51,209 nt of DNA, from the IMG/VR virus record IMGVR_UViG_3300027743_000035, positions 1 through 51,209 of that record; one strand, written 5' to 3'. Origin of the DNA: a virus. Positions 1 through 51,209 of the stretch are shown here, in pieces. Below the pieces are notes generated by a model, which worked only from the letters and a program-made list of their open reading frames with translations, ran no database searches and was not told where the DNA came from. Positions within the stretch are counted from its first letter, which is position 1; every line of letters starts with the position of its first letter. The translations under genes were made by a program, and so were the position numbers.

Positions 1-588
1 GCCACCAATGGTAAGGTTTTAATACAATACTGGCACGGCATAGCCAATCTGCCACCCGGCACAGTTATTCCTAAAGTGTTCGCCAAGACCATTGTAGGCA
101 TTAGGTATAAAATTACTGGTATTGGTGGCACCTTTGAACAATCTTTAAACCCAACAACTCAACAAATGGTTGGCTTCATGCGTAGCCTGACACTTTGGTT
201 TGAAAATGGCTCGTGGATTAAAACCCAATGCTTTGAAGATCGTTGGCAAGACTTTAGCCACTTGCTTGATGTTCCAACGGCTGCTAGGCCAGTGCCAGAA
301 GGTTTCTTTGAAGCCGTGGCGGCAGTTGAGCCTTTCTGTGAAGATACTAGCGCCGTTCACCTTGGGGTTGAAACGCTTATGTCGCACCTTAATGGTGAAG
401 ATGGCGCTGTATATGAGTGCAAGGGTGTTCAGTCTGGCAAGATATTTAATGCCAAGCTAATTCGCCAAGTTGAGCCTTACGTTACAACTCTTGACTTGAC
501 AACGCAACCTGATCGTGCTTTCTTCTTTGGCGGAACGATAGCCAATCCAATTCGCGGCGTCTTTATGGGAATGATCGGTAGCCAGTGA
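1..588 (+). CDS. Sliding-clamp-like processivity protein, C-terminal part (runs off left edge)
   Basis: Frame 1 is open from base 1, so the first start codon inside the window (GTG at 76) is not the true start. The product resembles the C-terminal two thirds of a beta-clamp-like protein common in siphophages, with recognisable blocks ATNGKVLIQYWHG, SLTLWFENGSWIKTQ, VPEGFFEAVAAVEPF and FFFGGTIANPIRGVFMGM at the end. Such proteins encircle DNA and tether the replicative polymerase. The polymerase gene follows immediately, with its GTG start overlapping this stop (GTGA). The gene at the right edge (50660) carries the matching N-terminal half, so the two are taken to be one gene cut by the window ends. 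The clamp assignment comes from remembered family blocks and has not been searched. Confidence 0.7.
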   Translation, partial: ATNGKVLIQYWHGIANLPPGTVIPKVFAKTIVGIRYKITGIGGTFEQSLNPTTQQMVGFMRSLTLWFENGSWIKTQCFEDRWQDFSHLLDVPTAARPVPEGFFEAVAAVEPFCEDTSAVHLGVETLMSHLNGEDGAVYECKGVQSGKIFNAKLIRQVEPYVTTLDLTTQPDRAFFFGGTIANPIRGVFMGMIGSQ

Positions 589-2606
589 AGTTTGACGAAA
601 GCACCCCGAAGCGAATTAAAGCGGCAATCAAGGCTGGTAAGATTGAAAGGCAGCAATTCAGCCGCCAGCCAATCCCGCCAGCCAAGAGCTATGAGTTGTT
701 CGGTTTTGATGAATTAAACTTTGGTGGCGACCGCACTTTAATCTTTGACGTTGAAAGCTATTTGAATTATTTTTGCGTCAGCTTTAAGTGCGTTGTCACC
801 GGCAAGATCGTTGTCTTTGAGGACAGTGAATATAGTAGTTACACTATTAATCTACTCCCTGTCACGCAAGAGCAATGGTGCCAGCAACTCATTTATATTA
901 TATATCGCTTCACCATTGTTGGGTTCAACAGCCGGGTATATGATTTACCAATGTGCTTAATCGCGGTGCAAGGCGTTCGCGCACCAATGCTGTGCCAGAT
1001 CACAGAAGAAATAATTGTTCACGATATGCCGCCACACGAAATTGAGCGCAAATATGTGGGCAGAATACCTAGGACTAATCACATTGATTTAATTGAAGTA
1101 ACCCCGCTTCAAGGTTCGCTGAAGTTATATGCAGCCAGATTGCATTGCCAACGTATTCAGGATTTACCTTTTCCTGAATTGTCAATATTAGAGTTTTGGC
1201 AGATTGAAATTGTGAGGGATTATAATATAAATGATCTAGATAACACTGAATTGCTGTGGCAGGATTTAAAGCAACAGATTGACTTGCGCGTTGAATTGGG
1301 TAAAGTATATAGTGTTGACCTAAGATCACGCTCCGACGCGCAGATTGCCGAAACTGTTATAGGCAACGAGCTAGAAAAGCTTGGCGTCAAAACTAAGGCA
1401 GCTTCATGGAAAGAGGGGGAAGCTTTTTATTATAAAGTCCCTGATTTTGTCAACTTCAAAGACCCTGCATTTCAACGAGTGCTAGAAGTTGTTAAAACAA
1501 CTCCTTTTGTCATTGGCCCTAGCGGCTATGCAGCCTGTCCTAAAGAGATAGAGAAGCTTAAGCCTAACCTGAATGGGCGCACCTATCGGCTCGGCGCTGG
1601 CGGGTTGCACAGTAGCGAAGAAAACGTCTGCCATGAAGCCGATGAAGATACGCTAATTATTGATCGTGATGTTAGCTCCTACTATCCTTACATAATTCTC
1701 AACCAAGGGTTATTTCCTAATCACCTTGGCGTAGCCTTTCTACAAGTCTTTAGGAACCTTGTCAACCGGCGAATTAATGCCAAGCGAGAAAAACAAACTG
1801 TTACGGCTGACAGCTTGAAGATAACAGTCAACGGTAGCTTTGGCAAGCTCGGCAACCCACACTCCAAGCTGTATTCGCCTGATTTGTTAATTCAAGTCAC
1901 AATGTCAGGCCAGCTATGCTTGCTTATGTTAATTGAAGCAATTGAGTTGGCCGGTATTCCGGTAGTGTCTGCTAACACTGACGGGGTTGTTATAAAATGC
2001 CCGAAGAACCGCTATGCTGACCTTGAAAATGTCATAATGACTTGGGAAGAAGCCACTGGCTTTATAACAGAAGAAACTCGCTACAAGGGTATATATTGCC
2101 GGGACGTTAACAATTATATAGCAATTAAAGAAAGCGGCGGTTGTAAGCTGAAAGGCGTTTATGGCGAAGTCGGCTCGGCCCTTAACTCCCCGCTTAGTAA
2201 GAACCCTGAAGCATATATAATATCAATGGCATTACAAGCGTTCCTAGAGGAAGGCACACCAATTGAAACTACAATTGAAATGCTTGGCATGAATGTTAAT
2301 ACTAAATACTACCCTACTCCATTAAGCCGCTTCCTGTTAGTCAGGAATGTTAGAGGCGGCGGTGAGAAAGATGGGGTTTATTTAGGTAAAGTCGTTCGTT
2401 GGTATTATGCAGAAGGTGAGAAGGGTTGTATTAATTCTATATTAAGTGGCAATAAGGTGGCTAACTCCGATAACGGTAAGCCATGTATGATTTTGCCAGA
2501 TGATTTCCCACATGATATTGACTTGGCTCGGTATGTGCGGGAAGCATACGATGAATTATATAAAATAGGCGTCTTAAAGAAACTGGCTACGGGGTCACTA
2601 TTATGA
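585..2606 (+). CDS. Family B DNA polymerase with 3'-5' exonuclease
   Basis: Replicative DNA polymerase of 673 residues. Exonuclease motifs are visible: ExoI FDVES (D55, E57), ExoII FNSRVYD (N115, D120) and ExoIII YNIND (Y213, D217). Polymerase motif A is DVSSYYP (D362), motif B is KITVNGSFGK (residues 412-421) and motif C is ANTDG (463-467). The first Asp of the usual DTD in motif C is replaced by Asn, but the second, metal-binding Asp is kept. The spacing between motifs A and B is short, so this is a compact polymerase. The GTG start overlaps the clamp stop and the stop overlaps the next start (ATGA), which indicates translational coupling of clamp, polymerase and a small gene. Confidence 0.93.
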   Translation: MKFDESTPKRIKAAIKAGKIERQQFSRQPIPPAKSYELFGFDELNFGGDRTLIFDVESYLNYFCVSFKCVVTGKIVVFEDSEYSSYTINLLPVTQEQWCQQLIYIIYRFTIVGFNSRVYDLPMCLIAVQGVRAPMLCQITEEIIVHDMPPHEIERKYVGRIPRTNHIDLIEVTPLQGSLKLYAARLHCQRIQDLPFPELSILEFWQIEIVRDYNINDLDNTELLWQDLKQQIDLRVELGKVYSVDLRSRSDAQIAETVIGNELEKLGVKTKAASWKEGEAFYYKVPDFVNFKDPAFQRVLEVVKTTPFVIGPSGYAACPKEIEKLKPNLNGRTYRLGAGGLHSSEENVCHEADEDTLIIDRDVSSYYPYIILNQGLFPNHLGVAFLQVFRNLVNRRINAKREKQTVTADSLKITVNGSFGKLGNPHSKLYSPDLLIQVTMSGQLCLLMLIEAIELAGIPVVSANTDGVVIKCPKNRYADLENVIMTWEEATGFITEETRYKGIYCRDVNNYIAIKESGGCKLKGVYGEVGSALNSPLSKNPEAYIISMALQAFLEEGTPIETTIEMLGMNVNTKYYPTPLSRFLLVRNVRGGGEKDGVYLGKVVRWYYAEGEKGCINSILSGNKVANSDNGKPCMILPDDFPHDIDLARYVREAYDELYKIGVLKKLATGSLL

Positions 2607-2878
2607 GTGAGCATATTGGTAAAGTATATTATTATAATTGCCGGTTGAATGGCGACACAGCTTTGTTAGCTGGCCCATTTGAAAGTGCTGAATTAGCTGA
2701 AAAATGTGGCGAGTATGTCGGCCCTACTACTGTTGATGAACACCCTGAAGCTCGTAAGGCTACGTTTGGCGTAGTTGAAATGAATAAGCCCGGTGCTGGC
2801 GCTGGCTTTTATAATTACTTATTACCTAATGAGTTGATCGGCTTCATCCTGATTGACACAGAGGCGAAACCGCACTGA
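2603..2878 (+). CDS. Hypothetical 91-residue protein, last gene of the replication operon
   Basis: Not recognised. The ATG overlaps the polymerase stop (ATGA), so translation is probably coupled. The protein is small and acidic, starts with a short hydrophilic stretch (YYYNCRLNGD) and has no membrane segment or clear motif. It is the last plus-strand gene before the convergent boundary with the late minus-strand genes. Confidence 0.75.
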   Translation: MSEHIGKVYYYNCRLNGDTALLAGPFESAELAEKCGEYVGPTTVDEHPEARKATFGVVEMNKPGAGAGFYNYLLPNELIGFILIDTEAKPH

Positions 2879-2960
2879 AATCTCGCCGCTAGGCCGGTTT
2901 TCCGCCCCGTCAGGCCGCGCTCGCCCCTGTCGGCGGCACTACCCTACGCTGAAGGCGCTT
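2879..2960. other. GC-rich convergent intergenic segment, possible termination region
   Basis: Between the rightward replication operon and the leftward late operon lies a short segment much richer in GC than its surroundings. It has several short complementary GC blocks (GCCG...CGGC, GAAG-GCG-CTTC) but no T-tract after any clean stem. It could act as a bidirectional termination zone. No coding signal was seen. Confidence 0.25.
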
Positions 2961-3089
2961 CTACGCGCCCCACACCTGATCGTATATGAGCCAGCCAACC
3001 ACAGCCAGCCATACAATTACCAATAATCCCATTAAAAGCCGGATTAAACATGGGGCAGGTTTATCATATTCGTCAAAATCATCCTTCAC
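2961..3089 (-). CDS. Small single-pass membrane protein (42 residues)
   Basis: A GTG start at 3089 lies 8 nt after a good Shine-Dalgarno (AGGGGA) inside the end of the upstream gene and overlaps its stop by 11 nt. The product has an acidic N-terminus (VKDDFDEYDK) followed by one hydrophobic helix (residues about 19-36, LLMGLLVIVWLAVVGWLI) and a short polar tail. It is the last gene of the late operon. A role in lysis or membrane insertion is possible but unproven. Confidence 0.5.
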   Translation of the reverse strand: MKDDFDEYDKPAPCLIRLLMGLLVIVWLAVVGWLIYDQVWGA

Positions 3090-3645
3090 TTCTGGCTTCC
3101 CCTAAAGGTGGCGGCGCAGTTACACTCTCGCCAGTTTCTATAAATACTTGGGGAGCGTCAGAGTTAGCAGTAAGTGGTTCACTCACTTCAACTTTAGCAA
3201 AGGTGAATTTATCAACCTTAAGTGTTTTCTTACTTTTAAATGCTTCGCCAAGGGCATTGATCTTTTTAACCGCTTCAATGCGCCCTTCGCCAATATGAAT
3301 ACGCTCTGCAATTATTTTCATAACCCTTATGATAGGGTCAAAGTCAGGCTCGTTCATTTCTACTTCTGTAAAAGTATGCAAATGAGGCGACATAATAATT
3401 GGCTTGCCATCTTCAAGCAAGGTTTTACCTTCAGCATTTACAATAGAAACAGTAACCGATACTGCAAGCTGCGTAGGAGCCGCTTCAACATCGCCATCAA
3501 TCATAGGCGCGAAAGCTGGCATAACATTAATCTTTGCTTTCCACAAATGGCCGGTTACATTATTCTTAAAAAATTGATAGCCGCCTTCGCTATAGTCAGA
3601 AGGAGCCGCCATAACCTCAATTTCAGTCTTTCGTTCGTCTGCCAT
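3079..3645 (-). CDS. Hypothetical late protein downstream of the tail tip
   Basis: A 188-residue soluble acidic protein of unknown function. It contains a plausible beta-rich middle (QLAVSVTVSIVNAEGK) and a helical segment around residues 105-135. It lies 7 nt after the tail tip gene and is probably cotranscribed with it, so a tail-associated or host-interaction role is plausible. No family was recognised. Confidence 0.7.
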   Translation of the reverse strand: MADERKTEIEVMAAPSDYSEGGYQFFKNNVTGHLWKAKINVMPAFAPMIDGDVEAAPTQLAVSVTVSIVNAEGKTLLEDGKPIIMSPHLHTFTEVEMNEPDFDPIIRVMKIIAERIHIGEGRIEAVKKINALGEAFKSKKTLKVDKFTFAKVEVSEPLTANSDAPQVFIETGESVTAPPPLGEARSEG

Positions 3646-3652
3646 GTTTCAC

Positions 3653-6325
3653 CTATGGTTTAGGAGTTGTGCCACCGTAAGGGTTATGAGTATAAATAAA
3701 GCGACCTTCTTCTAAGCCAGCCCCATAAGTTTGACAATGGCATGAAATGTGGGCAACTAATCTAACACCCATATCTTCTACTTTAATTATTTCTTCCCAT
3801 CGGAAACCATCTTTATCTCGCACTGGCAATTTAAGGCCAAGTGCTTCTGGCGCTTTTTTACTAGACCTATCATCTAATGTCAAGGGCGTTGTAACAGAAC
3901 ATATTAATTCAATGCCGCTTTCACTAGTTAGCTTAACACATTTAGAGTGAGCAATTTTATTATTATTCACATCTATATATGTCAAGCCATCTAAACTGTC
4001 ATTTAGAATTTCAATTTGGGAGCCAATCATAACTTGATTAGCTCTAATACCGTTAGGCATAAAACTATTAACGTCAACACAATCGTCAACATAGCCACCG
4101 CCGCCACCGCCAGCGCCACTATCACCGCCAGAGCCAGCAGAGTTAGGCGAAGTGCCAGACGCCACAAAGTAACGATCAGTCCTTAGCAAATCATCGGGGT
4201 TTGTAGTATAAACATAAGGAACAGAGCCAACACTATCGCCATCTAAGCCGGGGTCGTCAACATATACAATCCAATAAGTAGAAAATGGCACAACAACACT
4301 ACCAGCGTTCCAACTAAGAGTAAGTAAAGTGCCACCTGCACCAGCGACTTTACGAACGTGAGCCGGAATATTTACAGTAACATTTGAAGCGCCCACAGTA
4401 TATGTAGGAGTTAAATTAGTTGAGTTTGAAATATTAACAATCTTTTGAGTGTTGTAAAATGTCGGGTCAGCAACACGGCCAGTAGTAGGACTAATTTTAG
4501 ATAATACAGTGGCGTTTGCTGTAACAGCGTTACCCAATATACCAGCCGTAAGACTTACCGCAACCCAATCACCGGGAACATTCTCACGGCTAACGTGCCG
4601 AGCTTCAATGTTATAAGCTGCACCTTTAAGTATGTCAACAATAATAACGCCATTCTGTGACGCAATTCTAGGCACTGGCGCAAAGTAAGTCCAAAGACTT
4701 GCAGTAGTTAGTTTGTGACGAACCTCTGTATGTTTAACGCGCACTGGCGGGTCTGTCCATGTAACCGACATTGCATCTTTAATCGCGGCTGGCGAGCCAA
4801 CACTAATACTAATGTTAGTTACAGTAAAGTTATTGACAGGATATTTAGTTAGGTTGTCGCGCTTAACACCAGTGCCAGTAGTAAAGGCATTAGCAACTGT
4901 GCCAGCGCCCCAAATAGAAGCATGAATTTCTTTAAGCAACATTGAAACGCCACCATAAGGGTCAATTTCATGCCGCCAAACTCTAAACAATTTAACCCAA
5001 CCAAACCTGTCGCTAGTATAGCGCACAACCGAGTAGGCTTGAGCTTGCATAGCCTTCATTTTCCATGAAGCTGTAAACTCGCCCTGATATTGGCCGGAAT
5101 TTAATTTAAGTCTAGCTAGACGTTGTGCCAGCACATGACTTAATACTTGTGGAAAATCCTGAGTGCGCCTAGATTTAAAGCCAAGGTTTGCTTCATAAAC
5201 ACTATCGCGCACAGCCGGATAAGCGAACGGCTGATATAATGTATTGACTGAAGGATTAATAAATTTACCAATTACTGAATTAAACTGCTCGCTCATTCCT
5301 TTCCATTCCAGCCAGCGAACAGTGCTATCTTCAGTTACATCATCGTCAGTTAATTCAACAGCAATTTGTGCCGTATCATCAACATTTGCATAATAACTCC
5401 ACAATCCACCGGGGTCTAGCAACCGGCCAATCAAACCATCGCAAGTAATTTTATCTTCATTACTTGTGTGTTCATCATCTGTTGACAACAACAAGTCAGT
5501 ATAGTAGCCAGCTACTTCACAAGCATTGGCACCAGCGATGAAAGTATTAAAGTTAATATCTTCAGGCGAAATACCCCGCCCACACATTAGCATCCATTCG
5601 CCAGTTTGGACATTTTGAACGCGCCAGCCAAGTAAATACCAAAGCGCCTGTAGTGCATTGTTACGGCCTATAGGCTGGCTATTGCCATCAAGTGTTGCAT
5701 AAGCCCATGTTGTCTGATCGTCGGCCCTGTGAGTGCCAGAGCCGCCCCTAGTGCTATCTCTACGCGGGTCATATACTAAAGCGCCTTCGCATACTTGGGT
5801 ATAGCGGCTAGGAACGCCATCGGGTAACTTTTCTTCATCAACTAACCAAGCATACTTTACATGAGCAACGCCAGTAAAAACGCTTGTGCTAGTCCAAAGT
5901 GTTCCACCGCCAGCACTTAATGCAGTATCACCCGGCACACCTAGTTTAGTTGTGCGAGAAAGTAAACCCACATATTTAGTTTGAACAGCGCCCGCCGCAC
6001 TTATAGCCAAGTCAGTTTCAATATAAAGCTCCTGAAAGCTTTGTATTCTGTGACCAGCTACAGCAAGCACTTCATCGAAATTAGTTTGAGCCGTTCCCCA
6101 TACTTCCCAAAAGCGAACGTCAAGAGGCGCAGCTATTTTACCAAACATTATCTTTCGTGCAGTTTCAGGGTCAAGGCTCTTATTTAAATTATTTACATTC
6201 TTAGAAGGTGGCGCTGCCTTCTTACCACCAAATCCAAAGACACCGCCGACAATTTTAGTGACAAAGCCGACAACGCCTTTGACAACCTTAACGGCTGCTT
6301 TAAATATTTTCTTTACGAAACCCAT
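3653..6325 (-). CDS. Tail tip / central fibre protein (lambda gpJ-like)
   Basis: An 890-residue protein at the distal end of the tail operon. The N-terminus is basic and hydrophobic (MGFVKKIFKAAVKVVKGVVG) with a Gly-rich repeat region, followed by the large tip domain seen in gpJ-type proteins. A second, beta-sandwich-rich half contains fibronectin-like stretches (MSVTWTDPPVRVKHTEVR). A Gly/Ser linker near residue 735 precedes a C-terminal domain likely to contact the receptor. The order TMP, two distal proteins, DUF6950-like, J matches siphophage tail tips. Its start overlaps the previous gene by 13 nt. It is the likely host-range determinant. Confidence 0.85.
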   Translation of the reverse strand: MGFVKKIFKAAVKVVKGVVGFVTKIVGGVFGFGGKKAAPPSKNVNNLNKSLDPETARKIMFGKIAAPLDVRFWEVWGTAQTNFDEVLAVAGHRIQSFQELYIETDLAISAAGAVQTKYVGLLSRTTKLGVPGDTALSAGGGTLWTSTSVFTGVAHVKYAWLVDEEKLPDGVPSRYTQVCEGALVYDPRRDSTRGGSGTHRADDQTTWAYATLDGNSQPIGRNNALQALWYLLGWRVQNVQTGEWMLMCGRGISPEDINFNTFIAGANACEVAGYYTDLLLSTDDEHTSNEDKITCDGLIGRLLDPGGLWSYYANVDDTAQIAVELTDDDVTEDSTVRWLEWKGMSEQFNSVIGKFINPSVNTLYQPFAYPAVRDSVYEANLGFKSRRTQDFPQVLSHVLAQRLARLKLNSGQYQGEFTASWKMKAMQAQAYSVVRYTSDRFGWVKLFRVWRHEIDPYGGVSMLLKEIHASIWGAGTVANAFTTGTGVKRDNLTKYPVNNFTVTNISISVGSPAAIKDAMSVTWTDPPVRVKHTEVRHKLTTASLWTYFAPVPRIASQNGVIIVDILKGAAYNIEARHVSRENVPGDWVAVSLTAGILGNAVTANATVLSKISPTTGRVADPTFYNTQKIVNISNSTNLTPTYTVGASNVTVNIPAHVRKVAGAGGTLLTLSWNAGSVVVPFSTYWIVYVDDPGLDGDSVGSVPYVYTTNPDDLLRTDRYFVASGTSPNSAGSGGDSGAGGGGGGYVDDCVDVNSFMPNGIRANQVMIGSQIEILNDSLDGLTYIDVNNNKIAHSKCVKLTSESGIELICSVTTPLTLDDRSSKKAPEALGLKLPVRDKDGFRWEEIIKVEDMGVRLVAHISCHCQTYGAGLEEGRFIYTHNPYGGTTPKP

Positions 6326-6774
6326 AGCGCACTATCCAATTCGATTGTGGGCGCTTCAACTAATCCAGTTTCGCCAAGAAATAAACTATTCATACCATTT
6401 GCATAACAAATGCCGGGAGTTGGGCCAAATATTCTAAGCTCTTGTTGAATATGAAAACCATATATACTTTCATTTAAAAATACAATGTCACCCGGTCTGG
6501 CAAAGGCAATAGGTTGTAGCTCGCCACCAAGCTTTTTAATTAAAACCTCTTGCACTGTTTCACAACCGTCAACTTCTTTTAGCGCCTTTTTGCCCATTAA
6601 AAGAGTTTCGCTTTTGCCAGCATAGTCGGCCATGAAGTCAATATCAATAACAGCTTCAATACCTTTGAACGCCCAAAATAAACAATTAAGGGTTTCAAAG
6701 TCAAATGGTTGCTCACGATGTTCTCTTACAACATCGCTTAATCTTTGTTGCCAATTAACGTGCCGCCGCGTCAT
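6313..6774 (-). CDS. DUF6950-like tail tip assembly protein
   Basis: A 153-residue protein with an early cysteine (LNCLFWAFKG), a mid-protein ARPGDIVF block and a C-terminal GLVEAP...ALWVS ending. These features fit the DUF6950 family found immediately before J-type genes, related in position to the NlpC/P60-like gpK proteins. Here the usual D-C pair is N-C, so peptidase activity is doubtful. The start overlaps the upstream stop (ATGA) and the end overlaps J. Confidence 0.6.
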   Translation of the reverse strand: MTRRHVNWQQRLSDVVREHREQPFDFETLNCLFWAFKGIEAVIDIDFMADYAGKSETLLMGKKALKEVDGCETVQEVLIKKLGGELQPIAFARPGDIVFLNESIYGFHIQQELRIFGPTPGICYANGMNSLFLGETGLVEAPTIELDSALWVS

Positions 6775-7964
6775 TCAATATATGTCCTATATCCATAGCC
6801 ACCGCCAGACCCGCCGCCAGTAAAAGCAGCACCACCACCGCCGCCAGTTTCACCGGGTATTGGTGAAGTATTGCCAACAACAATTGCTTGATTAAGTTCA
6901 GCCGTAGTAGATTTTCCAATAATAGCCGACATATTAGCTAATTGATAAATATACTTCTGGCTAGTATCATTGGCATTAATATCAATTTGTTCACTGTAGC
7001 GAGTGTTTAATGGTTCATCGGCAGAAGATTGTTGACCTTCAATTACACACTTAATTGTGCCGCCTTCATTATTTTCTTCAAATGGCATACTATCTATACG
7101 CCCGGTTTTTATTCTAAATGGTTGTCCGGCAACCAAGAATGTAACAGGGTCTAATAGCATTAACCAAACAATAGCTCGGCGGAATTGCCAACGGTCACGA
7201 TCACGAATGACCTGTTGCATCATTGTATCATTTAAATCAACACCGGGAAAGGTAATTTCTAAACCGTCTGACCCGCCCACACCTTCAGACACAGTATTAA
7301 TTTCAAGAATATCTCCAAGGCCGCTAAATGTTTTACCATCTAAACTAGGGTCGCCAGTAGAAGGGAAGCCTGTCACTTCTTTAATTGAAATATTATCCCA
7401 ACGTGAAGTAGCATCTGGCCCACCTGTGTAAATGCGAAGTTGCTGATAGCCATTATTTATGGCAACAAATGTAAAGGAAAAGTTGACAGGGGCAGTTGGC
7501 ACAGTAGTTTGAGCAAACTGATTTTGCATAGAACTATCTGAATGATTATCATAAATACCACACAATAAACCCCAATTTGTAACATTTCCTGAAACAAGAG
7601 TGCCAGTAACCTTATAAGTTTTTCCTTCAGTTAAGCCACTAAGTATCCAAACTATACGTTCATAATAATATGGTGGCGGTTGACTAACGAGCAATAACTG
7701 ACCAGCATTACTAGAGGCGGCTAAACCAGCACTAATAATATCTGCCGATGTAACATCACTAGCAACATCAAAGTTACCAAGATAATTACCGCCTTTATTA
7801 AACATTTCAGGGCCAAGAGCATTGCCATCGCCAAAAATTAAATTTCCATGACCTGTCCATGCGTATAAAGGGTCGCCCTGAATATCTAATGAAACTATAG
7901 CAGCCATCGGAATAATAATCTTATTCGCGGCTTTTACAGTCATAGGGTCAAGGGGTCTAGTCAT
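6771..7964 (-). CDS. Distal tail protein with inserted carbohydrate-binding-like domain
   Basis: A 397-residue tail protein. The flanks match a distal tail/baseplate hub family: residues 30-50 (DPLYAWTGHGNLIF) and 209-300 (DGKTFSGLGDILEI, then DRDRWQFRRAIVWLMLL) normally run together as one block. Residues about 52-203 interrupt them with a jelly-roll-like module containing TYKVTGTLVSG and WDNISIKEV, typical of CBM_4_9-like folds. The C-terminus is Gly-rich. The insertion probably sits on the tail tip surface and could bind host glycans. The gene is coupled to its neighbours by 1-4 nt overlaps. Confidence 0.7.
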   Translation of the reverse strand: MTRPLDPMTVKAANKIIIPMAAIVSLDIQGDPLYAWTGHGNLIFGDGNALGPEMFNKGGNYLGNFDVASDVTSADIISAGLAASSNAGQLLLVSQPPPYYYERIVWILSGLTEGKTYKVTGTLVSGNVTNWGLLCGIYDNHSDSSMQNQFAQTTVPTAPVNFSFTFVAINNGYQQLRIYTGGPDATSRWDNISIKEVTGFPSTGDPSLDGKTFSGLGDILEINTVSEGVGGSDGLEITFPGVDLNDTMMQQVIRDRDRWQFRRAIVWLMLLDPVTFLVAGQPFRIKTGRIDSMPFEENNEGGTIKCVIEGQQSSADEPLNTRYSEQIDINANDTSQKYIYQLANMSAIIGKSTTAELNQAIVVGNTSPIPGETGGGGGAAFTGGGSGGGYGYRTYIE

Positions 7965-8599
7965 TAGAAGCTTTCTAAGGCTTTTAATTCAAAGTTATGA
8001 ATAACTGGCGCTTGTAAACCCCAAGTGCTAACTTCATCATCAACTGCCGACATAGGACAAGTTGGCGTTTTTAAATTCATTATAGTGCCATGTGGGTAGC
8101 CTTGCCTCAGTGGCGGCTCAAAATAAATCGTTGAAACATCGCTACCATTAGAAAGACAATCTTGAGTTACTATTTTTAATTCATTACCAATTCTAAAATA
8201 ATCACCACGCTTTGCAAAAACTGCCCCAACAGATAAATCTACTGTAGTTGTCCAAGATATTCTAATGCTAGCTTGCCTACCACGAATAGGAGCGCCACCA
8301 TCCCCATAAGTTTGAAATGTGCAATTTTGTTGATTTAAACTTTTTGGCACATATCCCGGCACTGGCAAGTCAAATATATTGGCTTGGCCTTCTAATTGTA
8401 TTAAAAATGCACGAATGTCATTGGCTTCAGGTTCGGGGTAGTTAACAAGTGTTCCGCTGAAACTCCAAAGCGCATATGGTAAAGTAATAGTTTGACGCGA
8501 GCCAGTAAAGCGTGAACGCACTGTTCTACCAGCGCGAATAATGCCCCACTGATCTACGCGAGTAAAGCCAAAATAGGCTGGAATGGGAATAACAGCCAT
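7964..8599 (-). CDS. Distal tail (minor tail) protein
   Basis: A 211-residue beta-rich protein directly after the tape measure gene, with MAVIPIPAYFGFTRVDQWG at the start and SFSGTLVNYPEPEANDIRAF in the middle. Its position and size fit the ring-forming protein that links the tail tube to the tip. The start overlaps the tape measure stop. Function is inferred from position and general family resemblance. Confidence 0.65.
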   Translation of the reverse strand: MAVIPIPAYFGFTRVDQWGIIRAGRTVRSRFTGSRQTITLPYALWSFSGTLVNYPEPEANDIRAFLIQLEGQANIFDLPVPGYVPKSLNQQNCTFQTYGDGGAPIRGRQASIRISWTTTVDLSVGAVFAKRGDYFRIGNELKIVTQDCLSNGSDVSTIYFEPPLRQGYPHGTIMNLKTPTCPMSAVDDEVSTWGLQAPVIHNFELKALESF

Positions 8600-11379
8600 T
8601 AGCCACCCCCTATTCGTTGGCGAGTAGAACGGGCCGCTGCATCTTGCGCCACAACTTGCCTAGTTTCTTGAATAGTAGCGGCTTTGTGGGCTTCTAATAC
8701 TGGCACCAATTCTGTCATTGTATCTTGAACCATGTTACCTTGAACAGTAATGTTAGTGTCGCCTTGGTAAATATTTCCAGCGCCACCATACATAGTATTA
8801 TCGTTACCGGCGACTGTGGTTTGACCGGGCCGCAGGACGCTATAGCCGCTCGTAGGAGCGCCGTATTCATCGCGTGGGCCGGAATATATGTCTTTGCCGC
8901 CCATCGTCTTGCTAGCGGCACTAGAGGCGCTTTTAGAGGCTCCCTTACCGCCACCGCCAAACATCTTAACGCCAATTGCTACGAGAAATGCCAGTGTAGC
9001 AGCGCCAGCCGCAATGTTTAATGGGAATGGCAAGCTGGCAATTGCTTTAGCAACAGCCGCCACACCATCTGCCGCCGCTCTAATGCCGCTATTAGCTACG
9101 CTACTGGCAGTTTGTGTTTTGTCAATTAGCATAGCTTTAATAGCCATAGCGAATTGAAATAATCTAAATGCTCGCTCGGCAGTCTCTAGGACTTTATAGC
9201 CAGCAGAACCTTCTTTAAAGAAAGTTTTAGCAGCGCCAAGCATATTAGCATAATTAGCTATTTGAGCTTGTGCCATTTCTTCTTGAATACGGCCTTTTTC
9301 AAATTCATATGCAGTTTGTGATTTTAAACCTTCATCATATTCTTTTTGTAAGTCAGCCAGCTTTGCTTTGCTTTCCTCTTGTGCCGCTGTAAACTCAAAG
9401 ATAGTATTAATTACATTAGAAAAGCCTTCGCCAACTGTGCCAAATAATTCACCAAAACTTTCTGTGGCTTCTCTTACCCCGTCAGCCACATCACGCGCCG
9501 CGTCAGCCGCCCTGTGAGCAGCTTCAACATCATCTTCGCGTTTGCCTTTAGCAGCCGCCGCCTCTAGAGCCGCAGCCGTTTCATCGCGCAAGGCTTCAGC
9601 TACGCCCACATAACCTTGACGTTCGGCTTCAAGGACTTTAATTGCAATTTCACGCAGCTTGATAGCTTTAGCTTTTTCTTCATTACTCATACCAACCAAA
9701 GTTGCTTCAAACTTTAATTGTTCATTTTCGTCACCAAGCGCCCGCTCCATTTCTTTGATCTTTTGAGCATTAGTTGCTTTAATCCAATCTTCAGTAGCTT
9801 TAGCCATTTGTTGAGTTAATGAAGCTGCCTTTTCCATAGCAGCGCCAGTGCCTAATGCAGCCGCAGCCGCGTTAAGCTCCGCAGCTTCCCGCTCTGTCGC
9901 CATCCGTTTTACTTCAAATATATTCTTACCAATTTCGGCAGTTGATGTTTGTAATGCTTTAAGGTAAGCTTCAGCACTTTTTAATGCTTTATCCCAAGCT
10001 TTTTCTTCTTCACTGGCTTTAGCTTTTCTAGCTGCATCGCCTTTACCAGCTTCATCCCTTATCCGATCTTCGCGGGCGCTACCCCTTGTGCTTACATATG
10101 CTCCTACTGCCTTTCTACCGCTTGCATCACCAGCAGTTTTCATTTTATCAAATTGAGCTTGTGCGCCAGCCGACATACCGGGAACTTCAAATTGAAAAGG
10201 TTTCCAGTCGCCGCCTTCAAAACCAGCAAATTTTCTAAAATTATTAATAACTTTAACCGATTTATCTATTGCATCATTTATAAACTTTAGAATTTCAATT
10301 ACAGCAAATTGAAAAGCAGCAGCAAGAGAAGCCGGAATATCACTAGCAGCAGATTTGATAACTCCAACCCCGTAGCCAAAAATGTAAATAACATCTTTAA
10401 TAAAATCATCTGCATCTTTAGCTAGATAATCAAGAGCGTTATTCCAAGCATTAGCCACATCATCTAAGTTAAAAGCTTCAGCAATAGCACCAGCAATACC
10501 GTGCATTACATCGCCCATTGTATAGCCTAAGTCAACGCCTTTTTCTTCAAGCCGCTCCATTTGTGTTTCGGTAAAGCCAAATTCTTTTTGCACATCGCCA
10601 AGCCCTAAAGAAGCTCCACGAGCCGCCAGACCTAGAGTAGCCATACCAGCACCAACAGCAGCCAGCGGGCCAGCTAATCTAGTTATCCAAGGCATTATAC
10701 TAGCGCCCATTTGCTTAAAGGCTGAAGCCGCGCTAATGCCTCTTGCACGAGCCGTTTGTAATACGTCGCCTATCTGTGGGCCTTGTTGCACCAATATCAT
10801 TAATGGGTTCATACCCATAGCCGCCGTAACGCCAATATCTGCAAACTGGCGTGACAGGTTAAGCATTTCGTGGGCTTGTAACTTAGCTGATCTAGCGCCC
10901 ATACCCATTGCAGCGTTAGCTACACCTTGCCGCCTAGCAAAGTCAGCCGACCGGGCATTTAGAATTACTTGCGCTCTAGCATAGTCAGCAGCCGACATTG
11001 CGCCAGCTTCAAACAATACGCGAGCTTCAACTAGCTCTTGATTTACTCTTTCAATTGCCATTTCTAGCGGGTCAAGTGAAGCTCTTAACCTACTAACCCG
11101 GCTTTCCATATCGTCACAAGCCGCAGCCGCGCCAGATGAAGCATTACGATTTTTATTTAATTGATCGTTGTATAAACCCATTGCCGATGTATTGGCATTT
11201 ATAGCAGCAATTGCAGCCCTAATACTAGCTTGCATTGCAGTAGTAGCTGAAGTTGTGCTTTGAGTTGATTTAGTGGTTCGTTCGGCGGTTCTACTTAAAT
11301 TTTCAAGTTTAGCCGCGCCATCGTCAGCACTAGAGGCGTCAACTTTAATGCCAAGTGTGGCAATATCGACTTCAGCCAT
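8599..11379 (-). CDS. Tail length tape measure protein
   Basis: A 926-residue protein with the expected tape measure pattern: an N-terminal Ala/Ser/Thr-rich helical region, hydrophobic patches (residues about 240-265 and a cluster around 730-800), long charged coiled-coil segments (about 450-640) and a Gly/Ser-rich C-terminal part. It is the longest tail gene apart from the fibre, lies directly after the chaperone frameshift pair and before the distal tail genes, and its start overlaps the chaperone stop. Its length sets tail length. Confidence 0.9.
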   Translation of the reverse strand: MAEVDIATLGIKVDASSADDGAAKLENLSRTAERTTKSTQSTTSATTAMQASIRAAIAAINANTSAMGLYNDQLNKNRNASSGAAAACDDMESRVSRLRASLDPLEMAIERVNQELVEARVLFEAGAMSAADYARAQVILNARSADFARRQGVANAAMGMGARSAKLQAHEMLNLSRQFADIGVTAAMGMNPLMILVQQGPQIGDVLQTARARGISAASAFKQMGASIMPWITRLAGPLAAVGAGMATLGLAARGASLGLGDVQKEFGFTETQMERLEEKGVDLGYTMGDVMHGIAGAIAEAFNLDDVANAWNNALDYLAKDADDFIKDVIYIFGYGVGVIKSAASDIPASLAAAFQFAVIEILKFINDAIDKSVKVINNFRKFAGFEGGDWKPFQFEVPGMSAGAQAQFDKMKTAGDASGRKAVGAYVSTRGSAREDRIRDEAGKGDAARKAKASEEEKAWDKALKSAEAYLKALQTSTAEIGKNIFEVKRMATEREAAELNAAAAALGTGAAMEKAASLTQQMAKATEDWIKATNAQKIKEMERALGDENEQLKFEATLVGMSNEEKAKAIKLREIAIKVLEAERQGYVGVAEALRDETAAALEAAAAKGKREDDVEAAHRAADAARDVADGVREATESFGELFGTVGEGFSNVINTIFEFTAAQEESKAKLADLQKEYDEGLKSQTAYEFEKGRIQEEMAQAQIANYANMLGAAKTFFKEGSAGYKVLETAERAFRLFQFAMAIKAMLIDKTQTASSVANSGIRAAADGVAAVAKAIASLPFPLNIAAGAATLAFLVAIGVKMFGGGGKGASKSASSAASKTMGGKDIYSGPRDEYGAPTSGYSVLRPGQTTVAGNDNTMYGGAGNIYQGDTNITVQGNMVQDTMTELVPVLEAHKAATIQETRQVVAQDAAARSTRQRIGGG

Positions 11380-11756
11380 TATTTGCGCCTTTTAGCTGCC
11401 GCGTCGGCTTCAACTGAAATATATACCCTGTCTAGTGTTAATAGAGTATCTAACTCCCAATCGTCAAGCTCAATACCGCGTAGTTTAGACCAGCAATATA
11501 TTTCCGTATATGTTAGTGGCGTAACTCCCCAACCATAATTGCGGCGTGTATTAGTTAAGTTAATAAACCACTCATACACATGGCTCATTAATTCTGGCAT
11601 TGGTGGCAACTCGTTTAGCCTCATTTGGGCTAAAACATCGCCTTGGTCAGCAGCACTAATTAAATTATCTAATTCGCTAGAGCCATCTTCTAGCCTAACG
11701 TCTAACTTAAAACGCGCTCTGGCGTAATCTTCTAAGTCACCCGTTAAGCCGGAATA
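11379..11756 (-). CDS. Tail assembly chaperone gpT-type extension, made by -1 frameshift
   Basis: This frame is open from the slippery site at 11756 down to the stop at 11379 (125 codons) and continues the upstream chaperone after a -1 shift, giving a fusion of about 299 residues. The C-terminal part contains YGWGVTPLTYTEIYCWSKL, typical of T-type chaperone segments. An internal ATG at 11624 would give an 81-residue protein, but it has no convincing ribosome binding site, and the 44 codons upstream are open in phase with it. The G and GT forms bind the tape measure and recruit tube subunits. Frame and site were checked base by base. Confidence 0.75.
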   Translation of the reverse strand, partial: YSGLTGDLEDYARARFKLDVRLEDGSSELDNLISAADQGDVLAQMRLNELPPMPELMSHVYEWFINLTNTRRNYGWGVTPLTYTEIYCWSKLRGIELDDWELDTLLTLDRVYISVEADAAAKRRK

Positions 11757-12277
11757 AAATTTTCTAAGTCACCAATGGCTTCATCAACCTGTTCGCGCAT
11801 CCAAAGTATGCGAGTATAAAGGTTTAAAGCATTTGGAATACTAAATGTAACGTGCTGGCTACCAAGCAAGATTGTGGGCTTAACTTCCACAACATCGCCA
11901 TTTTCATTATAAATCTCGGTTTCCCATCCCACAGTGCAAGCAACTAGCATTTCTAAAGCTTCCCGCTCAATTTCTTCAGCGGTGCGTGGGTCTAGCGGCT
12001 TACCCCGGCGAGCAGCTAGGGCTTCTGTCCTAACTCTTTTATTAATACGTTCCCTGACTAGCTCGCGGAATGTGGAGCTATGCTTACCCAATACAGTTAT
12101 AAATATGCCGATAGGGTCTTTAGTAACAGGGTGAACGATAGGCACTCTAGCGCCCTTGTCGCCAGCTACGGCTGTGTCAAGACTTTCAAGATCAATTTCA
12201 GGCTTGACTTCAGCCTTTACTTCAGGTTCAACTTTAGGCTTTGGTTCAGCAATTGTTTCATCTTTAGCATTTGTCAT
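11744..12277 (-). CDS. Tail assembly chaperone, gpG-type
   Basis: A 177-residue protein starting MTNAKDE, with a Lys/Glu/Pro-rich N-terminus and a conserved-looking core (TKDPIGIFITVLGKHSSTF, then charged helices). The frame is open a further 11 codons upstream, but that part lies inside the terminator hairpin at 12293-12322, so the ATG at 12277, preceded by AGGA, is preferred. It ends at a zero-frame stop just after a slippery heptamer, so both short and long forms are expected. It lies between the tail tube and tape measure genes. Confidence 0.82.
   Translation of the reverse strand: MTNAKDETIAEPKPKVEPEVKAEVKPEIDLESLDTAVAGDKGARVPIVHPVTKDPIGIFITVLGKHSSTFRELVRERINKRVRTEALAARRGKPLDPRTAEEIEREALEMLVACTVGWETEIYNENGDVVEVKPTILLGSQHVTFSIPNALNLYTRILWMREQVDEAIGDLENFIPA
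11756..11762 (-). promoter_or_regulatory. Programmed -1 ribosomal frameshift site (A_AAT_TTT)
   Basis: On the minus strand the zero-frame codons are GAA AAT TTT ATT. The heptamer A AAT TTT fits the X XXY YYZ slippery pattern, five codons before the zero-frame stop at 11744. After the slip, reading resumes TAT TCC GGC and stays open into the gpT-type reading frame. The position between chaperone and tape measure genes is where this mechanism is expected in siphophages. Confidence 0.78.
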
Positions 12278-12292
12278 AAAAACCCGGTTCCT

Positions 12293-12322
12293 AAAAAATG
12301 GGGTAGCCACGAAAGCTACCCC
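12293..12322 (-). terminator. Intrinsic terminator after the tail tube gene
   Basis: A perfect 8-bp stem GGGGTAGC/GCTACCCC with a 7-nt loop, followed on the minus strand by A then six T. It lies between the tail tube stop and the chaperone start, so readthrough would set the ratio of tube protein to downstream tail genes. Confidence 0.85.
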
Positions 12323-12359
12323 ATCACCACTACGCTGTCAATGCGGCGAGTGGATTTTA

Positions 12360-13595
12360 CTATATAAATGCTGTATCTTGAATACTGATCGTAGCCGTTT
12401 CGTTAGCCGTGCCAGTGCCACCATTAACATTTTCAAGTGCTGCAAACGACATTGTTTGTGTAATGCCAGTTTGAATATCATCTTTATCAGCACTATTAAA
12501 TTTAACTCGCGGCATGATGAAAGCAATACAGCCAGAGCTAGCGGTATTGTCGCCAGTGAAAACACCAACTAAGTTACATTCGGTTTCATTAATAAACAGG
12601 TCGCGCATAGTTGCATCGCTAAATAGCGCGGTAACTTGTCCTGTTACATCAATAACGCCGGGGAAAATATCAGGGTCAATATTGGAACCAACAACGCCGC
12701 CCGGTGCAGCATTATTACCATTAATAGTAATGGTCATTCCAGTTACAATTGCTGCAACAACTCCGTTAACGATCAAAGCGCCGTTGACAGCCGCAGTAAT
12801 TGGGCCTATAGGTGCGTTTGCTGGCGTAGTGAAATACTCAGCAAGGCCGGGTATCATCCTAAGTCCAAGCGCCGGAAATTCAACAGTCGCTAGACCAGTA
12901 GCGGGAAGGCCAATTGTCGCGCCACTAAAAATAGTATCAACAAATACTTCACTAATTGCAACATCGCTAAACCAATGTTCAATTGTAAAGTAATCGCGGG
13001 TGTGACCTAATTGTGGAATTGAAATCTTTTTACCAGCCGTTGCAAAAGTTACAGAGCTACCCGAAGCTTGGGCGACAATATCAACTTTATTCAAAGCACG
13101 AACTGTCATTACAAGTGCTGTAACATTTGTAACTAAAAGGTTCTGTGTATTAGGGCCAGCGCCAACGCCAGTGCCTCTAATAACTTCACCAATTTTAAAA
13201 CCATTAGTCAACCAACTACCAGCCGCCCGCGTCAGTGTGCCAGCAAACGTGCCAACGCCAGAGCTAGCAATAGTTACGTCAGTTAATGCGGTGCTAGCTC
13301 CACCAGCCGCCGCCCGCGCTCGCAATACACCTTCAAATGGTAGTTGATAGCCGCCAACGGAAAGCTCGCCAGACAAAGAGCCAGTTACAGCATGGACACC
13401 ATGCCTAAAGTCTCGCCGCTGTTGAGAAGCCAAAATTTCCGCGCTAGTATAGTTGGCTTTTGTCAAAGTAATACTTGACGAAACGCGCCTCATATACTGC
13501 GCTGTGCCAGCCGCCCCCGGTGGAGCTACAACATTCAAAGCCGTTTGACGCTTGATTGCGACTTTCTTAAATACGCCAGTAGCAATAGCAACCAT
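12360..13595 (-). CDS. Major tail tube protein
   Basis: A 411-residue beta-rich protein with many Thr/Ala/Gly/Val. Conserved-looking blocks include YFTIEHWFSDVAISEVFVDT and MPRVKFNSADKDDIQTGITQ near the C-terminus, as in phage tail tube families. Its position between the tail terminator and the chaperones, and its own terminator, support a highly expressed structural gene. A middle segment (about residues 110-190 or 255-310) may be an added Ig-like domain, because the protein is longer than a minimal tube subunit. Confidence 0.8.
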   Translation of the reverse strand: MVAIATGVFKKVAIKRQTALNVVAPPGAAGTAQYMRRVSSSITLTKANYTSAEILASQQRRDFRHGVHAVTGSLSGELSVGGYQLPFEGVLRARAAAGGASTALTDVTIASSGVGTFAGTLTRAAGSWLTNGFKIGEVIRGTGVGAGPNTQNLLVTNVTALVMTVRALNKVDIVAQASGSSVTFATAGKKISIPQLGHTRDYFTIEHWFSDVAISEVFVDTIFSGATIGLPATGLATVEFPALGLRMIPGLAEYFTTPANAPIGPITAAVNGALIVNGVVAAIVTGMTITINGNNAAPGGVVGSNIDPDIFPGVIDVTGQVTALFSDATMRDLFINETECNLVGVFTGDNTASSGCIAFIMPRVKFNSADKDDIQTGITQTMSFAALENVNGGTGTANETATISIQDTAFI

Positions 13596-13673
13596 TGTCT
13601 TAACCTTCCATTTAAGGCGGTTTGGCTTGATATACCAATATCAGCGCATTTAACGCCTGTCTATACTAAATCG

Positions 13674-14081
13674 TCAAGCTGTGTCAACATACGCAAAGAA
13701 GCGGCACCTAACTCTAATAATGTATCTATCATCTTCAACATTCCCGCCAGCTATTTCTGGCGTAGTTTCAATTATAATTTTAAGTCCATCAGCAAGTATA
13801 GTTGTGCCACGCCTAAAATGTTGTTTGACTGTTTCAGCTTTAGCTTGTGCGGCACCGCCACCTTCATTTATAGGATAAGCTAAAGTATTAGTAAATATTC
13901 CCCGTTGTAAATAAGGGTCGTTAGCATAACCTCTATTATCTGGCTCTGCAAACAAAAAGCTTGGCGCTTGAAAAGCTGCTTCAGTTGGCTTAAAATTAAC
14001 ATTCTCATAGGCAGTCGGAAAACCCGGCTCTAAAAGCTCTAAGAAATCTTCAATGGCTTCTTTAATTTCTTTATTGCTCAT
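13674..14081 (-). CDS. Tail terminator protein
   Basis: A 135-residue protein with FLELLEPGFPTAYENVNFKP near the start and RCRFFAYVDTA at the end, fitting the tail terminator family (DUF4128, gpU-like). It caps the tail tube and joins it to the connector. Its start overlaps the upstream neck gene stop (ATGA-type coupling), and the tail tube gene follows. Confidence 0.7.
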   Translation of the reverse strand: MSNKEIKEAIEDFLELLEPGFPTAYENVNFKPTEAAFQAPSFLFAEPDNRGYANDPYLQRGIFTNTLAYPINEGGGAAQAKAETVKQHFRRGTTILADGLKIIIETTPEIAGGNVEDDRYIIRVRCRFFAYVDTA

Positions 14082-14533
14082 TAAGGTAACTCTGTCGCCG
14101 CCTGTCTAACTATGCGATCAAATTCTAATATAGTTACTTGAACCATGCCTTGTGGCGCTTGACGCCAACTCCAACCATTTTCTAGCCGATTAGAATACGG
14201 AAGGCTATTTGTAATATAATGCACCATTCCAATAACTCGCTCCGGTATTGCTCCGGTTACTTTACTAATTGTCGGGCCACCTGTTTTATCTTTTTCTTGT
14301 GTAGTGGTTATATTAATATTATTACCACCATATTGCCAATTAGCTCTAAACCTTCCGCCCACATATCCCGGTGGCGCTGGCCGCTTCCAGAATTTAGGGT
14401 CGCCAACTGGCGATTTTAAAACAACAGATGTAGATAAATCAAATAAAATCTTCTTAACAACCAAGTTGGCTCTAACATCTGCTGATCTAGCAAACTTCCT
14501 GATTTGTTCAGCAAATGCTTCATATACGGCCAT
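14081..14533 (-). CDS. Neck / tail completion protein (HK97 gp10-like)
   Basis: A 150-residue protein whose order (SPVGDPKFWK...GRFRANWQYGG...NSLPYSNRLENGWS) matches the HK97 gp10-like tail completion family: a proline-containing central block, then a Y-x-x-RLE-x-G motif and a basic C-terminal helix. It acts at the head-tail joint. Stop and start overlaps on both sides place it in the connector cluster. Confidence 0.75.
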   Translation of the reverse strand: MAVYEAFAEQIRKFARSADVRANLVVKKILFDLSTSVVLKSPVGDPKFWKRPAPPGYVGGRFRANWQYGGNNINITTTQEKDKTGGPTISKVTGAIPERVIGMVHYITNSLPYSNRLENGWSWRQAPQGMVQVTILEFDRIVRQAATELP

Positions 14534-14913
14534 TAACCCGCTCTTATCTGTATCTCATATATTGCAATCAATTCGCCGCTATATGTGGGCAGCACATTAA
14601 TTACATTATGCCACTGACCATCAATACCTAATTTATCTCCGCTAGTCGGTTCAATCCCGGCTGCATCAAAATGTTGTTTAGCCATTGTTACTTTTAAGTC
14701 GCCAACTTCAATCAACCCGCCAGCGGCATAACCTTGGCCTTGTTTATAAAATTCAACCACGCCTTTAATTGTGGCTTCCTTTGGCGTTGGCGTAGCTGTG
14801 CTATTCGTTCGATCATAGGTGCCGGGGGTTAGCTGTTTATACTGAATATTCTTACCGTATTCAGTTATCAAATCAGCCGACAAGCCGGGAATAAAGGTAT
14901 CTAATTCCGTCAT
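14533..14913 (-). CDS. Head-tail stopper / head closure protein
   Basis: A 126-residue protein between the adaptor and the gp10-like gene. It contains GDKLGIDGQWHNVINVLPTY, a small beta-barrel-type block seen in head closure proteins that plug the portal after packaging. The assignment rests mainly on gene order and size. The start overlaps the adaptor stop (ATGA). Confidence 0.6.
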   Translation of the reverse strand: MTELDTFIPGLSADLITEYGKNIQYKQLTPGTYDRTNSTATPTPKEATIKGVVEFYKQGQGYAAGGLIEVGDLKVTMAKQHFDAAGIEPTSGDKLGIDGQWHNVINVLPTYSGELIAIYEIQIRAG

Positions 14914-15437
14914 GTTCTAACAACCCTAGCCATCATGCCAGTTGTCGCCGGGTCTAAAAACATACTTAATCGAGCAGCCGCAGCCGGGAAGCGAGCGCCA
15001 CTAGTTGAGCTTCCAGTTGAACCAGTCCCGCCACCAATATAATATTCAACTTCAATAGGGCCAACCACAACCTTTTGTTTGGGAAAGCCGCCACTAGAGT
15101 TTGGCATTAATGGGGTTGTATGATTAATTAAAGCAAACTCAATTTGAGCTTCTTTAATTTGAATAGGAACGCCTAAACTAAATAAATAGCCTAGGTCGTA
15201 TAGCGTTGTCCTAGGCCAAGCCAAAGCTTGACCGGGAACAGCCCTAATGCCAACAAATGAGGGGCCGAAGATATATGTAATATAATCTGCCGATGTTCTT
15301 AATAGTTGTTCTTTTCGCTCTTGACTAATTGTTGCCCACACATCGTTGCCACGCGCCAAGTGATAGGCGTTGGCTTCATCAACGCTAGCATAGCTTTCGG
15401 CAGTTGGCAAGCCAGTGCCATCTTCAACAATTAGCAT
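14910..15437 (-). CDS. Head-tail adaptor with DnaT-like fold
   Basis: A 175-residue protein starting MLIVEDGTGLPTAESYASVD followed by A-N-A-Y-H, a signature of the DnaT-like head-tail connector family. These proteins bind below the portal ring. The middle part has QALAWPRT, also typical. The C-terminal Gly/Ser/Thr-rich loop is followed by a short helix. It is the first gene of the connector cluster, with a terminator just upstream. Confidence 0.72.
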   Translation of the reverse strand: MLIVEDGTGLPTAESYASVDEANAYHLARGNDVWATISQERKEQLLRTSADYITYIFGPSFVGIRAVPGQALAWPRTTLYDLGYLFSLGVPIQIKEAQIEFALINHTTPLMPNSSGGFPKQKVVVGPIEVEYYIGGGTGSTGSSTSGARFPAAAARLSMFLDPATTGMMARVVRT

Positions 15438-15450
15438 AGCTAATTACCTT

Positions 15451-15483
15451 AAAAAAGGCGGGCCACGTTAGCAGCCCGCCTTT
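15451..15483 (-). terminator. Intrinsic terminator downstream of the post-capsid gene
   Basis: A 7-bp stem GGCGGGC/GCCCGCC with a 10-nt loop, extended by A-T pairs, followed on the minus strand by six T. It separates the capsid genes from the connector genes and probably favours capsid-level expression upstream. Confidence 0.85.
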
Positions 15484-15510
15484 CGCTTTAAAGACAACAA
15501 ACGGCGGGAG

Positions 15511-16104
15511 CTATTTGTTATCTTTATCGTCAGGTGCTTTAGCCGGTGCCGGAGCGCGAGCCGGTGCTGGCTTTTTACCTAAATCAGCAGAGCTAGGGGA
15601 GCCTTTGGTTCCCCAACCACCCGGCTTACCAAGTTGGTCAGCCAAAGCTTGACCGCTAAGGTTATTGCCTTCTTCAAGTGGTTCAGGTTGCGGCAAGCCA
15701 TCTTCAGTGACCGGGGGAATATCGCCCCATGCCGCGTCAGTTTCGCTACCGCCAGCGCCGCCATCCGTGCTAACTGCCAATATAGCAGCCGGAACAACCG
15801 CAGTATTAACTACGCCAATTCCTGCCATTGTATCGCCAGAGCCATCAGGAGCTTCAGACAGTGATCGGCCAAGCTCGCCAACTTCATCTTCGATCATTTG
15901 AACGCCAGCCTTAAGCCGCTCAACAACTTCAGGGTCAGGATGATAGGTTTCAATTAGATTAAAACCTTCCTTAAATTCCCTAAAACTATTCAAGACAGTG
16001 CCAACGCTAGGCATACCATTCAGGGGGTTCATTACCGGGTTTTCACCCCTATTGTTGGCAATTCTTTGCGCCCTGTCGTCATGCCTTTTTGCTAGGCTTT
16101 CCAT
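15511..16104 (-). CDS. Hypothetical capsid-associated protein with disordered Pro/Ala tail
   Basis: A 197-residue protein directly downstream of the major capsid gene and just before a strong terminator. The first 80 residues look helical and charged (FREFKEGFNLIETYHPDPEV). The C-terminal half is low-complexity and ends in an Ala/Pro/Lys-rich tail (KKPAPARAPAPAKAP). The location suggests a head-associated or decoration role, but no family was recognised. Confidence 0.65.
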   Translation of the reverse strand: MESLAKRHDDRAQRIANNRGENPVMNPLNGMPSVGTVLNSFREFKEGFNLIETYHPDPEVVERLKAGVQMIEDEVGELGRSLSEAPDGSGDTMAGIGVVNTAVVPAAILAVSTDGGAGGSETDAAWGDIPPVTEDGLPQPEPLEEGNNLSGQALADQLGKPGGWGTKGSPSSADLGKKPAPARAPAPAKAPDDKDNK

Positions 16105-16131
16105 TACAATTTCCTTTCCACTTTAAATAAG

Positions 16132-17163
16132 TTATTCAGCGCGAGCAATGACGAACGCCAAGCCAGCTTGCCGCCTGTCAACAACTCTATTCCAGTGAGC
16201 CGCCAGCCGCAAGTCAGCAAGCGTTGGCGATTGTTCAACTAGAGTGCCTTCAACCCATTCAAAGCCTTGGGGATGAATAATCCAAGTCTTTCTTTCAACA
16301 ATGGCTTCCATGCCGCCACCGTGACCAGCCAAAGGTGTTCTAACAACTTCAGCCGCAACCTTTGGCGCACCTTCGCCAAGTGCAAAGGCAGAGCCTTCAA
16401 CTTGTCCAAAGCCAAACGAGCCAGAAGAAAACAGGACTGACGTATAAACGCGAGCAGGGCCAGTGCCAGTAACAGGCAGAGTATCGTCAACAATAACGGC
16501 TCTACCTTTATAGGTTTTCATCGTCAAGTTGCCTTCACTGTCACGCACATCAACCAACTCGTCATTTTTCAACATACGAGCTTCAATGTTGCTGTGAACA
16601 GCAATACCCTTAAACATATCAGCTTGTTCGCCAGCCGTATATGCTGCATCAATAAACGCATTTGCGCCAAAGACACCAGCCGCGCCAACGCCAGCAGAAA
16701 TGTCAACAACCATATCGCCGCCATTTGTTGCAATATTGTCAGCTAGAACGCCAACGCAAGTTGCAATAAGACGCCGGTTCATCTGACGAACCCAATATTC
16801 GCCAAAACGGTTACGGATATGTTGAAGTGGACTAGAGCCAGCCAATTCTGAAACCAAATCCATTTCACCGAAAACTTGGTTAAGCCAAGTTTTACGAGCA
16901 GTCATGGTGCCATATGGAATTTTATTCGGAACGGCCAGATCAGCGGGGTCGTCATTGCTATAGTTAGGCTCTAGTGTCGGGTCAATATCTTTCCAAAATG
17001 GAACGATAGCCAGTTTACCACCAGCCCTAGCAATAGCGGTTAGAGTTGCATTTGTCGTCATAATGCCCGCACGAATAAACGCACTACTCATGGGGTCATT
17101 AATGGCGGTGTATGAGCCGTAAACAGTCGGCACAAAAACGTCAGATAGCCTTTGATATGCCAT
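16132..17163 (-). CDS. Major capsid protein (gp13-like)
   Basis: A 343-residue capsid subunit. Blocks that fit the gp13-like major capsid family are an N-terminal DVFVPTVYGSYT, then IVPFWKDIDPTLEPNYSNDD, TARKTWLNQVFGEMDLVSEL, and the HIRNRFGEYWVRQMNRRLIA helix, with KTWIIHPQGFEWVEG near the end. It follows the scaffold gene and is followed by a small gene and a terminator. It forms the icosahedral shell. Confidence 0.88.
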   Translation of the reverse strand: MAYQRLSDVFVPTVYGSYTAINDPMSSAFIRAGIMTTNATLTAIARAGGKLAIVPFWKDIDPTLEPNYSNDDPADLAVPNKIPYGTMTARKTWLNQVFGEMDLVSELAGSSPLQHIRNRFGEYWVRQMNRRLIATCVGVLADNIATNGGDMVVDISAGVGAAGVFGANAFIDAAYTAGEQADMFKGIAVHSNIEARMLKNDELVDVRDSEGNLTMKTYKGRAVIVDDTLPVTGTGPARVYTSVLFSSGSFGFGQVEGSAFALGEGAPKVAAEVVRTPLAGHGGGMEAIVERKTWIIHPQGFEWVEGTLVEQSPTLADLRLAAHWNRVVDRRQAGLAFVIARAE

Positions 17164-17187
17164 GCTCTTTCCTTTCAGCGCCAGCTA

Positions 17188-17913
17188 TTATTGTATAATA
17201 GCCGGGTTATCGCTTGAAATTCCAGCGGCAAGCTGAACTTGCTTCCATTCTTCAGGCCGGTTTTTCGCCATATCGGTGCGCTCGGCTTCAGTTAGATCAG
17301 CAAGGGCTTTACCGCCCGGTGAACCGCCGCCATTAGCGCCGTTAGCTCCACCCCCGCCATTAGCCGGGGCCGTAACATAATGCTTGCCAGCATCGCCAGC
17401 AGCCCATTCTTTGACAAACTCGGCAACGCTCTTGCCATCGGCAACAACCTTGCGTTCGTCACCTTCCACTTCTACAGCAACCTTTTCTTTCAAAAGGGCT
17501 TTCGCCGCGTCCATGAAATGCGGTGCAACCTTAGCCTCAATCAAAGCTCCGTTCAAGCTATTTTCAATGAGTTGGTTGCGAGAAAAACTACGTTCGCTAT
17601 CACGTTCCGTAACAGCGTTATCGCGTTCGCCAGTTACTTTCTTTAAATCTCTATCAGCGGTGCGGAATTTAGATTGAGCTTCAGTTAGATCATGGCGAGT
17701 TTCCTCAAGCTCACGCTCTAACCGTTCAATTTCATCTTTATTATCGCCGCCAGCATCAGTGCGAGCTTTACGGAGTTTGCCAAGTATTTCCGTATTTTTA
17801 TCAGTAAGCCGCTTTACCTCATTACCATGTTCTTCAGCTTGTTCTTCAAGTGCGGCAGCAATTAGTCCGTCAACTATTTCTTTATCTTTAGGGTCGTTAG
17901 GGTCGTAAGCCAT
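17188..17913 (-). CDS. Capsid scaffolding protein
   Basis: A 241-residue, highly charged protein with a long coiled coil (about residues 20-125, rich in E, R, K and L), a compact helical middle with PHFMDAAKALLKEKVAVEV, and a Gly/Asn-rich linker near residue 190. This layout and the position just before the major capsid gene are typical of scaffold proteins that guide prohead assembly. Confidence 0.82.
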   Translation of the reverse strand: MAYDPNDPKDKEIVDGLIAAALEEQAEEHGNEVKRLTDKNTEILGKLRKARTDAGGDNKDEIERLERELEETRHDLTEAQSKFRTADRDLKKVTGERDNAVTERDSERSFSRNQLIENSLNGALIEAKVAPHFMDAAKALLKEKVAVEVEGDERKVVADGKSVAEFVKEWAAGDAGKHYVTAPANGGGGANGANGGGSPGGKALADLTEAERTDMAKNRPEEWKQVQLAAGISSDNPAIIQ

Positions 17914-17981
17914 TTGTAATCCTTATACCCGGTTCTTATCAAAACTGGAAAACGAACGCTAATACTATTTGTTGCGGCTGT

Positions 17982-19025
17982 CTAGCGCCTTTTTGCCTTC
18001 AACTCCGATAGCGTTAATGGGCGTCCATTCCCGTCAACCAAATCTTTTAAAGTAATTTTACCGGCTCGCCACAGATCAGCGCGACCTTTACCTAACATTT
18101 CATCCTGATATGATTGGGGTTTTCTTTTAAGAAAGCCATCAAAGGTTAAGTCGGCTGAAACTGGCCCTTCATCGCTAGCACGAGTTGTCATTTTAAATTC
18201 AGGTATATTCAGGCCCATTTCCTTAAATGTTTTAGTAATAGGCACTTCAACAGACCGGCAATTAAAGTGACGCGGCACTCCATTATTATAAGGCTTTTTC
18301 TTCTTGCCTATTGGTTTAAAATCCATATCCCATTGACACTCTGAATAAGCAATACAAACTAAACTTGTATGACTATCTAGAGTTGACACTTGCTGAATAC
18401 CTGTTATAACATCTGTATTAGCTTTAAAGGTTTCTCGCCTTGCGTCATTAGCAACATTTTGAACTGACGTTTGAACCAATGTGGCAGCGTTCTTACGAGC
18501 GCCATCCATTATACCTATTTCGCCGCCTTTGCCCACAATTCTATTAATAATCTGTTGGTTTGTTTCGCCAGACTGTAAACCCATCCTGACTTGCTGGCTG
18601 AATTTAAATTGTAAATCCTCACTTTGCCCGCGCCACCAATCGGCAGTAGGAGCGCCAAACAGCATAACGTCAGAATTAAGAGATTTAAAATAATGATCTG
18701 TGGGCAGATATAATGCGTCAATTCCTAACGCTACGCCAATACCATACCGCATATCATTGGCAACATACTTGGCTAGTTGCTCATACTCAAATGATTTAAA
18801 TATCTCTCTATACTTGCGGTCAATCACCTTGCCGGTTTGTTGCAAGAAAGTTTCAACCCTGCGCCGCTGGCGTTCTGTCACAGCTTCAGCCGCTAACAGG
18901 CTAACCAATTCCTTTTCTAATTCAACTAGAAACTCATAGGTTTGGTGGCGTTGACCAGCCGCGTAGCGAAACACTAGTAAGGCGTTCTCTAATACTTCAT
19001 CAAATATATCTACATATACTGGCAT
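17982..19025 (-). CDS. Minor head protein (SPP1 gp7 / Mu gpF-like)
   Basis: A 347-residue protein with the conserved C-terminal block ending in PRHFNCRSVEVP (HFNCR motif) preceded by a conserved CIAYSECQWD segment, typical of the SPP1 gp7/Mu F-like head morphogenesis family. Members associate with the portal and enter the prohead in few copies. The start overlaps the preceding small gene. The N-terminal 100 residues are helical. Confidence 0.85.
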   Translation of the reverse strand: MPVYVDIFDEVLENALLVFRYAAGQRHQTYEFLVELEKELVSLLAAEAVTERQRRRVETFLQQTGKVIDRKYREIFKSFEYEQLAKYVANDMRYGIGVALGIDALYLPTDHYFKSLNSDVMLFGAPTADWWRGQSEDLQFKFSQQVRMGLQSGETNQQIINRIVGKGGEIGIMDGARKNAATLVQTSVQNVANDARRETFKANTDVITGIQQVSTLDSHTSLVCIAYSECQWDMDFKPIGKKKKPYNNGVPRHFNCRSVEVPITKTFKEMGLNIPEFKMTTRASDEGPVSADLTFDGFLKRKPQSYQDEMLGKGRADLWRAGKITLKDLVDGNGRPLTLSELKAKRR

Positions 19026-19348
19026 TAAGCTTCCGATTTATCTATAATTGCCACCCTAAAACTTTCATCATCTTCAAGGGCATTTGCTGTAGTAATGTGA
19101 CAAGTGCAAACATAAGCTCTGCCAACTTCCCCGCCACTTACTTCAATAAATGCTCTAGTATCTGTATAACCTTGATTGTGAATAGTTAAACCATCCTCAA
19201 CTGTCCAAAGTATAGCGTCTATAACATCAGCATCTATAAGCCAAAACTTCCACTCAATTGCATAATCTTTTCTGGCTTCAGGGTCTTTTTCAATATAATA
19301 CCCTTGTTCGTCTTTAACGAAACCTTCAGGCGGTGGAGCAGTTGCCAT
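19025..19348 (-). CDS. Fibre-adaptor-like small structural protein
   Basis: A 107-residue protein with an acidic start (VKDEQGYYIEKDPEARKDY) followed by IEWKFWLIDADVID and a beta-rich end. Proteins of this shape recur beside fibre genes in phages and are sometimes annotated as fibre adaptors. It sits 3 nt after the repeat fibre gene and overlaps the minor head gene start, so it may anchor that fibre to the virion. The name is tentative. Confidence 0.5.
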   Translation of the reverse strand: MATAPPPEGFVKDEQGYYIEKDPEARKDYAIEWKFWLIDADVIDAILWTVEDGLTIHNQGYTDTRAFIEVSGGEVGRAYVCTCHITTANALEDDESFRVAIIDKSEA

Positions 19349-19351
19349 AAA

Positions 19352-22300
19352 TCACCTAACAGTTATGGTTCGATTTTCAAACGGAATAATAAGCACTCTG
19401 TTTTCTTCAACAGGAATGATTAGCGGTTCTGGCTCAACTGTCAATACCCTATTTTCAAACGGAATAATCAATGCTCGTTCTGGCGGGGTATTTAATAAAC
19501 CACCACTTTCAGCAAAACTAATCTCTGGCGCATAAGTAGAAACGCCTAGCGTAATTAACTGATCAACATAACCCAAACCAGCTAAAGTTATTGCTGGCAG
19601 ATTTGCAGTAATATTTGTAGTAACAAGATCAAATGCGCCACTACCAAGTCCAACAATAGTAATTTCTGGCGGGAATGTTGACAGATTAAGCGTAGCTAGA
19701 CTATTCTTTTGGCCTAGGGTGGCTAATTCTATCGCCGCTGGCGTGGTTTCTAGCGCCTCTGAAGCTAGATCGTGCTGCTGGCCTAGCGCGGCACTGGCGA
19801 GCGCCGGGGCCGCTGTCTGAAGCCCTAGAGAAGCGATGTTATGAGTTTGGCCGATAGAGACAAGTGAAATAGCCGGAACGCCGCTAACAACAGGTAAAGT
19901 AGAAGCGCCAGATGTTGCTGATAATGATGATAGACTAATAGCCGGTATATCAGTTGCTATACCTAGTGAAATAAAGTCAGCCCTACTAAGTAAGGTTGGT
20001 TGACTAATAACAGGTATAGGTGTTGTTATATTTGTAGTGCTAAAATTAGCTGTGCTAGTAATAGCAGCAATAGTTACTACAGAAGCCGATGTAGCTAAAT
20101 TAGCAGAAGTTAACTTATGAGTTTGACCAAGGCTAGGTAGCGAAATAACAGGTGGATTAGTTGCAACAATTAACGGGTCAAGTCCAACAGTTGACCCCAT
20201 GCCAGTTTTAGAAATAACGGCAGCGGCAGTTTCAACAGGAATTGTAGTAATATTATGAGTTTGAGCAATAGCCGGTGCGCTTAAGAAAGGCGCAGTAGTA
20301 GCTACAGCCAAAGCAGTTAATACACCAAATACCACCATTGCAGCTTGAGCAATAGCCGGAATTGGAGTATTAAGATTAGCCGCGCTTATATTGTGTTTTT
20401 GTCCAATAGCCGCCGATGTAATAGCCGGTGGAGTAGTGGTAACTGAATTTGCAGTTAAATTAGCTATTGATACAATTGATGCAGTTGATATAGCAGGTGC
20501 CGATGTTCCCACATTGATTGTAGCAATATTATGCTTTTGGCCGAGTGTGGGCAACGATACAGCCGGGGCCGATGTTACAATATTTATTGAGCTTAATAAT
20601 GCTTTACTAGTGAAAACCGACAGGCTAATTGCCGGTGCCGATGTTACTATATTTGTTGAAGCTAAGTTAGTTGCCAACAAAGCTAGAGCAGATTGTGAAA
20701 TGACGGGAACAGGAGTTGCTATATTTATTGTATTTAGAGCAACAGTTTTGTTAAATACAGCTTGTGATATAACAGGGATAGGAGTTGTTATATCAAATGT
20801 AGCCAGATTATGTTTTTGTCCAACAGTTACCGCATTTATTAACGGAGCCGAAGTAGTGATATTTATATTAGAAAGGCTATGTTTTTGGCTTATTGTTGGC
20901 GCTGTAATTGCTGGCGCTGAAGTAGCTAGATTTGTTGAAGCTAATACATGGCTTTGACCAACTGTAACAATACTAACGGCTGGCGCAGTAGTGGCAAGAT
21001 TTAAATTAAGTAAGGCGTGTGTCTGGCCGAGCGCCGCCGCACTGATCGCCGGGGCAGGAGTAGTTATATTAAGAGCAGTAAAATTATATGCTACAATTTG
21101 ACCAGCAGCAGCCAGAGTAATTTCAGGAACATATGCAACAGTAACTTGCTTTAAAACTCTAAAATAATCTACTTCAGCAAAACTACTAGAATTACCACCT
21201 AATGAAATGCTATCTGTTGCGTTACTATCTCTAGTATGAATAGCATCATAAATTTTAAAACCATCATTAGGGGTTTCACTAGTGCTTGTTATAGTATATA
21301 ATACTTGATCGCCAAGTCTAATAGTAATATTGGCTGTGCCGGGAGCCGCAACCTTACGCGCTTTAAATTGAACTTTAACACTTTCGCCAGCTACACCGCC
21401 TGAATTTTGTGAAATACCACCATTAGCAACACTACAAGTAAATCCGTAAACACCAGCAGTTATATAAGGTGCAGTAGCGCCACCAGTGCGAACACTAGTT
21501 GGCGTCCAACCTACAGGAGCCGCGCCAGCGCCATCTAACGGCGCATCCATTTCAGGATTAGTGTGAGTTTCTTGCCAAACTTGAAATGAGCTAGAAACAT
21601 CTTGGGTAACTAAACCATGTGCTGTAGTAATAGCCGCTTGACTAATTGAAGGCGCACTAGTTGTTATATTAGTAGAAGTTAAAGCATCAGCGGGTGGGTC
21701 GTCATTCCAAACTACAATATTATAGGCAACCCAATCTTCAGTTGCACGAGTAAATACGCCGGGATTTTCAGCAGCAGCGTTTGCAAAACCATTTATTGTT
21801 TTATCAGCACTACCAATAGTGCAACCATTAGCAGCATTGCTAATAGTGCTAACTTGATGATTAGCATAACCGCTTGGCGCAGCAGTTGATGAAGTTATAG
21901 TATCGCCAGCAAAAAAGACATTAAAAAGAGCATCTACAGCGGCACCAGTAGCATTACTTATACTCGGTGGGTCAGGATTAGTTGAAGAACCTTTTGCCGG
22001 TGTAGGATAAGCTAAATTTATTACTTTACCAGTGCTAGGTCGTATTCTAAGAGCTTGAACAACAATAGCTTCAGAAACACTTAAATTTATTGTTAAAGCC
22101 GGAATAGTATTAGCAGTTGTGACAATAAATCTAGCAAAAGCAGCTTTACAAGCATTTGTATTATCTGCTACTTGACTTGGTATAAGCCAACCGTCAGCCG
22201 CCGATGTTCCACCTAAACTTAAAGTTGGGTTGCCATCAGTAGCAATATATATTATAATTACATCGTTAGGTAATGCGCCGCTTGCCAGCGTAGCCAAACT

Positions 22301-22369
22301 AGGGGTATAAGCGGTCGTCCCGGCATTACCAGCTATGGCAGTCCATAAATTTCTAGTTGGCGCAACCAC
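19352..22369 (-). CDS. Large repeat-built virion fibre protein
   Basis: A 1005-residue protein, GTG start preceded by AAAGG. Domain order: an N-terminal beta-sandwich region (1-230), one copy of a 23-residue repeat (232-254), an inserted jelly-roll-like domain (about 255-408, with ESVKVQFKARKV and EVDYFRVLKQV), about 24 tandem 23-residue repeats (about 409-955), and a C-terminal segment with the motif IIPFENR repeated. The repeat consensus is roughly TNIxTxAPxISxxxIGQKHxLxT. Its location among head genes, next to an adaptor-like gene, suggests a head fibre, though a tail fibre is possible. Receptor or surface binding is inferred. Confidence 0.75.
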   Translation of the reverse strand: MVAPTRNLWTAIAGNAGTTAYTPSLATLASGALPNDVIIIYIATDGNPTLSLGGTSAADGWLIPSQVADNTNACKAAFARFIVTTANTIPALTINLSVSEAIVVQALRIRPSTGKVINLAYPTPAKGSSTNPDPPSISNATGAAVDALFNVFFAGDTITSSTAAPSGYANHQVSTISNAANGCTIGSADKTINGFANAAAENPGVFTRATEDWVAYNIVVWNDDPPADALTSTNITTSAPSISQAAITTAHGLVTQDVSSSFQVWQETHTNPEMDAPLDGAGAAPVGWTPTSVRTGGATAPYITAGVYGFTCSVANGGISQNSGGVAGESVKVQFKARKVAAPGTANITIRLGDQVLYTITSTSETPNDGFKIYDAIHTRDSNATDSISLGGNSSSFAEVDYFRVLKQVTVAYVPEITLAAAGQIVAYNFTALNITTPAPAISAAALGQTHALLNLNLATTAPAVSIVTVGQSHVLASTNLATSAPAITAPTISQKHSLSNINITTSAPLINAVTVGQKHNLATFDITTPIPVISQAVFNKTVALNTINIATPVPVISQSALALLATNLASTNIVTSAPAISLSVFTSKALLSSINIVTSAPAVSLPTLGQKHNIATINVGTSAPAISTASIVSIANLTANSVTTTPPAITSAAIGQKHNISAANLNTPIPAIAQAAMVVFGVLTALAVATTAPFLSAPAIAQTHNITTIPVETAAAVISKTGMGSTVGLDPLIVATNPPVISLPSLGQTHKLTSANLATSASVVTIAAITSTANFSTTNITTPIPVISQPTLLSRADFISLGIATDIPAISLSSLSATSGASTLPVVSGVPAISLVSIGQTHNIASLGLQTAAPALASAALGQQHDLASEALETTPAAIELATLGQKNSLATLNLSTFPPEITIVGLGSGAFDLVTTNITANLPAITLAGLGYVDQLITLGVSTYAPEISFAESGGLLNTPPERALIIPFENRVLTVEPEPLIIPVEENRVLIIPFENRTITVR
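19504..21142 (-). repeat. Array of about 24 coding 69-bp repeats (23 residues)
   Basis: The translated repeats align with almost constant 23-residue spacing; two copies are 24. Core positions are P (8), I/V (10), S/T (11) and often GQ-K/T-H (16-19). DNA copies are divergent, so the repeat is old or under selection for protein shape rather than recently expanded. A beta-solenoid or rod-like fold is likely but unproven. Confidence 0.85.
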
Positions 22370-22384
22370 CGATTAGCCTTTATA

Positions 22385-22418
22385 ATAAAAAAGGGCGAGC
22401 CAAACAGCCCGCCCTTTT
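22385..22418 (-). terminator. Intrinsic terminator upstream of the repeat fibre gene
   Basis: A stem-loop AAGGGCGAGC/GCCCGCCCTT with one mismatch and a 6-nt loop, followed on the minus strand by six or more T then ATT. It ends the transcript of the preceding small head gene and would lower expression of the fibre gene. Confidence 0.82.
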
Positions 22419-22434
22419 AAACAGCGGGCGATTA

Positions 22435-22821
22435 TTAGCCAGCTAGATTTGGCAGACGAACAGTTTGTGCCGTTAGCGTAAAGATGTTACCGCTAGTAAC
22501 GCCCTGTGAGGCGCTAAGAGCTTGTGCAACCTCTAGCCGTGACGCGGTGCTATTCACTACGCTATTGTGGCTAGCCGTGCCTGTAGCCGTTACAGAGCCA
22601 TCGGTAACAGCCGCGCTAACAACTTGGCGTCCACTTGGCGAACCAGCAGCAATAGCAGCCGGATATACGTTACCAGCGCCAAAAACTTTGTTACCAAGCG
22701 CCACAGTTGATGTAGCTGCTGTGTAAGTAGCCGGTTCGGAGCTATTAATATAAACCCCGGTTGCGCCAGCTTTCAAGGCCGCTAGGCCGTTGTCAAGTGT
22801 ATTATTGTCAAGATACGGCAT
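22435..22821 (-). CDS. Small head-associated protein, decoration-like
   Basis: A 128-residue protein starting MPYLDNNTLDNGLAALKAGA. The N-terminal block, the TSTVALGNKVFGAG motif and the C-terminal SQGVTSGNIFTLTAQTV match a family of small proteins found beside portal and capsid genes in many phages. It has a strong ribosome binding site (AAAGGGAAG) and its own terminator, consistent with high-copy expression. A decoration or fibre-base role is inferred. Confidence 0.6.
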   Translation of the reverse strand: MPYLDNNTLDNGLAALKAGATGVYINSSEPATYTAATSTVALGNKVFGAGNVYPAAIAAGSPSGRQVVSAAVTDGSVTATGTASHNSVVNSTASRLEVAQALSASQGVTSGNIFTLTAQTVRLPNLAG

Positions 22822-22846
22822 TACACTTCCCTTTCTAGCCTAAAGC

Positions 22847-23293
22847 CTATTCAGCTTGGTTTTCACAATATTCAACAGCTTCTTCTTCGGTTGCCCGCGT
22901 TCCGACTTCTTCCCATTTATAATCATAAGCTACACGATTATCGCCATGCTCGCCAGCTTCAGCAGCTTCACGCACATGACTAGGAACAAAGTGTGGGTTA
23001 GGTTCCCCGTCAATTTCTTCATCTTCAGAGTTAATCGGAGTTTTCTTATAGATATAGAAAACCCGCTTACCTTCAACAGTATTACCGCCCCAATCAAGGT
23101 AAGTAAATTCTTTACCAATTGCAATTACTTTACCGTCAGCATCGCGCAGACCCGGCCTATAATGTGGAGCCGTATTTTCATCATCTAGCAATTCTTCAGT
23201 TGCCATATCAGTAATACGGGGTGGGCCGGGTTCAATGCGATAGTTGCCCACATCAATAATGGCGGTATTTTCTTCATGCCGAATTACAGTCAT
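22847..23293 (-). CDS. Hypothetical acidic protein downstream of portal
   Basis: A 148-residue acidic protein directly after the portal gene (1-nt gap). It contains FTYLDWGGNTVEGKRVFYIY and a Glu-rich C-terminus. No family was recognised. The position suggests a head-morphogenesis accessory protein. Confidence 0.65.
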   Translation of the reverse strand: MTVIRHEENTAIIDVGNYRIEPGPPRITDMATEELLDDENTAPHYRPGLRDADGKVIAIGKEFTYLDWGGNTVEGKRVFYIYKKTPINSEDEEIDGEPNPHFVPSHVREAAEAGEHGDNRVAYDYKWEEVGTRATEEEAVEYCENQAE

Positions 23294-24811
23294 TTACTTA
23301 TCCTTTTCCTCTATTGGTTTTTCGGTTCCTTTGTCTTTAGGTTCGGGTATAGGTTTATCCTCACCTATTGGCGCTGCAACTGGCGGTGGCATTGCCGGGG
23401 CCGCGTCAATCCTTGCTTGTTCATCTTCAAAGCTAATTTCAGCATCAATTAGATCGCCACGCTTCATTAGATCAAAGAAGCTTTCAGACGACAATTGAGC
23501 CGCTTGAACAGCCGCAAGTAGTGAAGTAAGAGCCTGTGGAGACATTGGAAATGGCATGAAGTCACGATTAATGTCAAATTTAATATTATCTTCTGTAACA
23601 GGAACACCAGCCCATTCAGCGAATACCTTTAGGGCTTTAGTTAATCCTTCAGAAACGGCAACAGCAATTGCTGCTAAAATAGAGTTTTCGCCAGCATGGC
23701 GCATAGCAACAGTTTCAGCCGCTTCAACACCTGTTTTCTCTGGCGTCAGCATTTTAGCGCCGATAGCCGCCATTTGAGCTTCTTTTTTATCTAAATTGTC
23801 TGTTAGAGCTTTAAGCCCCTGCCCATTAAATTCTAAATAGCCAACTTCAGCACCAGCGGGAAGCATCCAAGCTGTCATTGACCCAATATATAATTTAGGC
23901 CAAATAGGCGAGCCATCAGCCGCGAAGCTCTGTGGAGTTGCGCCAGCAATCCAAGGTGTAGGAAGGCCGGTCATGTGGCAACCATGTTCAAAGTCAGCAC
24001 TAACTTGAAAGTGCTTTATATTTAAATCTACCAAGTCAATCAAAACCGGCTCTGATAATTCAGGTTCGCCACCGTCAGGGCCAATGAAATAAAATGGTAT
24101 ATACTGCATCGGCTGGCCGTTCATAGTTGGGTAAATATCCCAACCAATTTGGCTCTCGTTTTCTTCTATAAAGCGCCGCACTCTATAGTGACCATTAATT
24201 AAATCTAACACACGAATAACGGCAAACTTTTTATCTTTAAATTCAGTTTCAACTTCAGTGTGTTGTTCCCAAAGCCGCACTTGTGTTAGAGTATAATGGT
24301 TATTAATAAATTCATAGCGCCAGTTAATTATTTGTTCCGCTTTATACATAACCATTGACGGACGCAAACCCATGACTTCAGCCTGTGCCATTGTAATAGC
24401 TGTGCCATCGGGATTTGTAATATTACCATTTGGATAATCAACTAAAACGCCAACCCGACTAACCATTATATCTTCTAATGCAACATCTTGAGCGAAGTTG
24501 TCAAAACTAACGCCAGACATAGTTACATCGTCAAGTAGTTTTTGTAATTTATCTGGATATGTTTTAGCTGGCGGCTTACGAAACATCATGCCGATGAAAG
24601 CGGCCATTGTGCGCCAAGTTGCATTAAAAAATGGCGTTCTCTCTTGACGCTTCTTATATTCAGGGTCAGTTTCTTCAGCCAGTTTAGCTAAATAAAGAGT
24701 AGTGCCAAAGTAAATATTATCTTGACCAGCTACAACATCACGACACCGACGCCATTTTTGCGAGAAAAGATCGTAGTCTGAGTGCCGGGTTTTGACGCCA
24801 TTTGCTGCCAT
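23294..24811 (-). CDS. Portal protein (DUF4055 type)
   Basis: A 505-residue protein following terminase with a TAATG stop/start overlap. The blocks WRRCRDVVAGQD, RTPFFNATWRTMAAFIGMMF and the QPMQYIPFYFIGPDG region fit the DUF4055 portal family. Portal rings form the DNA entry vertex and bind terminase. The C-terminus is a disordered Pro/Lys/Glu tail (KPIPEPKDKGTEKPIEEKDK). Confidence 0.88.
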   Translation of the reverse strand: MAANGVKTRHSDYDLFSQKWRRCRDVVAGQDNIYFGTTLYLAKLAEETDPEYKKRQERTPFFNATWRTMAAFIGMMFRKPPAKTYPDKLQKLLDDVTMSGVSFDNFAQDVALEDIMVSRVGVLVDYPNGNITNPDGTAITMAQAEVMGLRPSMVMYKAEQIINWRYEFINNHYTLTQVRLWEQHTEVETEFKDKKFAVIRVLDLINGHYRVRRFIEENESQIGWDIYPTMNGQPMQYIPFYFIGPDGGEPELSEPVLIDLVDLNIKHFQVSADFEHGCHMTGLPTPWIAGATPQSFAADGSPIWPKLYIGSMTAWMLPAGAEVGYLEFNGQGLKALTDNLDKKEAQMAAIGAKMLTPEKTGVEAAETVAMRHAGENSILAAIAVAVSEGLTKALKVFAEWAGVPVTEDNIKFDINRDFMPFPMSPQALTSLLAAVQAAQLSSESFFDLMKRGDLIDAEISFEDEQARIDAAPAMPPPVAAPIGEDKPIPEPKDKGTEKPIEEKDK

Positions 24812-26106
24812 TATACACCGCCCACCTTAGACTTTATAACTCGGCCATTTACAACCGGGTAACGGTGATTGATAAAATAGCCGCCCGCATCGTTAGGATG
24901 GTCAAAGCCGCTAGTTTTATCTGGCTCGCCGTTCTTGTCATATGCTTGCTTTTCTAGCGCCTCTGCGAACATAGGGCAAGCGGTATCGTTGACATAAAGC
25001 TTACCTCTACTGCTACCCTCTAACATCATATTCATACTTAATATCCTGTCTTTAACTCTTGGGTTAGACAGGTTATTTAGAACAATGAAATTGGCTTGTT
25101 GCAATAAAGCAATATCTGAAACACTAGCCATATTACTATGTCGGCCAGAGCCAGTAGCATCAGGATATATAAAAATTGGGTGGCTAGGAAAGCGAGCTTT
25201 AATAGCATTAATCATGGCTGGCGTATCAAGCAAACCTGTTAGCTCTGCGCCAGCGTGAGGATTGTTGTCCCTTTGCATAAATACTATCGCGGCCATCTTT
25301 CCCACATTAAAGTCCATGCCGATGTGTAAAGCTTCGCCGGGTGAAGGTAACGCTGTTGAGCGGTTAGCATACCTATCATAATTAACGTAAATAGAGCCAG
25401 CAGTTAAGTTAACAAACTCGCCATCAATATACGCGGCAATTAGGTTACTTGGGTAATCCGCCAACAAGTCAGGAATATAATTTTCTGGCAAGTTGTGGGC
25501 ATTAGAGTAAGTGCTAGCTTTAATTAATTCATATTCATCATTAGGCGGGTTTTTCTTCCACCTATCATATGTAAACTTAAATCCTTCAGGTGTAGTGCCA
25601 ACTGCTACAGTGTTGTTGCCACCGCCTTTCTTTTTCTGTCGGTTGCGGCCTATGATCTTACGCCAGACCATTGCTGCATCGTCAGGCTTTAAAGTATCTA
25701 ATTCGTCAACCAAACTATCAGCGACTTCATAGCCAATAATACGTTGCGGTCTATCCATTGTTCTCATAATGATTTGACCAGCGCCGAATATCTTTATCAT
25801 TGGCGTTTGGCTTCTTACTGTTTTATAATCTTTTCCTTCTATCATTCCAAACATTTGTAGAGCATCTTCAAAACGCGGAAATGCAATTGTATTAATAAGA
25901 TCATAAGTAGGGGCGTAATAAGCAATGTTACATTCAGGATTTTCAAATTTTAATTTAAATCCCCTAGTTATCAATCCTTCCGTTTTGCCAGCACCAAACC
26001 CGGCAACCATAGCCGGGTAGCGTTTTAATGACGTAACCAACCTAAACTGTGGTTCGGTTAGTAGCCGGGTTTCAGCACCTATAAAGTTACTCTGGCTTTG
26101 GTTCAT
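24811..26106 (-). CDS. terL: Terminase large subunit
   Basis: A 431-residue packaging motor. The ATPase domain has Walker A GFGAGKT (36-42), Walker B LVDELD (132-137) and coupling motif VGTTPEG (169-175). The nuclease domain has candidate metal ligands in GMDFNVG (D265), IYPDATGSGR (D316) and DHPNDAG (D402, D406). It cuts and pumps DNA into the prohead. It overlaps the small subunit gene by 20 nt and the portal start by 1 nt. Confidence 0.95.
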   Translation of the reverse strand: MNQSQSNFIGAETRLLTEPQFRLVTSLKRYPAMVAGFGAGKTEGLITRGFKLKFENPECNIAYYAPTYDLINTIAFPRFEDALQMFGMIEGKDYKTVRSQTPMIKIFGAGQIIMRTMDRPQRIIGYEVADSLVDELDTLKPDDAAMVWRKIIGRNRQKKKGGGNNTVAVGTTPEGFKFTYDRWKKNPPNDEYELIKASTYSNAHNLPENYIPDLLADYPSNLIAAYIDGEFVNLTAGSIYVNYDRYANRSTALPSPGEALHIGMDFNVGKMAAIVFMQRDNNPHAGAELTGLLDTPAMINAIKARFPSHPIFIYPDATGSGRHSNMASVSDIALLQQANFIVLNNLSNPRVKDRILSMNMMLEGSSRGKLYVNDTACPMFAEALEKQAYDKNGEPDKTSGFDHPNDAGGYFINHRYPVVNGRVIKSKVGGV

Positions 26107-26557
26107 TTGGCGTAGCCACTACGCCGGGATGAATGGCAAAGTTGAACACTGGCAAGCGCCGTTTGCCACTACCATCATCGCTGCCAGCATCATCATCTAT
26201 CTCGTTCTGCATACGCGCATGAAGCTCTATAGCCTTTAGCCGCTCACGCACTGGAGTTTTCTCGTCATTATATAGAGCTTCCAATTTCGCCAGCTTTTGT
26301 AGTTTCGTTTCAGGCGGCTTTACTTCTTCGCCGCCATTAAGCCTAGCTTGCCTGATACGCTCTATAATGTCAAGATCATGTGACCATATTTGTGCCGCTT
26401 GATTAGACCGCATTATAGGGTCGCGTAAGTGTTTAAACACTACGCCAGTAACTTCAAACGGTGAATGGTCAGGATAGCGGGCCGATAATTCAACAAAGCG
26501 AGCAATTAGCTCGGCTTCATCTTCATCGTCAAAGATAGGAACCGGACTTTCCCACAT
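26087..26557 (-). CDS. terS: Terminase small subunit
   Basis: A 156-residue, charged and helical protein directly upstream of terL with a 20-nt overlap. A basic helical segment (EVKPPETKLQKLAKLEALYN) and an acidic stretch (DDDAGSDDGSG) precede a C-terminal tail, a layout typical of small terminases that recognise the packaging site. The assignment rests on gene order more than sequence. Confidence 0.7.
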   Translation of the reverse strand: MWESPVPIFDDEDEAELIARFVELSARYPDHSPFEVTGVVFKHLRDPIMRSNQAAQIWSHDLDIIERIRQARLNGGEEVKPPETKLQKLAKLEALYNDEKTPVRERLKAIELHARMQNEIDDDAGSDDGSGKRRLPVFNFAIHPGVVATPNEPKPE

Positions 26558-26612
26558 GACTAGTAATCCTATCTGGCATTAACCGGCAACGCAACAGAAA
26601 GGTTCATTAACA

Positions 26613-26645
26613 TAAAAATAGGGGCGACCGCTAGAGCCGCCCCTA
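26613..26645 (-). terminator. Intrinsic terminator between accessory region and terminase genes
   Basis: An 8-bp stem TAGGGGCG/CGCCCCTA with an 11-nt loop, followed on the minus strand by TTTTTATG. It separates the 26673 gene from terS, so the late operon needs its own promoter or readthrough. I did not find a clear promoter in the short gap. Confidence 0.85.
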
Positions 26646-26672
26646 CTCTCATTGCCCCCTACGGACGGTCAA

Positions 26673-27056
26673 TTAGGACTTGGGCGCTGCCGTTGGCGGA
26701 AGCTCCTGATCGGGCTTCTCAGGCGCGTCAGGAAGCTCGTTGCCCGCTTCCGGCTGTTCACCGGGCAAGGCGTTGTCAGCCGTTCCGCCGCCGCCTTCTG
26801 GAAGCTCCTGATCGGGGTAGAGCGTGTTACGAATTTCCTCAAGCTTTTCCTTTAGCTCGTCACGCGCTTGGCTTGGCAATTCATTGTCAGGAATTTCGTC
26901 AATAATGCCGCCAGTTGCGATAGCCAAAGTTGAAGTGCTTGCAACCAAAGCATTGTTGCCATCTTCGCCAGCATATACAGCCACTTCATCAATTGACTTG
27001 ACTAGTGCTTCAAGCGTTGCAGCAATCTTTTCATTCTTTCCATAGGCTTTACCCAT
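26673..27056 (-). CDS. Hypothetical protein with acidic, Pro/Glu/Asn-rich tail
   Basis: A 127-residue protein starting MGKAYGKNEKIAATLEAL with AAGGAT upstream. The frame is open 77 codons further, but that part crosses a terminator hairpin at 27221-27260, so the short form is chosen. The C-terminal 45 residues are low-complexity with four ELP-type repeats (NELP, QELP) and are much more GC-rich than the surrounding DNA. Function unknown. Confidence 0.65.
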   Translation of the reverse strand: MGKAYGKNEKIAATLEALVKSIDEVAVYAGEDGNNALVASTSTLAIATGGIIDEIPDNELPSQARDELKEKLEEIRNTLYPDQELPEGGGGTADNALPGEQPEAGNELPDAPEKPDQELPPTAAPKS

Positions 27057-27220
27057 TAGTATTATCCTTTTTAATTTATATAGGCCGTAGGTCAAGATAG
27101 GAGTTGGTGTATTAAAGATATTTAGTTTCTTTAATGTCCAACGTGCCAATGTTCGTATTAAAATATAAATACCAAATTTGACGCCCATCCTGTCCAAAGC
27201 TTGTAGCGGAGCTTTTGACA

Positions 27221-27260
27221 AAAGAAAAGCCCTGCCGCTCACATGGGCGACAGGGCTTCC
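27221..27260 (-). terminator. Intrinsic terminator after the DUF7303-like gene
   Basis: An 8-bp stem AAGCCCTG/CAGGGCTT with extra pairing in the loop, followed on the minus strand by TTTTCTTTT. It ends the transcript of the 27322 gene. Confidence 0.85.
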
Positions 27261-27286
27261 CTGACAGTGCGCGTATGCGCTCTGCA

Positions 27287-27317
27287 ATTAGCTAGCTGCC
27301 ATCGAAAGCTAGCTAAT
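27287..27317 (-). repeat. Perfect 10-bp inverted repeat at the 3' end of the DUF7303-like gene
   Basis: ATTAGCTAGC and GCTAGCTAAT are separated by 11 nt, directly after the stop codon at 27322 and before the terminator. In RNA this gives a strong stem-loop that could protect the transcript 3' end. The GCTAGC core is also self-complementary. Confidence 0.6.
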
Positions 27318-27321
27318 CTCT

Positions 27322-27978
27322 TTAGGCCGTGCGCCAGACACGAGCGCCGGGGCCTTTCGGGTCGTCGGCATTTACCGCTTTAACGGTAAAGTCACGAACA
27401 ACCTTCATTTTAGGCCGCGTAACCGATACTTCCGTATCAACCACACGCTTGCCATCAACCTTCAAGAATTGCCCATCTTCGCCCTTCTTGTAGGTCTTTT
27501 GGCTAACAGTTTCCTGTTCGCCAGTAGCTTCAGCATAGCGAGCGCGAGCGCCGCTAACCGAAGATTGCAAACGAGCCGCAACGTCAGCCGGTTCCTCACC
27601 ATCCTTAACAGCCACATGGAACGACTGATTGATGTTGAGATTTTCAAACGGATAGCCGCCAGTGCGACCACGGCGAGCCGTGCTAGTGGGAATGGGGATA
27701 TTATCCTCAATCTCATAGCTAGTCGCGGAGTTGCCGCTAGAAGCCAGCGCCGCCTTGCCCGCTTCAGTCAGCGTGATCTTGGCCGTGCCGCCATCACCAC
27801 TTACAGAAGTGTCAACAACAGCATAGCCGCTATTAACAAGGTCAAGCCCTTCCTCTTGCGTCAGCATAAGGCCATCGTCGCCCGCCGCTGAAATCATCGC
27901 CAAAAGGTCAGCACCGCGAGCCGTAATGGGTTCACGCTGCGTTTCCGCTGGCACTTCAATCTTTTCTTGCTTCGCCAT
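27322..27978 (-). CDS. DUF7303-like protein, likely abundant
   Basis: A 218-residue protein starting MAKQEKIEVP with AAGGAAGATTT before the ATG. A reading from TTG at 28014 is possible but lacks that site. The C-terminal half carries the pattern YPFENLNINQSFHVAV...RDFTVKAV...ARVWRTA. The same pattern forms the whole 92-residue protein at 38236. The gene is more GC-rich than its neighbours and has its own promoter, an inverted repeat and a terminator, so it is probably a strongly expressed monocistronic unit. Molecular role unknown. Confidence 0.7.
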   Translation of the reverse strand: MAKQEKIEVPAETQREPITARGADLLAMISAAGDDGLMLTQEEGLDLVNSGYAVVDTSVSGDGGTAKITLTEAGKAALASSGNSATSYEIEDNIPIPTSTARRGRTGGYPFENLNINQSFHVAVKDGEEPADVAARLQSSVSGARARYAEATGEQETVSQKTYKKGEDGQFLKVDGKRVVDTEVSVTRPKMKVVRDFTVKAVNADDPKGPGARVWRTA

Positions 27979-28018
27979 AAATCTTCCTTTTCTCGCCCGG
28001 TTTCGTTTGGACAACTCT

Positions 28019-28047
28019 TACTTAGACAGCGCCAAAAACAATGTCAA
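28019..28047 (-). promoter_or_regulatory. Promoter candidate for the 27322 gene
   Basis: TTGACA (28042-28047), 17-nt spacer, TAAGTA (28019-28024) on the minus strand, about 40 nt before the chosen ATG. The -35 is perfect and the -10 weak. Confidence 0.45.
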
Positions 28048-28076
28048 CAAGAAAAATGCGTTAGCCAGAAACTTTT

Positions 28077-28355
28077 TTACCCCAAGCCTTTTGACGGTGG
28101 AACGCCAGTGCCTTGCTCTTGCGCTAAATCTTCATCGGGTAGCGGATAATGCCGCGCCGCTGGCGACAAGTGAAGCTCGGTTAAAGGGTCAGGCTGCACC
28201 GCTTCTGTAAAATCAGTATCACAAGTTGCAGCAGCCAAGGCCATTATAATAAATTCAGCCTTTTCCTCAGTAACACAATCAGCAATTAAGATAGGCGGCG
28301 TATCGCTAAGATTTTTGAAATAAATAGCCTTACCGCTCCGATAGTAACCAGCCAT
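28077..28355 (-). CDS. Hypothetical 92-residue protein downstream of tRNA
   Basis: Starts MAGYYRSGKAIYF with AAAGGAATTGAA before the ATG; an upstream extension of 16 codons would run into the tRNA region and is rejected. The middle is mildly hydrophobic (AEFIIMALAAATC), the C-terminal part is Pro-rich. It contains two cysteines. Function unknown. Confidence 0.6.
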   Translation of the reverse strand: MAGYYRSGKAIYFKNLSDTPPILIADCVTEEKAEFIIMALAAATCDTDFTEAVQPDPLTELHLSPAARHYPLPDEDLAQEQGTGVPPSKGLG

Positions 28356-28404
28356 TTCAATTCCTTTCGCTAGCACCGTGCGCGAATACTCCATACTTGT
28401 CAAG

Positions 28405-28478
28405 TGGTTCCCCGCCGTGGATTTGAACCACGATTGACGCCTTCAAAGGGCGTAGTCCTACCTTTAGACGAACGGGGA
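28405..28478 (-). tRNA. tRNA-Gln (anticodon TTG)
   Basis: 74 nt folding as a full cloverleaf: acceptor TCCCCGT/GCGGGGA (one T-G pair), D arm GTCT/GGAC, anticodon arm ACGCC-CTTTGAA-GGCGT with anticodon TTG, variable loop CAAT and T arm CGTGG-TTCAAAT-CCACG. The 3' end is A plus an encoded CCA. It reads CAA/CAG glutamine codons. Phage proteins here include Gln-rich ones (32921, 46473), so it may support their translation. Confidence 0.95.
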
Positions 28479-28484
28479 GCGAGC

Positions 28485-28706
28485 CTAGGTTGTCAGCCAA
28501 TATAGCGCCCAACCTGCCAAGCCGGTTATAACGCCAGCCATCACTAAGCATGGAACGCTAAAGAAATTAGGTTCTTTCCCGCTACCTTTACATCGCTTGC
28601 ACATTGGCCCTTGCGCGTAAGTAACCCTATTAGGTTGGGATTGCCATTTACTTCTAATCCACATGAAGCCACGGCCACTACACCGAAAGCACAAGTTATT
28701 GACCAT
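28485..28706 (-). CDS. Small zinc-knuckle membrane protein
   Basis: A 73-residue protein starting MVNNLCFRCSGRG, with two DnaJ-type zinc-binding motifs CFRCSGRG and CKRCKGSG and a C-terminal hydrophobic helix (VPCLVMAGVITGLAGWALYW). The ATG at 28706 follows TAAGGAAAAACGAA; an ATG nine codons earlier lacks a site. A membrane-attached zinc protein; function unknown. It ends just upstream of the tRNA. Confidence 0.6.
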   Translation of the reverse strand: MVNNLCFRCSGRGFMWIRSKWQSQPNRVTYAQGPMCKRCKGSGKEPNFFSVPCLVMAGVITGLAGWALYWLTT

Positions 28707-28732
28707 TTCGTTTTTCCTTACCCCTTTAATCA

Positions 28733-29251
28733 TTAGGTAAGACTAACATTAATAGCCGGTATGTCAAGTGGCAATTTAAGATAGCGTGAGATTATTGCAC
28801 GAGCTTCAAGCCAGCCATACGCAATGTCAGCATCATATCTAACATAACGCGCATAGGTTTGAAACCTAAGTTGATCGTTTGTGGGCTGATTTTTGCCAAC
28901 CTTCAATTCAATATAAAGGCCAGCTTTCATTTCATTAACAATTGGCACTGGCAAGAATATGTCAAAGACGCCAGCCTTAACGCCTTCAGCTTTAGCAATA
29001 CCGCCACGGATTTTATCACCATGCCCCTGATTATGGATAGCGTGAAGCCACTCCAATTGAGGCACTTTAAATTCATATGGATTGTTTGAGGAAAAGTTTA
29101 ACGCCCATCCTTCAACCGTATAAGCCTCTTTACAGTTTGCAGTATAAAAGCCAAAATTGACACACATATTTGCCCACATGAATAGGGCCGCTTGGTGAGC
29201 GTGTTCTGCGCCGGTTTTATCTGCATAATCCCAAGGGTTAGGCGTTGGCAT
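28733..29251 (-). CDS. VRR-NUC domain nuclease
   Basis: A 172-residue protein starting MPTPNPWDYADKTGAEHAHQ, with the VRR-NUC pattern KAEGVKAGVFDIFLPVP, GLYIELKVGKN and PTNDQLRFQ. Metal ligands are likely D in GVFDIFLP and E/K in IELKV. VRR-NUC enzymes are PD-(D/E)XK nucleases that act on branched DNA, so a role in junction resolution or genome processing is likely. Start chosen at the ATG after AGGACTAATA; 15 upstream codons rejected. It overlaps the upstream gene by 14 nt. Confidence 0.85.
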   Translation of the reverse strand: MPTPNPWDYADKTGAEHAHQAALFMWANMCVNFGFYTANCKEAYTVEGWALNFSSNNPYEFKVPQLEWLHAIHNQGHGDKIRGGIAKAEGVKAGVFDIFLPVPIVNEMKAGLYIELKVGKNQPTNDQLRFQTYARYVRYDADIAYGWLEARAIISRYLKLPLDIPAINVSLT

Positions 29252-29609
29252 TATTAGTCCTATCAAATAAGTCCCAACCGGCTTTAACCGTGTCAAGTTG
29301 ATTTATAATATTAATACCGTCTTTAATATCCCAATGGCTAGGACAAAAGATAGGTTCGGGTTGGCTAATAGGCCGGTTGCCCTTGTCAGGGGTTACTTCG
29401 CCTTTGCCTTCGCAATGATCGCACGTTGCCCGCTTAGGAGCGCCAGTAGGCCAGTTGCCTTTATCTCTTGGCGTCAGGTCTAACTCACAAGTGCCTAGGC
29501 ACTTAGGACATTCAACCATGCCTTCATTTATTGGCGCAAACTGTGAATTGCAACGCCAAGGTGAACGCCTAATTGAAGCTTGCGCTCTTAGTGTGTTTTC
29601 ACTTTCCAT
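29238..29609 (-). CDS. Zinc-binding protein with two CxxC pairs
   Basis: A 123-residue protein with CPKCLGTCELDLTP and CDHCEGKGEVTP, a DnaJ-type CxxCxGxG pattern, and a C-terminal helix (WDLFDRTNNANA). It overlaps the VRR-NUC gene by 14 nt. It may bind nucleic acid or protein. Family not identified. Confidence 0.65.
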   Translation of the reverse strand: MESENTLRAQASIRRSPWRCNSQFAPINEGMVECPKCLGTCELDLTPRDKGNWPTGAPKRATCDHCEGKGEVTPDKGNRPISQPEPIFCPSHWDIKDGINIINQLDTVKAGWDLFDRTNNANA

Positions 29610-29610
29610 A

Positions 29611-29895
29611 TTAACGCCAGATCAAATATAAAATGAAGCCAAATGTTTGCCCCAAAATAAAGCCAAGTGCAAGCGTTATTTTCATCGCTTTAGGATAATG
29701 TCGCCAACTGTAGTAAAGTTGCCTATGTTCATCGCCAGGAAAACGATCAACTTGGGCAGCATCAATTAGTTGCTTAATTTCCTTTTCGTCAGGCTTACGG
29801 TGAATATAGAAACAACTCCCATTGCCAATCTTAAACGATTTAGCCCAAACCCCTACACGAATACCGCGATGCTCAAAGATACGAATTGCTACCAT
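29611..29895 (-). CDS. Hypothetical basic protein with C-terminal membrane helix
   Basis: A 94-residue protein starting MVAIRIFEHRGIRVGVW. The ATG follows the repeated leader GGAACATCGGCA; the 17-codon upstream extension is rejected. Near the C-terminus KAMKITLALGFILGQTFGF indicates one membrane helix. Function unknown. Confidence 0.6.
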   Translation of the reverse strand: MVAIRIFEHRGIRVGVWAKSFKIGNGSCFYIHRKPDEKEIKQLIDAAQVDRFPGDEHRQLYYSWRHYPKAMKITLALGFILGQTFGFILYLIWR

Positions 29896-29908
29896 TGCCG
29901 ATGTTCCC

Positions 29909-30178
29909 TTATTGAACAGTATTTTCTTCTTCATTAACTTCAGCAATTTCAGTTAGCATATGCTCAAAGCCAATTTCAGAATTTTTGCTTATAATGTCGC
30001 CAACCTGCTCTTTAGTAAAGTGGTGGTCACAAGCGGTCAATGCGCCAAGGGAGCCAGTTACTACAGACATAACAGCTAGTGCTTCCCCTGAACACATTTT
30101 ATCTTGATAGGTAATCAAGAGGGCTTTTAGCTCGCTAATTAGCTCTAAATGCTTAGGTTCAAATTCCATTAATTGCAT
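29909..30178 (-). CDS. Hypothetical 89-residue protein
   Basis: A helical protein with a Cys/His stretch (ACDHHFTKEQVGDIIS) and an acidic C-terminus. It starts after the repeated leader GGAAACATCGGCA-ATG. Unknown function; lies in a run of small genes. Confidence 0.6.
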   Translation of the reverse strand: MQLMEFEPKHLELISELKALLITYQDKMCSGEALAVMSVVTGSLGALTACDHHFTKEQVGDIISKNSEIGFEHMLTEIAEVNEEENTVQ

Positions 30179-30194
30179 TGCCGATGTTTCCTCA

Positions 30195-30467
30195 TTAAGC
30201 AGAGTTAGACCCTAGCAAGTTTTGAACGCGCTGTAAAGTGCCTGAAGCCATAATAACATTTGGCATAGCTTGACTGAATTTTATATCAACTGCGCCATGT
30301 TCGCCTTCAGCATATGCACAAACAATTAGACCTTGGGGGTTAAGTGTGCCATCATCAATTGCCCGTAGAATATCTACTAGACAATCTCGCGGCGACCAGT
30401 CAGACCCATTGCCAGACCTTTTAGCGCGTAGCTCACCAATCGAAACAGGTTGATTTTCATATAACAT
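30195..30467 (-). CDS. Hypothetical 90-residue protein
   Basis: A soluble protein of mixed composition (NPQGLIVCAYAEGEHGAVDI) ending in a short helix (GTLQRVQNLLG). The fold suggests a small alpha/beta domain. It overlaps the upstream gene by 11 nt. No family recognised. Confidence 0.6.
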   Translation of the reverse strand: MLYENQPVSIGELRAKRSGNGSDWSPRDCLVDILRAIDDGTLNPQGLIVCAYAEGEHGAVDIKFSQAMPNVIMASGTLQRVQNLLGSNSA

Positions 30468-30663
30468 CTTCCTTATCCTTATCTATTAAGCCAGTTAGTT
30501 GTTCGGCTTCTGCCACCGCTTCAGCGTATGTTTGGGGGCCAGAGGCATAACCAGTGTAGCGGTTATTATAGTAATACATAACAAACCACTCCAAAAAGAC
30601 CATGCGTAATCTATAGCCTGTGACTTCAAATTCTGTGCCATCACTCGCCTTTATTATTATCAT
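30457..30663 (-). CDS. Hypothetical 68-residue protein
   Basis: Starts MIIIKASDGTEFEVTGYRLR, with Tyr/Asn-rich middle and acidic end. It overlaps both neighbours by 11 and 23 nt, so expression is probably coupled. Unknown. Confidence 0.58.
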   Translation of the reverse strand: MIIIKASDGTEFEVTGYRLRMVFLEWFVMYYYNNRYTGYASGPQTYAEAVAEAEQLTGLIDKDKEDVI

Positions 30664-30802
30664 GGGTTTCGCTATCTATTGGAGTTGGCTCAACCTCAAC
30701 AGGTTTCCACCCGCGCATAAGGGAGCTAAGAGTTAGTGGCAAGGTGCAGTCAACGCCAGCCATTATACAGGCTTTACGAGCAACTACCCTATTTTTGAAC
30801 AT
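30641..30802 (-). CDS. Small hypothetical protein (53 residues), first gene of its unit
   Basis: ATG at 30802 preceded by an excellent site (AAGGAG, 8 nt). It encodes a basic N-terminus (MFKNRVVARKACIM) and an acidic C-terminus (SETHDNNKGE). The stop at 30641 overlaps the next start by 23 nt. A promoter candidate lies just upstream. Below the usual ORF size cutoff. Confidence 0.62.
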   Translation of the reverse strand: MFKNRVVARKACIMAGVDCTLPLTLSSLMRGWKPVEVEPTPIDSETHDNNKGE

Positions 30803-30813
30803 AAACCCGGCTC

Positions 30814-30854
30814 CTTCATGTAACCCTTTTAGTCACATGAAGCGCCAGTGTCAA
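30814..30854 (-). promoter_or_regulatory. Promoter with inverted repeat straddling the -10
   Basis: TTGACA (30849-30854), 17-nt spacer, TAAAAG (30826-30831) on the minus strand. The 8-bp inverted repeat CTTCATGT (30814-30821)/ACATGAAG (30835-30842) flanks the -10 and, in RNA, would pair a segment reaching into the AAGGAG site of the 30802 start. It could be an operator, an RNA switch or both. Confidence 0.5.
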
Positions 30855-30871
30855 GCAGTTTAATAACTTAC

Positions 30872-31024
30872 TTAAATGCCTTGTGGGCTAAATAATAGAA
30901 TTAGAGTAAGTAATAGCCCGACTGAACCAGCAATTAAGTTTGTGCGGTCAGTCCTGTAACTAGTTGCTATTACAACCACGAAACATACGGCTATTACTAT
31001 AACTAATACAGCCAAAACGTCCAT
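30872..31024 (-). CDS. Small two-helix membrane protein, holin candidate
   Basis: A 50-residue protein starting MDVLAVLVIVIAVCFVVVIA, a polar turn (TSYRTDRTN), then a second helix (LIAGSVGLLLTLILLF). GGGGATTAATC precedes the ATG, which lies 2 nt after the upstream stop. Two short helices and location a few genes after the endolysin fit a small holin or antiholin, but nothing proves it. Confidence 0.55.
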   Translation of the reverse strand: MDVLAVLVIVIAVCFVVVIATSYRTDRTNLIAGSVGLLLTLILLFSPQGI

Positions 31025-31026
31025 GA

Positions 31027-31284
31027 TTAATCCCCATCATATAATAGGACTACGCGGTTACAAAGGTCAACCATTTCTTCAACAGTTTGACCCGCTTCAT
31101 GGGCAACTCTTTCGCCATTTTTATTAAAAAGCCTAAGCTCTGCGTTAGCGCCTTTAGTTTGATGTTCAAACTCGCGCTTGCTTACGTTTTTATTATCGCT
31201 TTCGCTCATTGGGCCAAAGTCAACTTCTAACCTAAGACCTGACGCAAACAATAAGCTGAAGCCAAACTTTTCTTTAATAAACAT
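31027..31284 (-). CDS. Hypothetical 85-residue protein
   Basis: Starts MFIKEKFGFSLLFASGLRLE, then a charged middle and a helix ending in NRVVLLYDGD. Good site (GAAGGAAGCGCC). It is 14 nt after the preceding small gene. No family recognised. Confidence 0.6.
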   Translation of the reverse strand: MFIKEKFGFSLLFASGLRLEVDFGPMSESDNKNVSKREFEHQTKGANAELRLFNKNGERVAHEAGQTVEEMVDLCNRVVLLYDGD

Positions 31285-31298
31285 GGCGCTTCCTTCGA

Positions 31299-31436
31299 TC
31301 AGGCCGCAGCTTGGAGCCTCACCGGGTAGCTGTCAACCCGCCACGAACCATCAAGGTTCCGCCGCGCATAGTAATGGCTATAAGGGTTAAGCCCCTCATT
31401 AATGTAAGCCCTATACTCGGCTTCCGCCCTAGTCAT
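31299..31436 (-). CDS. Small hypothetical protein (45 residues)
   Basis: Starts MTRAEAEYRAYINEGLNPYS, ATG overlapping the previous stop (ATGA), with GGAAAGGCCGGAA upstream. Ends VDSYPVRLQAAA. The reading frame fills the gap between the 54-residue gene and the 31284 start. Unknown function. Confidence 0.6.
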   Translation of the reverse strand: MTRAEAEYRAYINEGLNPYSHYYARRNLDGSWRVDSYPVRLQAAA

Positions 31437-31597
31437 TTCCGGCCTTTCCGCCTTTGTTTCCTAGCCATCTTAGCGGCTTTGCGGCGTTTGTCAATAACTT
31501 TAGCACTGACTTGACGATATTTATAAGGCACGGCTGGCATGGCTTCCTGATAGGCTCGCTCCAATTCTTGATTTACTATATAATTATCATCATCCAC
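31433..31597 (-). CDS. Small basic protein downstream of endolysin (54 residues)
   Basis: GTG start at 31597 inside the last codons of the endolysin gene, with a GGAG site 8 nt before. The product begins VDDDNYIVNQELERAYQEAM and ends in a strongly basic tail (KRRKAAKMARKQRRKGRK). The stop overlaps the next start (ATGA). It may bind nucleic acid. Unknown. Confidence 0.6.
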   Translation of the reverse strand: MDDDNYIVNQELERAYQEAMPAVPYKYRQVSAKVIDKRRKAAKMARKQRRKGRK

Positions 31598-32270
31598 CTA
31601 GGCGCTCCATTTCAGCGGCTATTTTAGTGTGGTAGCCACCTTCAGCATAATTGCTTCCATTATACCCGCTGGCGAACGGCCTACAATCGTCAGGGTCAGT
31701 GCTGATCTGGCGTAGCTCTGGCAACAGACCGGCTAGGCGAATGTAACCGACTAACAGATAGTAATGGTGATACTCACTCTTAGTTGTTGAGAAAGCCATT
31801 TCAAGAGCCGAAGTAAAACCCATGTGAGGATACCAAAAACCCATGATCTGAAACTTGCCCCAACTAGCCGACTTAAAAGCCGGGTCTATCTCGCCAGTGC
31901 AAATAGCGTTAGTAAGTTTATCCCAACTATCTTCATTATAACCGCCAGCAGAAGAATTAGAATAGGAAGTAGTGCTAAACTCGCCACCAGTAATTTGATG
32001 GAATTTGTGACGTTCAAAAAGTATTTTAGGCCGACCATTACTATCGTAACCGCTACCGCTACTTTCCACGTTAGCAACAGATACAAGTTGTTCATAAGAG
32101 CAATCAGCCATATCAGCCAGAGAACGGAGTTGTTCTTCAGTTACGCCTTTAGCATCTTTGTTTACAAATACTTCTTTAGTTGCATCGCGGGTAGCTGGCC
32201 CACAAGCGCCATCGCTAATTATATCGGCATTATTATATATTAGCCAATCTTGGTAGTCGGACATAAACAT
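31590..32270 (-). CDS. Endolysin: peptidoglycan-binding plus N-acetylmuramidase
   Basis: A 226-residue protein starting MFMSDYQDWLIYNN. The N-terminal part (residues about 4-35, DIISDGACGPATRDATKEVF) matches a peptidoglycan-binding motif, and the rest an N-acetylmuramidase domain (VANVESSGSGYDSNGRPKIL, then FERHKFHQ and SWGKFQIMGFWYPHMGF). Catalytic Glu is likely in NVESSG. It hydrolyses cell-wall glycan strands at lysis. It has no signal peptide, so a holin is expected. The upstream 12 codons cross a terminator and are excluded. Confidence 0.88.
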   Translation of the reverse strand: MFMSDYQDWLIYNNADIISDGACGPATRDATKEVFVNKDAKGVTEEQLRSLADMADCSYEQLVSVANVESSGSGYDSNGRPKILFERHKFHQITGGEFSTTSYSNSSAGGYNEDSWDKLTNAICTGEIDPAFKSASWGKFQIMGFWYPHMGFTSALEMAFSTTKSEYHHYYLLVGYIRLAGLLPELRQISTDPDDCRPFASGYNGSNYAEGGYHTKIAAEMERLGG

Positions 32271-32289
32271 ATTAAATACCTTTGATATA

Positions 32290-32322
32290 AAAAAAGGGGG
32301 CAGCACTTCCTATGCTACCCCC
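32290..32322 (-). terminator. Intrinsic terminator upstream of endolysin
   Basis: A stem GGGGGCAGCA/TGCTACCCCC with one C-A mismatch and a 7-nt loop, followed on the minus strand by seven T. It ends transcription of the secreted protein at 32348 and limits readthrough into the endolysin gene. Confidence 0.82.
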
Positions 32323-32347
32323 TTCCCCTTCATTCAGCGCGTGTCGC

Positions 32348-32740
32348 TTACGGCTGGACGAAAAGCCAAACCCCAACAAGCTGATTGCTGGCACTGGACG
32401 AGCCAATACCAAGCGTTCCGTTGCTGTTCTGCGAGCCAGCAAGGCCAAGGCTAAACGTGCTACCCTGTTGCGTGGTCGAAGAAACGTGCTGCGACTGCGA
32501 GCCTTGATCGTTGCCCGACATAATGCTTTCGGACAGGCCAGCAGAAGCCGCGCCACCGCTCGACTGTTGAGCAGTCACGCCAAACAGAGCCGATGCAGAC
32601 GAACCCTGCGAGCCAGAAATGGCCGTAGAGTTAGACTGCGATTGACCTGCGCCAAACGCAACGCCAAAGTCAACAGCCATCGCCGGGGTAGCAAAAGCAA
32701 CCGAAGCGAGCAAGCCAGCAAGTGCAAAGATTTTCTTCAT
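32348..32740 (-). CDS. Secreted Ser/Gly/Gln-rich protein (130 residues)
   Basis: Signal peptide MKKIFALAGLLASVAFATPA (cleavage near AMA-VD), then a low-complexity region rich in S, G, Q and A ending in a hydrophobic GVWLFVQP. No cysteine in the mature part. AAGGAAATGGGA precedes the chosen ATG; two earlier ATGs overlap that site. The GC content is higher than in neighbours. Probably exported to the periplasm or surface. It follows the 32921 gene, another secreted protein of similar style. Function unknown. Confidence 0.65.
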   Translation of the reverse strand: MKKIFALAGLLASVAFATPAMAVDFGVAFGAGQSQSNSTAISGSQGSSASALFGVTAQQSSGGAASAGLSESIMSGNDQGSQSQHVSSTTQQGSTFSLGLAGSQNSNGTLGIGSSSASNQLVGVWLFVQP

Positions 32741-32761
32741 TCCCATTTCCTTCATCAATTA

Positions 32762-32908
32762 CCGGACAACTTAATTTAATAGGGTGTCCGGTTCCCCCTA
32801 TCCCTAATAGGTGGAGCTTGGCGTTGGCCGACGCGGGGTGTTGCGCCTTACGCCAAGCTCCGACGATAGAAAGCCACAAGTTGTAGCGTGTGGACAGGCT
32901 TCTATCGT
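32762..32908 (-). other. Structured intergenic RNA region with three hairpins
   Basis: Between two secreted-protein genes are three inverted repeats: CCGGACA/TGTCCGG (32762-32768, 32785-32791), a perfect 12-bp GGAGCTTGGCGT/ACGCCAAGCTCC (32813-32824, 32850-32861), and ACGATAGAAAGCC/GGCTTCTATCGT with one bulge (32863-32875, 32897-32908). None is followed by a T tract, so they are not ordinary terminators. They form a leader of about 160 nt for the 32740 start and may control its translation or stability. Confidence 0.65.
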
Positions 32909-32920
32909 TTAGCTGTTACT

Positions 32921-33841
32921 TTATCGCGGGGAGCTAGCGATTACTGCAACAGTTTTGTTTTCCGCACTTTGTTGAGAAATTACCACAGAGGCCGCTTCTG
33001 GCGTAATTTTATTATTATAGGCCACTTTTGGTTGCGGAGTTTGACCGGGAGCCGGTTGAGCCGGTGAAGCTAGATGTTGAGAGCCATTTGAGCCAAGCAA
33101 TAGCAGCTTGTCACAAGCATCAGCCGTTGACTTGCCAGCATCAGGCCCGCCACTATCACTAGTGCAAATGCTCCAAATCATCATGGACATTAGTTTGCCA
33201 GACAATTCAGGTTGGTGCATATTAAGAGCATTAACTGCCGCCATGCCAAACTTTTCAGCGCGGCGTAGTGACTGACAGGATTTATCAAACTTAACCCCTG
33301 CACCGCCAACTGAAATACCTAGTGGGGCAGCAGAAACCCCGCCAGAAACAGTGCCGCCACAATAGTCAGAGCTAAAGCTAGAGCTAGCCGCAAGCGGAAC
33401 GGCATTGTTCGTCCTAATCTCAGTCTGGCGACGGTTACGGGTATTCCAAGTTTGGTTTACCGTAACGCCCTGTTGATTAGCTTGGTTAGCATCAAGGTTC
33501 TGCGATTGATCTTGGCCTTGCATCTGACCTTGATCTTGCCCTTGCTCATTACTTGACGTTTGAGCTTGGCCTTGTGTGTTACCGTTAGAATTGCTAGTGC
33601 TTTCGCTGGCAGAGCCAGAAATTGCGCCAGAGCTAGACTGACTAGTATTCTCGTTATTGCTAACGCCAATACCAGCATTATTGTTAGAGGCGTTATTGTC
33701 AGAGCTTGCACCGCTGACAGAGCCAGAGTTAGCGCCAGCGTTTGAAGCTGACTGGCTAGCCAAGTCATTGACGTTAATGTTTTGAGCATTAACCGACGCT
33801 GCACCACATAGAAGTAGCGCGAAAATAACCTTCTTATTCAT
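32921..33841 (-). CDS. Secreted Asn/Ser/Gln-rich protein with Cys-containing C-terminal domain
   Basis: 306 residues. A signal peptide (MNKKVIFALLLCGAASVNA) is followed by a long N/S/Q/G-rich region with QGQDQGQMQGQDQSQ-type repeats. Then comes a more ordered domain with DYCGGTVSGGVSAAPLGISV, KSCQSLRRAEKFG and MIWSICTSDSGG, which has four cysteines likely to form disulfides. The C-terminus has AAVVISQQSAENK-like helices. Exported to periplasm or outside. It has its own promoter. No function assigned; a role in superinfection exclusion or lysis is only speculation. Confidence 0.65.
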   Translation of the reverse strand: MNKKVIFALLLCGAASVNAQNINVNDLASQSASNAGANSGSVSGASSDNNASNNNAGIGVSNNENTSQSSSGAISGSASESTSNSNGNTQGQAQTSSNEQGQDQGQMQGQDQSQNLDANQANQQGVTVNQTWNTRNRRQTEIRTNNAVPLAASSSFSSDYCGGTVSGGVSAAPLGISVGGAGVKFDKSCQSLRRAEKFGMAAVNALNMHQPELSGKLMSMMIWSICTSDSGGPDAGKSTADACDKLLLLGSNGSQHLASPAQPAPGQTPQPKVAYNNKITPEAASVVISQQSAENKTVAVIASSPR

Positions 33842-33868
33842 TGCTTTACCCCCAAATCAGGAACACAC

Positions 33869-33896
33869 ACGATACGCCTTTCCGTGGCGCTGTCAA
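33869..33896 (-). promoter_or_regulatory. Promoter for the secreted-protein gene at 33841
   Basis: TTGACA (33891-33896), 16-nt spacer, TATCGT (33869-33874) on the minus strand, followed about 28 nt later by the ATG with GGGGGTAAAGCA leader. Confidence 0.55.
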
Positions 33897-33912
33897 TAGG
33901 CTTGTTTGATGT

Positions 33913-34131
33913 TTAAATTCGCGGCTTTTCCGTTTCTATTTTATTTGGCCTAACCCAAGTTAATTCCTCAACCAAGGCTGGCGCATAGACAACATCATTT
34001 CCTGTTCTTTTCCTAAATGCCCACAGTGAGCCATCCCCTAACTTGATAAGGTTAGGCGGCTCGCCCCATACTAATTTCATTTCCCCTTCACAACCTTCAA
34101 AGGTCACATTATATCTTTTTGGGTCTGTCAT
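33913..34131 (-). CDS. Hypothetical 72-residue protein
   Basis: A small soluble protein starting MTDPKRYNVTFEGCEGEMKL, with DGSLWAFRKRTGNDVVYAPA in the middle. Its ATG overlaps the upstream stop (ATGA). Unknown. Confidence 0.58.
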   Translation of the reverse strand: MTDPKRYNVTFEGCEGEMKLVWGEPPNLIKLGDGSLWAFRKRTGNDVVYAPALVEELTWVRPNKIETEKPRI

Positions 34132-34307
34132 TTCACAGGTGCCTTATACTGGCCGATTATAACTTTAATCATGCCGCCAAAACTATCAGTTATATAAAAA
34201 ACCGCGCCTTCATCCATAAGCATTGGCACAGTAACTTCCGCCACTCCAACTTTCGTTCCCATGTGGTGCCGACAAGCATTGGCGACATTTAAAGGATTAA
34301 TAACCAT
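34128..34307 (-). CDS. Small hypothetical protein (59 residues)
   Basis: ATG shares a base with the preceding TAA stop, and the stop overlaps the next start (ATGA), so the gene is read as part of a coupled chain. Product starts MVINPLNVANACRHHMGTKV and ends YKAPVK. Reads as a beta-rich domain (VFYITDSFGGMIKVIIG). Unknown. Confidence 0.6.
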   Translation of the reverse strand: MVINPLNVANACRHHMGTKVGVAEVTVPMLMDEGAVFYITDSFGGMIKVIIGQYKAPVK

Positions 34308-35170
34308 TATGGCTTCACCTTATAGTCTGGCATTGGACAAATCCCCAATCTTGGGTCGCCGCGCCAGTGAGCTTTGACCAAAGTTGTTCCGCCCTTTTGA
34401 AAGTGGCGTAAATGGGAACGGACGAAATGAAAGGCTTTATGAAAGGCTGGCCCGTTTGGATTATGCCCTGAATATTTAGGCGGCGGGGCAGTCTTATTAA
34501 GTGTAATATAATGGTGCGGCTTTAATTCAAAGCCAAGCCCCCGCGCCTGTCTAGCGTGAGCTTTGTGGACAGGTTGAGCTTCGGTTTTAATTCCATATGG
34601 AGCATTTATAATTAAAATCATCGCAACAACGTGCGCCCCAATATATCCGGCAACTTTAGCCAAGTGTTCGTCGCTGTCATTCTCGCTCTTATAACAACAA
34701 ATCCGGCACGTTTCATCATCATACATTTCAACGTGGGAAGTCATTACAACCGTGGCGTCTAGGTCTGACATAATATCAATATGTAATTTTTGGCTATCTT
34801 CATCATATGAAACCATCGCGCCCATGCGATATTTCTTTGGCCGTTCATTTATAGTAACAATCAATACATCTTTCATTATATCAAAGTCAACATCTGGCTC
34901 GTCAGAAGTATTTTCCTGCTGCCATTCAAACCAAGTATATTGGCTAGGCGGCACAAGCAATCCGCCATGCCCCACAACCGGCCTACCATCATGGGCTTTT
35001 ATGGTTGAGCCGTTAAGCGTTTCAATGGTCTGGCCTACCAAATCCATAACCGCTGTCATTTCAAAACAAACCGTTTCCTGCATCTGGATAACGGCTTTAT
35101 CTCTTAACTCTTTGCTCTTTGGCTTAATCGTAACAGCCCGTTCAAAGATACTTCTCAAAAATGGTGTCAT
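34307..35170 (-). CDS. Hypothetical 287-residue phage protein with C-terminal basic block
   Basis: A protein with a helical N-terminus, acidic middle and C-terminal block KAFHFVRSHLRHFQKGG...VKAHWRGDPRLG. The W-R-G-D-P ending recurs in phage proteins of unknown function. ATG at 35170 follows the repeated leader GGAACATCGGCA. Nearby Cys (TCRICCYK) may bind a metal. Function unknown. Confidence 0.65.
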   Translation of the reverse strand: MTPFLRSIFERAVTIKPKSKELRDKAVIQMQETVCFEMTAVMDLVGQTIETLNGSTIKAHDGRPVVGHGGLLVPPSQYTWFEWQQENTSDEPDVDFDIMKDVLIVTINERPKKYRMGAMVSYDEDSQKLHIDIMSDLDATVVMTSHVEMYDDETCRICCYKSENDSDEHLAKVAGYIGAHVVAMILIINAPYGIKTEAQPVHKAHARQARGLGFELKPHHYITLNKTAPPPKYSGHNPNGPAFHKAFHFVRSHLRHFQKGGTTLVKAHWRGDPRLGICPMPDYKVKP

Positions 35171-35198
35171 TGCCGATGTTCCTTCCTAATAAGAAACA

Positions 35199-35348
35199 CT
35201 AGCAAAGTTGGCGTAGGGTGTCAACAAGTAATTTAAGGTCAGCTTTAAATTTATCGTGGTTTTTATTATAAACATCATCAACAGTATGACCTTCGGCTAC
35301 CCATTCAACTCTCTGGCAAGCCGCCCATAATTTAGGGTCTTTAATCAT
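35199..35348 (-). CDS. Small hypothetical protein (49 residues)
   Basis: ATG overlaps the HTH gene stop (ATGA). Product starts MIKDPKLWAACQRVEWVAEG and is helical, ending DTLRQLC. No recognised family. Confidence 0.55.
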   Translation of the reverse strand: MIKDPKLWAACQRVEWVAEGHTVDDVYNKNHDKFKADLKLLVDTLRQLC

Positions 35349-35647
35349 TCCCGCTTTCCTTCAGCCAGAGCTTCACTAACTCTACCAGTGTTTGTATTAA
35401 ATTTAGTGGCTACTTCCTGAAGGTGAATATCTGGATTAGCAAAAGCATAATCTACAATATCCTGTTTTTCCGCATCTGTCAAAGGCGGGTGCTTAACTGG
35501 CGCTTTGCGTCTAGTCGGGCTTTCCCTGATAGTTTCCTGTGCCAAATCGTGAATTTGATCGGCAATACTATCCAACCCATGAAACCTAATTTCAGCGGCT
35601 ATATTATGTAATTCTGTTCTAATCTCTGGAATGGTGCGTTTAGTCAT
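35345..35647 (-). CDS. Small HTH-type DNA-binding protein
   Basis: A 100-residue protein starting MTKRTIPEIRTELHNIAAEI. Near the C-terminus TDAEKQDIVDYAFANPDIHL followed by QEVATKFNTNTGRVSEAL fits a helix-turn-helix. The ATG overlaps the end of the preceding gene; an upstream extension of nine codons is rejected. A transcriptional regulator is likely but its target is unknown. Confidence 0.65.
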   Translation of the reverse strand: MTKRTIPEIRTELHNIAAEIRFHGLDSIADQIHDLAQETIRESPTRRKAPVKHPPLTDAEKQDIVDYAFANPDIHLQEVATKFNTNTGRVSEALAEGKRE

Positions 35648-35852
35648 TGTTAAACCTATTCCCCGTATCGGCATTAAAGAAAAAATCTAATTCAACTATG
35701 GCTTCAAGCTTAGTCCCATGCACAGAAAATATGCCCACAGGATTATCGGCACCTGAAAAGATTTCTAATTCAGACATTTCTTCTGGCGTCAAGCGTCTAA
35801 TTTTGAGGCCGCGTATTTTCTCTAAGCTAGAGAAATTTTTTCTGATATACAT
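35640..35852 (-). CDS. Hypothetical 70-residue protein
   Basis: Starts MYIRKNFSSLEKIRGLKIRR, acidic middle (TPEEMSELEIFSGAD) and a beta-rich end. ATG overlaps the previous gene stop. Unknown. Confidence 0.58.
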   Translation of the reverse strand: MYIRKNFSSLEKIRGLKIRRLTPEEMSELEIFSGADNPVGIFSVHGTKLEAIVELDFFFNADTGNRFNND

Positions 35853-36016
35853 TATACTATCCTAATTGGAGTATTCATAGCAGCTTTAAGTTTGGCGTCA
35901 GCATCCGGCGTATAAGGGTTAACAAATCCCTTTGGCTTTTCCGGCGTTCCACAAAAACGACAAACTAACTGACCATCCCTCTTGACAAGCTCACATTGTT
36001 CGCATTGGCGTTTCAT
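35852..36016 (-). CDS. Small zinc-ribbon protein (54 residues)
   Basis: Starts MKRQCEQCELVKRDGQLVCR followed by FCG, giving a CxxC...CxxC zinc ribbon. Stop TAA shares a base with the next start and the ATG overlaps the upstream stop (ATGA). Zinc-ribbon proteins of this kind often bind nucleic acid or modulate transcription machinery; role here unknown. Confidence 0.62.
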   Translation of the reverse strand: MKRQCEQCELVKRDGQLVCRFCGTPEKPKGFVNPYTPDADAKLKAAMNTPIRIV

Positions 36017-36168
36017 GTTATCATTTCCACCAAAGCTGAATATATTTCAAACAAACCAGTATCACGGCTTTTATAATAATTGGCTGTTTCTCTCAATTTC
36101 TCTCTGGCAACCCTCTTATCGTCACCATCGCAACGCAATAGAGCTAATTCCAGTGGGGTTTTAGTCAC
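36013..36168 (-). CDS. Small hypothetical protein (51 residues)
   Basis: GTG start overlapping the upstream stop (GTGA) and ending at a stop that overlaps the next ATG. Product starts VTKTPLELALLRCDGDDKRV and is helical and charged. Unknown. Confidence 0.55.
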   Translation of the reverse strand: MTKTPLELALLRCDGDDKRVAREKLRETANYYKSRDTGLFEIYSALVEMIT

Positions 36169-36425
36169 CGTTGTTCACTCCTATATGGCCTTCTAAGTGG
36201 AAAGCGTTTGTTAAAGAAAAACCTGATAGCTCGGCTGGCTTCTTCATCCAACAGAACAGATACATTTCTAACTATCTCACCATCTATAATTTCTGTGATA
36301 GAAATAAGGGCTTCATCATATTTATTGACCGCAATATTAATCTTATCACCATCATGGTCAATATATTCAAAAATGTCAGGGCTACCTGTCCTGACTTGCC
36401 CCTTTTTCACCTTGGGCGCTTTCAT
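36165..36425 (-). CDS. Small protein A of a tandem DGD pair
   Basis: An 86-residue protein with IDHDGDKINI, ALISITEI and SVLLDEEASRAIRFFFN. The next gene upstream encodes a protein with the same order of motifs (HIDGDGDTFGI, DVVIMV, VHLPNYVARQLRDLLN), so the two look like tandem duplicates. No function assigned. Ends in a basic tail (RFPLRRPYRSEQR). Confidence 0.6.
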   Translation of the reverse strand: MKAPKVKKGQVRTGSPDIFEYIDHDGDKINIAVNKYDEALISITEIIDGEIVRNVSVLLDEEASRAIRFFFNKRFPLRRPYRSEQR

Positions 36426-36712
36426 TCCGGCTCCCCTGTAAAGATCAGGATAGGTGGGCGTCGGGTTTCAGATGGTTCAATCTCCATGCTCCCAATATTC
36501 TCGTATGGCTCAACTGGCAATGGCTTATAGTTATAATTAAGCAAGTCCCTAAGCTGTCTGGCAACATAATTAGGCAGATGCACACTTTCATCATTGACCA
36601 TAATAACTACGTCACCCGTCCTAGGGAACATCTGTATTCCAAACGTATCACCATCCCCGTCAATGTGGGTAGCTTGCGTCTGTGTCGCATTAGATTGAAG
36701 ATTTCGTGGCAT
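36422..36712 (-). CDS. Small protein B of a tandem DGD pair, first gene of the leftward accessory operon
   Basis: A 96-residue protein with HIDGDGDTFGIQ, DVVIMVNDESVHLPNYVARQ and RDLLN, paralogous in outline to the following gene. ATG preceded by AAGGGAGCCAGATTAA. A promoter candidate lies 36 nt upstream. Unknown. Confidence 0.6.
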   Translation of the reverse strand: MPRNLQSNATQTQATHIDGDGDTFGIQMFPRTGDVVIMVNDESVHLPNYVARQLRDLLNYNYKPLPVEPYENIGSMEIEPSETRRPPILIFTGEPE

Positions 36713-36747
36713 TTAATCTGGCTCCCTTGGCTCGCTCAACTAGGATA

Positions 36748-36775
36748 AATTTAGCACCGCCCCAAAAAATGTCAA
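36748..36775 (-). promoter_or_regulatory. Promoter candidate for the 36712 gene
   Basis: TTGACA (36770-36775), 16-nt spacer ending in GC, TAAATT (36748-36753) on the minus strand. It is the first promoter upstream of the long chain of small genes below 36712. Confidence 0.5.
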
Positions 36776-37088
36776 GCCCCCCTATTAAATAAATCAAATA
36801 AAAATATTGGCTGTATTGTATGAAAAATGCCACCCCAAAAAATATGGCGCTCGGCTTTGATTAACCCGAATGGACGCCGACCCACCCCTATTGGGGGTTA
36901 AACGCTAACGTCAATGCTGGCTATCAATAACAACGATCAACTAACTCAATTACTAACATTGATTAGTAATGAATATCATTGAATATTTATATTGGCTTTA
37001 TATAGCAACACACATCATGGTGCATATGTTGATATATATTATAAATGATATATGGGCGTATTTATATTATAAATACATCACACATACG
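36776..37088. other. AT-rich intergenic region with palindromes, possible origin or operator zone
   Basis: About 310 bp with no plausible gene. It holds a perfect 22-bp palindrome ATTACTAA-cattga-TTAGTAAT (36949-36970), a near-perfect 19-bp palindrome GTATTTATA-t-TATAAATAC (37058-37076), a short direct repeat TGAATAT, and CCCC-TATT-GGGG. Strong A+T and repeated ATAT runs make local melting easy. It could be a replication origin, partition site or operator cluster. Confidence 0.45.
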
Positions 37089-37089
37089 A

Positions 37090-37116
37090 AAAAGGGCTGG
37101 CTCACGCCAACCCTTT
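37090..37116 (-). terminator. Intrinsic terminator after the 37141 gene
   Basis: Stem AAAGGGcTGGC/GCCAaCCCTTT with a TCAC loop and one mismatch, followed on the minus strand by TTTTT. It isolates the 37141-37843 unit from the palindrome region. Confidence 0.8.
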
Positions 37117-37140
37117 CCCTTACTGTATTAGTTGGCTAGA

Positions 37141-37587
37141 TCACCAACCCTTGCCAGTAATTTTCGTAATTTCACTAACGCGCTTATTGGCAAAGCTTAC
37201 AAGCTCAATACGCTGAAGCCTAGACTGGTCAATAAGATACCCGTCAAGAATGGCGCTTATATGCTTAGGCGTTACTACCAAGTAAATAACGCCCGGTTCA
37301 AAATCTTTTACCGCGTCAATTAGCTTTGGCTTTTTGCTAACAATGTTTGTGCGTTCAAACCTAACCCCTAGGCGTGACATAGCAAGCTCACGCTGTGCCG
37401 TGGTAGTCTTACCACCGAAACGCTGGCGCTTGGGGTATAGGTCAGCCATAGCTTGCTTACATAGCTCGTGGGCTACATCATAAGTAACGCCAGATGCAAT
37501 TGCCGTAGCGAGAACGCCACAAATGGGCTTTTGTGAATGGTAGTTAGAATAAAACCCTTGGGGATATTCAAAAACTGGCTTGCTCAT
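37141..37587 (-). CDS. Possible papain-like-fold (C39-like) peptidase
   Basis: A 148-residue protein with an early active-site-like segment KPICGVLATAIASG (C23), a helical middle TTTAQRELAMSRLGVRF, and VTPKHISAILDGYLIDQ (H109, D115 or D120). The Cys-His-Asp order and fold pattern suggest a papain-like cysteine peptidase or a catalytically dead relative. It lies downstream of a small membrane protein with a 20-nt overlap. It is a candidate for host takeover or anti-defence. Confidence 0.55.
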   Translation of the reverse strand: MSKPVFEYPQGFYSNYHSQKPICGVLATAIASGVTYDVAHELCKQAMADLYPKRQRFGGKTTTAQRELAMSRLGVRFERTNIVSKKPKLIDAVKDFEPGVIYLVVTPKHISAILDGYLIDQSRLQRIELVSFANKRVSEITKITGKGW

Positions 37588-37843
37588 TATTAAACCTTTC
37601 TGCCGATTGATTTGCTAGGAATTTCTCTGTATTTTCGATATAAACATTGATAACGATTTTTTCTGGCTTTGCAACCCTTTTTTTCGCAACATGGTGAATT
37701 TTATTTTTTGGCGTTGCTGCCTTTGCTTCAGCTTGCCTCATTCCGTTACCATAAGCGGCTGCAATCAAAAAGCCAATAATGCCGATTACCAACGCTAGCC
37801 GTAGGAAGCGACCAATTTTTACTCCAACATTATAAGCGGTCAT
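37568..37843 (-). CDS. Small membrane protein with basic linker
   Basis: A 91-residue protein with one N-terminal helix (LRLALVIGIIGFLIAAAYG), a basic linker (KNKIHHVAKKRVAKPEK) and a polar C-terminus. It overlaps the following putative peptidase gene by 20 nt. Preceded by a leader with the shared ATCGAAAGGG motif and a promoter. A membrane anchor or spanin-like part is conceivable; unproven. Confidence 0.58.
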   Translation of the reverse strand: MTAYNVGVKIGRFLRLALVIGIIGFLIAAAYGNGMRQAEAKAATPKNKIHHVAKKRVAKPEKIVINVYIENTEKFLANQSAERFNNEQASF

Positions 37844-37865
37844 TTTCTGCCCTTTCGATCATTTT

Positions 37866-37893
37866 GGTATAAAGCATTTGCTGGCTTAGTCAA
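37866..37893 (-). promoter_or_regulatory. Promoter for the 37843 gene
   Basis: TTGACT (37888-37893), 16-nt spacer, TATACC (37866-37871) on the minus strand. The transcript then starts with the shared ATCGAAAGGG leader element (plus-strand CCCTTTCGAT at 37850-37859). Confidence 0.6.
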
Positions 37894-38170
37894 GCATTAT
37901 TTTGATTGCCCACAAATTATTTTATAATGAGATTTGAGGGGCCATTATACGCCATTTCCCCTCTACTGTAATTTAAAATATAATATATATAATGTTATAA
38001 GGTCTAGATTGTCAGGGTAGTCGAATATTATTTATAATGTAAATCAAACATTATATTTTATATTCAGAGCGGCAGAAAGAGAGATTTTGCCCTTATATCA
38101 TTATATCCTTATACGATGGCGGAAAACTGCCATTCTACCATTCTATTTAACTTATAAATCACTATATTTT
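37894..38170. other. AT-rich intergenic region with a palindrome
   Basis: About 280 bp without a supported gene, very AT-rich. It contains TATAATGT-aaatcaa-ACATTATA (38033-38055), an 8-bp arm inverted repeat, and ATGGC-N8-GCCAT. It lies between a leftward unit and the rightward gene at 38236 and so must contain divergent control. No origin signature was recognised with certainty. Confidence 0.4.
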
Positions 38171-38176
38171 TAACGC

Positions 38177-38205
38177 TTGACAAGCTATCTAGCATCCTCT
38201 AACCT
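38177..38205 (+). promoter_or_regulatory. Promoter candidate for the rightward gene at 38236
   Basis: TTGACA (38177-38182), 17-nt spacer, TAACCT (38200-38205) on the plus strand, about 31 nt before the ATG. The leader contains AGGATAACGAA. Confidence 0.55.
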
Positions 38206-38235
38206 ATCCAACGCTCTTTAACATAGGATAACGAA

Positions 38236-38514
38236 ATGGTTTATATTTCCGAAAACGCGCCAATTCCGCCCGCCAATTCAAATCGCAAGGGAACGTGCCG
38301 CTTCCCATTTGCTCAATTAGAAATAGGCCACAGTTTCTTTGTTGCCAATAAAAACGATATGCCACCCGGCGAAGATATATCAGATGCCAGCACATTAGGC
38401 AACATGACAACTCACGTTTCTAGGCATAATAACAAATTAATGCCAGATAAGAAATTCCGTTGTCGCATTTATCCTGTTAATAAACAATGGATACAGGTTT
38501 GGCGCGAAGCTTAA
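38236..38514 (+). CDS. DUF7303-like small protein
   Basis: A 92-residue protein with CRFPFAQLEIGHSFFVANKN and a C-terminus KFRCRIYPVNKQWIQVWREA. The same layout ends the 27322 protein, so the two are paralogues. It is the only plus-strand gene in the 27-41 kb region. The stop and the opposite gene stop are directly adjacent. Function unknown. Confidence 0.7.
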   Translation: MVYISENAPIPPANSNRKGTCRFPFAQLEIGHSFFVANKNDMPPGEDISDASTLGNMTTHVSRHNNKLMPDKKFRCRIYPVNKQWIQVWREA

Positions 38515-38673
38515 TCACCACCATCCTAGGGGTTTATTGGGGAATTTGTCCATCCGAATGTCAATCAAGCGGCGAGCTTCAGCCAAGGTTTCAACCCTGA
38601 CCAAATTTTTGCCAGCAGCCCTAATGTGATAATAATCGCCGGAATATTCAATTTTATGTTGCCGATAAACCAT
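38515..38673 (-). CDS. Hypothetical 52-residue protein
   Basis: Starts MVYRQHKIEYSGDYYHIRAA with GGGAG upstream; a 10-codon extension is rejected. Ends with MDKFPNKPLGWW. Small alpha/beta domain, unknown. Convergent with the 38236 gene without a gap. Confidence 0.6.
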   Translation of the reverse strand: MVYRQHKIEYSGDYYHIRAAGKNLVRVETLAEARRLIDIRMDKFPNKPLGWW

Positions 38674-38699
38674 TTGCTTAACTCCCTTTCGATATAAAG

Positions 38700-38728
38700 A
38701 CACTAGCCAGCTTTCACAGTTAGGTCAA
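38700..38728 (-). promoter_or_regulatory. Promoter for the 38515 gene
   Basis: TTGACC (38723-38728), 17-nt spacer ending in GGC, TAGTGT (38700-38705) on the minus strand, followed by the shared ATCGAAAGGG leader element at 38684-38693. Confidence 0.6.
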
Positions 38729-38782
38729 GAGTTATTTTCAATTAGCCAGAAAATATATTTATTATAATTCGAGAAAAAAGAG

Positions 38783-38811
38783 TTGACAAAGCCATCGAAT
38801 TATAATATAAT
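38783..38811 (+). promoter_or_regulatory. Perfect-consensus plus-strand promoter without a downstream gene
   Basis: TTGACA (38783-38788), 17-nt spacer and TATAAT (38806-38811), a full sigma70 consensus. The first 80 nt after it contain no reading frame of note and then a stem-loop. It points into the terminator of the opposite gene, so it may make a short RNA. Confidence 0.7.
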
Positions 38812-38817
38812 TAGAGT

Positions 38818-38892
38818 AGCGCCAAAATTTTTCGATCTGCGCCAGACAAAAAAAGAGAGCCAAGGGAATTTAACCCTTGACCCTCTCTCTTT
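38818..38892 (+). ncRNA. Candidate small RNA from the consensus promoter
   Basis: A transcript of about 75 nt starting near 38818 and ending at the stem-loop at 38852-38892 is expected. The stem-loop has a short CTCTCTTT-rich 3' side. No coding potential. The region carries GATCTGCGCCAGAC, a motif echoed downstream of the second plus-strand promoter near 40720. Existence of the RNA is inferred only. Confidence 0.35.
38848..38892 (-). terminator. Intrinsic terminator after the 38906 gene, possibly bidirectional
   Basis: Outer stem AAAGAGAG/CTCTCTTT and inner stem AAGGG/CCCTT, followed on the minus strand by a run of T (38848-38854). On the plus strand the T run is shorter but could end the candidate small RNA. 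Confidence 0.75.
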
Positions 38893-38905
38893 AATGTGGG
38901 CTGGC

Positions 38906-39115
38906 TTATTTCCAATTTTTAGCCATGTTCCGGAAGCTTACCGCCTTGCCAGTTAGGCAATATTCCAATTCGGGGCGACCGCGCCGACCGTTGTGGATTG
39001 GCGTTGCCGAGATTAGGTTGCCCTTGCGCAGATTAACCAAAACAGCGTTAGAGAGAAGGCCACCATTGCCAGCTTCCACAATGGCGAGAGCCGCGAGCTT
39101 TTGCTTACCGTTCAT
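38906..39115 (-). CDS. Small winged-helix-like DNA-binding protein
   Basis: A 69-residue protein starting MNGKQKLAALAIVEAGNG. The stretch LVNLRKGNLISATPI and the wing-like GRRGRPELEYCLTGKA suggest a winged helix. The ATG at 39115 follows AAGGAATATTGAAT; a TTG two codons earlier is possible. Leader contains the AACATCGGCAA element and a hairpin. A regulator of the early region is plausible. Confidence 0.6.
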   Translation of the reverse strand: MNGKQKLAALAIVEAGNGGLLSNAVLVNLRKGNLISATPIHNGRRGRPELEYCLTGKAVSFRNMAKNWK

Positions 39116-39139
39116 ATTCAATATTCCTTTGCCGATGTT

Positions 39140-39162
39140 TCAAGAGAGACAACCCCTCTTGA
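39140..39162 (-). repeat. Inverted repeat in the leader of the 38906 gene
   Basis: TCAAGAG (39140-39146) and CTCTTGA (39156-39162) with a 9-nt loop, between the promoter and the ribosome binding site. In RNA it forms a stem-loop in the 5' leader. Confidence 0.5.
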
Positions 39163-39169
39163 TTTAATT

Positions 39170-39197
39170 ACTATAACAACTTTTTTGAGCCAGTCAA
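39170..39197 (-). promoter_or_regulatory. Promoter for the 38906 gene
   Basis: TTGACT (39192-39197), 16-nt spacer, TATAGT (39170-39175) on the minus strand. Confidence 0.65.
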
Positions 39198-39263
39198 CAA
39201 CTTTATTTCAATTAGCCAAAATAAAATCGCTTGACTAAATAACGCCATTCATTTATAATAAAA

Positions 39264-39497
39264 CTAGCCATCAATTTTCCTTACCCCTAGGCTATCCAGA
39301 TCAGTTGTGTCAATCCGAAAAGTTACTTTTAAGCCAGCTTTAACCGGGATATGAAATTTGTCAACCCTTGGCTTAATAATAGTTTTTCCGTTACGACGAA
39401 TTTTCCAATAATTGCCGTTCCTCATTGCAACTTCAAGCGAGCCGCTATCAAGCAATCTTTCGATTTCCTGAATTTTATTATAATCAAGCATATTCAT
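39264..39497 (-). CDS. Hypothetical 77-residue protein
   Basis: Starts MNMLDYNKIQEIERLLDSGS, then a beta-rich YWKIRRNGKTIIKPR block. GGAAAGGTCATTTA precedes the ATG; the 77-codon upstream extension overlaps the preceding gene in another frame and is rejected. No family recognised. Confidence 0.6.
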   Translation of the reverse strand: MNMLDYNKIQEIERLLDSGSLEVAMRNGNYWKIRRNGKTIIKPRVDKFHIPVKAGLKVTFRIDTTDLDSLGVRKIDG

Positions 39498-39561
39498 TAA
39501 ATGACCTTTCCAATTAACATAAGCCAACAATCTAGGCCAGACAAAGCCAGAATAAGAGTAT

Positions 39562-39756
39562 TCATCGCGCTTTGTCCCTTCCAGTTTCCGGCTTACCCAT
39601 TGCAGCCGAATAAAACCGGCTTGCTGAATAACTGGAATTTGTGCCGCGCAACTCACTAGAAAAATGAGCCGCAATTTCTCCGCGTTCATGCTCGCCAAGG
39701 TCAGGCAAGCTAGCGATAATTGACGCAATCTTTACATAATGCCGATGTTGAAACAT
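39562..39756 (-). CDS. Small phage protein, MFQHRHY type
   Basis: A 64-residue protein starting MFQHRHYVKIASIIASLPDL followed by a charged helix (GEHERGEIAAHFSSEL). The F-x-x-x-HY-x-x-IA start is common in small phage early proteins of unknown role. AAGGGAATAAA precedes the ATG. Preceded by an operator-like repeat and a promoter. Confidence 0.6.
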   Translation of the reverse strand: MFQHRHYVKIASIIASLPDLGEHERGEIAAHFSSELRGTNSSYSASRFYSAAMGKPETGRDKAR

Positions 39757-39776
39757 TTTATTCCCTTTCGATTTAA

Positions 39777-39811
39777 CTCCGCCAGCTTACCAAACCGGCG
39801 GAGTATGTCAA
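39777..39811 (-). promoter_or_regulatory. Promoter plus operator-like inverted repeat for the 39562 gene
   Basis: TTGACA (39806-39811), 16-nt spacer, weak TAAGCT (39784-39789) on the minus strand. The perfect 7-bp inverted repeat CTCCGCC (39777-39783)/GGCGGAG (39797-39803) brackets the -10, as a repressor site would. Confidence 0.45.
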
Positions 39812-39819
39812 CAATTATT

Positions 39820-40074
39820 TTACATACAATGGTATGTTTCCGAGCCGGGGTCACAATAATACGGGGTATTAATCGGAATTTCAAATTCGCCAGCTTCAGG
39901 GTTAAGGATATTTCGGGTTGTGCGAGTTACGCCACAAGCGCCGAGAAAATCAATAAGCTTTGCTCGCTTGTCATTCAGGGTTGCAAAAATTGCTTCGCCA
40001 ATTGCCTTGCGGCTGGCGTTGTCAGCATTTGCGCTCTTGATTGCTGTTGCGATAATGAGGGTTGAATTTTTCAT
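39820..40074 (-). CDS. Hypothetical 84-residue protein
   Basis: Starts MKNSTLIIATAIKSANADNA, helical, with two Cys and a C-terminal YYCDPGSETYHCM. Promoter and shared leader upstream. No family recognised. Confidence 0.6.
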   Translation of the reverse strand: MKNSTLIIATAIKSANADNASRKAIGEAIFATLNDKRAKLIDFLGACGVTRTTRNILNPEAGEFEIPINTPYYCDPGSETYHCM

Positions 40075-40107
40075 TTTGTTTAACTCCGTTTGCGTTTCGA
40101 TTTACTC

Positions 40108-40135
40108 ACTATAGCCAGAAATTTCAGCCAGTCAA
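40108..40135 (-). promoter_or_regulatory. Promoter for the 39820 gene
   Basis: TTGACT (40130-40135), 16-nt spacer ending in TGGC, TATAGT (40108-40113) on the minus strand, followed by the shared ATCGAAAC leader element. Confidence 0.65.
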
Positions 40136-40143
40136 GCATTATT

Positions 40144-40350
40144 TTAAAATAATTTTTCGCTACGGCAAAATTCTAGGTCTAGCTCCACGCCAAAAGCGTC
40201 AAGCTTTAAATTGTTACAACCGGAGCCATCATTATTGTGATTATACCAAATTTCCACAATATTTAATTTATTATCATAGATCAAGCCGTATTCATTACTG
40301 CCAAAATCAATGATTGTTGCCTTTTCGCTCGCCAGATATTCCTTTGACAT
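40144..40350 (-). CDS. Hypothetical 68-residue protein
   Basis: Starts MSKEYLASEKATIIDFGSNE, beta-rich, one CNNLKLD patch. ATG shares a base with the stop of the preceding gene (TAATG), so it is translated by coupling. Unknown. Confidence 0.58.
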   Translation of the reverse strand: MSKEYLASEKATIIDFGSNEYGLIYDNKLNIVEIWYNHNNDGSGCNNLKLDAFGVELDLEFCRSEKLF

Positions 40351-40625
40351 TATCCAAAAACCTTTACGTCAAGATTATGAGCCGCTACAAATGCAGCCGC
40401 AACATCATAAGCTTCTGCCCGCGTTTCAAAGCTTTTGGCTTCCATTTTCACGCCGAGCTTGATAGCCAGCTTTTTTGCAATACCGGGGCCAACGCGCCCA
40501 ATTGCATTTATAATATAATTGCGATCAAGCGCCGACGCGCCACTAAAGCGATAAGCCAGATTAACCGGAACGCTGCCGACAAATCCGAATTTTCCGTTTG
40601 GATATTCAATTACTGAAATTGCCAT
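40350..40625 (-). CDS. Hypothetical 91-residue protein
   Basis: Starts MAISVIEYPNGKFGFVGSVP. The middle contains a region with alpha/beta character (YIINAIGRVGPGIAKKLAIK). GAAAGGAAAGCAA precedes the ATG. First gene of its unit. Unknown. Confidence 0.6.
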   Translation of the reverse strand: MAISVIEYPNGKFGFVGSVPVNLAYRFSGASALDRNYIINAIGRVGPGIAKKLAIKLGVKMEAKSFETRAEAYDVAAAFVAAHNLDVKVFG

Positions 40626-40655
40626 TTGCTTTCCTTTCTCCGTTTCGATTTACAA

Positions 40656-40684
40656 TAGATAGCCAAGCGAGCCAGCTATGTCAA
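40656..40684 (-). promoter_or_regulatory. Promoter for the 40625 gene
   Basis: TTGACA (40679-40684), 17-nt spacer ending in TGGC, TATCTA (40656-40661) on the minus strand, followed by the shared ATCGAAAC leader element. Confidence 0.6.
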
Positions 40685-40719
40685 CAGAAAAAAGACATAA
40701 AATAAAATTATTTTAGGGG

Positions 40720-40749
40720 TTGACAATGAGCCGGAAAAAATGTTATCCT
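40720..40749 (+). promoter_or_regulatory. Plus-strand promoter candidate in the gene-poor region
   Basis: TTGACA (40720-40725), 18-nt spacer, TATCCT (40744-40749). Transcription would begin near 40756, within two bases of the ATG of a tiny reading frame, so that message would be leaderless. Confidence 0.5.
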
Positions 40750-40757
40750 GAAGCAAA

Positions 40758-40871
40758 ATGAATTTTTTATCCATTGCGCCAGACCTTATTGATCTGCGCG
40801 CGTGGGCGCGGGCGCGCGTGCGTCAGCCAGTTTCAAATGTCAAGCAAAATATTTACCGAAACAAAAAATAA
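40758..40871 (+). CDS. Candidate leaderless micro-protein (37 residues)
   Basis: ATG at 40758, directly after a promoter candidate and without a ribosome binding site, reads MNFLSIAPDLIDLRAWARAR followed by a basic tail. The GC-rich alternating tract at 40795-40822 lies inside it. The frame is short, and coding is doubtful. Confidence 0.25.
   Translation: MNFLSIAPDLIDLRAWARARVRQPVSNVKQNIYRNKK
40795..40822. other. GC-rich alternating purine-pyrimidine tract
   Basis: A run dominated by GCGCGC and GCGTG steps in an otherwise AT-rich gap. Two CGCGCG-type arms flank a GTGGGCGCGG centre. Such sequences can adopt Z-DNA or strong hairpins. It lies between plus-strand promoters. Confidence 0.45.
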
Positions 40872-40964
40872 ATATGTTGACATTCATTTGATTTAATTTC
40901 TGCCCGCGCCAAAAATGGGCTAGGCTTAAGCCAAGAAATGCGACGAACGGAGTTATTTTATGGG

Positions 40965-40993
40965 TTGACACAAGCCAGAATTTTTGCTATAAT
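40965..40993 (+). promoter_or_regulatory. Perfect-consensus plus-strand promoter facing the primase gene
   Basis: TTGACA (40965-40970), 17-nt spacer ending in TGC, TATAAT (40988-40993). It transcribes the 41000-41214 segment and would continue antisense into the PrimPol-helicase gene if not terminated. No convincing gene follows. Confidence 0.7.
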
Positions 40994-41133
40994 AGAGGGT
41001 TGAGCAAAATTGTATCATACGCCAGATGAACGAGCCGGAAAGCCACCGTTCATGTTACGTTATATCATGGAGCGAGCCAATGGAACAAGCCGGGAACAAA
41101 GCCAGACCAAACCGGGAACGAGCCGAGCGAGCC

Positions 41134-41217
41134 ACCCCTATAGTGGTGTCCCCTGTAGTGGCTACCTAGTATAGTGGCGACCAAATATATTTACCCCTAT
41201 AGTGTAGTGGCTACCTA
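41134..41217. repeat. Cluster of TAGTGG-type direct repeats beside the primase gene
   Basis: GTAGTGGCTACCTA occurs twice (41155-41168 and 41204-41217), ACCCCTATAGTG twice (41134-41145 and 41193-41204), and related TATAGTGG words in between (for example 41170-41177). GTAG-TGG-CTAC is also a small inverted repeat. Iteron-like spacing next to the primase gene suggests a replication or regulatory site. Confidence 0.55.
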
Positions 41218-43638
41218 AATTAAATCGCCGGAAAATCTGTGGGGATTTGCAATCACATATGCTTTTGGTTTGCTACCAAAATCCAATTGCATTTGATGGC
41301 CGGGAATTTCTCTTAAATCATCTGCATCTAGCAGCGTTCGGATTGACCGCTTAATTGAATATGATGCACCCATTCGATCATTCTTGAAACAAGCCACAGA
41401 GATTAGTTTGCGAGATATAATGGTTTCTGTTATAATATGCTTTTCAAACATATCAATGCGACCACCATATTTAATATACTTTTCACGATCATCAAGCAAT
41501 TCTCTTATTGCTTTAATAACACTGTGGAGTTGCTTACCCTCACCTGTAGCGGCTAACGCGCCAACCTGTCCTGTTTCAAACTTAGCAATTAGTTTATATG
41601 TTTGATTGCAAACCATATCCGTTGCCCACATGAAATGCTCAAGGGTTACAACAGGATTTAAATAATTCTCGCCAATTGCCCGAAGGCTTGCCAGCTTAAG
41701 AGCCTTAAGGTGCGCCCTGTTCCACAATTGTCTAACGACTTCGCCATTGCTTTGATTGATTAAATCGGTTGTCCACACATCAAATTCATCTTGCAAAGCA
41801 TCAGCTTCAGGAGTTAGCTCAACCCGATGGACTGCGCGTTGGTGCATGACTTTCAAACAATGTGCTGCCAAGTCAGACAAACGAGTTATCAAATCTAATG
41901 AGGGATAAACGGTTTCAGCAGCTTTATTTAAATATCGTCTATCCGATTTATTTTCAAATACCAAAAATCTAGGCAACAATCCATCGCCAATCATACTTTC
42001 ATCTAATGCTTCATAAAAAGCTTCAGGCACACTTTCACCAAATAATGTTAGTGAGGGTGAATAAATTGGGTCAGTATTCTTTTCGCGTTCGGAGTAGGCC
42101 ATTGGGTCAAAAATATCGTTATGACCTGATTTAGAATACATTTGCAACAGCACACGCTGCAAGCCTATCAAATGGGTATTGGCGTTCGGCGCTGCCATTT
42201 CTTTCATCTTCTTGCCAAACTCGCCAACAATAGATAAGATGCAAGGCTTCCCGTTAGCCATCCACTTAATCAGGCCAGCCGATGAAACTAATTCACCCGG
42301 CCCGCGAAAGTCAATGATACTTGGACAGCTAGGCAATATAGCTTGTTGTAACTTAGCCGTTCCACTTGATACAGCATCCTTACCAATGCCTGTTTGCGCC
42401 AGCATAAGTATGTATTGATTTAATCCAGCACCAGAGCTAGTGTTATAAGCACGGCCACAGATGCCAGATAGAAACGCTATTGCGCCAGCTAAGGCAACAT
42501 CATAAGATGGTCTAGGAGCCGCATCATAAAAGAATTGAGCCACTTCGCCAAGCAAGCCGGAAGGAAACTGGTTGACAAGCTGCCGCGTTCCCGGCACTAT
42601 GCCCCTTCCCTCACCGTCTTTGCCGATGGGGACGAGGGACGCGGTGGCGGTCGATGCACTCTCCATGCTTGGCCTCTTACCCGGTTCGGACGTAGAGATA
42701 GTTCCCGCCGCCGCGTTACCATTTACTTCACCAAGACTATTAAAAGCATCATTTACCCAGCCCGCATAATCAATTGGCGGAAGCTGCCGGTCAAATGACT
42801 TTTCAACCATATACATTACATAATCGTCACGCTGCGCTTTATCGCGCTGGCCTAACATTGATGTTCTAAATAGCCGAATGATCTGTGGGATATGTTTAGT
42901 ATAAAAAGCGATTATGTCAACTAGGGCAAAATCACCTTCTGATTGAGTTGGGTAAAGGTCTTGCCAATGACCTTCCCATAATTGTTTAAACTTATCCCCA
43001 TTGACAGCTTCAGAAGCCATTTTAATAATAGCTGCATCTTCAGCTTTTTGTTCAGGGTCAGCATCAACAACGTATTGTTTAACATCGCCACCCATTTTAT
43101 TATATAAATCGTCTAACTCTGGCTGTGCATCCCTAATTGGATTAGGGTTAAGAACATCGCCAGTCATTGTAAAGAAACGGCCTTGCGGGTATAATTCCAT
43201 AGAATTACGCCGCCTACCTGTGGGAACATTACCTTTAACAATTATATGAACGCCATTCCTACTTGGCGAGCGTTCAGTATAACTATTTAATTTCATATAT
43301 ACTTGTTGTTGGTTCTGATAGGCTTCTAGGTCGCCGTGAACATCATCAAGATCAATGCCACAATAAGGGTCATCTTTACTGAAAACAAATCCGATGCCAG
43401 TAAAGCCAGTATCCATTATAGGGGTTTCAGGGTCAACCGCCTCAAAGCAAGCAATTGGAGCAGCCAGAGCTTCCTCAAAGCTACCCCATGTATTACTTTT
43501 AATTACACTTGCTTTACCTGAGTTGGGACGCGGAGTATAAGGCACTTTAGTAGGCTTAAGCATGGGCGGGCGAAATTCAAGCCGCCAAACCACCCATTGA
43601 TTATAGGCCCGCAATTCGGCAGGGATATTGCCAAACAT
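41215..43638 (-). CDS. PrimPol-helicase fusion
   Basis: An 807-residue protein. Residues 1-160 match the archaeo-eukaryotic primase type found in NrS-1-like phages: PAELRAYNQWVVWR, catalytic GIDLDD (D96, D98) and SPSRNGVHIIVKG (H131). Residues about 215-285 resemble a primase C-terminal helical module. After a linker (about 305-350) a DUF3987-like helicase carries Walker A AQTGIGKDA (414-422) and arginine-rich C-terminal motifs. It probably primes and unwinds the replication fork. The linker DNA (about 42580-42720) is much more GC-rich than the rest of the gene. Confidence 0.85.
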   Translation of the reverse strand: MFGNIPAELRAYNQWVVWRLEFRPPMLKPTKVPYTPRPNSGKASVIKSNTWGSFEEALAAPIACFEAVDPETPIMDTGFTGIGFVFSKDDPYCGIDLDDVHGDLEAYQNQQQVYMKLNSYTERSPSRNGVHIIVKGNVPTGRRRNSMELYPQGRFFTMTGDVLNPNPIRDAQPELDDLYNKMGGDVKQYVVDADPEQKAEDAAIIKMASEAVNGDKFKQLWEGHWQDLYPTQSEGDFALVDIIAFYTKHIPQIIRLFRTSMLGQRDKAQRDDYVMYMVEKSFDRQLPPIDYAGWVNDAFNSLGEVNGNAAAGTISTSEPGKRPSMESASTATASLVPIGKDGEGRGIVPGTRQLVNQFPSGLLGEVAQFFYDAAPRPSYDVALAGAIAFLSGICGRAYNTSSGAGLNQYILMLAQTGIGKDAVSSGTAKLQQAILPSCPSIIDFRGPGELVSSAGLIKWMANGKPCILSIVGEFGKKMKEMAAPNANTHLIGLQRVLLQMYSKSGHNDIFDPMAYSEREKNTDPIYSPSLTLFGESVPEAFYEALDESMIGDGLLPRFLVFENKSDRRYLNKAAETVYPSLDLITRLSDLAAHCLKVMHQRAVHRVELTPEADALQDEFDVWTTDLINQSNGEVVRQLWNRAHLKALKLASLRAIGENYLNPVVTLEHFMWATDMVCNQTYKLIAKFETGQVGALAATGEGKQLHSVIKAIRELLDDREKYIKYGGRIDMFEKHIITETIISRKLISVACFKNDRMGASYSIKRSIRTLLDADDLREIPGHQMQLDFGSKPKAYVIANPHRFSGDLI

Positions 43639-43643
43639 TAAAG

Positions 43644-43817
43644 TTAAATACCTTCATGCTCTGCCATATAAAGGATAGCACGGCGCACGACTTCGCTAAT
43701 AGAAAGGTGCTTACTTTCTTTAGCTTCAAGATGGTGCTTTAATTTCATAAGCCGCGTTTCATCGTCAGGGTATAGACTGACTGCGAGGCGCGGCTGCGCC
43801 TTGTTACCCGGTTCCAT
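43644..43817 (-). CDS. Ribbon-helix-helix regulator, probably leaderless
   Basis: A 57-residue protein starting MEPGNKAQPRLAVSLYPDDE, with helices ETRLMKLKHHLEAKES and LSISEVVRRAILYMAE, fitting CopG/Arc-type RHH proteins. The frame is open 12 codons further upstream, but that stretch contains the promoter, so the ATG at 43817 is preferred; it falls at or next to the predicted transcription start, which implies a leaderless message. It lies upstream of primase-helicase and divergent from the replication operon, so it probably controls both. Confidence 0.7.
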   Translation of the reverse strand: MEPGNKAQPRLAVSLYPDDETRLMKLKHHLEAKESKHLSISEVVRRAILYMAEHEGI

Positions 43818-43824
43818 TCGACAG

Positions 43825-43853
43825 GGATAAGCCCGCGCCGGTCGATATGTCAA
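43825..43853 (-). promoter_or_regulatory. Leftward promoter of the RHH/primase unit
   Basis: TTGACA (43848-43853), 17-nt spacer ending in GGGC, TTATCC (43825-43830) on the minus strand. The -35 elements of this and the rightward promoter form an inverted repeat TGTCAA-N14-TTGACA. Confidence 0.6.
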
Positions 43854-43867
43854 TGTTTAATTTCAGC

Positions 43868-43896
43868 TTGACAGCCTCTTGCCGCTGTGCTTATCT
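43868..43896 (+). promoter_or_regulatory. Rightward promoter of the replication operon
   Basis: TTGACA (43868-43873), 17-nt spacer ending in GTGC, TTATCT (43891-43896), 38 nt before the GTG start at 43934, which has GAGGG 7 nt upstream. Confidence 0.62.
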
Positions 43897-43933
43897 GGCA
43901 TGGAATTAAACCGGGTAAATAGAGGGTAAGCAA

Positions 43934-44473
43934 GTGGAAGTTGAAGCAACGGCTGGCGTTCCTGAAACGCCTGAAGAATTTATTGCGCGGCGCGATGCTG
44001 AAATTAGCAAATGGGTTTCTGATAAAGAAAGCCTAACTGTAGCTAAAGAGTATGAGGGTGAAAGCCGCGCTAAAGTGGCAACCACTCTTTTTCCAACTCC
44101 TAAAAAGGGAACAAATCGCTATGCACTTAATGGCGGTTATAGCATTAAGCTTGTGTATGGTCTTAACTATACCCTTGGCGATAAAACTAAGCCCGACCCG
44201 GCTAACCCCGGCGAGCTTATCCCCGTCAACCAACAGGTCACAGACGCGCTGGCTAGGATTGCAGAGCTTGGCAATGAAGGTCAAGAGTTGGCTAATGTGC
44301 TGGTTAAGTGGAAGCCAGAGCTAAACGAAAGCGTTTATCTTCAGCTAACCCCGCCTGAAGGCATGGCACCAACCAACATTCAAGCGGAAGCTAAAGCTAT
44401 TATTGATGAAATTCTAACTGTCAAGCCAGCTTCACCGCAACTCACCTTTGAAACGCCAAAAGAAAAGAAATAG
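43934..44473 (+). CDS. DUF7173-like replication/recombination accessory protein
   Basis: A 179-residue protein, GTG start after AGAGGGTAAGCAA. Blocks ALNGGYSIKLVYGLNYTLGD, VKWKPELNESVYLQLTPPEG and the C-terminal AIIDEILTVKPASPQLTFET fit a DUF7173-like phage family found with recombinases and primases. Function undefined. First gene of the rightward operon; the next gene starts immediately after its stop. Confidence 0.65.
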   Translation: MEVEATAGVPETPEEFIARRDAEISKWVSDKESLTVAKEYEGESRAKVATTLFPTPKKGTNRYALNGGYSIKLVYGLNYTLGDKTKPDPANPGELIPVNQQVTDALARIAELGNEGQELANVLVKWKPELNESVYLQLTPPEGMAPTNIQAEAKAIIDEILTVKPASPQLTFETPKEKK

Positions 44474-44818
44474 GTGAACCCTTTAGTTAAAGAATTTGCT
44501 GACGATACGTTAGCATATTTAAGGCGGCTAGATAGTAATGGTTATCCAAGACGCGAAGCGGCTGTAATGGAGTTTATAGAAGAAACTATGGCAAAGTCAA
44601 AGCGCCCGCCTGTTCATGGCACTATTAAAAGTGCCAAAGGTATGCGGCTGCGTATTTTTCTAAACCAAAAAGAAGTATTTGAGGTATTAGAATATAATAC
44701 CGAAACTGGCTATATATTAAAAAATAAGCTTAACGAAAAAGGCTTGCCAGTGATTAGTAATGGGAGTATAGCAACTGAAGAATTGCATGGCTCTGTTCTA
44801 GTTACGAGGATTAGTTAA
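44474..44818 (+). CDS. Hypothetical 114-residue protein
   Basis: GTG start directly after the previous stop. Helical start (MNPLVKEFADDTLAYLRRLD) then a beta-rich part. No family recognised. Confidence 0.6.
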   Translation: MNPLVKEFADDTLAYLRRLDSNGYPRREAAVMEFIEETMAKSKRPPVHGTIKSAKGMRLRIFLNQKEVFEVLEYNTETGYILKNKLNEKGLPVISNGSIATEELHGSVLVTRIS

Positions 44819-45073
44819 ATGGACTATACCAAAGGCACCAAGAGCAATAAGGTAACTCTTAACATTGCTCACGTTCACAACGCGCTTGAACCACCGGAGC
44901 CGGGTGTTAGCTCGGTTATGATTGATGGCGTATCAATTCACGCGATTGATTATATTAAAATTGAAGCTGCAACTGGCGTTCCAACTAAATGCGTCATTCA
45001 ATTTGAATGTGAAGTCGCTGGTAAGATTGACGGTAAAGGCGTGGCTGATTATATTAAGGAACACACTGAGTAA
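44819..45073 (+). CDS. Hypothetical 84-residue protein
   Basis: Starts MDYTKGTKSNKVTLNIAHVH, beta-rich, ends GVADYIKEHTE. Starts immediately after the previous stop and overlaps the ATPase start. Unknown. Confidence 0.58.
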   Translation: MDYTKGTKSNKVTLNIAHVHNALEPPEPGVSSVMIDGVSIHAIDYIKIEAATGVPTKCVIQFECEVAGKIDGKGVADYIKEHTE

Positions 45074-45984
45074 TGTTTCAACCCATAACGGCCACACCAA
45101 TTCCCGCTGCCCACAATACAGGGCCGGGTAATTTCCTATCGCAAATACAGACCGGCTACGTTAAGTCAGGTCAACGAATTGTGATAGCTGGCGTAGAGAA
45201 GGTTGGCAAGACCACCTTAGCCAGTGCTGCGCCCGGTGCATTGCTCATACCATTAGAGCTAGGCTCGGCGGCTATTCCAGTGGCTAAAGTCCCGCTACTA
45301 GACAGTTGGGAAAAGGTTGAGGCATTTTGTGAAGAATTGATTGCGGCTGCTAAGGCTGGTCAGATTGCGCCGGGTAGCTCCCTGTCATGGGATAGCGCGA
45401 CCGCATTAGAAAGATTAATCCATAGCTACGTTCTACGCACCGATAAAGATTATAAAAATGGTGGCGTGACAATGGAAAGCGCACATGGCGGCTATGGTAA
45501 AGCCTATGGTTTAGCAAATGAATTGTTTGAGCGTTGGACGCGCTACATGGACGAGCTAGCCATATACGGCGGTATTAATATTATAATCACCTGTCACGTT
45601 TTCCCAAGTAGAGTTGTTGACCCTGCACATGGCGAGTATGACACTTGGGATTTGCTACTACATTCGCCAAAGAATAATAAAACATATGGCAAACGTGAAT
45701 TTATGACACAATGGGCTGACCTTGTGGCTTTCTTCTACGAACCGATGTTTGTATTAAAGACAGACAACAGTAGTGGCTTCCAGCAAGGTATAAGTGCTAA
45801 TCAGGGGCGTGTTATAGCGGTTGACCGACAACCGGCTTGGGTAGCTGGCAACCGCTATGGCATGACAGGTAAAATACAAATTCCAGCACCGCAACCCGGC
45901 GTGATTGCTAAAGATAGTTGGAACGCATTAGCGGCGGCGATCTGGAACGCGACACAGGGCGGCATTGATGTATGGAGTAGATAA
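45073..45984 (+). CDS. Sak4-like RecA-fold ATPase
   Basis: A 303-residue protein with Walker A GVEKVGKT (40-47), a Walker B-like SLSWDSATALERL, and INIIITCHVFPSRVVDPAHG, matching the AAA_24/Sak4-type phage ATPases that work with single-strand binding proteins in annealing and recombination. It neighbours a nuclease, helicase and DUF669 protein. Start and stop overlap neighbours. Confidence 0.8.
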   Translation: MFQPITATPIPAAHNTGPGNFLSQIQTGYVKSGQRIVIAGVEKVGKTTLASAAPGALLIPLELGSAAIPVAKVPLLDSWEKVEAFCEELIAAAKAGQIAPGSSLSWDSATALERLIHSYVLRTDKDYKNGGVTMESAHGGYGKAYGLANELFERWTRYMDELAIYGGINIIITCHVFPSRVVDPAHGEYDTWDLLLHSPKNNKTYGKREFMTQWADLVAFFYEPMFVLKTDNSSGFQQGISANQGRVIAVDRQPAWVAGNRYGMTGKIQIPAPQPGVIAKDSWNALAAAIWNATQGGIDVWSR

Positions 45985-46181
45985 TGGCTAACAATTGGGA
46001 TAAAGCTATAGAGGTTCCTTTTACTGGCATAGTAGGTGGTGGTGTATTACTTTGTAATTCCAATGGTAAAGCCATAGCTCAAGTTATGGTTATGTTCCAT
46101 GATAAAGATATTGATTGCAAAGCACTAACCAATGAAGTTGCTAATCTAATTATAGGAGAAGGCAATGGAACAGCAACTTGA
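45984..46181 (+). CDS. Hypothetical 65-residue protein
   Basis: Starts MANNWDKAIEVPFTGIVGGG; ends with an acidic Gly-rich tail and overlaps the next start by 17 nt. Unknown. Confidence 0.55.
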   Translation: MANNWDKAIEVPFTGIVGGGVLLCNSNGKAIAQVMVMFHDKDIDCKALTNEVANLIIGEGNGTAT

Positions 46182-46473
46182 AATGAAAAATTGTGGCGTT
46201 GAAGGTGAACCGGGTGAGCCAGAATTTAAATTATTGGCGCGTGACCCGCTGGCTCCATTTATTGTTGCAATGTGGGCTGCTCTGCGTAAAGGCGATACGG
46301 CTTCTGCCTTGGCTTTATTTTCAGATTGCGTTAGCGATGCTGCTTATAACTACAGACATAATCCTAGTAGTAATTCTAAAGTCAATGGCGCTTCTGAAAT
46401 TGCACAAGAAATGAATAATTGGCGTCACGCTAAGGGACTTCCTATTTTCGGTTTATATACAGTTAAAAGCTAA
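46165..46473 (+). CDS. Hypothetical 102-residue protein
   Basis: Starts MEQQLEMKNCGVEGEPGEPE, helical (DPLAPFIVAMWAALRKGDTA), ends in KGLPIFGLYTVKS. Its stop overlaps the next start. Unknown. Confidence 0.58.
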   Translation: MEQQLEMKNCGVEGEPGEPEFKLLARDPLAPFIVAMWAALRKGDTASALALFSDCVSDAAYNYRHNPSSNSKVNGASEIAQEMNNWRHAKGLPIFGLYTVKS

Positions 46474-47429
46474 TGCGTGGTTGCGGCACCGTTTTTAATA
46501 TAAATCCTGTTCCGCTGTCGGCAGAGGAAATTGAAACATTAAATCAACTGGAAAGGATAGCTTCTAAATGGGAATTTCAGGCTAGACATTTACGAGAGCT
46601 TGTGCTTAAGTGCCATGAAGAACAGTCAACAGAAGGGATAGGCGATATGGTTGCATTTACATTTAATGCTCAACAATTCAGCCCGCGATATGGCGGCGTC
46701 AACGAGCAACTTCCACCGGGTAAGTATAAGGGCGTTCTAGTTAACGCTGAACCTGTTAACACAACTGACCAAGCTGGCAATGTCAAGGGCGGTTATCTGG
46801 CTCTTACGGCAACTCCAATTGAAGGGCCGCTGTCCGGTCAGAAGCATATTGATCGTCTTAATCTGCATCATACCAATCCTAAGACGGTTGAGATTGCTAA
46901 CGAGCAAATGTCGGCTTATTGTCATGTGCTTGGCGTCTATTCAATCCAAGCTACAGAGCAATTGCTTAACATTCCGTTCCTGTTTGAAGTCAACTGGCAA
47001 CGCGGCCAAGAGCCTTCACAAGAACGGCCCAATGGTGGCTTTACCCAAATAACTGCCATTTATGATATTAATGGTAACGCACCGGGTAAAGCTGGTTCTG
47101 GCCCACCGGCTCAAGCACAAAACCCGCCACCGGCTCAACCGCCGATGCAACCCCCGCCACAGCAGCCCGCACCGGCTCAACCGGCACCGCCAGCGCAGCC
47201 GCAGCCACCGGCACAGCCGACACCGGCAGGATGGGGTCAACCGCCAGCCGGTCAGCCTGTCGCGCCTCAACCGCCTCAACAGGCATGGGGAGCGCCAGCC
47301 GGTCAACCGCCAGCACAACAGCCAGCGGCACCGCCAGCAGCGGGTTGGCAACAGCAGCCAGCACAACAGCCGGGAGCTAACCCACAACCACCGGGAGCCG
47401 CGCCGTGGGGCGGGCCACCGGCACAATAA
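46473..47429 (+). CDS. DUF669-like single-strand-binding partner with Pro/Gln-rich tail
   Basis: A 318-residue reading frame. Residues about 59-190 form a DUF669-like domain (LPPGKYKGVLVNAEPVNTTD, SGQKHIDRLNLHHTNPKTV) seen next to Sak4-type ATPases, while the tail (about 205-318) is almost all P, Q, A and G. An in-frame ATG at 46647 with AAGGGATAGGCGAT upstream marks a probable second start, giving a 260-residue form without the helical N-terminus. Likely binds DNA and partners through its flexible tail. Confidence 0.72.
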   Translation: MRGCGTVFNINPVPLSAEEIETLNQLERIASKWEFQARHLRELVLKCHEEQSTEGIGDMVAFTFNAQQFSPRYGGVNEQLPPGKYKGVLVNAEPVNTTDQAGNVKGGYLALTATPIEGPLSGQKHIDRLNLHHTNPKTVEIANEQMSAYCHVLGVYSIQATEQLLNIPFLFEVNWQRGQEPSQERPNGGFTQITAIYDINGNAPGKAGSGPPAQAQNPPPAQPPMQPPPQQPAPAQPAPPAQPQPPAQPTPAGWGQPPAGQPVAPQPPQQAWGAPAGQPPAQQPAAPPAAGWQQQPAQQPGANPQPPGAAPWGGPPAQ

Positions 47430-47435
47430 TTGTAA

Positions 47436-47475
47436 TAAAAAGTCGGGTTTGGCTAATGCCATTCCCGGCTTTTAA
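47436..47475 (+). terminator. Intrinsic terminator after the DUF669-like gene
   Basis: Stem AAAAGTCGGG/CCCGGCTTTT with one T-G pair, followed by TTTTAAA on the plus strand. It splits the rightward operon in two. Confidence 0.8.
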
Positions 47476-47499
47476 ACGGGTAGCTAGAAACAGGTAATT

Positions 47500-47534
47500 A
47501 TAACATTTTACGCCTTCCTAAATGCTGATGTTAT
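47500..47534. repeat. Inverted repeat upstream of the arm-domain gene
   Basis: ATAACAT (47500-47506) and ATGTTAT (47528-47534) with a 21-nt centre, in the gap before the 47584 start. It may be an operator or a recombinase arm-type site. Not verified. Confidence 0.4.
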
Positions 47535-47583
47535 AGGTCAAAGCTGAAAACTCTAGCTATCCTTTTAAGGGCCGGGTAAAAAT

Positions 47584-47877
47584 ATGTGGGAAACAATAAA
47601 CGAAAAGGTAATTGTAACATTACCTTTAAGAAAAACTATTTATGTGGAGTGGGATAAGTCCCTTCCTTGCTTTGGTTGTGTTGTTAGACCAAGCGGTGCA
47701 AAGTCTTATATAGTGCAATACTATGAAGGCGGGCGCGGTTCAAAACAAATCAAAATAACATTAGGAAAAGTTGGTTTAATAAGCTACGCTAAAGCTAAAG
47801 AAGCAGCTAAACAAATTCTAATTAAACGAAAACTTGCTAATGTTGGTGCAATCTCTAATACAGATTATTTTGAATGA
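47584..47877 (+). CDS. Orphan integrase arm-binding-like domain
   Basis: A 97-residue protein with EWDKSLPCFGCVVRPSGAKS, YIVQYYEGGRGSKQIKITLG and AKAKEAAKQILI, the pattern of the N-terminal arm-DNA-binding domain (DUF4102-like) of tyrosine recombinases. No catalytic domain follows; the next gene is a nuclease. It is either a remnant of an integrase or a standalone DNA-binding regulator. ATG has GGGTAAAAAT upstream. Confidence 0.75.
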   Translation: MWETINEKVIVTLPLRKTIYVEWDKSLPCFGCVVRPSGAKSYIVQYYEGGRGSKQIKITLGKVGLISYAKAKEAAKQILIKRKLANVGAISNTDYFE

Positions 47878-48743
47878 TTGACTTAACTGACCACTTGCAG
47901 CGCAAGGCAATTGTTCTGCAAATTGAGAAAGACGTTGACGAGTTTTGTAGGCGGGAGTTTGAAGAAGATCACCGCACACACCTTGGCGCGTCCATAGTCG
48001 GTAACGATTGTCAAGCATATATTTGGAACACCTTTCGCTGGCTTAAATTTGAAGTATTTAATGGCCGGATGCTTAGATTATTCAATCGCGGCCATGAAGA
48101 AGAACGGCGCTTTATTCGCTGGCTAAAGGGCATAGGCTTTGAAGTCTATGAGATTGACCCTAGTAGTGGCAAACAATATAAAATAAGTGGCGTATTTGGT
48201 CACTTCGGCGGCTCGCTTGATAGTGTAGTCTTTGCGCCAAAGCATTATAATATAATTCAACCGCTAGCTTGGCTTGGCGAATTTAAAACACATAATGACA
48301 ATAACTTTCAAAAACTAAAGAAGTATGGTGTAGCGGCGTCTAAGCCACAACACTTCAGGCAAATGTGTTCATACGGCAGAGCCTATGGCTTTGAGTATGG
48401 CTTGTATTGTGCAGTCAATAAGAATGATGATGAATTATATTTTGAAATCGTTGTCCTAGATTATCGCCAAGCTGACGACTTGTTTCGTAAAGCAGAAACC
48501 ATAATCTTAAGCCAAAGTCAACCCCAAAAAATTGCAATGACTGAAACTTATTACGCCTGTAAGACCTGCGATTTTAAAACAATATGCCATCGTGGCGAAA
48601 AGCCTACTAAAAACTGTCGTTCATGCTGGCATAGCACACCGGCTCCTGAAGGTCAATGGCATTGTAACTTATTCAACGATAAAATACCACTTGACTTCAT
48701 TCCTAAAGGGTGCGACAACTGGTTTCCAATCATTAACGGGTAA
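47874..48743 (+). CDS. Cas4/RecB-like PD-(D/E)XK nuclease with Fe-S-type cysteines
   Basis: A 289-residue protein. Nuclease motifs are RLFNRGHEEERRF (H74), GGSLDSV (D116) and GEFKTH (E136, K138). C46 together with C229, C232 and C238 (ACKTCDFKTICH) fits the four-cysteine iron-sulfur arrangement of Cas4/AddB-type nucleases. A second C-terminal module C248-x2-C251-x12-C264-x15-C280 looks zinc-binding. It probably resects DNA ends for the annealing proteins next to it. ATG overlaps the previous gene end. Confidence 0.82.
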   Translation: MIDLTDHLQRKAIVLQIEKDVDEFCRREFEEDHRTHLGASIVGNDCQAYIWNTFRWLKFEVFNGRMLRLFNRGHEEERRFIRWLKGIGFEVYEIDPSSGKQYKISGVFGHFGGSLDSVVFAPKHYNIIQPLAWLGEFKTHNDNNFQKLKKYGVAASKPQHFRQMCSYGRAYGFEYGLYCAVNKNDDELYFEIVVLDYRQADDLFRKAETIILSQSQPQKIAMTETYYACKTCDFKTICHRGEKPTKNCRSCWHSTPAPEGQWHCNLFNDKIPLDFIPKGCDNWFPIING

Positions 48744-48745
48744 GA

Positions 48746-50428
48746 ATGGCAACGCACGAAAACAGATGGTATCAGCGGGAAGCGGTTGACAGTCTCTTTG
48801 ACTTTTTCCGCGACAATCCCGGCTATGATGCTACAGGGGAAGCTACTGATGCTCACCCCCTTATCTGCTTGCCTACAGGAACGGGTAAGAGCCATGTTAT
48901 AGGCGACTTCACCCGCGAAGCTATGACAACATATCCCGGCACACGGGTTATAATGGCTACTCACGTTAAGGAATTGATTGAACAAAACGCGGCTAAGTTG
49001 CAAGAGGCTTGGCCGTTGGCACCGCTCGGCATTTACTCCGCTGGCTTAGGTAGCCGCGACTTTATGCACCCAATTATCTATGGTGGCGTTCAATCAATGG
49101 TCAAAAAGCCTGAGATATTCGGGCGGCGTGATATTTTAGTAATTGATGAAGCGCACCTGTGTAGTCCGACGCAAGACACTAGCTATCAAAAGCTAATTGC
49201 CGGATTAAAGGTGATGAACCCCTATTTAAAAGTAATAGGACTAACTGCTACTCGTTGGCGGCTCGGCCTTGGCTGTCTGACTAACGGTAATATATTTAGT
49301 GATATTGCTTACGACCTTTGCACAATTGACGGGTTTAACCGGCTTATTGCTGAAGGTTATATCTGTCCGTTAATTCCCAAGCGCACACGCACAGAGCTAG
49401 ATGTTAGCAATGTGGGTATGTTGAATGGTGAATTTAATCCCGGCCAGCTACAGGAAGCCGTTGACAAATACGAAACGACTTACGCGGCTGTCAGTGAGCT
49501 TGTGCAAGAGGGTTATAATAGAAAAAGCTGGCTAGTCTTTGCTTCTGGCATTGACCATGCTGAACACATTGGCGAATTATTAAATACCGCCTTTGGCATT
49601 TCAACCTGCGTCATTCACAGCAAGCGTTCGGATAAAGAAAACAAAGCCAATCTTGATGCTTGGCGGCGTGGCGAATTTCGCTGTGCTGTCAACATGAACG
49701 CGCTAACCACTGGCGTTGACCATCCGGCTATGGACTTGATCGGTATGCTACGGCCTACAATGTCAAGCGGTTTGTGGGTTCAAATGCTTGGCCGTGGCAC
49801 AAGGGTTTATCCCGGCAAAGAAAATTGCTTAGTGCTTGACTTTGCTGGCAATACTCGGCGGCTCGGCCCAATCAATGACCCTGTTATACCGCGCCCGAAA
49901 GGCAAGGGGCCACCCGGCGATGCACCTGTTAAAATCTGCCCCGCTTGTGGCACCTATTGTCATACAACTGCTAAAGTCTGCATCGTTTGCGGCTTTGAGT
50001 TTCCAGTAACAGAGAATATTAATCCAAATGCTGACACGACAGAGCTACTACGTTCTGACTTGCCAGAGGTTGTGCCGTTCAATGTCAAGCACGTTATTCT
50101 AAGCCCGCACCATAGCGAGCATAGCGGCAAGGATAGCATTAAAGTTAGCTATTACTGTGATGGCGTCATACCCCGCACTTTCTACGAATATATCAGCGTG
50201 GAAAGTAGTAGCAGGTATTTTAAACATAAGTCGCGTGACTGGTTCCGCCAACGCTATACTGGCTATCAAGCTTATCAACCCCCTGTTGGCGTTGAATGGG
50301 ATGATGATGTTCCCCGGCATGATAACGCGATAATTGATATGGCAATGTCCGGTCAGTTGCGTCACCCTAGAGTAATTCACGTTTGGACTAACAAACAAAA
50401 GCCAGAGGTATTGCGATATGAATTTTAA
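48746..50428 (+). CDS. SF2 helicase with zinc ribbon
   Basis: A 560-residue DNA/RNA helicase with Walker A LPTGTGKS (42-49), DEAH (134-137), motif III LTATRWR, motif [10 protein letters not shown] and a zinc ribbon [19 protein letters not shown] near residue 395. The C-terminal part is unassigned. Probable role in replication fork progression or repair, together with the adjacent nuclease. Starts 2 nt after the nuclease gene. Confidence 0.88.
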
Positions 50429-50660
50429 ACCTGAAACTGACCCGCGCAACGTGGCTATGGAACGACTACAGATCATTGCTCATTTAAGTGACATTGCAAA
50501 GCAAGCATTTGTTGACGAATTAACTAAAGCTACTCGCACCTGTCTTAACTGTGAACACTTTAAAGAAACTGGCGAGCAATGCACTTTATTTAATCAAAGA
50601 CCGCCAGCAAGAATTATTGCTTTTGGCTGCGATGCTTATATTGACAAAGTGCCGTTTTAA
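50418..50660 (+). CDS. Small zinc-binding protein related to nuclease C-terminus
   Basis: An 80-residue protein with [20 protein letters not shown], followed by [15 protein letters not shown]. This repeats the C-terminal cysteine module of the nuclease at 47874. It overlaps the helicase end by 11 nt and the clamp start by 1 nt. May act as a protein or DNA docking unit. Confidence 0.65.
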
Positions 50661-51209
50661 TGCGACTACATGACCCTGAAGTATTTGAAGCACACAGGGG
50701 TCGAACCACAGAGCATTTAAATTATATAGCCGGTTTAGCTGGCTGGTCACTTGAAGAAGCAATTGAAAGGAAATGGCAAGTGGAAATAGAAGATAATATT
50801 CCTATCCCGGCTAGCACACCGGCTGCTCCTACTGGCAAAAAGCGTGGGCGTCCACCGGGTAAGAAAAATATTCCAGCCGAAAACACTGCTCTATTAAATG
50901 CAGTTGACTTTATTAGTGTAGTGGAAACCGACGCATTTGAATTTAGCAAGTTTTGTGCAATTCGCGGAATGGCGGCAACAGCCTATTCTAATATATTGTC
51001 GGCTGGCTTCCCGGTTGCTGAAGAATTAAATCTCTGCCCACATATGGATAAGCTGAAGGCGGCTCTTAATCGTTGCGGGCGCACCTTATCTATTAGTGAG
51101 AATAATAACCAACTATCTGTCAAGGGCGACAAGCTACGCGCTCTAGTCCCTTGCTTGGCAGAGCCATTGGCGGCGATCACGCCTGATATGCCAATTATCA
51201 ATGGCGACT
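50660..51209 (+). CDS. Sliding-clamp-like protein, N-terminal part (runs off right edge)
   Basis: ATG sharing a base with the previous stop (TAATG). The first 60 residues (RTTEHLNYIAGLAGWSLEEA, then KKRGRPPGKKN) are a helical segment and an AT-hook-like basic patch, followed from about residue 75 by a clamp-like region (LLNAVDFISVVETDAFEFSK, ISENNNQLSVKGDKLRALVP). The reading frame is open to the last base. The left-edge gene continues this family after a gap, and the polymerase follows it. The N-terminal extension appears unusual for the family. Confidence 0.68.
   Translation, partial: MRLHDPEVFEAHRGRTTEHLNYIAGLAGWSLEEAIERKWQVEIEDNIPIPASTPAAPTGKKRGRPPGKKNIPAENTALLNAVDFISVVETDAFEFSKFCAIRGMAATAYSNILSAGFPVAEELNLCPHMDKLKAALNRCGRTLSISENNNQLSVKGDKLRALVPCLAEPLAAITPDMPIINGD

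Follow-up and report, generated by a model that had tools for sequence, protein, structure and literature searches.

The open reading frame at positions 19352-22369 of the window (the whole stretch of DNA analyzed, whose 51,209 bases make up one IMG/VR virus record) encodes a protein with 23-residue tandem repeats and a C-terminal tail of nine-residue units, and it forms a three-gene cassette with the genes for a candidate bead protein (g128) and a Gp77-type fiber-tail adaptor. Across related loci, the tail is statistically coupled with Gp77, and the 23-residue repeats are coupled with g128. The product is probably a neck- or collar-anchored fiber, with its C-terminus on the adaptor, its shaft passing through bead dimers, and its heads outermost. 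A preliminary description, made from the sequence alone, had already called the protein a fiber; that reading is supported and can now be tied to an anchor, namely the Gp77 gene, the putative docking tail, and the bead gene.

Organization of the fiber gene and its surroundings

The fiber open reading frame lies on the minus strand, starts with GTG, and encodes 1005 aa. Its parts and the flanking genes are as follows.

17982-19025, minus strand: MuF-like head morphogenesis protein (phrog_241, E 3e-88), one flank of the insertion
19025-19348, minus strand: Gp77-type fiber-tail adaptor gene (PF23148), 107 aa, 3 bases after the fiber gene
19355-19483, minus strand: putative C-terminal docking tail, residues 963-1005, about five nine-residue ExRxYxVxx units (tail score)
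19484-19621, minus strand: two decayed repeats, residues 917-962
19625-21076, minus strand: main array, 21 copies of the 23-residue repeat, residues 432-915 (autocorrelation, matrix scan, and relatives)
21077-21607, minus strand: second non-repeat domain, residues 255-431, carbohydrate-binding module (CBM)- or jelly-roll-like by eye only (no library match)
21608-21676, minus strand: isolated repeat, residues 232-254
21677-22369, minus strand: N-terminal head, residues 1-231, proposed to be distal and host-facing (from the heads of relatives)
22435-22821, minus strand: g128, 128 aa, a member of the bead/whisker family whose gene directly precedes that of the fiber (family profile)
22847-23293, minus strand: 148-aa protein encoded between the portal and g128 genes, within the insertion (no known relative)
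23294-24811, minus strand: portal protein (PF13264, E 7.8e-42)

When residues 415-970 were compared with themselves, the mean BLOSUM62 score was 1.14 at lag 23, 0.89 at lag 46, and 0.47 at lag 69, and the maximum of 200 shuffles was -0.10, far below the lag-23 signal. A position-matrix scan recovered 21 strong repeats (26-47 bits each), the isolated repeat (25.4 bits, against a shuffle maximum of 12.5), and decayed repeats at residues 917 (10.6 bits) and 940 (4.8 bits), with a uniform spacing of 23 save for one of 24 (551 to 575). The tandem repeat noticed in the preliminary description is thus real: the self-alignment it had suggested returned a period of 23 with no shuffle close, the separate copy at residues 232-254 was recovered, and its estimate of about 25 copies compares with about 24 counted here (21 strong, 1 isolated, and 2 decayed). 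The consensus is approximately [ST]-[LI]-N-[ILV]-x-T-x-A-P-[AV]-I-S-x-x-x-[LI]-x-Q-x-x-x-L-x, in which T6, P9, and hydrophobic residues at 4, 11, and 16 are constant and position 22 is hydrophobic in 86% of repeats. Of the positions previously described as conserved (P, I, and GQ-x-H), the complete GQxH occurs in only 8/21 repeats (QxH in 10/21). Cys, Trp, and Tyr are absent from the 484 residues of the 21-repeat array, and Arg occurs once. Where different copies share a residue, the codon is also shared in 40.7% of cases, compared to 40.5% expected from codon usage alone; synonymous sites are therefore saturated, with the duplication history erased there, and the array is old, in agreement with the long divergence at the DNA level proposed previously.

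No profile in Pfam, PHROGs, or NCBIfam covers the repeat, and the whole protein had no match above threshold in phage records (tblastn), IMG/VR (seeds), PDB, PHROGs, NCBIfam, or Pfam; searches with an alignment of the repeat block, or with the C-terminal tail alone as query, likewise returned nothing. The BspA-type leucine-rich repeat (PF13306, LRR_5) was rejected as an identification, scoring 22.9 bits with the full protein and 26.1 bits with the array alone, below the gathering threshold of 27.7.

The N-terminal head had no Pfam match and nothing was found for it in the phage search. In a three-way alignment it was 27-28% identical to the heads of Octadecabacter Antarctic DB virus 2 gp11 and of an IMG/VR locus (L088), both of which likewise stand before 23-residue repeats, and a single BLASTP comparison with gp11 gave an E-value of 6e-5. 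For the second non-repeat domain, residues 255-425 had no Pfam match at E 1, and hence none to a CBM or galactose-binding profile, a result of sequence methods that leaves such a fold possible; the domain also had no PDB match at E 10 and none in viral contigs. The non-repeat stretch from which an inserted jelly-roll or carbohydrate-binding domain had been proposed is therefore present, but no library identifies it. The proposal that this domain splits off the first turn of the shaft is one reading; because the non-repeat domains of other family members lie N-terminal to the array, a pair of heads with a single repeat as the linker between them is an equally good one.

Distribution of the repeat family

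Relatives were recruited with a degenerate DNA pattern derived from the repeat, which had zero chance matches in shuffled window sequence. It recovered 28 stretches from IMG/VR (loci are labeled L with a number here), about 15 of them distinct and carrying tandem 22-23-residue repeats of the kind found in the window, with up to 33 copies (L093) and the family consensus A-x-G-I-T-T-G-A-P-V-L-G-x-P-x-L-G-Q-x-H-x-L-T. The same pattern found 45 stretches in GTDB genomes, but no tandem array of the repeat was among them, and they were discarded as chance matches. Heads vary across the family, including DNRLRE/CBM96-like (L097), LamG-like by eye (L087), and window-type (DB virus 2, L088) domains.

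The two relatives from cultured phages, DB virus 2 gp11 and Roseobacter phage CRP-6 gp57, have the same kind of repeats as the window, each of their genomes also encodes a g128 relative, and DB virus 2 additionally shares the N-terminal head; however, neither has the ExR tail or a PF23148 match, and the CRP-6 repeats are strongly diverged. DB virus 2 gp11 (L166:3323-4849, MW805364.1) is annotated as "ribonuclease E", although it consists of a head and a 23-residue repeat fiber.

The C-termini of L083, L090, and L091 lack the ExR tail and share another stretch (RAEL...), perhaps a second docking tag. Downstream of its capsid gene, a terminase relative (L009:7369-8394) encodes a 22-residue repeat protein of a different kind; its record has no PF23148 match, and this may be a further variant of anchoring. 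L097 and L103 have near-identical fiber genes that differ in the reading frame of the array, and L103 is apparently frameshifted.

Coupling of the C-terminal tail with a Gp77-type adaptor

The window fiber ends in ...PERALIIPFENRVLTVEPEPLIIPVEENRVLIIPFENRTITVR, five units that scored 81.5 compared to 23.8 at the 99th percentile of 761 control ORFs; this tail was among those used to train the matrix, and the independent test is that of the other loci described below. The adjacent adaptor gene matched PF23148 at 71.1 bits (E 1.2e-19, cut-off 27). A similar nine-residue unit (approximately E-x-R-T-Y-x-V-x-x) also ends the repeat proteins of L087, L097, L105, L093, and L082, and a PF23148 Gp77 gene lies close by in the window and in each of these loci. 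No PF23148 Gp77 gene was found with the untailed proteins of L083, L088, L091, L095, L096, DB virus 2, and CRP-6, and L090 has a weak PF23148 match elsewhere in its record. Overall, PF23148 was present in 9/21 repeat-family records versus 1/30 terminase-matched records. Since several repeat proteins (L083, L088, L091, L095, L166, and L167) lack both the tail and a neighboring Gp77, the repeat can also attach in another way.

The association was then assessed in 80 IMG/VR loci found by Gp77 sequences alone. By a strict regular expression, the tail was present in a close upstream gene in 30/76 Gp77 loci, versus 14/685 other ORFs; by a matrix trained only on repeat-family tails, with its threshold set at the 99th percentile of the 761 control ORFs, 20/62 loci exceeded the threshold (Fisher P 2.9e-18), and weaker tails were recognizable by inspection in about 20 further Gp77 loci. 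ExR units also occur in the gene before Gp77 of phages BcepIL02, Itty13, and DSL-LC06, and two genes before it in BcepMigl. Tails contain from 2 to 5 units, which rules out a fixed number of three. On this co-occurrence, docking of the tail on the Gp77 adaptor is well supported, and the two would be in physical contact. In one locus (L099:473-2162), a degenerate tail (PPRQTYIHPHRQSISID) stands just upstream of a sub-threshold Gp77 match, and tail and adaptor may co-diverge.

A periodic shaft (z>6) was found in 40 of the 43 tailed genes, with a period of 19-23 in 39, compared to 1/354 control ORFs from terminase-matched loci, all 300 residues or longer (P 3e-48), and 13/320 other ORFs within Gp77 loci; some Gp77 loci are near-duplicates, so P values overstate independence, but the contrast is large enough to survive. 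Given the range of 19-23 among tailed genes, the 23-residue repeat is one version of a general shaft design.

The g128 family and gene neighborhood

The family profile of g128 matched a neck chain of phage Sf14 (9c39_K, PDB 9C39, 110 aa) at E 9.5e-5 and, in the related phage Sf17, gp131, encoded two genes after the portal, at 91%. Relatives of g128 matched phrog_240 ("head protein") at 7e-7 to 4e-8; g128 of the window itself had no PHROG match. Alignment of the g128 family with that of BcepIL02 gp55 gave a remote similarity (hhalign, 52% probability, E 1.4e-4), and the two sub-families are likely, if not provably, of common descent. Members of the g128 family occur in about 15/18 distinct records with 23-residue repeats, either adjoining the repeat gene at a distance of 2-56 bases (L082, L084, L087, L088, L097, L099, and L105) or elsewhere in the record (L085, L090, L091, L096, L101, DB virus 2, and CRP-6), and the only repeat records without one are short fragments or stretches (L083, L093, L095, and L107). 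None were found in the whole records of 12 terminase-matched relatives or in 80 terminase loci as fetched.

In two of the closest terminase relatives (L002 and L003, 67-68% identity), the portal and MuF genes are directly consecutive, whereas four genes (19025-23293) intervene in the window; the four-gene module is therefore accessory. Its 148-aa protein is acidic, was without relatives in the libraries and the fetched loci, and did not align to Sf17 gp132 when considered as a gp30 relative. Elsewhere in the window, an 890-aa product (3653-6325) at the far end of the tail operon matched the phrog_5616 tail fiber, which gives the phage at least one further fiber-like protein, and an 807-aa product (41215-43638) with DUF3987 and a sub-threshold match to the NrS-1 polymerase helix bundle is likely a primase-helicase.

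Comparison with characterized phages

The gene order of the window (candidate bead, repeat rope ending in ExR units, Gp77 adaptor) is also that of BcepIL02 gp55-gp56-gp57: gp55 is a phrog_240 homolog of GP4 chain 8jou_a (2e-48), gp56 has 20-residue repeats and an ExR tail, and gp57 is a Gp77 matching 8jou_D (3e-20). By eye, gp56 contains about ten or eleven strand-like repeats, compared to the ten bead chains of PDB 8JOU. The window adaptor matches 8jou_D weakly in direct comparison, and both it and GP4 Gp77 belong to the PF23148 family. The systems differ in that the BcepIL02 rope has 285 aa, approximately 20-residue repeats, and no long heads, compared to 1005 aa, 23-residue repeats, and two non-repeat domains in the window; in addition, GP4 and the Bcep22-like phages are podophages, whereas the window is a siphophage-type genome, and the bead similarity is remote. 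The GP4 tail reportedly has a 15-fold adaptor ring with five chain-like fibers, each of five dimers joined by a rope. Support for this layout is confined to the chain counts of PDB 8JOU (10 chains of 8jou_a and 3 of 8jou_D), a mention of a 15:12 mismatch in the collar (PMC10925440), and the description of chain 8JOU_g as a dimer that forms a fibril and links the adhesin to the nozzle collar (PMC13243795).

In Sf14, the neck whiskers consist of gp30 and gp31 dimers, and one gp30 chain threads through two whiskers (PMC11821841); the match of the g128 family to 9C39_K relates the window to this structure, although no long repeat fiber and no annotated adaptor of this type occur in the corresponding stretch. 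Sf17 gp132, the positional counterpart of Sf14 gp30, was rejected as a Gp77 relative, having no match. The "extra structural module" of LSH1 (gp34-gp36) is similarly made up of three co-occurring genes, encoding an adhesin with a poorly predicted C-terminal part, an 8JOU_g-like dimer, and an Ig-like protein (PMC13243795), but its head is a lyase-like beta-helix, unlike the heads of the window fiber. In phage JC1, gp53 and gp55, which by position and length are the bead and adaptor homologs, were detected by mass spectrometry of purified virions (PMC9144972, Table 6); gp54, the rope homolog, is absent from the listed virion proteome (PMC9144972).

Proposed architecture and alternatives

In the proposed arrangement, the Gp77-type adaptor would form a complete or partial ring at the neck, on which the nine-residue ExRxYxVxx units would dock; the 23-residue repeat shaft would lead outward, probably threaded through g128 dimers like beads on a rope; and the variable N-terminal domains would be outermost, where they probably bind the host surface. 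Threading is suggested by analogy with the dimers of GP4 and Sf14, and a neck location by the GP4, Sf14, and JC1 relatives. Because the conserved end is the C-terminus, the fiber would be oriented opposite to most tail fibers. Counting against this arrangement are the remoteness of the match between g128 and BcepIL02 gp55, the absence of JC1 gp54 from the listed proteome, and the repeat proteins that have no tail and no neighboring Gp77; moreover, a gene located beside those for portal and capsid need not encode a virion component.

An AlphaFold2 model of 11 repeat blocks had a mean pLDDT of 54.7 and a pTM of 0.42, with two strands per repeat at low confidence, and the full-length fiber reached a mean pLDDT of 39.4. 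Foldseek gave no match below E 0.85, and the weak matches were mostly beta-helices. These predictions only suggest a beta-rich shaft that may be a solenoid, so that the rod or solenoid of the preliminary description keeps a beta-rich, low-confidence model in its favor but has neither a confident coil per repeat nor a significant Foldseek match. The shaft could alternatively be a free-standing beta-solenoid rod, still tail-anchored to Gp77 but with one coil per repeat and self-supporting without the bead. Such a rod would accommodate the hydrophobic residues at 4, 11, 16, and mostly 22, with small or polar residues between them, as a four-sided coil, and it is in line with the two predicted strands, the beta-helices among the weak Foldseek matches, and the sub-threshold score (26.1 of 27.7 bits) against the 23-residue LRR_5. 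However, a pLDDT of 54.7 is too low to count, no fold match is significant, and the near-constant company of g128 would be left unexplained; we consider this rod somewhat unlikely.

Quite unlikely, in our assessment, is a capsid decoration or head fiber held on the capsid surface via g128 instead of at the neck. The genes do sit between the portal and major capsid genes, PHROGs names the g128 relatives "head protein", and phage 7-7-1 has dimeric capsid decoration proteins together with unidentified curly capsid fibers (PMC12796354); however, the adaptor family is named after the GP4 fiber-tail adaptor, and the closest matching solved structures are neck or collar complexes. An ordinary trimeric tail fiber, with its N-terminus on the baseplate and a receptor-binding C-terminus, would suit a long repetitive protein with lectin-like domains but is highly improbable and disfavored, as conservation lies at the C-terminus and variability at the N-terminus, and the phrog_5616 tail fiber is encoded by another gene.

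Implications

The C-terminal tail and the gene cassette, both absent from the preliminary description, carry most of the functional information on the neck-anchored fiber proposed here. More tentatively, and with rather less confidence than for the window fiber itself, such proteins could represent a widespread unnamed class of neck fibers, in which any outward domain is joined to a 19-23-residue rope and an ExR tag read by a Gp77 ring, with beads matched to the repeat type (the g128 family for 23-residue repeats). No description of this general rule for tail, adaptor, and shaft was found in the libraries or open-access paper text searched. If it is correct, repeat number would set bead number and fiber length, and phages would exchange adhesins by means of the ExR tag, which would act as a portable anchor. 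The proposal also offers a gene for the strand that strings bead dimers in GP4-like phages, and the contact between fiber and adaptor is directly testable in laboratory phages. As a sequence rule, an ExR tail beside a Gp77 gene with a shaft period of 19-23 finds host-facing fibers where nothing is annotated.
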